37,577 nucleotides of DNA from Gammaproteobacteria bacterium. GTDB lineage: Bacteria; Pseudomonadota; Gammaproteobacteria; Pseudomonadales; Azotimanducaceae. The stretch lies in the NCBI GenBank assembly GCA_030123805.1, contig JASJXV010000015.1:1-37577 (forward strand), given 5' to 3'. Below the pieces are notes generated by a model that saw only the letters and a list, made by a program, of their open reading frames with translations, was not told the origin of the DNA and made no database searches. Shown here piece after piece: positions 1 to 37,577 of this stretch; position 1 is the stretch's first letter, and every line of letters begins with the position of its first letter. The position numbers and the translations under genes are program-made.

Positions 1-209
1 ATCTTTATTCCTCAACCGCGATATGTACTGATACTTACGCACCAGCTTATCAATACGACTGACACAAGAAAGACTGCCGTCAGAGACACAAAAAATATAC
101 CAGGTATATTCGCAGGCAATCCGGGACAATTCTACGCAGGCACTTTGCCCCCTATTCAGCTAATATACCTTTATCGCTTTCTGTAAACGATTAAAAGGCT
201 GCCCAACCA
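1..209. other. Left-edge intergenic stretch, no gene called
   Basis: I see no convincing coding frame in these bases on either strand. The last part is the upstream region of the epoxide hydrolase gene and presumably holds its promoter, but I cannot point to a clear -10/-35 pair. Confidence 0.4.
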
Positions 210-1163
210 ATGGATTTTGTATCGGTTAAGAATGGTGAAATCGGGCTGAATGTGGCGCTCAAAGGTAATGGACCACTGATACTCTGCGTGCATGGTTGGC
301 CGGAATTGTGGTATTCATGGCGGCACCAGATTGGCCATTTCGCTGACACCGGATACACGGTGGCCGCGATGGATGTGCGTGGCTATGGCGGCAGTTCAAA
401 GCCGGATGAGATCGCTGCCTATACACTAACGGAACTCACCTCCGATGTTGCTGCTGTGATTGATGAACTCGGCAGTGGCAGTGCAATTTTATTCGGCCAC
501 GATTGGGGGGCTCCCATCGTCTGGCATACAGCGCTACTTTATCCGCAGAAGGTCAGCGCAGTGGCGGGTTTAAGTGTCCCCTATTTCCCGCCGAGTGAGC
601 TCAGAATACTGGAACTCTGGCAACAGCTCTATGCTGACAGATTTTTCTATCAGCTCTATTTCCAGCAGGAGGGATTAGCCGAAGCTGAACTGGAAGCAGA
701 TGTTGCAGTGAGTCTTCGAAAAGCCTACTTCGCAATCTCCGGCGATGCCGATTTGGACCAATGGCTTGAGCCTAAACCCAAAGATGCCAGGCTACTCGAC
801 GGCTTGATTGATCCTGATCCATTCCCGGCCTGGATGAGTAAGGATGATCTGCAAGTCTATGTGGATGCTTTTACGGCAGGAGGATTTCGCGGTCCGATTA
901 ATCGTTATCGAGCGCAAGATCTGGATCATGAGCAACTCGTTGATCTGCATGGCGCAACTCTAACGCAACCCTCTTTCTTTGTTGGCGGGGAACGTGATGC
1001 CGTAAGACATTTTGTGCCGGGCAATGACGCCTATGCCGATCCGGGGATTGCCTGTGCGGATTTCAGAGGTTCTGTGATAATTCCCAACATAGGTCATTGG
1101 GTGCAGCAAGAAGCACCGGAACAAACCAACAAGGCATTGGGTGAATTTCTTGCCGGACTTTAG
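210..1163 (+). CDS. Epoxide hydrolase-type alpha/beta hydrolase
   Basis: A 317-residue alpha/beta hydrolase of the epoxide hydrolase branch. It probably opens epoxides to diols through an Asp-ester intermediate in the cytoplasm; no signal peptide is visible. The HGWPE oxyanion motif lies at residues 28-32. The nucleophile elbow is GHDWG (96-100), with Asp98 rather than Ser, which separates epoxide hydrolases from esterases. A lid region with FRGPINRYR supplies a candidate proton-donor Tyr near 233. Asp263 and His296 (NIGHW) complete the triad. Length is normal for the family. It converges with the MFS gene, with about 26 bases between the two stop codons. The natural substrate cannot be read from the sequence. 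Confidence 0.9.
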   Translation: MDFVSVKNGEIGLNVALKGNGPLILCVHGWPELWYSWRHQIGHFADTGYTVAAMDVRGYGGSSKPDEIAAYTLTELTSDVAAVIDELGSGSAILFGHDWGAPIVWHTALLYPQKVSAVAGLSVPYFPPSELRILELWQQLYADRFFYQLYFQQEGLAEAELEADVAVSLRKAYFAISGDADLDQWLEPKPKDARLLDGLIDPDPFPAWMSKDDLQVYVDAFTAGGFRGPINRYRAQDLDHEQLVDLHGATLTQPSFFVGGERDAVRHFVPGNDAYADPGIACADFRGSVIIPNIGHWVQQEAPEQTNKALGEFLAGL

Positions 1164-1189
1164 GCAACCACTGTTGGCAAACACTTTGA

Positions 1190-2389
1190 TTAATGTTTCA
1201 CAAGCGTCTCTTTAACAAACACAGCCATTATAAAAACACCCACAATACCCAGACCGGCTGAGAAGGTGAAGGCTGTCGCCAGCAGAAAAGTATTCGCTAT
1301 ATATCCCATGACGACAGGCCCGGCGAAAGAACCCGCGTCCCCAACCAGGCGCCACACACCCAGAAATTCTCCTCGCGCATGTGCGGGAGCAAAATCTGCC
1401 CCTAATGTCATGTTGATACCACTACCGAGTCCATTACCAAAACCAGCCAACATACTTGCCAATGACAGAGTAACAAAATCGTCGCTGAAGGGAATCAGGT
1501 ACAGAGCCAGGGCCAGAATCCCCAGGCAGGATATGGCTGAATATTTGCGTCCCCAGTTGTCCATTATGTATCCCACCGGAATAAACATCAGCAGATCTAT
1601 TGAAGCGGCCAGGCCAACAACTAAACCAATGTCGGCGGTATCCAGCCCAATTGATTCACCCCACAAAGGTATAAGCAGCTGTCTCCCTGCTCTCAATACT
1701 GTCAACAGTAAAATGGCAACTCCCGCTGTAGCGAATATTTTCCCGTGCCTGGAAAGGATATGCGGTATCAGGGCGAATATACCGGGTGAATCTTTGGAAT
1801 GACCTTTCTTATTACGCTTTACATTGATGACGACAAAAACAACCGCCATCAGTGCGGCCAGGCCAATACCGACAAAAACATAACTGAATCCAAATTGGTC
1901 TGCCACGAAACCACTGCAAACAGGTCCAATCAGATTACCGAATCGCTGCAATCCCGCCATGGTAGCAATGGCTTTACCGCGCTGCGAAATGTGCACAGCT
2001 TCCGTGATGTGTGCTAAACGCGCCAGTATCCAGGTAGCCATCGCACCACCGAAGCAGAATGCAATTAATGCCAATTGCCAGACAGAGCGGCATTGACTGG
2101 CCAGAAAACCCACCACTGCCATCACTGCAACGCCCATGAGCATGGTTTTCTTGTCACCTAATCGCGCCGTGAAATAACCGGCAGGAACATCCATCACCAT
2201 ATTGCCAAGACCGCGCATGGCAAATACCAGAGCAGCAACGGCCGGATTTGCGCCCATTTCCAATGCGAACAGGGGGATCATGAGCAGCACACTGCCCTGA
2301 CAAATTGCCATGAAAAACGAGGGCAAATAGACGGATAGCGCTATGGATCGATACATCTCCCTGGTGGAGACTGGTGCTGCTTCACTCAA
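1190..2389 (-). CDS. MFS transporter (12-TM, drug/efflux type)
   Basis: A 399-residue major facilitator with alternating hydrophobic segments typical of 12 TM helices. Motif A (GYFTARLGDKKTM) lies after the second helix, near residue 75, and similar sequence (GYIMDNWGRKYS) follows helix 8. The start used is TTG at 2389, preceded by AGAGGA about 10 bases away; an internal ATG at 2356 is the alternative and would still keep all helices. Related proteins export small drugs or move sugars and organic anions, and the substrate here is unknown. It converges on the epoxide hydrolase gene. No regulator is adjacent. Confidence 0.82.
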   Translation of the reverse strand: MSEAAPVSTREMYRSIALSVYLPSFFMAICQGSVLLMIPLFALEMGANPAVAALVFAMRGLGNMVMDVPAGYFTARLGDKKTMLMGVAVMAVVGFLASQCRSVWQLALIAFCFGGAMATWILARLAHITEAVHISQRGKAIATMAGLQRFGNLIGPVCSGFVADQFGFSYVFVGIGLAALMAVVFVVINVKRNKKGHSKDSPGIFALIPHILSRHGKIFATAGVAILLLTVLRAGRQLLIPLWGESIGLDTADIGLVVGLAASIDLLMFIPVGYIMDNWGRKYSAISCLGILALALYLIPFSDDFVTLSLASMLAGFGNGLGSGINMTLGADFAPAHARGEFLGVWRLVGDAGSFAGPVVMGYIANTFLLATAFTFSAGLGIVGVFIMAVFVKETLVKH

Positions 2390-2653
2390 GTGGCTGTGTC
2401 CTCTGGATCAATACGGCCTGATTCTCTACCATTTTTCTCTATGCACCCGTTCGTCCAGCGAGATACGCACACTGCTATTAACCTCTGGCGACTATTAACC
2501 TCTTACGATAACCGGGTTCTGAAATCTTCCGGTGCTGCTGATCATCCAGATCAAGTGAATGTAACCCTAACAGTCCATAGCAGAGCAGACTAGTCCACCC
2601 GCGATAGCACCGGCAATGACTTTGGTGTCAGAATCCGCGTATACCCCGCTCTC
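2390..2653. other. Intergenic, promoter side of the MFS gene
   Basis: The stretch lies between two minus-strand genes. The possible frames across it are short and not protein-like. It should carry the promoter for the downstream MFS gene, but no site is clear enough to mark. Confidence 0.3.
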
Positions 2654-3103
2654 TTACCTGCAATTGACTCTTTTTTCTGCCTCCAGCTTCCTGACTTGTT
2701 GATCCAACTCATTTGCTTCAGAAAGCTTGTAACCATGGCTTTTCTTGTCCTGTATCTTAGCCAGTTGCCGTGCCGCAAGAGCACAGTTCTGTTGTTTGAT
2801 TTTGTTGTTTTTCCTGATTTGACTGGAAATCTTTTTGCGCTGTTTGATACGGAAGTCCCGCGATGCAGCCATCCTTTGATCGAGATCTATGAGCGCCCGA
2901 TGTTCAGCTTCACTTAAACCTGTTGGCTCCAGTTTCCTGATTGTCACCGGTGAGGATAGTTTAATTTTTTGACCTGCCCCATTAGTACATTGTCGGTCGG
3001 TAAATAGCCACTTCCCGTCTCCCATTTGACAGCGGTAGATATCTGCTGATGATAGCGGAGCTGCCAGGAGCGACAAGATTACAACACAGTTCTTTAAATA
3101 CAT
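2654..3103 (-). CDS. Secreted DUF4124-type protein
   Basis: A 149-residue protein with a clear signal peptide: a hydrophobic core from about residue 7 to 18, with likely cleavage near SSA-D. The mature N-terminus IYRC..GDGKWLFTDRQC resembles the DUF4124 domain, a short Cys-containing periplasmic module (Y-x-C/W...D..G...aspartate/Tyr...C). A long charged, Lys/Arg/Gln-rich region likely to be coiled coil follows (about residues 70-145). A strong ribosome site (GGAGGA, 7 bases before ATG) supports the start at 3103. The function of the family is unknown; an envelope location is inferred from the signal peptide. Confidence 0.7.
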   Translation of the reverse strand: MYLKNCVVILSLLAAPLSSADIYRCQMGDGKWLFTDRQCTNGAGQKIKLSSPVTIRKLEPTGLSEAEHRALIDLDQRMAASRDFRIKQRKKISSQIRKNNKIKQQNCALAARQLAKIQDKKSHGYKLSEANELDQQVRKLEAEKRVNCR

Positions 3104-3535
3104 TCACGATTCCTCCCTGCTGTCGGGATGTCAATCATGAAAGGGAGAAGCGGATCTGTGAAGCAGCGATAACCCTCAATCTTTGTAGGAGATTTTCCTG
3201 CTGTCACCCATTTATTTGATTAGATGTATATCCAATCAGTTGTAACAGCAGTTCCTGGACGGCCCATGCCATATGTCACCCGTCACCAGGAGTTCCCGAA
3301 ACGCTGCGATATATTCGGTCAAACAACTATTGATCTAGTGGATTTCCGAAATCCTGGCAAATTCGAATGACTCCGCACCGATTCGGACCTGAATGCGGCA
3401 ACCTCATCAACAAACCTGCTCACTTTCTGCACTGCATTGGACTGTGCCTACTATTCCGGCTACATTGCCATAGTCGTCAGGCATCGCATAGATCAACATG
3501 CGTGTGGTTGGATCATCCTTATAAAGAGGTCAACT
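3104..3535. other. 432-bp intergenic region, no clear gene
   Basis: This region separates divergent genes. Short open frames on the plus strand (for example 3367-3579) overlap the next gene out of frame and do not look like proteins. It should hold the promoters of both flanking genes. Some of it may be decayed coding sequence, as the gene to the right is itself a remnant, but I cannot assign it. Confidence 0.3.
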
Positions 3536-3838
3536 ATGAAACGGACTGTTTTACTAATGCTGCTCTTGCTGCCGGTTAAATTACTGGCGGGGTCGGTAGA
3601 CGCAGAAGCCAGGAACATCTTTCTGCTGACCCTGGATGGTTTGCGATGGCAAGAAGTATTTCGCGGTCTCGATGAATCTCTGGCTGGAAACCGCAAATAC
3701 AACGAACGTCTGGTTACCACAGGTGATGAGTGTCTTACTTCCAATCGAATTGCCGCAACATTACTGAAATTGTTGGGAGAAAAATACGAGCTTTTCAATC
3801 CAGATATGGGTCCGCCAATGCAGGAATTCTTAAAGTAG
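3536..3838 (+). pseudogene. Alkaline phosphatase-superfamily gene with large in-frame internal deletion
   Basis: A 100-codon frame starts at ATG 3536 after an AAAGAGG ribosome site. It has a signal peptide (about residues 1-19), then NIFLLTLDGLRWQEVFRG. That is the metal-binding N-terminal strand of alkaline phosphatase/sulfatase-type enzymes (the Asp of TLDG is a metal ligand). After only about 40 residues it reads SNRIAATLLKLLGEKY..FNPDMGPP, which looks like the extreme C-terminus of the same family. Full-length members have roughly 350-500 residues, so most of the fold, including the catalytic Thr/Ser and other metal ligands, is missing. The frame is still open, so a short secreted peptide could be made, but it cannot be an active phosphatase. 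An upstream in-frame start at 3437 has no ribosome site. Confidence 0.65.
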
Positions 3839-3880
3839 CAATTGTTGCGGGCTCCGGGTGACGGCGATAAAAGAGGGCTG

Positions 3881-5218
3881 ATGTTTTACACAATAGAAGA
3901 TAACAAAAAAATACCACTGTCGGATGCAGGTAATCGGCGGTTGCTCAGATGGCGCACATCAACCTTCTGGGTTATGTTAGTCGGTTACGTTGGTTACTAT
4001 TTGTGCCGAGGTAATCTTGCAGCTGCATTTCCCTTGCTAGAACAGGAATTTGGATATTCAAATACTCAGCTAGGTATGATCGCGGCGATCTCTGAAATTG
4101 CCTATGCAGTAGGAAAGTTTATCAACGGCCCGCTTGCCGACAAGATTGGCGGCAGACGAATATTCCTGATCGGCATGGCTGGCGCAATCTTTTGGAATAT
4201 CGTTTTTTCACTATCGGCAAGCTTAACCGCATTTATTGTTGTGTGGTGTTGTTGCCGCTACTTCCTATCCATGGGTTGGGGGGGCCTCATAAAAACAATA
4301 GGTAACTGGTATCCCTCGGATCGAAACGGTACCGTGATGGGTTTAATCAGTATCAACTTCCAGTTTGGAGGAGTGGCCGCAGCCTTGTTCGCGGGCTTTT
4401 TAGTCGCTCAGGGTGTTGGCTGGCAGGGGATCTTTATTTATCCAGCAATGGTGCTGAGTGTTATATGGGTTTGGTCCTACTTCAGTTCCAGATATGCTCC
4501 CAACGATGTGATCCCTGGAGCAACAATCGGAAAAAGCAAAACAGGAAAGAAACAGCTTGCAGACTATGGCGATGAATCAAAAACGGAGATAAAAACCATA
4601 CTGAGAACCCTGCTCGGTATGAGTATTTATCGGCAGCTCCTGGTGTTCAGCTTTCTAACAACCTTACTGCGTTCCGTTTTCTTTTTTTGGACGCCTAAAT
4701 TTTTATTCGACATGGGGCTTGGCGCGAGTAGCGCTATTTTAAAATCGGCCATATTCCCTTTGCTCGGCGTACTGGGGACTGTTCTTATCGGCTGGTACAC
4801 GGATCATTATGCCCGGAATGGCGATCGCGCCCGTATGATGTGGATGATGTTGTCCTGCCTGGTTGTAAGTATCCTGGCGATTGCCGTTCTAAGTGCATCC
4901 GCTGCTCCAAACTTCGATCTGATACTTGTGTTCCTGGGCGCCAGTGGTTTTTTCCTCCTGGGACCTTATTCCATGAGCGCCGGATGTCTCACGCTTGACA
5001 TTGCTGGAGCAAAAGGCGCAGGTTCCTGTACCGGCATCATTGATGGTATAGGTTATATTGGTGGTGCGATTGCAGCCTTTTCAGCAGGCGTCATGTCTGA
5101 CTATTTAGGTTGGTCACAGGTATTCCTGGTGCTTTCGGTGTTCGCCCTGATTTCTACCTTGAGCGCTTATTTCATGAGCAGACAGTTCCAGAAGATGGCC
5201 CCGGAGGTGATTTTGTGA
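3881..5218 (+). CDS. OPA-type MFS transporter (GlpT/UhpT-like)
   Basis: A 445-residue, 12-TM carrier. The N-terminal segment GYYLCRGNLAAAFPLL, followed by GKFINGPLADKIGGRR, matches the organophosphate:phosphate antiporter branch of the MFS. Members include the GlpT and UhpT sugar/glycerol phosphate carriers and their regulatory relatives. ATG at 3881 follows AAGAGGG; an upstream in-frame TTG at 3842 would add 13 polar residues and is less likely. It begins 42 bases after the remnant phosphatase gene on the same strand. The two may once have formed a unit handling a phosphorylated compound (inference). The gene ends in TGA. Confidence 0.78.
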   Translation: MFYTIEDNKKIPLSDAGNRRLLRWRTSTFWVMLVGYVGYYLCRGNLAAAFPLLEQEFGYSNTQLGMIAAISEIAYAVGKFINGPLADKIGGRRIFLIGMAGAIFWNIVFSLSASLTAFIVVWCCCRYFLSMGWGGLIKTIGNWYPSDRNGTVMGLISINFQFGGVAAALFAGFLVAQGVGWQGIFIYPAMVLSVIWVWSYFSSRYAPNDVIPGATIGKSKTGKKQLADYGDESKTEIKTILRTLLGMSIYRQLLVFSFLTTLLRSVFFFWTPKFLFDMGLGASSAILKSAIFPLLGVLGTVLIGWYTDHYARNGDRARMMWMMLSCLVVSILAIAVLSASAAPNFDLILVFLGASGFFLLGPYSMSAGCLTLDIAGAKGAGSCTGIIDGIGYIGGAIAAFSAGVMSDYLGWSQVFLVLSVFALISTLSAYFMSRQFQKMAPEVIL

Positions 5219-5347
5219 TGCTCACCAGAACCGCACAGGGTTCAGTCAATTCCCAACCAGCCACAGCCGCACCACTGCTACCGGATATCACCCGCTTTTT
5301 CCCTTTTGGTAAAGATTGAGCTCTGACAGGCCGGTCCGCAACTATCG

Positions 5348-6349
5348 TCAGGCGCGATGATTATCCACTTTTCGATTCCGTGCTTGCTGCATGTTCAACA
5401 TATCATGAGGAAACCCCAATTCAATCTGGCTGATCTCATTGAGTCGCGACATCTGCTCATCTGTTAGCTCAAATTCCAGGCATCCCAGATTGTCCTGCAA
5501 CTGTTGTGCATCACGTGCACCAACCAGCGGCACTATCACGCCTTCACCCTGCCTGACCCAATTCAGCGCAACCTGGGTGGGTGATCGGCCTATCTCCTGA
5601 GCAAGATTCACCACCTCCTGGGCAATCGTAAGGGACTGATCGGATATCTGACCCCGCATAGCTGCGCGGCCTTTTGCTTTTGGGTCAGCATTGTATTTGC
5701 CTGACAAAATACCAGAGCCGACACATCCCCAGGGCGTAACCGCAAGATCCAACGCCTTGGCCATAGGCATCAATTCCCTTTCCACGGTTCTGTCTATCAG
5801 ACTATAGCGGATCTGCAGACCCACAAATTTAGACCACCCGCGCCACTCCGCCAGAGTATTTGCCTGCGCTACGACCCAGGCAGGTGAGTCGGAGACACCG
5901 ACATATAGCACCTTCCCCATGCTCACAAGATCATCCAGTCCACGCATGACCTCCTCTATGGGTGTCATGAAGTCTCTGGAATGAATCCAATACAGATCAA
6001 TGTAGTCGGTTTTAAGCCTTTTAAGACTCGCATCAACAGCTTCCATCATGGTCTTGCGGCTATTGCCCCAGGCGTTCACATCCCGGCCTCTTGTTGGGCC
6101 GGTAAACTTGGTAGCCAATACAACTCGTTCTCTTTCATCGGCAATGAATTCAGCGAGAAACTCTTCACTCCGGCCTCCGGCATAGACGTTAGCCGTGTCA
6201 ATGAAATTGCCGCCAGATTCCCTGAAAAGATCATAGACCTTACGACTCTCTTCGATCTCGACGCCTATTTCTTCAGCACCAAAAGTCATTGCCCCCAACG
6301 CCAGTTCAGAAACCCTGAGACCGCTATTACCCAATAGTTTGTATCTCAT
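5348..6349 (-). CDS. Aldo/keto reductase
   Basis: A 333-residue NADPH-dependent aldo/keto reductase of the cytosolic TIM-barrel family. It is of the type that resembles potassium-channel beta subunits and YajO/Tas-like reductases. The catalytic tetrad is visible: Asp51 and Tyr56 (DTANVY), Lys81 (ATKF) and His123 (YWIHS). The C-terminal half has the cofactor-binding region (VGARDAQQLQDNL). AGAGGG lies just upstream of the ATG at 6349. It probably reduces aldehydes or ketones, and the substrate is unknown. It stands alone between convergent and codirectional genes. Confidence 0.9.
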   Translation of the reverse strand: MRYKLLGNSGLRVSELALGAMTFGAEEIGVEIEESRKVYDLFRESGGNFIDTANVYAGGRSEEFLAEFIADERERVVLATKFTGPTRGRDVNAWGNSRKTMMEAVDASLKRLKTDYIDLYWIHSRDFMTPIEEVMRGLDDLVSMGKVLYVGVSDSPAWVVAQANTLAEWRGWSKFVGLQIRYSLIDRTVERELMPMAKALDLAVTPWGCVGSGILSGKYNADPKAKGRAAMRGQISDQSLTIAQEVVNLAQEIGRSPTQVALNWVRQGEGVIVPLVGARDAQQLQDNLGCLEFELTDEQMSRLNEISQIELGFPHDMLNMQQARNRKVDNHRA

Positions 6350-6506
6350 ATCACAACCCTCTTACCTATAGATGAAGTTTTCAGATCCCCTGGAATCGAA
6401 TACCAGGACATCAAGAATTCGGTGAAGCACCCCACGGAAGTATCTTTATACTCAATCCTGTTGCATATTGCAGCAATGATTATTGTAACCTGGTCCCAAT
6501 TTCACC

Positions 6507-8477
6507 TTACTCTAACTGTTTCTTATTGGCTTTTTTGTTGCCGTACTTGCGGTGCTCTTTAGCGTATTTGGGTGCTGTAATACCCTTCAGCTCGCTGGGA
6601 AGCGTTACTTTACTCTGCTGTATCAATACATGAAGCGTTGCAGTCAGTGGATCCATAAAATGAGCATAGCTGATCTTCTGTGAACTGATGCCATCCAGTT
6701 CCAGTTCCCAATGGGATGTCATATCAGGCGTTGTTGCCGTCTCGGGCAGGACTTGAATTAGACCACGACCGGCAGCCGTGCTCTTGATCTGCTTCGCCTT
6801 GCCTCGACCCTCACGCACCAGGAATCCACGCTTGAATAACAATTCCAGGATTCCCGCTCGGGTCGCTTCGGTTCCCAGGCCATCGGTCTCTTTCAGTATC
6901 CTGCGCACTTCAGGATCAGTCACGTATCGTGAGATACCCGTCATGGCAGCCAACAGGGTTGCATCCGTGAAATATGCGGGTGCATGGGTGTGTTTCTCCA
7001 GTAATTCGCCTTTCAGGCAATGCAGGTTTTCGCCTTTCTTAAGTGCTGGCCATTCTCGCTGTTCCCCGGATGGCTGATCTTCCACACCTGCCTGGAACAA
7101 TACCTTCCAACCTAAACTGAGTGGCTGTCTTGCGGAAGCGACAAATAGCCCTCCTGCAATGATGATCTCTGCACGACTGTCCGTATATTCATGCACTGGA
7201 AAAAACTGGCAGAGATATTGTCTGGCAATTAATTCATAAAGCTGTCTCTCAGTTTTACTGAGTTTGCTCAGGTCACATTTCTTCCGGGTAGGGATTATTG
7301 CATGATGGGCTTGTATCTTTTTGTCATTCCAGGCCTTGCTTTTCCTGCCAGCATCCGCGTCGCCGATAGAGGATTTCAAAGCTCTAATTCCATCGCTGGG
7401 TTCTGCCATATCGCAGTTGTGATTGATTGCATCGATGACCGCAGACGCCTCCTTTAAATGCCCGTTGGGAAGGTAGCGGCAGTCAGATCGAGGATAGGTC
7501 ACTAACTTATGTCGTTCGTACAAGGCCTGACAGGTATCCAGAACCAGCTTCGCATGCATGCCAAAGATCCTCGCCGCATCAATCTGCAAAGACGACAGGT
7601 TGTAGGGTAGTGGTGGTGATTGCTTTCGCTTTTTCCTCTCGACAGATACTACATGGGCTGGCTTATCTGCTATACGGCCTACAACATTTTCAGCGAGGCG
7701 CCTGTTCAGTACTCGCCCTTCTTCATCCATATAAGGTGTACAGGCTTCGCTGGGCTGCCATTTTGCGCTGAAGGATTCTTTCCTTGTTGTGCGCAAGTGA
7801 GCCAATACTTCAAAGTAAGGTTTCGAAACAAAGGCTTCAATTTCCCGGTCGCGACGCACCACCAAACCCAAAACCGGAGTCTGTACCCGACCGACCGACA
7901 ACAATCCGTCGTAACCCACTTTACGCCCTTGCAGTGTATAAGCACGGGTCATATTGATGCCATACAACCAGTCGGCACGGGAACGGGCCAGAGCCGAAGT
8001 CGAAAGGGCTGAAAAATCTTTATTCAATTTCAGTTGCTGCAAGGCGCGTTGCACGGCGTCAGGATTCAGATCGTTAATCAGACAACGCTGGATATTGTCT
8101 CGCTTGTCACCGGGGACTCCTGCGTATTCAATTACCTGATCCACAAGTAACTGCCCTTCCCGATCCGGATCGCCTACATGAACAAGCTGTTCTGCCTGTT
8201 TAATCAATTTCTTTATCACAGCAAGCTGTTTCCTGGTTTTCTTTTTGGGAACCAGCTGCCACTGCAGCGGAATTATGGGCAGATCCTCGAGACGCCACTT
8301 TTTGTAACTGGGATCATAGGCTTCGGGCTCTGCCTGCTCCAGCAAGTGACCAATACACCAGGTGATGCAATCTCCGTTGCTAACGCGGATATAGCCATCT
8401 TCTTTTTTTTGAGGCCTCGGCAGCACATCGGCGATGGCACGACCCAGACTTGGTTTCTCAGCGATAAAGAGTTTCAT
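6507..8477 (-). CDS. topB: DNA topoisomerase III
   Basis: A 656-residue type IA topoisomerase that relaxes negatively supercoiled DNA and decatenates replicating or recombining chromosomes. The N-terminus MKLFIAEKPSLGRAIADVLP is the classic TopB start, so ATG 8477 was chosen over an in-frame start 14 codons upstream. The Toprim acidic motif GDPDREGQ lies at about 102-109. The catalytic tyrosine in TYPRSD falls at residue 328, the same number as in E. coli TopB. Length is close to the E. coli enzyme (653). The C-terminus is Lys-rich (KYGNKKANKKQ). This chromosomal housekeeping-type gene has no plasmid transfer genes around it. Confidence 0.95.
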   Translation of the reverse strand: MKLFIAEKPSLGRAIADVLPRPQKKEDGYIRVSNGDCITWCIGHLLEQAEPEAYDPSYKKWRLEDLPIIPLQWQLVPKKKTRKQLAVIKKLIKQAEQLVHVGDPDREGQLLVDQVIEYAGVPGDKRDNIQRCLINDLNPDAVQRALQQLKLNKDFSALSTSALARSRADWLYGINMTRAYTLQGRKVGYDGLLSVGRVQTPVLGLVVRRDREIEAFVSKPYFEVLAHLRTTRKESFSAKWQPSEACTPYMDEEGRVLNRRLAENVVGRIADKPAHVVSVERKKRKQSPPLPYNLSSLQIDAARIFGMHAKLVLDTCQALYERHKLVTYPRSDCRYLPNGHLKEASAVIDAINHNCDMAEPSDGIRALKSSIGDADAGRKSKAWNDKKIQAHHAIIPTRKKCDLSKLSKTERQLYELIARQYLCQFFPVHEYTDSRAEIIIAGGLFVASARQPLSLGWKVLFQAGVEDQPSGEQREWPALKKGENLHCLKGELLEKHTHAPAYFTDATLLAAMTGISRYVTDPEVRRILKETDGLGTEATRAGILELLFKRGFLVREGRGKAKQIKSTAAGRGLIQVLPETATTPDMTSHWELELDGISSQKISYAHFMDPLTATLHVLIQQSKVTLPSELKGITAPKYAKEHRKYGNKKANKKQLE

Positions 8478-8657
8478 GGCTATCTTAGGATACTGTATAA
8501 ATGCACAGCCATCCAACACAAAAACATCTGCAGAGACTAATTTCAGACCAGATCAATCTTCCTCTTCCGACATGCCTTGCAGACACTGGCGTGATTTCCC
8601 TTATGTCCACTCTCCCTGTATGCTGCGTCTCCTTTTTGAAATCCACGCGTTAAATCA

Positions 8658-9878
8658 ATGAAACCACTGCACTACTACCTTGTCGGCACTGGAGGCTGGT
8701 TCTTTGCATTCGGCATTCAGTCGGTGGTTTTCGCCTGGCTGGTCACCATGGTGCTGCATGAATCCCCTGGCATGGTTGGCATGGCTCAGATGTCTTTGCT
8801 GATCCCTGCAACTCTCTTCATGTTGATCGGGGGAAGCCTTTCAGATCGCTACGGTGGACGGAGGGTAGCCCTTGTCGCACAGACGGCAGCCGCAATAGCA
8901 CCTCTGTATCTGATTGCGATGGTGCTAACGGAAAGGCTGGACTACAGCAGCATTATTATATTTGCGGTGATGATGGGTTGTGCCCAGGCATTTGTTACCC
9001 CTGCCCGGGATGGCCTGCTTAATCAGGTTGCCGATGGCAAGATCCAGCGCCGTGTGCTCCAGACCAGCATGACCCAGTTCGGTGTCCAAATGCTGGGTTT
9101 TATCGCCGCATCTTTCGCCGATCGCACCGGCGCCGCATTCATCCTGATGGTTCAGGTTGCTGCAATCCTCACCGGTTCGTACGCTTTTTACAAACTGGAT
9201 ATTCCGAACCCGTCGCCAACGAGATCGACCCGGAGTCTGATAAGGGAAGTGGCAGGTTCAATTGTGGAAGGCTATCGGAGCGTAATTGCGTCACCATCCA
9301 TGCGTGCTGTCGTGATACAGAATTGTGCCATGGGCATTTTTTTCATGGGATCCTACATAGTGACTTTACCTCTGCTGGTACGGGAAATTTACGCAGGTTC
9401 CGCATCTGAATTGTCCTGGATGAACGCAGCCAACGCGCTGGGATTAGTGCTCACTATCACGGTTTTGCTTCGATTTGGTGGTTTGCGCCGGCAGGGACGC
9501 GCACTGATAGTGGCTCATGGTATCGGCTCAGTGGCATTGGCCAGCGCCGGTCTGGGTCTGGGTTTTATGCCCGTGGTCGCATGCGTATTCGCCTGGGGAG
9601 CTTGCGGTGGTATCGCCATGACTATGGCTCGCACCATAATGCAGGAACAGGCCCCTGAAGGACAGCGGGGTCGTATGATGGCCTTCTTCTCTTTCTCGTT
9701 TATGGGTTCTGGTCCCATTGGTGCGGTTTTCAGTGGTTTTCTGGTCGATCAGGTAGGCCCTGAAACGGCTCTGATGATCTCTTCTGCTCTTATGTTTGGC
9801 GTTATGGCCGTGATAGGTCTTACAACCAGCCTGTGGCGTCTTGATTCCAGTGAGATACACGCAAATTCAGGCACTTGA
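8658..9878 (+). CDS. MFS transporter, EntS/DHA3-like exporter
   Basis: A 406-residue, 12-TM MFS protein. GGSLSDRYGGRRVAL after helix 2 is motif A, and the overall pattern resembles the MFS_3 group that includes the siderophore exporter EntS and macrolide exporters. ATG at 8658 has no strong ribosome site. It is divergent from topB with about 180 bases between. The cargo is unknown; no siderophore synthesis or antibiotic genes are nearby. It ends with TGA, one of several normal uses of this stop in the window. Confidence 0.82.
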   Translation: MKPLHYYLVGTGGWFFAFGIQSVVFAWLVTMVLHESPGMVGMAQMSLLIPATLFMLIGGSLSDRYGGRRVALVAQTAAAIAPLYLIAMVLTERLDYSSIIIFAVMMGCAQAFVTPARDGLLNQVADGKIQRRVLQTSMTQFGVQMLGFIAASFADRTGAAFILMVQVAAILTGSYAFYKLDIPNPSPTRSTRSLIREVAGSIVEGYRSVIASPSMRAVVIQNCAMGIFFMGSYIVTLPLLVREIYAGSASELSWMNAANALGLVLTITVLLRFGGLRRQGRALIVAHGIGSVALASAGLGLGFMPVVACVFAWGACGGIAMTMARTIMQEQAPEGQRGRMMAFFSFSFMGSGPIGAVFSGFLVDQVGPETALMISSALMFGVMAVIGLTTSLWRLDSSEIHANSGT

Positions 9879-10103
9879 TCAATAGCGGACAGATATCCTG
9901 CCAATTTCATTCCCGGGATTAGCAATGGAAAATTGCCGTGAATCAAGATATTTGGTGATTTCCGCGCTACCTTGTTCTTCACAGGAGACACCGCCGTTTT
10001 TTTTGGTACACTCAGTGTCAGAAAATAGCACCCCTCGCGTTGGTTTCTATGTTGGGTAAGTCGGGATGGACTTATCATCCTAATTGATTGGAGGATATTG
10101 ATA

Positions 10104-11804
10104 ATGGCAATGGTTGATGGTGGTGAGCTTTTTGGCAGAGCCTTAAGGAATGAGGGTATAGAGAAGGCATTCGTTTTGTGCGGTGGACATATCATGCCGA
10201 TTTTCTACGGCATGCGGAATGCAGGGATTGAGATTATCGATGTGCGCCACGAGTGCGCCGCGATGTATGCGGCTATCGCTTATACGCGAACCTCGGGAAA
10301 ACCCGCAGTGGTGGTTACGACCGCAGGTCCTGGTGTCGGGAACACGCCTGCCGGGATGATGGAAGCTGAGTCATTGAATATACCTGTGCTCCAGATCGGT
10401 GGTGCGGTGGCCATGAACAAGCGCGATGCAGGCGATCTGCAGGATATGGACACCTTGCTGCTGATGGAGTCATGCTCTAAGTGGGCCAAGAAAATCTCCA
10501 GTACGCATCGTATTCCGGAATATGTGTCCATGGCATTTCGCCATGCCCTGGATGGCGCCCCGGGGCCGGTCTACCTCGAGGTACCAACCGACCTTGTATT
10601 TGCCAAGGTTGATGAGGATACGGTCAAGTTCCCTGAGAACTACAGAGCCAATCTGCTCTCCAGTGGTGACGATGCCCTGGCTGAAGAAGCGGCTACTCTG
10701 CTCGCCAATGCCGAACGACCGGCCATGATGGTTGACGATGGCGCCCGCTGGTCACTTGGCGATGACGTCGGAACGATTGCAGAACTGTCGGACTATCTGA
10801 AGATGCCGGTGGGCGTCAGCGGCAATCTGTGCCGTGGCCTGTTCGGCAACGAAGCCGAAAATCCCCTGCTCAAAACCAATGCGATCGGGGCAGCGGACGT
10901 GGTTATTACCCTGGGCTGCAGGTTCGATTTCAGGATTGGCATGGGAGCGGGAATTCCCAAGGACGCCAAGGTCATCCAGATTCATACGGACATGCGGCAG
11001 ATTGGTTTTAATGTTCGCGCGGACCTTGCTATCGCCGGTGCATCCGGTGCTGTAACCAGCAAGATACTGGAAAAGATTAAAGGCATGCGCAACCCGAAAG
11101 CGGATGATCCATGGACGGGCAAACCCGTACCCGGCGCGACTGCGAGTCTACCGGCGGTCTATAGTTCCACCAAGACGCCCACTCATCCTGCCCGGTGTGC
11201 AGGCGAGGTAGCAAGATTCCTTGAGGCGGATGCCTCGGATTGGACCATCATCAATGACGGTGGCGAAGCGTCTGTGTGGTTTGGGGGAGCTGCGACAGCG
11301 ACTCGTCCCGGTCAGATCCACGGATCAGGCGCCAATGGTACCATCGGAACCGGACCCTGCCAGGTTGTTGGCTCCTGGGCCGCCGATCGGAAACCGGTGT
11401 TGTGGTACACAGGTGATGGCAGTTTCGGGTTCTATGCCATGGAAATGGAAACCATGGCAAGGCTGGGAATCCCTGTGGTCTGTGTCATATCGAACAACTC
11501 CTCCTGGGGTATGATCCATATGGCAGAGAAATACGTCCGACCGCAGGAGATTGAGGAGAAGGGTCCATGCAATGTGGCGTTAGCGCCCATGCGATCTTAT
11601 GAGAAAATGGCAGGCATGTGGGATGGATATGGTGAAAAGGTCACCGATTGCGAGGCGATCCTGCCAGCGATCAGGCGTGCAGCAGCGGCAGCACTCAAGG
11701 ACAACAAGCCCGCGATTGTCAATGTTGAAGTGGACGACGAGAGTCTGTCACCATTCATTGCAGGTTACGCCAATATGATCAAACCGGCCAAGGCTGCAAG
11801 TTAA
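10104..11804 (+). CDS. Thiamine pyrophosphate-dependent enzyme (acetolactate synthase-like)
   Basis: A 566-residue ThDP enzyme with the three usual domains: Pyr (about 1-170), central (about 190-330) and PP (about 370-550). The activating glutamate is in RHECAAMYAA (Glu50). The ThDP/Mg motif runs from GDG (437-439) to NN (464-465). Members decarboxylate or ligate 2-keto acids, or cleave 2-hydroxyacyl-CoA. No small regulatory (IlvH-like) subunit or branched-chain operon is adjacent, so a catabolic lyase or carboligase role is as likely as acetolactate synthesis. Start: ATG 10104, with GGAGG 9 bases upstream. An in-frame TTG at 10098 sits too close to that site. Confidence 0.85.
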   Translation: MAMVDGGELFGRALRNEGIEKAFVLCGGHIMPIFYGMRNAGIEIIDVRHECAAMYAAIAYTRTSGKPAVVVTTAGPGVGNTPAGMMEAESLNIPVLQIGGAVAMNKRDAGDLQDMDTLLLMESCSKWAKKISSTHRIPEYVSMAFRHALDGAPGPVYLEVPTDLVFAKVDEDTVKFPENYRANLLSSGDDALAEEAATLLANAERPAMMVDDGARWSLGDDVGTIAELSDYLKMPVGVSGNLCRGLFGNEAENPLLKTNAIGAADVVITLGCRFDFRIGMGAGIPKDAKVIQIHTDMRQIGFNVRADLAIAGASGAVTSKILEKIKGMRNPKADDPWTGKPVPGATASLPAVYSSTKTPTHPARCAGEVARFLEADASDWTIINDGGEASVWFGGAATATRPGQIHGSGANGTIGTGPCQVVGSWAADRKPVLWYTGDGSFGFYAMEMETMARLGIPVVCVISNNSSWGMIHMAEKYVRPQEIEEKGPCNVALAPMRSYEKMAGMWDGYGEKVTDCEAILPAIRRAAAAALKDNKPAIVNVEVDDESLSPFIAGYANMIKPAKAAS

Positions 11805-11912
11805 GAGAGGATACATGCGTGCCGGCTGGCCTTGAGACTGACACCCCTGCAGAAAGACCCTGTGAAGATGCGTTCGTTTTCAAGATTACCCGCCAGAACC
11901 CGTTTTGAGTAA

Positions 11913-12332
11913 TTAGAGCAACCCCGCATTCATCATGTATTGTTCGTTGCCAATCTCCACGAGTTTCTGGTAGTGCGCGAGCTGCCCGGGTGTCAGCACC
12001 TTCGACATGGCCTTCACTGCCTGTCGGGCGCATCGGTTCAGGTCACGGCGTACCCTGACATCGACATCACCGCCTTGCCTGGAGATGCGTCGCGTCGCGC
12101 CATTTCGCATCTTGAAGTAGCCTCGCATCTGTTCCCGGAAAGGTGCCACCTGCTTCGCAGTCAGAACCATCTTCTCGATCTGTTGCAGGATTCGTTTCTC
12201 ATACGGATCCTCCTGCTGACTCTTGAGGCCAAAAGAATCGGGGACTGCCGCGACGGACGATCCGAGAGTCAATGCTGCAACCAGCACTGCGATCAGTCGT
12301 ATGACTCCGCGCGTTAGGGTTGTTGTATGCAT
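11913..12332 (-). CDS. Small secreted protein of unknown function
   Basis: A protein of about 139 residues from ATG 12332 (an in-frame start at 12353 is also possible). A signal peptide is clear: positive N-terminus, hydrophobic IAVLVAALTLG core, and cleavage near VAA-V. The mature part is basic and helical, with a pattern (EKRILQQIEKM, then KVLTPGQLAHYQKLV near the end) loosely like LTxxQ-motif periplasmic proteins such as Spy/CpxP. That resemblance is suggestive only. Two Cys-free helices and many Arg fit an envelope chaperone or a DNA/lipid-binding role, but I do not recognise it. Confidence 0.6.
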   Translation of the reverse strand: MHTTTLTRGVIRLIAVLVAALTLGSSVAAVPDSFGLKSQQEDPYEKRILQQIEKMVLTAKQVAPFREQMRGYFKMRNGATRRISRQGGDVDVRVRRDLNRCARQAVKAMSKVLTPGQLAHYQKLVEIGNEQYMMNAGLL

Positions 12333-12420
12333 GGATTTTCTCCCGGACAACACAAATTAATCACCCTTTACCCGGAAAGTCAAACAATCCAGTATTGCCT
12401 GGATGATATTATTGCGTGGC

Positions 12421-13578
12421 TTACGGTAATCGGGTCATTTCCAGATAGCCGCGCCCAACCAATTTCTTAGACACCGGATCGTAAATTTCAACTGCCCCTT
12501 CCCAGTATTTCACCGCAAGATCCATCAGCTGATCCTTTACGGCCGCCTGGAGAATCCAGCTCCTGGCCTGTGCCGCATAGTCCATCCGCCAACGGATGGG
12601 ATAGCGTTGTCCAGCATCACTCTGCCACTCTTCCAGAACCTTAAGTTCCATATCCTGATGCTGAATAGGTATACTTTCACCAGATCGATCTATCCACTTT
12701 CCCTGGCTGTTTGCATCTGCCCTGCCCTCTTGATCAAGCAACTGGTAATACATCAAGTCATCACCCGTATCGAACTGCAGAGAAAACCAGTTCCAGCCAC
12801 TCTGATTCGCATCCAGTGAGCTGGTACTCCATTCTCGATCAAACCAGCTCAGTCCACTCACCCTGAAACTTTGATCTGCTAAACGTAATTGGCCGTCCGT
12901 CTGCATGCGCGAATAGGAATAGTAATAGGAGGCATTCCCCGGCGTCGGGCTTTTTTGACTAAGCCCTTGATCGCCCTGCAATACCAGATTTTTTGTAGGC
13001 GTAAGGGCAAGATCCAAATCAAAGTCGCTGGTTTTCACGCTCAGGTGCCATGGAAATTCGTTAGTTTTACTACTCAGTTCCCAGTCTTCCAGCCAGATTC
13101 TCACGGGTTCAATCACCGCACCAGCGAGTCCCGGATTGGCTCGTGAAAATCTTTGCGTGGCATAATGTTGCTGGCCCTTGATGTCTGTGACAGCGGCATG
13201 CGCCATCCAGACGTCACGGACGACCCAATTAGAAACCTGTGCTGATACGGGATCTGTCACCTCATCCTGATTTGACTGTGTGGGAGCGATTGTCGGCGTC
13301 AGCGCGGTTCGAAAAAAAGTCACTTGATAACCGAAGAATCTACCCGCTTCATCGGCCACATTGCCGGTCAAATACCACCACTCATTTCTAAACCCGGGAT
13401 GTGCTGCGTGATCCTGAGGAAAACGAAATTCCCGAATGTCCAGTGCCCGCTCAAAACCCGCTATATTCTGTCCACCGAGAACTTTACCCAGATCAAGGTT
13501 TCCCCGGGTCGGTGTCTCTCTCTGACAGGCTGTCAGTGCGATCAGGAATGCCAGTGCCATAGCCCCCGGGAATTTCAC
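12421..13578 (-). CDS. attH: AttH-like lipoprotein (lipocalin-like, carotenoid hydratase fold)
   Basis: A 385-residue lipoprotein. The signal ends in a lipobox LTAC with Cys18. The body matches the AttH/CrtC-type (hydroxyneurosporene synthase-like) double-lipocalin domain: FPQDHAAHPGFRNEWWYLTGN, then the long beta-rich region with GLSWFDREWS and GWNWFSLQFD. GTG at 13578 is the start, with GGAGG about 8 bases upstream and only 3 bases after the permease stop. It is the last gene of a three-gene operon. In the AttEFGH arrangement the lipoprotein works with the ABC permease, probably in moving or modifying a lipid-like molecule; the substrate is not known. Confidence 0.8.
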   Translation of the reverse strand: MKFPGAMALAFLIALTACQRETPTRGNLDLGKVLGGQNIAGFERALDIREFRFPQDHAAHPGFRNEWWYLTGNVADEAGRFFGYQVTFFRTALTPTIAPTQSNQDEVTDPVSAQVSNWVVRDVWMAHAAVTDIKGQQHYATQRFSRANPGLAGAVIEPVRIWLEDWELSSKTNEFPWHLSVKTSDFDLDLALTPTKNLVLQGDQGLSQKSPTPGNASYYYSYSRMQTDGQLRLADQSFRVSGLSWFDREWSTSSLDANQSGWNWFSLQFDTGDDLMYYQLLDQEGRADANSQGKWIDRSGESIPIQHQDMELKVLEEWQSDAGQRYPIRWRMDYAAQARSWILQAAVKDQLMDLAVKYWEGAVEIYDPVSKKLVGRGYLEMTRLP

Positions 13579-13581
13579 ATC

Positions 13582-16131
13582 TCACTCCTCCCGCAATGCT
13601 TGAGCAGGCGAAATAGACGCTGCTTTCAGGGCCGGATATACACCGGCTAAAACAGCCGCGATCAGCGCCAGAAACACGGCTTCCGCTAATACACCTGCGG
13701 GTAACCGGTGCAGCATACTCCAGCCAAAGGAACGCCGGTTAATCACGTCAATCAATATGTCCGCCATCAACAGACCCAGCGGAATTGACAACAATCCTGC
13801 CAACAATCCCATTAAGCCTGTCTGTCCAAGTATCATGACGCTGATCTGCCGGGGGGTCATACCGGTAGCCCGCAGAATCGCAAACTCTCGAGTTCGTTCC
13901 AGTTGCAGAGCCATTAACGCACTTAACACGCCTACAAATGCCACCAGTATCGTCAGTAATCGTAGTACATGCGTGATGGCAAAGGTGCGATCAAATACCG
14001 CCATCGCGGTTTCCCTGATCTCCTGGTTGGAACTGACTCTAATTTGATCTGCCTCACTGGTGAGGATCTTTCTCACAGCATCGAGCAAATTAGCCTGGTC
14101 AGCGTTTTCCTCTTTATAAATAGTGAATCCGGATATACGCTCATCATCCCAAAGCTCGCGATAGGCTTCTCTGTGCATAGCGATCATGCCACGGCTGGTC
14201 GTATAATCGTAATATACTCCGAGTATCCGTAGCTGCTGTTCTCCTTTTGCTGCCAGAACAGTAATACTGTCACCCGAACTGAGCTGTTGGTGATAGGCCA
14301 ATGGCTCGGAAATCAATACGCCTTTGCCCTGATAAAAAAGTTCTGCTACACCCTCAACCGAGTGTTTTAGTGGCAGGCGCGTATCATTTTCAGTTGGCGT
14401 AAGTGCAATCAAGCGCACGGGGCCAAATTCCGTTTCAATGTTCTCTATTCGACTTGGAGCGACTGACGCAACTCCGGCTAATGCTTGTAATCGGGATTTT
14501 AAGGCAGGAGTCAATCCGGATCCGTTCCTATCCAGTGTTGAAACATAGATATCACCGCTGAGATATTGTCCCAGCCAGACGCTGACGGTTTCCCGGAAAC
14601 TACTAACCATCACACCCACACCGACAGTGACAGACACTGCCACTGTAAGGGCTGCCACAGCCATACCGGTACGGCTGATACCCGCATTGATGTCGCGTAA
14701 CGCGATGCGTGCAGTACTACCCAGCAGCGGGGAAAGTATGCGTAATAACAGTCGCGTAACAAGAACAACCATACCCGGCACCATTAAACAGAAACCAAAC
14801 ACGATAAGTGCCAGCGCGAAGAATCCCTCTACAAGCGAACCGTGTGTACGGGCAACCAACAGCAAACCGGCAACCAGGCACACCGCTCCCAGAGCTGTTA
14901 GCATCGGTAATCTTAGCTGCCAACGGCGTTCTACAGTCGATCTTTGCATCACGTTTACCGGTCGGCTTCGACTGGCTTCCCATGCCGGTATTGAACAGGC
15001 AATAAACGCCATCCCCAGGCCCATTAAAAATCCTTTCAGCAGGGATAAAGGATCAATCAGAAACGCTGTCACATGCAAGTTAAAGTAAAGATCAGTGACA
15101 GTTCGGGTCACCAATTGCACTAGTGCCTGTCCCAGCAGTAATCCCATCACTAATCCGGCAAGACTTGCCGCTGTTGCCAACAGAAGGGATTCACGCAGGA
15201 CTAAAACAAAAATCTCCTTCCGGGTAACACCCAGAGCACGAAAGATACCGAGGGTATTGCGCCTCTGTAATACCGACAGGGTTACGGTGTTATAAATTAG
15301 CAGAGCGGCCACCAGTAAAGCAAGCAGACTCATTGCAGTCAGATTGATATGAAAGGCTTCACTCATCTGACGCATTGAGTCATTGCGCAATTCGCTTGCA
15401 ACCAGGCCAAGCCCGGCAGGCAACCATGCCTGTATTTCGTCACGATCACTCTCGTCGAGTATCAAATCAATTCGATCAAGTCGTCCGAAACGATTCAACA
15501 ATCGTTGCGCAACAGCAATATCTGCAAACAGTAAACCCTCTGTTGCGGCTGGATTATCGGAAGGGAAAATCGCTACCAGCCGGACCAAAAAGGTCCGACC
15601 GCCTGTGCGTAACTCAAACACCTCAGAAATCTGTAATCCCAGCTTGTCCGCAGCTCGCCGGGATAACATCACAGCGTTGTCATCCAACAGTGCTCGGCTG
15701 AGCCCATGAGTTTCCAAACCGGTCATATGTCGACCCAGAGTTGTTTCGGGTATTGGATCAACGCCTAACAATGTGAAATTCCGACCTTTAATCGATACCT
15801 GACCTATCACCATGGGCAGACTTGATCGAATTGCCAATTCTGTGCGCAGGCGAGTATATACTGAATCCGGAATGCCTTTGGGTCCACCTATTATCTGGTG
15901 CGTCACGGATCCTGCAATTGAGTCCAGCGAGAGTGAAAAGGCGCGGCGGGCACTGCTGTTGGCAAGGTCCACCCCCACTACCATTGTGACGCCAAGCATC
16001 ACTCCGATAAATGTCAACCAGCTCTGCCAGCGATGACGATTCATGAATCTCAAACTACTGCGTAACAATAACGAACTTGATCCGGAGCCTCTACCAGGCA
16101 AAATGTCCCTCCCGCTCAACGAGCAATCCAT
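13582..16131 (-). CDS. FtsX-type ABC permease, two-module (AttF/AttG-like)
   Basis: An 849-residue permease of the lipoprotein/macrolide exporter class. An N-terminal TM segment (about 40-60) is followed by a periplasmic domain. A first FtsX block of three TM helices lies at about 270-410, then helices at about 420-500, a second periplasmic domain and a final FtsX block near 715-840. This is the double-FtsX form seen in AttFG-like systems. The frame overlaps the ATPase gene by about 40 bases if the first ATG is used; a TTG at about 16068 that avoids overlap is possible. It pairs with the ATPase next door and the lipoprotein after it. Confidence 0.85.
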   Translation of the reverse strand: MDCSLSGRDILPGRGSGSSSLLLRSSLRFMNRHRWQSWLTFIGVMLGVTMVVGVDLANSSARRAFSLSLDSIAGSVTHQIIGGPKGIPDSVYTRLRTELAIRSSLPMVIGQVSIKGRNFTLLGVDPIPETTLGRHMTGLETHGLSRALLDDNAVMLSRRAADKLGLQISEVFELRTGGRTFLVRLVAIFPSDNPAATEGLLFADIAVAQRLLNRFGRLDRIDLILDESDRDEIQAWLPAGLGLVASELRNDSMRQMSEAFHINLTAMSLLALLVAALLIYNTVTLSVLQRRNTLGIFRALGVTRKEIFVLVLRESLLLATAASLAGLVMGLLLGQALVQLVTRTVTDLYFNLHVTAFLIDPLSLLKGFLMGLGMAFIACSIPAWEASRSRPVNVMQRSTVERRWQLRLPMLTALGAVCLVAGLLLVARTHGSLVEGFFALALIVFGFCLMVPGMVVLVTRLLLRILSPLLGSTARIALRDINAGISRTGMAVAALTVAVSVTVGVGVMVSSFRETVSVWLGQYLSGDIYVSTLDRNGSGLTPALKSRLQALAGVASVAPSRIENIETEFGPVRLIALTPTENDTRLPLKHSVEGVAELFYQGKGVLISEPLAYHQQLSSGDSITVLAAKGEQQLRILGVYYDYTTSRGMIAMHREAYRELWDDERISGFTIYKEENADQANLLDAVRKILTSEADQIRVSSNQEIRETAMAVFDRTFAITHVLRLLTILVAFVGVLSALMALQLERTREFAILRATGMTPRQISVMILGQTGLMGLLAGLLSIPLGLLMADILIDVINRRSFGWSMLHRLPAGVLAEAVFLALIAAVLAGVYPALKAASISPAQALREE

Positions 16132-16789
16132 CTTCGAGCGTAATTATGCGGTCCGCGGTCCTGGCAACTGCAAGACTGTGGGTAACCAACATGAGCGTCC
16201 CCTGTTTTCCTGTGATCAGCTCGCGTAATAACTTCAGTATCTGTTGCCCGATTTCAGCGTCCAGATTACCGGTCGGCTCATCAGCCAGGACCAATTTGGG
16301 TGAATGTACCAACGCACGTGCGATGGCAACCCGCTGCTGTTCGCCACCGGACATTTGATCGGGAAACTTGTCTTTTTCTTTCTCCAGATCAACCGCCTGA
16401 ATCATGCGATCGGTTTTCTCCTTAATCACCACTGGAGAATAACCATTCAACTCCAGAACCAATGCGATATTTTCTGCAGCAGTGAGTGTTGGAATCAAAT
16501 TGAAGAACTGATAAACGAAGCCGATATGCTGGCGTCTGAACAGCGTACATTCATGTTCCGACAAAGCGGTGAGATCTATACCATCCACGATCACAGTTCC
16601 GGCATCCGCTTTATCAATCCCGCTGATGACATTCAGCAGTGTCGACTTCCCTGACCCGCTGCGACCGAGTAAGGCCACTGTTTCACCACGATTTACGGTC
16701 AGAGAAGTTCCTTGCAGCACAGGATGACCCAGTTCACCTTCCTGAAAGGTGCGATGCAGATTCCTGATCTGCACGAATTCTTCTGTCAT
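16091..16789 (-). CDS. ABC transporter ATPase (LolD/MacB-type; AttE-like)
   Basis: A 232-residue ATPase that powers the FtsX-type permease. Walker A GRSGSGKST is at 42-50, the Q-loop Gln at 94, signature MSGGEQQR from 146, Walker B LVLADEP at 166-172 and the switch His at 204. The sequence FYQFFNLIPTLTAAENIAL is typical of the LolD/MacB/AttE family that works with FtsX-like permeases in mechanotransmission or lipoprotein release. Its ATG at 16789 follows AGGAA. It is the first gene of the minus-strand ATPase-permease-lipoprotein operon, so the promoter should lie in 16790-16960. Confidence 0.92.
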   Translation of the reverse strand: MTEEFVQIRNLHRTFQEGELGHPVLQGTSLTVNRGETVALLGRSGSGKSTLLNVISGIDKADAGTVIVDGIDLTALSEHECTLFRRQHIGFVYQFFNLIPTLTAAENIALVLELNGYSPVVIKEKTDRMIQAVDLEKEKDKFPDQMSGGEQQRVAIARALVHSPKLVLADEPTGNLDAEIGQQILKLLRELITGKQGTLMLVTHSLAVARTADRIITLEDGLLVEREGHFAW

Positions 16790-16964
16790 GAAAGAGTTCC
16801 TGTGTTACCGAAGGGCCTTATTATGGCATGGAAACAGCTTGTGGGCGTGTCTATAGCTCCGCCGATTAATTTGAGCTTTATATTCGGTCAGATTATTAAA
16901 AAACGATCCTGAGATCCATTATCAGCGGGACCTAGCAGCTCCCCCCTCCCAATATTCAGTCCAA

Positions 16965-17090
16965 CTAAATCCGGTTGTGAGCCGCTTCCTTAAGTGCCCT
17001 CTCAATACGGTCGAGTGCCGTTGATAATCTATCCAGATCCTGTGCGTAGGTGAATCTTACGTGTGCGTCTGACAGACTCCCTGGGCAGGA
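16965..17090 (-). pseudogene. C-terminal scrap of a class I aminotransferase
   Basis: The frame ending at 16965 (TAG) reads DAHVRFTYAQDLDRLSTALDRIERALKE. That is the typical C-terminal end of PLP-dependent class I aminotransferases (VRxSYA...L.EALDRIxRAL). The conserved catalytic lysine and cofactor domain are absent upstream, and no aminotransferase sequence continues past about 17100. It is therefore a relic of a lost gene, not a complete protein. It sits immediately upstream of the ABC operon and next to a divergent MFS gene. Confidence 0.55.
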
Positions 17091-17349
17091 GAACACACAA
17101 ATATCAGCCATAATCGGAGCCCATATAGTAGCAAATGAAACCAACAAGATAAGGACGCTGGCCTATTTTTACGGCCCGGACGAAACAGGTTTGTCGATTA
17201 CTGGCAGGCGGCAAGTTCGGCAGGCGAATAGTTCGAGTGAGGCACCAGCTAATCCAGTCAAAAACGACTTGTGTTAATATTGATGTCTTTATCAGGCAAA
17301 AAACTCGTCCCGAACCATAACGGCGGTGAATGCTTTAACAGGAGACCAT

Positions 17350-18690
17350 GTGAACACCGCTGTAGATCTGTCGAACCCGCAGAGATCGATCGACCACCCC
17401 GATAAATCCATGTTTGCATCGCTGAAGAACGGCGATTATCTGTACCTGTGGGTGGGCATGCTGGGATCGGCGTTCGCACTCAATATGCAACTGGTCGCAC
17501 AAGGCTGGTTAGTGTACGAAATGACTGCCTCGGCAATGAACCTGACCTGGGTCACACTGGCCTTTATGGTGCCACAAGTCGTATTCTCGCTGATGGGTGG
17601 CGTACTGGCTGACCGCCTGCCGAAAAAACCTCTCATCATGTGGGCCCCTGCCGCGAATGCGCTGGCCACACTTATCCTGGCAATCATTATCATTACCGGA
17701 CACGTCACTTTTTGGGACTTCATCTGGGTTAGTGCATTCAACGGCACCATAATGGCACTCTCGATTCCGGCCAGAACGGCTTTTATACCCGAGATCGTGG
17801 GTGAACGGCTGATGTTCAATGCCATGGCCTACAATACAGCAGCGTGGAATCTGTCCCGTATTCTTGGCCCTGCATTGGCTGGTTTTATGATCGCCATTTT
17901 TGCCGATGGCGACACCACATCGACCTATGCGGTAGGTCTGGTTTATTTTGTCCTTTCCGCGCTGTATCTGATTTCCTGCGTTACGGTGGTGTTTATCAAA
18001 CATGATGGCAAACCGGCGCCGGGGCAGAAGAAGAGCCCGTTCCACGATATCCGCGAAGGACTGGTTTACGTATTCAATTCTCCCATAGTGGGGGGACTCA
18101 TTCTGCTTTCAATAATCCCCTTTCTGTTTGGGCTTTCCATCAATACCCTGCTGCCCGCATTTAATACGGATGTATTGGCTGGCGGTGCAGATGATCTGGG
18201 CCTGCTGATGACAGCTATGGGCGTTGGCGCTATTGCCGGCTCATTGTCACTGGCGAATATGGGTAACCTGAAGCATAAGGGTTATTGGCTCCTCACAACC
18301 GGCGCGCTTTGGGGTGTTGGCGTGGCACTGTTTTCACTCTGCACCACTTATTTCTATGCGTTAATCTGTATGGGTTTAGTGGGTTTCATCTCCGCCATCA
18401 ACATGGCAATGAACCGCGGTGTCGTACAGCTGCAGGTTACCCAGAGTATGCGCGGGCGCATCATGAGCATCGATATGATGTCCCATGGACTAATGCCACT
18501 TGGCATGTTGCCAATCGGCTGGATAGCGGAGACGGTGAGCATACAGGCAGGACTGGCAACCAGCGGCATGATCCTGGTTGTGGTTACTATTCTAATGGGA
18601 TTTTGTATGCCAAAAGTCCGGGCAATTGATACGGGTTTCCAGGCTGCGCCAAATAACCGGGAGCCTGTCGCCACTTCACCGGGCACCTAG
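17350..18690 (+). CDS. MFS transporter, EntS/DHA3-like exporter
   Basis: A 446-residue 12-TM carrier with motif A GGVLADRLPKKPLIM after helix 2. It belongs to the MFS_3-like branch and resembles the other such gene products in this window. The start is GTG 17350 with AGGAG 5 bases upstream. The longer frame from GTG 17326 places that ribosome site inside the gene, and the ATG at 17348 is immediately followed by TGA in its own frame. A hydrophilic N-terminal tail of about 30 residues precedes helix 1. Cargo is unknown. Confidence 0.82.
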   Translation: MNTAVDLSNPQRSIDHPDKSMFASLKNGDYLYLWVGMLGSAFALNMQLVAQGWLVYEMTASAMNLTWVTLAFMVPQVVFSLMGGVLADRLPKKPLIMWAPAANALATLILAIIIITGHVTFWDFIWVSAFNGTIMALSIPARTAFIPEIVGERLMFNAMAYNTAAWNLSRILGPALAGFMIAIFADGDTTSTYAVGLVYFVLSALYLISCVTVVFIKHDGKPAPGQKKSPFHDIREGLVYVFNSPIVGGLILLSIIPFLFGLSINTLLPAFNTDVLAGGADDLGLLMTAMGVGAIAGSLSLANMGNLKHKGYWLLTTGALWGVGVALFSLCTTYFYALICMGLVGFISAINMAMNRGVVQLQVTQSMRGRIMSIDMMSHGLMPLGMLPIGWIAETVSIQAGLATSGMILVVVTILMGFCMPKVRAIDTGFQAAPNNREPVATSPGT

Positions 18691-18890
18691 CCCGCCGGTA
18701 CACCGGACCATCGAGCCGGAAATAGCCCGGTTCACACAGCTTCATTAGCCCCACTGTGGCTAGGCGTTTGGTCATGTCGGCAATGCCAGTTTATCTTATA
18801 CGTTCCATTTCTTGCTCCTTTTCGATATGCTCGAACACTCGGATCAGTTGCATACCCGAAAAATAAGCCAGGAAGTCTATACACGGATCA

Positions 18891-20276
18891 ATGTCGCAAA
18901 CGCGAGCAACCTCCAAATCTGCCATCGGTGAAGCGGGTGCAGAACATATCACTCACGGTGTCATCTGGGCATATGCTGTTCCCCGCATAGGCTTCGGCAT
19001 TATGGGCACGCTGTTCGGCGTCTACCTGATGAAATTTGCCACAGATGTTCTACTCATCGCCCCTGCAATCATAGGACTTCTGATTGCTGCATCACGCTTC
19101 TGGGATGGCGTGTCAGACCCACTGATTGGATACTTGTCGGATAGATCAAAATCGCCCATGGGTAGGCGTCGTGTGTGGATGTTCTGGTCAGCGATACCCA
19201 TGGGACTGGGATTGATTGCCATCTGGTCTCCCCCCAACATGCTGGATGCAACCTGGCTTGTGATCTGGATGGGTGCAGCACTGCTGCTCTATGAAACAGC
19301 CAGTACAGCCTTTTTTGTTCCTCATGGCGCGCTGGGCGTTGAGCTGACTCCGAACTATCACGAACGTACTCGTCTTTATGGTTACAGCCATATGATCGGC
19401 ATATTCGGCATTATCCTTGGCCTGGCCTCTTTGCAGTTCCTTACCATGGCTGAAGACAAAAGAGCGTTTGCCTTTGATCTATCCATCGCTGCGGCTGTTG
19501 TGGTCACCTCGCTGGTACTCATTACGACCCGCATACTGCCGGAGCGCCAGGATTATCAGGGTAGAGGCTCAGGCAGTCCCTTTAAATCGTTTGCCGACGT
19601 ATTCAGAAACAAACACGCGCGACTGTTATTGTTGGTGTATGGCATTGAAACTTTTGGCGGCGCAACCCTGGGTATTCTGGCCGCCTATGCGGCGGAGTAC
19701 GTGATCGATATGGGTGATCAGTTGGTATTAATTCTGGTTGTCAATCAATTACCCCAGTTTTTGTTCGCTCCTCTCTGGATCCGCTTGTCAAAGCGATTCG
19801 GAAAACGCAACTTGTGGATCTTTGCCACTTTGCTCTCTGCAGTTTCGTTCGCCAGCATGTATTTTATACCCGGCCCTGGGCTCTACATTTACTTCTGTGT
19901 TTTTTTTGCAGGAATCGGGCAGGGCGCTGGCGCGGTACTCCCGCCGGCAATCCAGGCAGATATTATTGACTACGATGAATATCTAACCAACGAACGCAAA
20001 GAGGGGTCATATATCGCCGTATGGAACCTTATTCGAAAATGTGCAGCATCAGTAACCGCATTTATTGTCGGATTCGCCCTGCAGTTTTCCGGATTTGAAC
20101 CCAATGTAGACCAGACTGAAGAAACGAAATTCGCTATTCGCGCCATGATGGCACTCATGCCGGCGGCTTTCTACATCATTGGAGCCCTGTTATTGCTCAA
20201 GTTCAGTTTCAATGAAAAAGAGCATGCCCGCATTCGGCAGATACTGGATGCGAGAGCCGGAAACAACCTGCAATGA
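18891..20276 (+). CDS. GPH-family sugar/cation symporter-like MFS protein
   Basis: A 461-residue 12-TM protein of the glycoside-pentoside-hexuronide (MelB-like, MFS_2) type. The diagnostic segment SRFWDGVSDPLIGYLSDRSKSPMGRRR lies at about 68-94, and a second family motif PPAIQADIIDYDEY lies near 350. Family members use Na+ or H+ to import sugars or glycosides, and other members move lysolipids or unknown solutes. ATG at 18891 has only a weak ribosome site. It shares direction with the MFS gene before and the SDR after, with gaps of 200 and 128 bases, so operon membership is uncertain. Confidence 0.83.
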   Translation: MSQTRATSKSAIGEAGAEHITHGVIWAYAVPRIGFGIMGTLFGVYLMKFATDVLLIAPAIIGLLIAASRFWDGVSDPLIGYLSDRSKSPMGRRRVWMFWSAIPMGLGLIAIWSPPNMLDATWLVIWMGAALLLYETASTAFFVPHGALGVELTPNYHERTRLYGYSHMIGIFGIILGLASLQFLTMAEDKRAFAFDLSIAAAVVVTSLVLITTRILPERQDYQGRGSGSPFKSFADVFRNKHARLLLLVYGIETFGGATLGILAAYAAEYVIDMGDQLVLILVVNQLPQFLFAPLWIRLSKRFGKRNLWIFATLLSAVSFASMYFIPGPGLYIYFCVFFAGIGQGAGAVLPPAIQADIIDYDEYLTNERKEGSYIAVWNLIRKCAASVTAFIVGFALQFSGFEPNVDQTEETKFAIRAMMALMPAAFYIIGALLLLKFSFNEKEHARIRQILDARAGNNLQ

Positions 20277-20404
20277 CCCGGGATCAGGCAAAATTGTATG
20301 GGCTTGCAGGTGCATTCAGCAGCTTAAATGTGAAAAAAATGTGCGCTCGCATCTGATTTAATTTAGGATTGAGCGACTCATCTATAATTGCAGGGAGAGA
20401 GGGC

Positions 20405-21382
20405 ATGAAAGACTTTGGAGGAAAACTGGCTGTAATAACAGGTGGCGGCACCGGGATGGGAAGAGAACTGGCGCGTCAATTAGTGGCTGAAGGTTGCGAT
20501 GTCGCCATGTGCGATGTTGCTGCGGAAAACATGCAAGAAACCAGACAGCTATGTGAACAGGAAGCGCCCCAGGGAATAATCATTAGTACTCATATGTGTG
20601 ACGTGTCCGAAGAAGACCAGGTACTTGCATTTCGTGATGCCGTGGTAGATACCCATCAAAGAGACCACATCAATCTTCTGTTTAACAATGCCGGAATTGG
20701 TGGCGGCGGTAGTCTAATTAATGATACTCGGGAAGATTGGGAACGAACTTTTGGCATCTGCTGGTATGGGGTTTATTACAATGCCAGAGCCTTCTTGCCA
20801 CTGTTGTTGGCCAGCGAAGAGGGTCATATGATCAATACAAGCAGTGTCAATGGCTTCTGGGCATGTCTGGGCAGGGATATACCACACACGGCCTACTCAG
20901 CAGCGAAATTTGCGGTCAAGGGTTTCTCGGAAGCGCTATTTACTGATCTGCGTCTGAACGCGCCACACGTCAAAGTGTCTGTTGTCATGCCCGGTCATAT
21001 TGGTACTTCCATTGGTATCAACAGCGGCAAGGTACTCGGTCACAGCGATCCCCTGGATATGACTGCAGAGGAAGTGGCAGCAGCCCGGGAACGAATGGCC
21101 AAAATGGGTATGCCGGCAGCAGAATTAAGTGATGATCAAATCAGAGAGGCAATTCATCAACGCGGTCTGGACTTTCGCGACAATGCCCCAACCAGTTCAG
21201 CAGCAGCGGCTACTGTGATACTGGACGGTGTACGCAATGAACAGTGGCGCATTCTGATCGGAGATGATGCCAGAGCCTTGGACGAGCTGGTACGTGACGA
21301 TCCCGAGACTGCCTATGATGAATCTTTCATGGAGCGTTTAATGGCCAGAACACAATGGAACCTGGGTGGAGTAGGCGATTAG
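20405..21382 (+). CDS. Short-chain dehydrogenase/reductase
   Basis: A 325-residue classical SDR with Rossmann motif TGGGTGMG (12-19), NNAG (95-98), catalytic Ser146/Ser147, Tyr164 and Lys168 (YSAAK). The position of the structural/catalytic Asn of the classical tetrad (vNLWGV) reads ICWYGV, with Cys119 in its place. This is unusual and may alter proton relay or be tolerated. The C-terminal extension of about 70 residues is longer than in minimal SDRs. ATG 20405 follows a GGGAGAGAGGG purine run; the upstream TTG at 20369 lies before that site and is not favoured. Substrate unknown; such enzymes often act on sterols, fatty alcohols or hydroxyacyl groups. Confidence 0.85.
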   Translation: MKDFGGKLAVITGGGTGMGRELARQLVAEGCDVAMCDVAAENMQETRQLCEQEAPQGIIISTHMCDVSEEDQVLAFRDAVVDTHQRDHINLLFNNAGIGGGGSLINDTREDWERTFGICWYGVYYNARAFLPLLLASEEGHMINTSSVNGFWACLGRDIPHTAYSAAKFAVKGFSEALFTDLRLNAPHVKVSVVMPGHIGTSIGINSGKVLGHSDPLDMTAEEVAAARERMAKMGMPAAELSDDQIREAIHQRGLDFRDNAPTSSAAAATVILDGVRNEQWRILIGDDARALDELVRDDPETAYDESFMERLMARTQWNLGGVGD

Positions 21383-21395
21383 CCAAACGCTTTAT

Positions 21396-22334
21396 TTATC
21401 GGGCGAGCACATCAAGCAGAATCTCATTCACCCTATCCGCCTGCGCGTAAGTGACTGAATGTTCGGCCCCCTCTACCGGGAAGAGCTGCAAACCGGGGAT
21501 CGCTTTCTGTGCCAGCTCAGCGCCTGAAAATGGCACCACGCGATCTGAGGTTCCCCAGATCGCGAAAACGGGAATACCCGATTTGCCAACCTTCTCATAA
21601 TCCTCTGACAAATCAGCCATGGGGTAATGGCGCATGGTCGATAGCAGTGCTGATATATAACCCTTGTAGCGTAATTGCTCGGTAAAGTTTTCCAGCATAG
21701 CCGGGACCGCATTCCCCGCGTCAGTGACTTTTTTGATTCCCTCCAACAACGACTCCCGGTAATTCATGTTCATAAGCCATTCCCCTATACCGGGCAGAGC
21801 AACCAATGTCATTATGCCGGATGGTTCAGGCATAAATCCAACCGGCGCAATCAGAATCAGTTGCTTGACCCTGTGGGGATATTTCGCAGCAAATCCGATA
21901 ACATTACCTCCACCCATGGAGTAACCGACCAATGTGACTGGTTCGGTCATGTCGAGTGCATCCAACAGATTCAGCAGTTCCCGTGTATAAAGATCTGTGT
22001 CATATGTGATATCCGGACGATCAGAAAATCCGCGGCCATAATGATCATATGCAAGAACTCTATAACCCGCGTCTGTGAGCGGTCCCACATTAGAATCCCA
22101 GACAAATTTAGGTGTCGAAAATCCGTGCACCAGCACCACCTTTTCGCCCTGCTCTACGCCCCTCAGATAGTAGCTGAGCACGCCATCTTCCAGCTCAATA
22201 AAATCTCCTGGAAGTTCAGCTCTTATCGAATCATCAAGTTCCACCAGTTTGCTCTGGCTCATCTGATAACTAACGATCATGCCAAGCACCGCAACAACAA
22301 AGACGATAAGTATGGTGACTAGAATTGTCTTCAT
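21396..22334 (-). CDS. Membrane-anchored alpha/beta hydrolase
   Basis: A 312-residue serine hydrolase. An N-terminal hydrophobic helix (about 4-23) should anchor it in the inner membrane with the enzyme on the periplasmic side. Oxyanion region HGF at 70-72, nucleophile elbow GYSMG with Ser139, Asp264 (GTSDRVV) and His292 (AEHSV) form a complete triad. The similarity to 2-hydroxymuconate-semialdehyde hydrolase/haloperoxidase-type folds is generic; an ester, thioester or C-C bond substrate cannot be chosen. It converges with the SDR gene (14 bases between stops). Confidence 0.85.
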   Translation of the reverse strand: MKTILVTILIVFVVAVLGMIVSYQMSQSKLVELDDSIRAELPGDFIELEDGVLSYYLRGVEQGEKVVLVHGFSTPKFVWDSNVGPLTDAGYRVLAYDHYGRGFSDRPDITYDTDLYTRELLNLLDALDMTEPVTLVGYSMGGGNVIGFAAKYPHRVKQLILIAPVGFMPEPSGIMTLVALPGIGEWLMNMNYRESLLEGIKKVTDAGNAVPAMLENFTEQLRYKGYISALLSTMRHYPMADLSEDYEKVGKSGIPVFAIWGTSDRVVPFSGAELAQKAIPGLQLFPVEGAEHSVTYAQADRVNEILLDVLAR

Positions 22335-22653
22335 TATTTATTTCCCACTTACAATTCACTGCCCTTAAATTATTAACCTTGATGGACCAATATAAACACT
22401 CATCGACTCAGTTACAACACATCCGCTCACTCTCTGTCGTCCTTTTTTGGATTCGGTCTTTCAAATGACGCAAGTTAGCTAACGGCACACTAGTCGCCAA
22501 AGTGCCTGGAAGTTTCACGGTGTTTCGTCCGTCTGCAGTTGCAGAAACCGCTACGGAAAACTTGAGGATATAAGGAAAATACGCTATATAATTCGAGCAC
22601 TCCTTTTCCTCCGGTGAAAGGCTGATTTTTTTAACAGGGATCTTTTCCCGTAC
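22335..22653. other. 319-bp divergent intergenic region
   Basis: This region lies between the divergent hydrolase and exonuclease genes and has no open frame of note. Within it a hairpin-prone stretch at about 22518-22550 contains the perfect repeat TCTGCA-gt-TGCAGA (22532-22545) flanked by partly complementary CGG...TTTC and GAAACCG. Such symmetry next to a promoter could be an operator, but there is no other evidence for that. Confidence 0.3.
22562..22592 (+). promoter_or_regulatory. Candidate sigma-70 promoter of the exonuclease gene
   Basis: A perfect TATAAT at 22587-22592 lies 19 bases downstream of TTGAGG (22562-22567), about 60 bases before the ATG of the exonuclease gene. The spacing is a little long, so confidence is modest. 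It might also feed the GST gene that follows in the same direction. Confidence 0.35.
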
Positions 22654-23157
22654 ATGAGCATACCAATTGATAGACCCTATATTATTGATATTGAGGCTTC
22701 CGGTTTCGGCCCTGAAGGTTACCCAATTGAAATTGGTGTCGCGCTGGAGCCCGGGAAAAAATTCTGCAGTCTGTTGCTACCAAGCGAAGAATGGACCCAT
22801 TGGGATTTCGATGCAGAGAAAATGCATCGCATTCCAAGAGATATCCTTGAGACTTACGGTAGTCCACTGGCCGAGGTAGCAATAGCCTTAAATACTCTGT
22901 TAGAGAACCAGACAATATATAGCGATGCCTGGGTCGTTGACAAAGACTGGTTGACCCAGATGTATTACGCGGCCGCCGTTCCTCAACACTTCACATTGAG
23001 TAGCCTGGAGTTAATTCTGTCGGAGGCGCAGATGAAAATCTGGAGTGAAACCAAATTACGGGTTATCGAAGAGCTGGGCTTAAAACGACATCGCGCCAGC
23101 TCTGACGCATTGATCATACAGGAAACCTATTTCAGGACCCGAGCAGCCACACGCTGA
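22654..23157 (+). CDS. DEDDh-type 3'-5' exonuclease-like protein
   Basis: A 167-residue single-domain protein of the RNase H-fold exonuclease family (epsilon subunit/oligoribonuclease relatives). Candidate metal ligands are Asp12 and Glu14 (IDIEASG), Asp96 (WVVDKDWL) and the HxxxxD pair His146-Asp151 (HRASSDA), so the catalytic set looks complete. Its size is close to oligoribonuclease but the sequence is clearly different. It probably trims DNA or RNA 3' ends; the exact substrate is unknown. It lies 85 bases upstream of, and codirectional with, the GST gene with the internal TGA. Confidence 0.75.
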   Translation: MSIPIDRPYIIDIEASGFGPEGYPIEIGVALEPGKKFCSLLLPSEEWTHWDFDAEKMHRIPRDILETYGSPLAEVAIALNTLLENQTIYSDAWVVDKDWLTQMYYAAAVPQHFTLSSLELILSEAQMKIWSETKLRVIEELGLKRHRASSDALIIQETYFRTRAATR

Positions 23158-23230
23158 TTCAAATTTAAAAATTGAAGATCGATACCTATTCATGCGAAAC
23201 TCGTATCCATCTTGAAAAACAGACTTTACA

Positions 23231-23236
23231 AGGAGG
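23231..23236 (+). promoter_or_regulatory. Strong Shine-Dalgarno fixing the GST start
   Basis: AGGAGG, extended as AAGGAGG, ends 6 bases before ATG 23243. It is among the best ribosome sites in the window. It shows that translation is meant to begin 12 codons before the in-frame TGA rather than at the downstream GTG 23288, which has no such site. Confidence 0.75.
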
Positions 23237-23242
23237 CGTTCG

Positions 23243-23950
23243 ATGCAAGATAAATACCATCTGATAAGTTCATACACTTGACCCTGGGTGCAGCGCGCCG
23301 TGATTGTCCTGCGTGCCAAGAACGTACAATTCAAAGTTACTTATATTGATCTTCGCGACAAGCCCGACTGGTTCCTGGAGATTTCACCTCATGGCAAGGT
23401 TCCCGTGCTGGTCGTGGATGAACAACCGCTGTTTGAATCCAGTGCCATCGCGGAATACCTGGATGAAACGGTTATACCCCAACTGCACCCAACCGATCCG
23501 ATGAAAAGGGCGCGTAACAGAGCCTGGACCGATTTCGTTCCAGACTTTTCCAGGGCACTGGGGGGTGTTTCATATGCAAGGGACCAGGAAGCCATGCAGG
23601 CCGGTTTTAAACTGGCTCGACAAAGGCTGGACCGGCTTGAGGAAGCAATCAAACTGGAAAGAGGCAATGATGGCCCATATTTTAATGGCGATCAGCTATG
23701 CCTGGTGGATGCCGCTTATGCCCCTTTTCTGCAGCGGTTCACAATCGTGGAACGGGTAATTCAGTCCGGACTCTTGAATGATTACCCGCTCATACAGGCA
23801 TGGACTAACGCACTGCTCGCCAATGCGCATGTAATCGGGTCTGTGGTTGCTGAGTTCGAGGAGATATTCACGGAGAATCTCAAACGTCGCCAGAGTTACG
23901 CAGGCACATTACTGCACACAGCGCCAGCAGATATGCAAACAGCTGTATAG
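23243..23950 (+). CDS. Glutathione S-transferase with in-frame TGA at the active-site Cys (candidate selenoprotein)
   Basis: The frame from ATG 23243 encodes MQDKYHLISSYT, then TGA (23279-23281), then PWVQRAVIVLRAK and onward to a TAG at 23948. That gives 235 residues if TGA is read through. In Cys-type (omega/SspA-like) glutathione S-transferases this spot is the catalytic Cys of a CP[FW]VQRA motif at the end of strand beta-1, so the missing residue is exactly the nucleophile. The rest of the thioredoxin-like fold is intact: HGKVPVL with cis-Pro54 and FESSAI with Glu65-Ser66 for glutathione binding, then an all-helical C-terminal domain. There is no other stop or shift in the gene. Reading TGA as selenocysteine is an inference; a Cys-to-stop mutation is the alternative. 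GTG 23288 would give a protein lacking beta-1 and the nucleophile. Confidence 0.6.
23293..23316 (+). promoter_or_regulatory. Candidate bacterial SECIS-like hairpin after the GST TGA
   Basis: Bases 23293-23298 (GCGCGC) pair with 23311-23316 (GCGTGC, one G-U). Above this, a 1x1 mismatch, G-C, a bulged T at 23301, G-C and A-T pairs close a loop TTG at 23304-23306. The loop begins 22 bases after the TGA, within the distance expected for bacterial SECIS elements, and a bulged U also occurs in the E. coli fdhF element. GC-rich coding DNA folds easily, so this is weak evidence alone. Confidence 0.35.
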
Positions 23951-24001
23951 GTGTTTTTGCAACGGATAGGGCAGTCCTGTTCTCGGACAGCCGCCGATGC
24001 C

Positions 24002-24285
24002 TTATCCAGCTGCTCCAATTTCCCGATCATTGTGATGCTGAATAAATCGCACAACACCCACTAACCCATCCTGCCGATGATGCCCAGAAACCCAATCAGC
24101 GGCCGCTTGCAGATCGAGATTACCGTTAGCCATGGCGATGCCAACACCGGCATAGCGATCCTTTTACCATGTAAATATCTTCCGCCGCAGGACCCATACC
24201 TCTCTGGACTTTATCGCTATCTCCCATAGCTATCCGGGTTGCCTGTATGGTCTACTGCGTTGTTCACCACGCCATTGCAACCGGC
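24002..24285 (-). pseudogene. Decayed Cof-type HAD hydrolase remnant
   Basis: This is the 367-bp gap between the GST and acyl-CoA synthetase genes. On the minus strand the frame ending in TAA at 24002 reads GVGIAMANGNLDLQAAADWV, followed by GHHRQDGLVGVVRFI. That is the conserved C-terminal end of Cof-like HAD phosphatases (GVGIAMGNA...AAADYVT...DGV). Just upstream a different frame carries AMGDSD, reminiscent of the family GDSxND motif, and further up GCNGVV resembles the N-terminal NGA segment. At least one frameshift and large deletions separate these pieces, and the full enzyme would be about 270 residues. No intact start is seen. Confidence 0.55.
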
Positions 24286-24317
24286 GACCTGGAACTGAGA
24301 GAAACTTGAGGATTACC

Positions 24318-25952
24318 ATGCTGATACCACCAGGCGACAGTTACGAAGAGATCTACGACAATTTCCGCTGGGACATACCGGAATACTACAACATTGCCAA
24401 TGACGTCTGCGATCGCCACGCGGACAATCCCGATAGAATTGCGCTGATTCACGAAAACCTGAAAGGTGTAGTCACCCGTTACAGCTACCAACAGATTCGC
24501 AACTATGCAAACCAGCTGGCCAATGGTCTGGTTGACCTGGGACTTGTCCGGGGAGACGTTGTATCCATTTTTCTCGCCCAGGCACCTGAGACGCCCATAA
24601 CCCATGTCGCCTGTTGGAAGGCGGGCTTTGTTTCATCGCCAATCTCTGTCCTGTTCGGTAGTGATGCTATTATTTATCGGGTGAACGACACTCAGGCAAG
24701 AGTCATGGTGACTAATCTGGCCAATTTGCCTAAAGTGCTGGAGGTCAAAAACCAACTTCCGACATTGCAACAGATTCTGGTTATTGATGGTCCGGCAGAG
24801 GGAGCAGAGGATTACTGGTCATTTCTGGAAAACTATTCCAATGAGTTCGAAAATGTCATCACCCGGTCTGAAGACCCTGCTTTCATCAATTACACTTCCG
24901 GGACTACCGGTAATCCCAAGGGCGCAACTCAGGGACATCGTTCAATGCTGGGGCATATGTCGGGTATCGAATTTATGTTCGATTTTTTTCCGCAGCCAAA
25001 TGATGTGATCTGGTCACCTGCGGATTGGTCCTGGCTGGCCGGTCTCATGGATATCCTGATGCCAGGATTGTATGCCGGTATCCCCGTGGTCTGCTCGGAT
25101 TCTGCCAAATTCGATCCGGAGGATGCCTATCGCCTGATGTCTGAACATAAAGTGACTTGTGCGCTTTTAACACCAACAGTACTCAAGCTGATGCGTCAGG
25201 TGAAGGACGCGACCTCCCGCTATCCGCTGTCACTGCGATGTGTAGTCAGCGGGGCTGAAGCCGTGGGCGCTGAACTGATTGCCTGGGCTGAGAATGCATT
25301 GAATTCGGTAGTCAATGAAGGCTTCGGTCAAACCGAATGCAACGTCGTGCTGGGCACCAACTCGCGCGTAATGGAAGCCAGACCCGGATCCCTGGGCAAG
25401 TCTGCTCCGGGCCACATAGGTGCCATTGTGGATGACAGCGGCCGCGTACTTGAGCCGGGCAATCTGGGCAATATTGCTTTCAAGGCGCCCGACCCGGTGA
25501 TGATGCTTTATTATCACAACAATCCAAAAGCCACGGAGGAGAAATATGCTGATGGTTGGCTCATAACCGGTGATCTCGGCATCATGGATGAAGATGGCTA
25601 CTTCTGGTTTAAGGGCCGCAAGGATGATGTCATCACCAGCCGGGGCTATCGTATTGGACCGAGCGAAATTGAAGATGTGCTGATCTCTCATCCCGCAGTT
25701 GCAATCGCCGCAGTCATTGGCGTACCGGACCCGCAACTCACGGAAAAGATAAAGGCATATATTATCCTTGCTCAGGGATATACCCAGGATGAAGACCTGG
25801 TGGCAGAACTAAAGCAAACCGTCAGGAGCAGACTCGCACATCATGAAGTACCGCACTATTTTGAGTTCGTGGACGAGCTGCCTATGACCGCTACCGGGAA
25901 GATTATACGTCGAGAGTTGAGAGACCGATCTGTAAATCAGTGCGTCTGCTAG
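24318..25952 (+). CDS. AMP-forming acyl-CoA synthetase (medium-chain/acetyl type)
   Basis: A 544-residue member of the ANL adenylating family that activates a carboxylic acid to acyl-AMP and then acyl-CoA. The P-loop YTSGTTGNPKG is at 192-202. A5-type GFGQTECN, the hinge region GYFWFKGRKDDVITSRGYRIGPSEIE and the C-terminal PMTATGKIIRREL with the catalytic Lys are all present. The pattern is closest to medium-chain or acetyl-CoA synthetases; the acid cannot be named. ATG 24318 follows GAGGA by 5 bases; TTG 24306 is in frame but lies before that site. It is monocistronic in appearance, with a repeat at its 3' end. Confidence 0.9.
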   Translation: MLIPPGDSYEEIYDNFRWDIPEYYNIANDVCDRHADNPDRIALIHENLKGVVTRYSYQQIRNYANQLANGLVDLGLVRGDVVSIFLAQAPETPITHVACWKAGFVSSPISVLFGSDAIIYRVNDTQARVMVTNLANLPKVLEVKNQLPTLQQILVIDGPAEGAEDYWSFLENYSNEFENVITRSEDPAFINYTSGTTGNPKGATQGHRSMLGHMSGIEFMFDFFPQPNDVIWSPADWSWLAGLMDILMPGLYAGIPVVCSDSAKFDPEDAYRLMSEHKVTCALLTPTVLKLMRQVKDATSRYPLSLRCVVSGAEAVGAELIAWAENALNSVVNEGFGQTECNVVLGTNSRVMEARPGSLGKSAPGHIGAIVDDSGRVLEPGNLGNIAFKAPDPVMMLYYHNNPKATEEKYADGWLITGDLGIMDEDGYFWFKGRKDDVITSRGYRIGPSEIEDVLISHPAVAIAAVIGVPDPQLTEKIKAYIILAQGYTQDEDLVAELKQTVRSRLAHHEVPHYFEFVDELPMTATGKIIRRELRDRSVNQCVC

Positions 25953-25963
25953 AAAATAGCCTT

Positions 25964-26056
25964 GTTGGGTTACGCCTTCGTTCTCACAGCTTGTTCCACA
26001 AGCTGCTGCCACGGTTCAAATTTGATTGCATCGAATATTGTACGGGCTAACCCAAC
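25964..26056. repeat. Inverted-repeat element between convergent genes
   Basis: Nine-base arms GTTGGGTTA (25964-25972) and TAACCCAAC (26048-26056) bound the gap between the acyl-CoA synthetase and MFS genes. The arms resemble the widely scattered REP-type sequence with GGGTTACGC...GCTAACCCAACC, but the centre here is about 75 bases instead of a few. Inside lies a perfect 8-bp hairpin CAGCTTGT-tcc-ACAAGCTG (25987-26005). The right arm abuts the MFS stop codon (26057-26059). It may act as a bidirectional terminator. Confidence 0.5.
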
Positions 26057-27403
26057 CTAAGTCGGCGACATACCAAAACGACGGATAACAGGCACGCAGA
26101 ATCCAAACAGGGACAATCCAACAAGGAAACTACCAGCGCCCAGAAAGACACCTTCCAGTGAGATGCTGATCAGCCAACCGGCTGCGGCGGCCGAGACGGG
26201 AGCCAGCCCACTGGTAAATACCATGATCATTGACATCACTCTGCCCAGAAGTTCTTTCTGCACACGCGCCTGCAACCAGGAAATGAGTACCACCATCAAA
26301 TAGCCATCCACAATACCGCAGAGGGCAGTGACGATAAGAGCCCAATCGACTGTCGGTGTTACGGCATACACCCAGAAGGATGATCCAAGTATGGCTGTAT
26401 CAAACAGCGCAAGAATGCCAAACCATTTCTCATTCAGTTTCGGCAACGACCCCGCTGCCAGGATACCGATCAGGGCGCCCACGCCATATGAAGAGCTGAT
26501 CAAACCAAATGCCAGGGCGCTATCTTCGAATCGCATATCGCACAAAACAGGAATACCCACCAGATAGGGACCACGCCAAAACAGGGAAAACACCGCAAAT
26601 ACCAGAGTCATAATGCGCACGGGCAGATCGTTCCACATTGCAGCAAACCCATCCAGGACTGATTTAAACACACTGCTTATAGTGAAGGGTGGTTGCGGTT
26701 CTGAATCAGTCGACAGACTTATCAAATAAAGCGTTAACAGCGACACCAGAAAACTCACCGAATCCAACAAAAATACAAAGCCAATGCCCCTCAAATCTGT
26801 GCTGCCTGCTGCTGCATCACCTGAAAACAGGGCAATAATCAGACCGGCCACTACCGGTCCGAGCATGACACTCATCTGCGAAATTCCCTGAATCAGGGCA
26901 TTGGCAGCCGGTAGCTGTTCGGTTACCACCAGTCGTGGCACGATGGCTGAGGATGCAGGCCAGAAAAAGGCATCAATCACACCAAACAGCAGCGCAATGA
27001 TATACACCGTCGACATCTGGATTGAGCCGCCGAAGACCAGCACCGTCAGCGCAATCATCAGTCCCATGCGCAATACTGTTGACCAGATCATCACGGTTCT
27101 GGCGGAGAAGCGATCTGTAAAGGCCCCTCCAAAAACCATAAACACAACTCTTGGGATACTGGATAACGCGAACACAGTACCCATTGCCACCGGATCGCCA
27201 GTGAGCATTAACACCAGCCAGGGAAAGGCTATCAAGGTTAGTTGTGCGCCAACGAATGAGATCAGTGATCCAATCCACAACAGACGAAAATTGCGGAGCC
27301 GCAGGGGCTGAAGCACCTTGATGCCAGTGAGATATTTTCTCAGGGAGCGATCCCCTGCTAAGACATCCGTCATAACTTCTGTTCTGATAAAGACAAATTC
27401 CAC
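26057..27403 (-). CDS. MFS transporter, EntS/DHA3-like exporter
   Basis: A 448-residue 12-TM protein of the MFS_3 type. FRLLWIGSLISFVGAQLTLIAFPWLVL forms helix 1 and GGAFTDRFSARTVMI is motif A. The C-terminal half keeps the same pattern. The start is either GTG 27403 or ATG 27373; neither has a strong ribosome site, and the latter removes 10 residues of tail only. It is divergent from the GST gene at 27519. Three paralogue-like exporters of this branch occur in the window, and cargo is unknown for each. Confidence 0.82.
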   Translation of the reverse strand: MEFVFIRTEVMTDVLAGDRSLRKYLTGIKVLQPLRLRNFRLLWIGSLISFVGAQLTLIAFPWLVLMLTGDPVAMGTVFALSSIPRVVFMVFGGAFTDRFSARTVMIWSTVLRMGLMIALTVLVFGGSIQMSTVYIIALLFGVIDAFFWPASSAIVPRLVVTEQLPAANALIQGISQMSVMLGPVVAGLIIALFSGDAAAGSTDLRGIGFVFLLDSVSFLVSLLTLYLISLSTDSEPQPPFTISSVFKSVLDGFAAMWNDLPVRIMTLVFAVFSLFWRGPYLVGIPVLCDMRFEDSALAFGLISSSYGVGALIGILAAGSLPKLNEKWFGILALFDTAILGSSFWVYAVTPTVDWALIVTALCGIVDGYLMVVLISWLQARVQKELLGRVMSMIMVFTSGLAPVSAAAAGWLISISLEGVFLGAGSFLVGLSLFGFCVPVIRRFGMSPT

Positions 27404-27518
27404 AGGAGTCTACCAGATTCGTATTGATGCACGGCATCCTTCTTCCATCTCAGGGACAACTGATTTATGCTTTGCCGTCCTTATTACTGTCGTCCCGTCT
27501 CAATCGGAGTAGAAAACA

Positions 27519-28145
27519 ATGTTAAAACTTCACGGCGCACCCCTGAGTAATTACTACAACATGGCAAAGACCGCTCTGCTGGAAAAGGGTATGGAATTTG
27601 AAGAGGTACTGGCTCCCCCTTCCCAGGAAGCCGACTACCTGGCCAAGAGTTCTATGGGCAAAATTCCCTGTCTGGAAACCGATCAGGGTTTTATGGCGGA
27701 AACCAGCGCAATCCTGGACTATCTCGAAGAGATCGAAGCGGAGACCCCGCTGCTGCCTGCTGATCCTTACCAACGTGCCAAGGTACGCGAATTGGCAAGG
27801 TCTCTGGAACTCTATGTGGAGCTGGTCGCACGACCAGGCTACAACGCACTTAGGGGCAAGGATGTTCCTGAGCATGCCATCGAAGCAATCAAGGCCGGTC
27901 TGCCTAAGGGTATGGCTGCAATACAGAGTCTGGCTAAATTCTCTCCCTGGATTGCGGGAGATCAATTCACCTACGCTGACATTGTAGGATATTTCACTTT
28001 TGTACTGGCTAAGCTGTCGGCAGAGGCAAATGCTGATCTGGATCTGTTTGCACAATTCCCTGGTGCCAGTGAATGGTTCGACAAGGTCGGTGAGCGCGAT
28101 TCAGTCAAGAAAGCACTGGCTGATCAGAAAGCGGCTAGAGGTTAA
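27519..28145 (+). CDS. Glutathione S-transferase
   Basis: A 208-residue GST with an N-terminal thioredoxin-like domain (MLKLHGAPLSNYYNMAKTALLEKG; SSMGKIPCLE with the cis-Pro; FMAETSAILDYLEE for glutathione binding) and a helical C-terminal domain. The active-site position near residues 10-13 carries SNYYN, so it would be a Ser/Tyr/Asn-type rather than Cys-type enzyme, unlike the TGA-containing paralogue 4 kb away. GGAG precedes the ATG. The VOC gene follows 53 bases later with its own strong ribosome site, so the two are probably cotranscribed. The likely role is conjugation or isomerisation of electrophiles. Confidence 0.88.
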   Translation: MLKLHGAPLSNYYNMAKTALLEKGMEFEEVLAPPSQEADYLAKSSMGKIPCLETDQGFMAETSAILDYLEEIEAETPLLPADPYQRAKVRELARSLELYVELVARPGYNALRGKDVPEHAIEAIKAGLPKGMAAIQSLAKFSPWIAGDQFTYADIVGYFTFVLAKLSAEANADLDLFAQFPGASEWFDKVGERDSVKKALADQKAARG

Positions 28146-28198
28146 TCTGTAGAATTCATTTAGACACCCCCCATTTTCAAACTAAAGGAGAATAACAA

Positions 28199-28567
28199 AT
28201 GATCGGATATGTCACCCTGGGCACCAATGATCTGGAAGCAGCCACTGCATTTTACGATGCATTGCTGGGTGAAATTGGTGCAAGTCGCTTTATGGAGAAC
28301 GAACGAATGGTCGCCTGGGGTACTGAACCCGGCCAACCCATGCTCGCTGTAATAATCCCCTTTGATGAACAGCAAGCGACTGTGGGTAATGGCACCATGG
28401 TTGCCCTGAACCTTGGATCGCAGGAAGCCGTACAGAAATTGCATGCCAAAGCCATGGAACTCGGCGCACAAGATGAAGGTGCACCGGGTCCCCGCGGAGA
28501 TGGCAGTTTTTATGGCGGCTATTTTCGCGACAAGGACGGCAACAAGCTGGTTGCTTTCTGCATGTAA
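28199..28567 (+). CDS. VOC-superfamily (glyoxalase/bleomycin-resistance fold) protein
   Basis: A 122-residue single VOC domain: MIGYVTLGTNDLEAATAFYDALL at the start and YFRDKDGNKLVAFC at the end are family hallmarks. These proteins are metal-dependent lyases, isomerases, dioxygenases or small-molecule binders, and small glyoxalase-like forms often work with glutathione adducts. AAGGAG lies 8 bases before the ATG. Following a GST gene directly, it may process a glutathione conjugate (inference). Its stop codon TAA (28565-28567) is the outermost part of the inverted repeat that follows. Confidence 0.85.
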   Translation: MIGYVTLGTNDLEAATAFYDALLGEIGASRFMENERMVAWGTEPGQPMLAVIIPFDEQQATVGNGTMVALNLGSQEAVQKLHAKAMELGAQDEGAPGPRGDGSFYGGYFRDKDGNKLVAFCM

Positions 28568-28650
28568 AAAAAGGGGACGGAGGGAATATTTTTTAACCAA
28601 TCTGTATATACCAATTGGTTAAAAAATATTCCCTCCGTCCCCTTTTTTTA
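28565..28650. repeat. Perfect 37-bp inverted repeat (REP/MITE-like, bidirectional terminator)
   Basis: Arms 28565-28601 and 28614-28650 are perfectly complementary over 37 bases, with a 12-base centre. Each arm starts TAAAAAAAGGGGACGG and includes AGGGAATATTTTTTAACC. The run of T after a GC-rich block makes each end a strong terminator. The stop codons of the two converging genes are the first and last three bases of the element. Similar AAAAGGGGAC palindromes are known around RAYT-type transposases in gammaproteobacteria. No other copy was seen in this window and no transposase is present. Confidence 0.85.
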
Positions 28651-29466
28651 GTCTTCCCAAACCGGGGCGGACGCTTTCATAAATCGAGTCAGTTTTCGCA
28701 TTTCTGCGACCAGTTCCCCACTCGACTTGTCGTATAGCCAGGTGTCTATATAGAAAAATTCAGTCTTCGGACTGGCGCCCACACAAACCACTTTCCCGGT
28801 GCTTCTATAAGGGGTATTTAGCTTTATCGGACCATTGCGGAGAATAATCTCGGTGGCGCCAAAGAATCCCACTGCCTGGGCAATTTCTGCCCTTGGGAGA
28901 TCGGCTTGCAGCATCTCGTACATTAAAGAGGGGCGGGTGACGATGCCTTCATATTCGCCGCTATCACCCCCTTCGGTTACGACGATATCGTCTTTATCCA
29001 ATGTCGGCTGCCCGACTTCCAAGGCGCAGAGTATGCGCAACTGATCAGGGGGTGCAGATTCCAGGGGAATTGTCCTGACGTAAGGTTGCACATCCGGATT
29101 GCCTACTGCCAAAGTTCCCCTGGCAACGGTTTTGCCATCAGGCGTCTCGATTAAAGCATCAACCTGCTCATCCTGATCTCCTTCAGGTGTGGAGATAATT
29201 GCCCGGACATCCTCCTTGTGGGTTGTGGCGAAGGTGTAATACATGCTGATGGAGCCCTGTTGAAACCATCGCATACCAAACCCGGATTTGATCAAGGGTA
29301 CAAAGTGATCGAGATGAACAGTACCGGGTATGGTGCCTCCTCTCATGCCTACCTTGTGTGCGACCGCGTCATTGTGAATAGAGCCGGGTTGGTCAGACCA
29401 CTGGTTGATAGGCTGTTGCCATTCACCTACTATTTTGCTTTCCATTTCAGCATTAGAAGTTGCCAT
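28648..29466 (-). CDS. Hot-dog fold (MaoC-like) protein
   Basis: A 272-residue protein. The N-terminal half has NDAVAHKVGMRGGTIPGTVHLDHFVPLI, like the R-hydratase/MaoC pattern in which Asp...His residues act on an enoyl thioester. The second half (TRPSLMYEMLQ, then TEIILRNGPIKLNTPYRSTGKVV) is also compatible with a hot-dog domain, so a double hot-dog fold is likely. It may hydrate, bind or hydrolyse acyl-CoA. GGGAGA precedes the ATG. It shares direction with the TesB gene upstream (57-base gap), which fits a thioester-handling pair. Confidence 0.6.
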   Translation of the reverse strand: MATSNAEMESKIVGEWQQPINQWSDQPGSIHNDAVAHKVGMRGGTIPGTVHLDHFVPLIKSGFGMRWFQQGSISMYYTFATTHKEDVRAIISTPEGDQDEQVDALIETPDGKTVARGTLAVGNPDVQPYVRTIPLESAPPDQLRILCALEVGQPTLDKDDIVVTEGGDSGEYEGIVTRPSLMYEMLQADLPRAEIAQAVGFFGATEIILRNGPIKLNTPYRSTGKVVCVGASPKTEFFYIDTWLYDKSSGELVAEMRKLTRFMKASAPVWED

Positions 29467-29523
29467 AGCTGTTCTCCCTGGTGTGAACTCCGGAAGATCA
29501 TAGCACGAGACCCAGGACCGGGG

Positions 29524-30345
29524 TCAAAGCAAGCGCATCAGGCCTTCCTGCATGGCGGATATGACCAGCTTGCCATCAGCAGTAAAGATAGTGCCGCGAT
29601 TGAAACCTCTGGCACCGGATGCAGAGGGACTGTCCATGGCATAGAGCAACCATTGATCAGCCCGGACCGGGGCATGAAACCACATGGCATGATCCAGACT
29701 CGCTCCCTGCAGTCTCTCCCGCTGGTAGCTGCCCCGGTGCGGGAGTCTCGCTGTGGAGAGCAAGGCGTTATCCGACTCATACACGATCAGGCAGGTATGC
29801 AGCAAAGGATCATCCGGCAGTTCGCCGTTGCTTTTAAGCCAGACATTCTGCTCCGGCGGCTGGGGGCCATCCGACCTTAACCGCTTGTGATCATGACGCC
29901 AGTTTATAAAAGCACCATCACCCGCATATGCCCGGATCTTTTTATCCTCAGGCGGTACCAGGTCCGGCATGTCTACCTGATGCTCCAGACCGGATTCAGG
30001 TTGCTGGAATGAGACAGTCATACTGAAGATTGCGGCACCATGTTGCACCACCACAACATTGCGAGTAGTGAAGGATCGGCCATCTCTGATCCGCTCTACC
30101 TTGAACAACGCGGGTACGGCCGGATCACCCGGCAGCAGGAAATAACCATGCAGTGAATGGGGTATACGAGTCTCGGGAACTGTATGCCCGGCCGCCATAA
30201 GCGCCTGGGCTATTATCTGCCCGCCAAACAATGGGTGTTTACGTCCCGCCGGATGATAGCCGCGAAATAGATTGCGTTCGATTGGCTCAAGATCAAGAAG
30301 CCCAACGAGTTCCTCAAGCGCAGGTGCCTGGTTTAACTGAGTCAT
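29524..30345 (-). CDS. tesB: Acyl-CoA thioesterase II (TesB family)
   Basis: A 273-residue double hot-dog thioesterase that releases free fatty acid from acyl-CoA in the cytoplasm. Family landmarks are LFGGQIIAQALMAA (39-52), LHGYFLLPGD (65-74), RDGRSFTTRNVVVVQ (88-101) and SLDHAMWFH (216-224). The catalytic set is Asp192, Ser216 (Thr in E. coli TesB) and Gln266 (AMQEGLMR). Length is slightly less than E. coli TesB (286). It probably clears or recycles acyl-CoAs made by enzymes such as the acyl-CoA synthetase in this window. Confidence 0.9.
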   Translation of the reverse strand: MTQLNQAPALEELVGLLDLEPIERNLFRGYHPAGRKHPLFGGQIIAQALMAAGHTVPETRIPHSLHGYFLLPGDPAVPALFKVERIRDGRSFTTRNVVVVQHGAAIFSMTVSFQQPESGLEHQVDMPDLVPPEDKKIRAYAGDGAFINWRHDHKRLRSDGPQPPEQNVWLKSNGELPDDPLLHTCLIVYESDNALLSTARLPHRGSYQRERLQGASLDHAMWFHAPVRADQWLLYAMDSPSASGARGFNRGTIFTADGKLVISAMQEGLMRLL

Positions 30346-30471
30346 AAAATATAAACGATATTTTCAGGGTACTATTATTTACCGGAAGTGTTTACGGAAA
30401 GTATTTACGGGAAGCACCCGGATAAGTCTTCCACATATTCAGTAGGGTGATTATACCCTATTCAGAATGAT

Positions 30472-30747
30472 TCAGTCCGGGATTGCAGGAACAAGGTTGC
30501 GACGAGCAGGACTCTCATCCGCCTCATCATAGACTTCTTGCAGAACAGGTGGGAACTGCACCTATTTGGTCAACGGCTTGCTTGAATTTGACCACGAATT
30601 CTTCAAACTGAACCTCGGAACCCGGTTTTATTTCAATGGAAAGTACACTAAAACCTGTTGGTGGTGCCTCTTCGGATGTGCGACAAACGAAATTGCTACG
30701 GCAAGAATAGAGATAAGACTGCATACACTATATTTGAACCACGACAT
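30472..30747 (-). pseudogene. Broken gene for a small exported protein
   Basis: This lies in the 510-bp gap between TesB and the methyltransferase gene. ATG 30747 follows AAGGAG and opens a signal-peptide-like sequence (MSWFKYSVCSLISILAVAISFVA). The coherent protein then continues in the -1 frame (EEAPPTGFSVLSIEIKPG.EVQFEEFVVKFKQAVDQIG) and afterwards returns to the first frame (PVLQEVYDEADESPARRNLVPAI) up to TGA at 30472. Two compensating frameshifts thus destroy a gene of about 90 residues. The middle part resembles small ferredoxin-like (antibiotic monooxygenase/NIPSNAP-type) proteins, but only loosely. Tandem GGAAGTGTTTAC/GGAAAGTATTTAC copies lie just beyond it, near 30384-30410. Confidence 0.5.
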
Positions 30748-30855
30748 TTTATTACTCCTTATTATTCTTTCAACAGTGGATAATGTGCTTTATTCTTGTA
30801 CCCGATACAACTTATAGTGTCGAAATAGTCACGTCACTCTATCTGCCACAAGGAG

Positions 30856-31677
30856 ATGAAAATGAAACATCTGCCCCTGATGTTAGCTATAACAATTCTG
30901 GCCTGCATTCAGCTTCCCCTGGTCAACGCATCACATCACGAAGACACAGGTCTGCAAGCAGTTATTGCGGGGGAACATCGCTCTGAGACAAACAAAGCAA
31001 GGGATATTTATCGTCGTCCTTATGAGACGCTGCGCTTCCTTGGCATCACAAATAACATGACTGTGATCGAAAACTGGCCAGGGGGAGGATGGTATACCGA
31101 AATTCTGGCACCCTACCTGAAGGACAGTGGACAATTGATCGCTGCGACTTATGATCGAAACCCGGACTCGCAAAAGAGCTGGATGAAGCGATACAATCAG
31201 AATTTCGATGACAAGTTCGTGGCTCATCCGGAGAACTACGGCAATATCAAAGTAGTGGGTCTACTACCATCCGCCAATCCTGAACTGGCGCCAGCCGGAA
31301 GTGTCGACGCTGTGCTTGACTTCAGAAACGCACACAACTGGATCAAAGCGGATGCAGACAGCATGATCATGGCCTGGTACAAGGCGTTGAAACCGGGCGG
31401 AATCGTTGGGCTGGTAGATCACAGAATGGACGATGACAAGGAATACAACCCTGATAGCGGCTACGTCCATGAGAAGCAAATCATCGCTGCCATGACCAGG
31501 CATGGCTTTGTACTGGAAGCAAGATCAGATCTGAATCGCAACCCGAAGGATACCAAGGACCACCCCAGGGGTGTCTGGACATTACCACCGACACTTACTC
31601 TAAAAGAACAGGACAGGGAGAAATACCTGGCTATCGGTGAGAGTGACCGTATGGTTCTGAAATTCGTAAAACAATAA
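30856..31677 (+). CDS. Exported SAM-dependent methyltransferase-like protein
   Basis: A 273-residue protein of the COG4798-type predicted methyltransferase family. The signal peptide is clear (MKHLPLMLAITILACIQLPLVNAS), preceded by AAGGAGATG; either of the first two ATGs may serve. The SAM-like motif is IENWPGGGWYTEILAPYL, where the usual GxGxG loop reads PGGGWYTE as in that family, followed by ATYDRNPDSQKS and VDAVLDFRNAHNW. Location in the periplasm is odd for a methyltransferase because SAM is cytoplasmic; the family is nonetheless often predicted as secreted. A tight gap of 35 bases to the C45 acyltransferase suggests an operon. Confidence 0.78.
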   Translation: MKMKHLPLMLAITILACIQLPLVNASHHEDTGLQAVIAGEHRSETNKARDIYRRPYETLRFLGITNNMTVIENWPGGGWYTEILAPYLKDSGQLIAATYDRNPDSQKSWMKRYNQNFDDKFVAHPENYGNIKVVGLLPSANPELAPAGSVDAVLDFRNAHNWIKADADSMIMAWYKALKPGGIVGLVDHRMDDDKEYNPDSGYVHEKQIIAAMTRHGFVLEARSDLNRNPKDTKDHPRGVWTLPPTLTLKEQDREKYLAIGESDRMVLKFVKQ

Positions 31678-31712
31678 GTCCAGGGAATGGTCGCAAAGGA
31701 AGGTCTGACTAG

Positions 31713-32747
31713 ATGCCGAAACTGGAACTTATTCAGCTTGCAGGCACTCACCGGGAAATTGGTTTGCAACATGGCCAACGACTCCGGGAGAGCATCAGCA
31801 AAACTGCAAACTTTTATAATGACGTATTGTTCCAGGGCCAATTCGATCTGATTGAGGAACAGGGTAATCTCTATCTCTCACAAATAGATCAGTTCAATCA
31901 AGGTTTTGGTGAGGAGATAAGGGGCATTGCAGAAGCATCGGATCAGCCGGACTGGCAGATCGCTGCTCTCAATGCCCGCACAGAGATCTACCAGAAGGTC
32001 GATGCATCTCCGAGCAGTGAATGCACCTCAAGTTTCTTTCCCCATACCGGGTTGTTAGGTCAAAACTGGGATTGGATGGAGCCGTTGGAAGAGCTGATCG
32101 TCGTTATGCAGATCACGCGTCCGGATGGCCACAAGATACTGCAGATGACGGAACCCGGCATCATCGGCAAGATCGGCTTCAACTCAAAAGGTCTGGGCGT
32201 CTGCCTGAACATCCTCACAGGCGGAGCGAATCCTCCCCGGATACCGGTGCACATTCTGTTACGGTCCGCCCTGGAGAGCGATTCCCTGGAGGAATTCAAA
32301 ACCACCCTGGAGAGTTCGCCGATGGGTACCTACTCCAATATCCTTGCGGCAGATTCCAAAGGCGGCTTTCTGGACGTGGAAATCTGTGGCGACCACAGCC
32401 GTTATCTCGATTACCGGGATGCACCCATCGTGCACACTAATCACTTTCTAAGTCCTTACGGTGAAAGTACCGATGAAGCGACAAACGAATTGTTCGCCAG
32501 TTCCCGACAAAGATACGCCAGGTGTAACCACCTTTATGCAACCGTTGACTCCGATCTGGATAAGTTTAAATTGATGCTGGCTGATGAAGAAAACGCCCCA
32601 AACGAAATCTGTCGGGCTTACCGACTGGTGCAAGGCAATATTCTTGGTACCGTGGCATCCATCATAATGGACCTGAAAAATCAGGCGCTACATATTACAG
32701 CCGGCAGGTGCAGCACCAATCCCTGGCACTGTCTGACTTTCTTCTAG
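31713..32747 (+). CDS. C45-family acyltransferase/amidase (isopenicillin acyltransferase-like)
   Basis: A 344-residue Ntn-hydrolase of peptidase family C45, related to acyl-CoA:6-aminopenicillanic acid acyltransferase and N-acyl amino acid hydrolases. The N-terminal HREIGLQHGQ (13-22) and NARTEIYQK are family marks. The nucleophile is Cys104 in SSECTSSFF, followed by GLLGQNWDWMEPL. Family enzymes cut themselves just before this Cys to create the active N-terminal nucleophile. No signal peptide is seen. It likely hydrolyses or transfers acyl groups on amides; the substrate is unknown and no beta-lactam genes are nearby. Confidence 0.85.
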   Translation: MPKLELIQLAGTHREIGLQHGQRLRESISKTANFYNDVLFQGQFDLIEEQGNLYLSQIDQFNQGFGEEIRGIAEASDQPDWQIAALNARTEIYQKVDASPSSECTSSFFPHTGLLGQNWDWMEPLEELIVVMQITRPDGHKILQMTEPGIIGKIGFNSKGLGVCLNILTGGANPPRIPVHILLRSALESDSLEEFKTTLESSPMGTYSNILAADSKGGFLDVEICGDHSRYLDYRDAPIVHTNHFLSPYGESTDEATNELFASSRQRYARCNHLYATVDSDLDKFKLMLADEENAPNEICRAYRLVQGNILGTVASIIMDLKNQALHITAGRCSTNPWHCLTFF

Positions 32748-32793
32748 GAGCTGCCCGACAGATCTGTGTAGCGATCTGAGCCGGTGACACGAT

Positions 32794-32818
32794 GGTTAGA
32801 GAAATCATGTTTCTAACC
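32794..32818 (+). terminator. Hairpin after the acyltransferase gene
   Basis: GGTTAGA and TCTAACC face each other over an 11-base loop shortly after the C45 gene and before the convergent thiolase gene. There is no T-run, so this is at best a weak or Rho-assisted terminator. Confidence 0.3.
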
Positions 32819-32941
32819 TGTACATCATCTCAAATGCCGTACATCTGCAGCTCAATACAAGCAATGCTCCGTATATGTGGGACAGCACTGGGTACGCAGA
32901 CATTATCTCTGAACCAGTCCTTACCCCGTTTTCAGGTCTAT

Positions 32942-34144
32942 TCAATCTGCCACAAGCACCAGGGTTCCCGTGGTGGACAGGCTACCGCCGGTACCATTTA
33001 CTATGCAGGTACTGGCGCCGGTTTGCTTGCCCGGCAAGCCGTTAATACCGTCTTCAGCCGTCCCGGAGAGTTGCCGATAGGCTTCAATAAGAAGCTGCAT
33101 ACCGTACATACCCGAGTGATTAAAAGACAGACCGCCGCCATTGGTGTTGATCGGCAATCTGCCACCGGGCGCTGCATCACCATCCTTCCACAGTCTGTAT
33201 CCCTGCCCTCGTGGCGCCAGCCCCAGCATTTCCATGGTGATGGCCGCCGTCACCGTGAAGGAATCATATACCAGGGCCATTTCCATATCGTCAGGTCCCA
33301 TGCCAGCCATCTCATATGCCGCCGCAGAAGATGCCATGGCCGAGGTGGCAGTAAAGTCTTCCATTTCCAGCATATTGGAATGCCCCATACTCTCGCCTGC
33401 ACCGGCAACCCACACGGGTCTGGTTTTCAAACTGCGAGCTATCTCCGGTCGGGTCAATAACACCGCACCACCATGATCCGTTACCAGGCAACAGTGTAAA
33501 AGCGTCAGCGGCCAGGACACTATTCTTGCACTCTGCACGTCTTCTATAGTGATAGGGCCACCCGCCTTGTGCGTTTCTTTCGAGTGCATAACTGCCCTGG
33601 GATTCAGCGTCGCCCAATCACGCGTCACTTTCGCGACATGGGCGAAATCCTCGGGCGTTGTGCCATAGACATAATTATACCGCGTCATAGCGTGAGAATA
33701 ATTCGAGGGGGCACCGGATAATCCATATGCAGAAGTCATCTGAGATGCGGGAGAGTTATCATTCCCGAGACCGCGTCTGGGTCCACTGCCACCCACTTTC
33801 CGCATGGAATAACCATTTTGTCCATGGCTGATAAGTGCCACATCAATAATGCCTGCATAGATTGCCGCCATCGCGTGATGCACGTGCATCTCAAAAGAAC
33901 AGCCACCCACCTGGGTCGTATCGATGTATTTTGGATGAATTCCCAGGTGTTCAGCCAGTTCCGAAGACCAACCAGCGGAGAAAATTCCGTCGATACTCGA
34001 TATGGGTATCCCGGTCTGATCGCTGACCGCCTTGATCGCCTCAATGTGTAACTGTATGGCAGTTTTGGGATCTTTCAGATAACCAATCTCAGTTGCTTCG
34101 GCAGCCCCGACAATCGCAGCCGATCGGCTAAATTGAGTATTCAT
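32942..34144 (-). CDS. Thiolase-fold protein (SCP-x/Ltp2-like)
   Basis: A 400-residue thiolase-superfamily enzyme of the nonspecific lipid-transfer (SCP-x/Ltp) branch. GGCSFEMHVHHAMAAI places a Cys at residue 82, near the thiolase nucleophile position. YDSFTVTAAITMEMLG and NGTGGSLSTTGTLVL are family segments. It overlaps by 4 bases (ATGA) with the DUF35 gene upstream. Such thiolase/DUF35 pairs act together in acyl-CoA thiolysis or retro-aldol cleavage, as in steroid side-chain degradation. Which reaction applies here is an inference. A ribosome site (GGAGG) lies inside the DUF35 gene. Confidence 0.85.
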   Translation of the reverse strand: MNTQFSRSAAIVGAAEATEIGYLKDPKTAIQLHIEAIKAVSDQTGIPISSIDGIFSAGWSSELAEHLGIHPKYIDTTQVGGCSFEMHVHHAMAAIYAGIIDVALISHGQNGYSMRKVGGSGPRRGLGNDNSPASQMTSAYGLSGAPSNYSHAMTRYNYVYGTTPEDFAHVAKVTRDWATLNPRAVMHSKETHKAGGPITIEDVQSARIVSWPLTLLHCCLVTDHGGAVLLTRPEIARSLKTRPVWVAGAGESMGHSNMLEMEDFTATSAMASSAAAYEMAGMGPDDMEMALVYDSFTVTAAITMEMLGLAPRGQGYRLWKDGDAAPGGRLPINTNGGGLSFNHSGMYGMQLLIEAYRQLSGTAEDGINGLPGKQTGASTCIVNGTGGSLSTTGTLVLVAD

Positions 34145-34563
34145 GCGCCCTCCTCCACGACTCGCCAGAAGGGAATATGAATATCGTTATCAGCCTGTTC
34201 AAACTCCACCTTGACCCTGGATCCGATCCTGATGCTCTCAGGATTTTCGGGGTCTACACCGCGCAACACAGTAAGCATACGGTCGCCTTCATCCAGATCT
34301 ATGTAGGCAGTCACAAAAGGGATTTCTTCTGCCCAACCACCGAAGGCTCGATGTTGCACGGCAAAGGTGTGTAAACGCCCTTCCCCGCTGCCTTCAATCC
34401 ACTCTAGCGCGGTGGAGTGACAGAATGGGCAAATATGTCTTGGATACCAGTGCACACGATTGCAATGGGTGCATCTGGGTAACATTAACTTGCCATTTTT
34501 AGTCCCTTCCCAAAAGGGCATGGTATGCGGACTTGGTCTGGGAATCGGTTTGTCGTATGCCAC
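34141..34563 (-). CDS. DUF35 OB-fold zinc-ribbon partner protein
   Basis: A 140-residue protein. A zinc ribbon with Cys31, Cys34, Cys45 and Cys48 (CTHC...CPFC) is followed by an OB fold (about 60-135). This arrangement is the usual acyl-CoA-binding or stabilising partner of SCP-x/Ltp thiolases. The start is GTG 34563 with GGAGA about 7 bases upstream. Translational coupling with the thiolase gene (ATGA overlap) argues that the two make one complex. Confidence 0.9.
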   Translation of the reverse strand: MAYDKPIPRPSPHTMPFWEGTKNGKLMLPRCTHCNRVHWYPRHICPFCHSTALEWIEGSGEGRLHTFAVQHRAFGGWAEEIPFVTAYIDLDEGDRMLTVLRGVDPENPESIRIGSRVKVEFEQADNDIHIPFWRVVEEGA

Positions 34564-34686
34564 GGATAGTCTCCATTCGTTAAATCAAATCGGTCTCTGA
34601 ATCAAGACTACCATTCATGCAGATAATTTAAAATCTTGCCGACATCGGGGAATGCTATGCCTGGTGCGAATCAAGTTGAATGGTTT

Positions 34687-35976
34687 CTATTTGGCATGTG
34701 CAGTCACTGATACAGGCCGTGCAGGCGGCGTTGCCAGCAGAAAACAAAAAGATCCCAGGAATGCTGCACATGCAAGCAACGTTAACCCACTCTGGTAACT
34801 GCCCGAGATATCCGCCATTACGCCTGCAATCAGAGCACCGCCGGACATACCGAACATCACGATCAGAGATGAGAATCCCAGAATCGTACCAAATGAGGAA
34901 GGTCCAAAGTAATCCGCCCGCAAGGCAACCATTAAGGGACCCCGCATGCCCCAGGCTGTGCCATGCAGCAGCGCAAACGCGACTACCATCAGGAGGGAGT
35001 CGGCAAATGCCAGTAGCAACAATCCGGCGACGTGTCCCAGCATACAGGCGATGCAGATAAAGCGTTTATCCAGACGATCACCAAGGTAACCCCCATAAAG
35101 CTGGCCGAACATCTGGAATGCAGTCATCAACGCGACCACTGCACCTGCCTCGGTGAGAGAATAATCGAGCCCCTGGGTCAGATGCGGCACCAGATGGACC
35201 ATAATCGCGGAAACAGTTAACAAGGCTGACGCATGCCCCACGGAAATCAGCCAGAATGCCCGCGTACGCATAGCTTCCCGTGCTGTAAAGTCACGCTCGG
35301 GATCTATTTGCCCCGATGCGGCGGCTTGCGCTTCTTCCGCATAGCCATCTTGCACCTCTCCGTAAGGCTCAGGTCTGTGGCGCACAACCTGCGCCAGAGG
35401 CAATCCCGCCAATAATACCAGCACACCGGATGAGAATGCGGTAACTCGCCAGCCAAACAATTCAAGCGAAAGAATAACAATCGGTACCGAAAGACCACCG
35501 GCGGAGAAACCAATTTGAGAGATGGATATCGCCTTGGCTCTATTTTTGTTGAACCAGCTCACTATCGCCACCATGAGGGTGGCAAAGCCACCCAGACTTG
35601 ATCCAATGGCAATCATCGCAAAGGCAAGATAGAAGGTGATGATGGTGTCGATCTGGCTCAATGCCATGAAGCCAAGACCAAATATAACGATCCCGATTCG
35701 CAATATCGTTCGCGGACCAAATCGATCCACCAGCCAGCCCTGCAAGGGACCCAGGATGCCACTTTCAATCCGGGTCATGGCAAAGGCACCGGAAACCACG
35801 GTTTTGCTCCAACCAAAATCCGCTTGCAGCAGGACCATGTAGGCGCCGTAGGACTGCATCCAGAGTACACCGGATAATAGTTGAATGCCGCCGCTGGCCA
35901 ATACAATCCACCAGCCATAAAAAATACGCCCACCTGGGCGTATCATGTGATCAAACCTTTGCCAACGGGAATTCAT
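34687..35976 (-). CDS. MFS transporter (monocarboxylate carrier-like)
   Basis: A 429-residue 12-TM MFS protein. YGWWIVLASGGIQLLSGVLWMQSYGAYMVLLQADFGWS and GWLVDRFGPRTILRIG resemble the monocarboxylate-transporter/oxalate-formate type group. ATG 35976 was preferred to an in-frame TTG at 35985; neither has a clear ribosome site. It lies upstream of the thiolase/DUF35 pair on the same strand (123-base gap), so it might import the acid that they break down. That link is an inference from position. Confidence 0.82.
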   Translation of the reverse strand: MNSRWQRFDHMIRPGGRIFYGWWIVLASGGIQLLSGVLWMQSYGAYMVLLQADFGWSKTVVSGAFAMTRIESGILGPLQGWLVDRFGPRTILRIGIVIFGLGFMALSQIDTIITFYLAFAMIAIGSSLGGFATLMVAIVSWFNKNRAKAISISQIGFSAGGLSVPIVILSLELFGWRVTAFSSGVLVLLAGLPLAQVVRHRPEPYGEVQDGYAEEAQAAASGQIDPERDFTAREAMRTRAFWLISVGHASALLTVSAIMVHLVPHLTQGLDYSLTEAGAVVALMTAFQMFGQLYGGYLGDRLDKRFICIACMLGHVAGLLLLAFADSLLMVVAFALLHGTAWGMRGPLMVALRADYFGPSSFGTILGFSSLIVMFGMSGGALIAGVMADISGSYQSGLTLLACAAFLGSFCFLLATPPARPVSVTAHAK

Positions 35977-36102
35977 GGCACGCAATCATACGCGAAGCAG
36001 GTCGCCAATTGTTGGTTTAAAATTCTTAATATTGGCCCATGACACGGACATTGAGCCTGCTACAATCAGTCCAACTACTAAACCAACAACAGGAGTGCGT
36101 GA

Positions 36103-36873
36103 ATGGCATTTTCAAAGTTTGATCTGACCGGTAAGGTTGCATTGGTCACCGGGGGTAATTCGGGTATCGGGTTAGGATTTGCTGAGGGTCTGGCAGAGGC
36201 CGGTGCAGATGTTTGTATCTGGGGTACCAATGAGACAAAGAACGAAGCCGCCGCAGAAAAACTCAAACAATATGGCGGCAAGGTACTGGCTCAACGCTGT
36301 GACGTCGGCGACCAGGAGCAGGTGACTGAGAGTTTTGCCAGGGCAGTTGAGGAATTCGGACACATAGATTCCTGTTTTGCCAATGCCGGTATCGGCGGTA
36401 AGGGTACTTTATTCGCTGATGTGACAGCAGAAGAGTGGCATGAGGTATTCCGGGTAAACATGGATGGAGTGTTTTATACCTTGCAGACAGCAGTAAAACA
36501 CATGGTAGAGAAAGGCGACGGTGGTTCGCTGGTCGTTACCAGTAGCGGCACTGCTATTTTTGGATCTCCGCGATCGGTCCATTATGGGGCTACCAAAGCC
36601 GGGATCAATGCCATGATCAGGAGCCTGTGCACCGGATATGCTCGCTACGGCATCCGCGCCAATGCCATCATCCCCGGGTGGATAGACACGCCAATGACAG
36701 CAGGCAGTCTTAACTCGGACCTAATGAAAGCGAAAGTTCTGACCCGAATCCCGCAACGACGTTGGGGTGTGCCCTCTGACTTCAGCGGCCTTGCCGTCTA
36801 TCTGGCAAGTGATGCCAGTGTCTACCACTCCGGCGATGTCATGATGATCGACGGTGGTTTCGCAGCGTTTTAA
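36103..36873 (+). CDS. Short-chain dehydrogenase/reductase
   Basis: A 256-residue classical SDR with a complete tetrad: TGGNSGIG (16-23), NAG (94-96), Asn119, Ser148, Tyr161 and Lys165 (YGATK). The C-terminal VYHSGDVMMIDGGFAAF is typical of FabG-like enzymes. The acceptor could be a 3-oxoacyl thioester, alcohol or sugar. CAGGAG precedes the ATG. It is followed by a Rho-independent terminator, so it is probably a single-gene unit. Confidence 0.9.
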   Translation: MAFSKFDLTGKVALVTGGNSGIGLGFAEGLAEAGADVCIWGTNETKNEAAAEKLKQYGGKVLAQRCDVGDQEQVTESFARAVEEFGHIDSCFANAGIGGKGTLFADVTAEEWHEVFRVNMDGVFYTLQTAVKHMVEKGDGGSLVVTSSGTAIFGSPRSVHYGATKAGINAMIRSLCTGYARYGIRANAIIPGWIDTPMTAGSLNSDLMKAKVLTRIPQRRWGVPSDFSGLAVYLASDASVYHSGDVMMIDGGFAAF

Positions 36874-36881
36874 AGATGCCC

Positions 36882-36921
36882 GGCGGAGGCGTTATTTTTT
36901 AATGCCTGCGTCGCCTTTTTT
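36882..36921 (+). terminator. Rho-independent terminator of the SDR gene
   Basis: GGCG and AGGC plus TTA on one side face TAA, GCCT and CGCC on the other, with small bulges, followed by a run of six T (36916-36921). It sits directly after the SDR stop. Confidence 0.65.
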
Positions 36922-37046
36922 AGGTGCGTTTAGCATTGAACCGTAAGGGACTGGCAACGGACTTTGCATCCGGGTCCAACTAACTGTAAATTAGTGCCTT
37001 GATGTATAAATATCGCAATATCTGGATTTTCCAGGAGGATGTAGAT

Positions 37047-37445
37047 ATGACAACAGAACTATGGATGTTAACCGGGACTACCATACTGTTTATGCTGTTG
37101 CTTGCAATGCAATCATTGACTTCACTTTTTACAGGTGTACCCCTTACCGTTCTAGTTGGCGATCGATCAGATCTGCCTGCAGCAGAAGGATTACGAGGTC
37201 GGGCAACCCGCACCGTCAACAATTCTGTCGAAGGAATGGTTATGTTCGCCCCGCTGATCATGATTGCACATCTGGCGGGCATCTCCAACGAACTGACAGT
37301 AATGGGAGCAAGTATCTATTTTTGGAGTCGTGTAGCCTACGTGCCCTGCTACATGTTTGGCATTCGATGGATACGCACCATCGTATTCGCGGTTGGACTG
37401 GCTGGTCTATTGATGATTATTGCAGCGCTGTTTGGCATGGGCTGA
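37047..37445 (+). CDS. MAPEG-family membrane protein
   Basis: A 132-residue protein with four hydrophobic segments. The loop RATRTVNNSVEGM matches the MAPEG signature (R...N..E). MAPEG proteins include microsomal glutathione S-transferases and eicosanoid enzymes; bacterial members are mostly uncharacterised and may conjugate or bind glutathione. The start is ATG 37047 with AGGAGG 8 bases upstream; an earlier in-frame ATG at 36999 lacks a site. It is the fourth glutathione-linked fold in the window. Confidence 0.85.
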   Translation: MTTELWMLTGTTILFMLLLAMQSLTSLFTGVPLTVLVGDRSDLPAAEGLRGRATRTVNNSVEGMVMFAPLIMIAHLAGISNELTVMGASIYFWSRVAYVPCYMFGIRWIRTIVFAVGLAGLLMIIAALFGMG

Positions 37446-37452
37446 AATGAAG

Positions 37453-37482
37453 GGTAACGTCTCCTTTTGTGGAGATGTAACC
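37453..37482 (+). terminator. Hairpin after the MAPEG gene
   Basis: GGTAACGTCTCC and GGAGATGTAACC pair around TTTTGT with one A-A mismatch and a G-U pair. It may be a terminator or an RNA-stabilising hairpin, but no T-run follows. Confidence 0.4.
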
Positions 37483-37559
37483 ACAGTGTCCCTATTTACT
37501 CTGTCAAAGCAGGGCTGGCTGGCAAATATTGTCGCCGGTTCGCGATCCTGATCATCAAT

Positions 37560-37575
37560 TGCATCACGTGATGCA
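37560..37575. other. 16-bp perfect palindrome
   Basis: TGCATCACGTGATGCA is fully symmetric. It could be an operator for a gene beyond the right edge, but nothing else supports that. Confidence 0.3.
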
Positions 37576-37577
37576 TC

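Follow-up and report, generated by a model that had tools for sequence, protein, structure and literature searches.

A GST-fold gene with an in-frame TGA at the catalytic cysteine position very probably encodes a selenoprotein

A gene at positions 23243–23950 (plus strand) of the window, the whole stretch of 37,577 nucleotides analysed here, very probably encodes a genuine selenoprotein with a GST fold, in which the TGA of codon 13 is read as selenocysteine (Sec). The preliminary description had proposed a candidate Sec enzyme at the catalytic Cys, and comparative analysis supports that proposal through the exchange of TGA and Cys among homologues, an RNA element downstream of the TGA, and the presence of selA, selB and tRNA-Sec in the genome.

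Results

Gene and reading frame

A Shine-Dalgarno sequence, AAGGAGG, read directly at 23230–23236 (plus strand), ends six bases before the ATG at 23243–23245. The frame opened by this ATG comprises 235 residues, counting the TGA as Sec, and closes with the TAG at 23948–23950. The TGA occupies 23279–23281 (plus strand) and aligns with the Cys of relatives that carry CP[WFY]VQR. It is followed by PWVQRA, and the frame then remains open up to the TAG. Reading the letters thus confirms what had been described, an AAGGAGG and an ATG opening a GST frame with an in-frame TGA and then PWVQRA, with the small correction that 222 codons, not 220, lie between the TGA and the stop.

A Shine-Dalgarno-like 4-mer precedes the chosen start in 50 of the 71 TGA loci examined. 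The residues ahead of the TGA (YHLISS.T) are kept, with synonymous drift, in 72 sequences. Single-base codon differences in the eight codons preceding the TGA are 5638 synonymous versus 980 non-synonymous (all pairs of distinct sequences), so these codons are under coding constraint. A standard gene call would begin past the TGA, and the active site would be lost from the annotated product.

Codon 13 in homologues

The 244 genomes around the window's own include 26 with a homologue at an E-value of 1e-30 or better, and in 15 of these, the window's own among them, the homologue has an in-frame TGA. A contig scan for relatives found 128, of which the best 80 were used. The query was aligned to 113 loci drawn from the 244-genome set and the best 80 of the 128 relatives; 111 matched, while L005 and L006 had no tblastn match at 1e-5 and lie outside the 111. 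Compared at residue 13, as the preliminary description had suggested, 78 of the 111 loci have TGA, 29 have a Cys codon (TGC 18, TGT 11) and none has TAA or TAG; the remaining four are three paralogues from the window's own genome (L002–L004) and L107, which is cut at a contig edge. Some loci were shared between the two collections, and deduplication over 165 bases left 73 TGA and 29 Cys sequences.

The TGA loci come from Alpha- and Gammaproteobacteria, as named in the records. PWVQRA directly follows the TGA in all 78, and 27 of the 29 Cys forms read CP[WFY]VQR. Further stops in close relatives had been named as evidence that would speak against a selenoprotein. Of the 78 TGA loci, 77 are free of any additional stop over the aligned part, and L104 has one more. 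In the 244-genome set, the frame of genome G004 also has a TAG. In-frame TGA thus stands opposite Cys in several independent homologues (78 TGA and 29 Cys, n = 111), a hallmark by which selenoproteins are recognised. With 78 of 111 loci (73 distinct sequences) sharing it, the TGA at codon 13 goes beyond chance, and since it recurs in many separate assemblies, a sequencing error at 23279–23281 is very unlikely.

A predicted SECIS stem-loop

An RNAalifold consensus built on 67 distinct TGA sequences predicts a 6-bp stem, at positions 15–20 and 33–38 counted from the T of the TGA, with a 12-base loop. In the window, and with pair counts as further evidence, the predicted bacterial SECIS has its 5' arm at 23293–23298, its apical loop of 12 bases, the second and third of which are G and U, at 23299–23310, and its 3' arm at 23311–23316, all on the plus strand. 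The stem-loop (23293–23316) begins 11 bases after the UGA.

Standard base pairs fill 429 of 432 cells in 72 TGA sequences versus 82 of 174 in the 29 Cys sequences, and all six stem pairs are intact in 69 of the 72 versus 2 of the 29. The three other TGA sequences (L008, L088 and L099) have one broken pair each. One further sequence, L020, does not enter the stem and codon counts, as its alignment breaks off shortly past the stem; on visual inspection its own stem has all its pairs. As a control, the register was slid by 1–3 positions, which gave at most 357 of 432 standard pairs and no full stems. The outermost pair shows a double change from G-C to A-T in L015 and L017, from the window's family, and in L064, named as Rhodospirillaceae; in the tree L064 stands apart from L015 and L017, though the base of the clade lacks resolution there.

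Codons +5, +6 and +7 after the TGA have the lowest third-base entropy (0.21–0.32 bits; median 1.48) of the 82 four-fold degenerate codons for which the data sufficed. These frozen codons extend from the 5' arm into the beginning of the loop, and the same codons are variable in the Cys forms. The bacterial SECIS model, as summarised in a 2026 review (PMC13188914), specifies a stem of 4–16 bp, a G among the first two loop bases, a distance of 16–37 nt from the UGA, a minimum free energy of −7.5 kcal/mol or lower and an apical loop of 3–9 nt. The window's element has a 6-bp stem and, at the second loop position, a G with U next to it; 17 nt separate the UGA from the loop, and the energy computed over 45 nt from the TGA is −10.7 kcal/mol. 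Its consensus loop of 12 nt is above the 3–9 nt given in that review; in the fold of the window's own sequence, additional weak pairs inside the loop make it shorter. A Rfam search of 23200–23450 returned no match at E-values up to 10. Taken together, the pairing and codon data point to an independent RNA element downstream of the TGA that is conserved in the TGA forms.

Selenocysteine machinery and co-occurrence

The preliminary description had regarded absence of selB and tRNA-Sec from the genome as a refutation, and both are present. The genome (G000) carries selA (588 bits) and selB (454 bits), adjacent on contig C165, and a tRNA-Sec (64.9 bits; cut-off 47) with anticodon TCA that ARAGORN also calls. 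The selD gene, which had been on the same search list as these three, was not found in the 94.8% complete, 252-contig assembly with three queries, namely TIGR00476, a two-row SelD alignment and the fused SelD of relative G001. The sole match to the last was a 26% segment over residues 13–315, outside the SelD domain, and the 16-kb contig that carries the tRNA-Sec likewise showed no selD. We infer that the missing selD is a gap in this incomplete, fragmented assembly. Across 97 genomes, selD is over the cut-off in 70, and in 7 of the 11 TGA genomes of that set; G004, which has the closest GST among the 244 genomes, has no selD match over the cut-off. On the selA/selB contig of the window's genome, L145:8987–11269 (G000:C165) encodes a protein of 760 residues in which about ten CxxCH motifs can be counted by eye; we take it to resemble an OmcA/MtrC-type multihaem cytochrome.

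Co-occurrence with selB was assessed in 49 genomes (33 TGA and 16 Cys) reached via named loci, the input being all 16 Cys and 34 of the 63 TGA loci of the best 80 of 128 relatives, with L045 left out. selB is over the cut-off in 31 of the 33 TGA genomes versus 4 of the 16 Cys genomes (Fisher p = 1.5e-6, a value that ignores kinship). In the window's own set the corresponding figures are 12 of 15 TGA genomes versus 128 of 244 overall; TGA genomes G040, G047 and G065 (completeness 93, 73 and 88%) have no selB over the cut-off. The genomes of the Cys forms nested in the Sec clade have selB in 2 of 7 cases, and the selB in the genome of L106 has an internal TAG. tRNA-Sec is over the cut-off in all 11 TGA genomes within the 97 searched, marginally so in G047 (48.3 bits). 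The tRNA-Sec cut-off by itself may be lenient, since 5 of 14 control genomes also pass it.

The genome G040 combines a TGA-type GST (L008), in which one stem pair is broken and the loop differs, with tRNA-Sec and selD and with no selB over the cut-off; this could represent an early loss of Sec decoding or an assembly gap. Several selD genes were observed along the way. On G001:C47, G008:C50, G014:C20, G040:C68 and G060:C115, tRNA-Sec lies about 0.5–11 kb from selD, and in these five genomes selD lies within open frames of 724–776 residues. One such frame, L139, was read; it encodes a fusion resembling the Ndh-SelD of PMC2398784. The selD genes on G002:C37, G012:C33, G019:C210 and G048:C12 have one in-frame TGA and probably encode Sec-containing SelD; in the G002 gene (L140), which was read, the TGA follows CG in its CGU motif.

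Sec/Cys exchange in the tree

A tree of 102 rows was computed with the Sec/Cys column masked beforehand. A supported clade (97/95) of 80 rows contains 73 Sec and 7 Cys rows, and over the 102 rows the Sec/Cys label changes 4 times, 2 of these forced by well-supported branches, versus about 25 times with shuffled labels. The nested Cys rows fall in at least two places, L054 with L106 and L048 with L062, L072 and L079, while L051 is nearby at a fork without resolution. This distribution is consistent with Sec-to-Cys reversions. Rows named as Alpha- and Gammaproteobacteria are intermixed, which suggests horizontal transfer of the gene; many inner forks are weak.

Fold and likely activity

The gene product is predicted to adopt a GST fold. 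Pfam matches are GST_N_2 (2.6e-20) and GST_C_2 (8.6e-8), and no NCBIfam model reaches its cut-off. The AlphaFold2 model, computed from 36 aligned sequences with Cys replacing Sec, has a mean pLDDT of 92.3, with a strand at residues 5–9, a helix at 14–25 and residue 13 just before the helix. Among the 50 best matches listed by Foldseek, tau-class GSTs come first and omega GSTs appear from rank 15, with query TM-scores of 0.74–0.82 for both and 22–29% identity to the 50 solved structures. Pfam, the model and Foldseek thus agree on the N- and C-terminal GST domains that characterise the GST-like selenoprotein family (COG0625/PF13409). The best phmmer match is Leishmania TDR1 (4ags), and the Cys of both its CP motifs aligns with residue 13 (CP = 13–14). 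A Cys at this place is the nucleophile in omega-type enzymes. On balance, the protein is likely to be a GSH-dependent thiol transferase or reductase of the omega, TDR1 or DHAR kind with a selenolate as nucleophile.

Genomic context

Gene context was compared in 66 loci, the window and 65 relatives above 54% identity, with clusters formed at 35% identity and 60% coverage. No neighbour in the window clustered with a gene of another locus. Among the relatives some neighbours recur in 6–9 loci, none of them present in the window. Context therefore gives no clue to function, as no window neighbour recurs among the 65 relatives. Fifteen minus-strand frames that start near −124 form a cluster and probably represent an antisense frame of the GST. 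A second GST (27519–28145, plus strand; Pfam GST_N_3, 3.2e-15), which has no CPWVQR motif, lies 3.6 kb downstream and is followed by a glyoxalase-fold protein (28199–28567). Elsewhere, a short frame at 3437–3838 (plus strand) has, by eye, a secreted phosphatase/sulfatase-type beginning and ends soon after; it has no Pfam match and is probably a gene remnant with an internal deletion, again by eye.

Discussion

Alternative readings of the TGA

Three other explanations were considered and rejected on the evidence. The TGA is one base away from TGC and TGT, and a probable gene remnant exists in the same window (3437–3838), so that a chance nonsense mutation in a decaying Cys-type GST might be imagined; with the same codon TGA and never TAA or TAG in 73 distinct sequences, with 77 of 78 TGA loci otherwise open in the aligned stretch, and with synonymous differences far exceeding non-synonymous ones upstream of the TGA, the probability of a pseudogene is negligible. 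It is also very improbable that translation starts at the GTG at 23288 and that the TGA merely lies 5' of a shortened GST. The open reading frame list does hold a GTG-started frame of 220 residues (23288–23950), but the strong Shine-Dalgarno sequence stands before the ATG at 23243, YHLISS.T is conserved with synonymous drift in 72 sequences, and the short form would, according to the model, be without strand β1 and the active-site residue.

There remains the idea that the TGA is translated, through suppression or an altered code, as Trp or Cys instead of Sec. In 29 sequences the position is indeed occupied by Cys; that these relatives have Cys and not Trp argues against Trp. A stem-loop frozen in the TGA versions and not in the Cys versions, the presence of selA, selB and tRNA-Sec, and the many long window frames that are open under table 11 all count against recoding of this sort, which has a very small chance of being correct.

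If, as preferred here, the gene encodes a selenoprotein, ribosomes would start at 23243 and meet the UGA at codon 13, where SelB carrying Sec-tRNA(Sec) would bind the stem-loop at 23293–23316. Sec would then enter the protein at the N-terminal end of helix 1, the place of the catalytic thiol in Cys-type GSTs, and the product would likely serve as a thiol transferase or reductase that depends on glutathione and uses the selenolate as nucleophile. A wider proposal is possible, if somewhat doubtful: that uncultured Alpha- and Gammaproteobacteria hold a coherent Sec-GST clade with a selenolate nucleophile and an unusually large SECIS loop with a near-invariant 5' half, that it is maybe a new GSH-dependent selenoenzyme (peroxidase or thiol transferase), and that Sec has repeatedly reverted to Cys upon loss of the Sec machinery.

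Relation to known systems

GST-like selenoproteins are an already known family, computationally reported and biochemically unstudied, of which the window's gene is a member. The Sargasso Sea survey counted GST, with 4 sequences, among its new selenoprotein families (Zhang, Fomenko and Gladyshev 2005; PMC1088965), and the GOS survey listed it with 12 (Zhang and Gladyshev 2008; PMC2398784). The statement in the preliminary description that such families had been reported from marine metagenomes was therefore accurate. The family (COG0625) also appears in two reviews (PMC9312934, PMC13188914), the second of which, from 2026, assigns it to PF13409 and describes the functions of such selenoprotein families as largely uncharacterised. 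The literature search found no enzymology of a natural Sec-GST, though it covered few subscription papers, so that absence is unproven, and it found nothing that combines GST-like selenoproteins with metagenome-assembled genomes. The present analysis adds genome-linked Sec machinery, a family-wide SECIS comparison, a Sec/Cys tree and the co-occurrence with selB. The clade offers natural Sec and Cys forms at 60–70% identity, in which one may ask directly what difference selenium makes to a GST and what leads to its loss.

The published family consists of GST homologues from marine metagenomes that have a bacterial SECIS and an in-frame TGA at a Cys site, and no motif of the CxxC type is listed for them. 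PF13409 is also the best Pfam match of the window's protein. Placement in the same clade as the published family (PPR62222.1, MEK9676863.1, Sargasso contigs) is by likeness of domain and kind of site. Closer at hand, the seven Cys-form relatives inside the Sec clade (L048, L051, L054, L062, L072, L079 and L106) share the CPWVQR motif and 61–69% identity with the window's protein, but have TGC or TGT at the codon, keep all six stem pairs in 2 of 7 cases and have selB in 2 of 7. The Cys-type GSTs, namely omega GSTO1, Leishmania TDR1 and plant DHAR/lambda, share the GST fold and the position of the nucleophile in a CP motif at the start of helix 1; the window's protein differs from them in having, as predicted, Sec in place of Cys.
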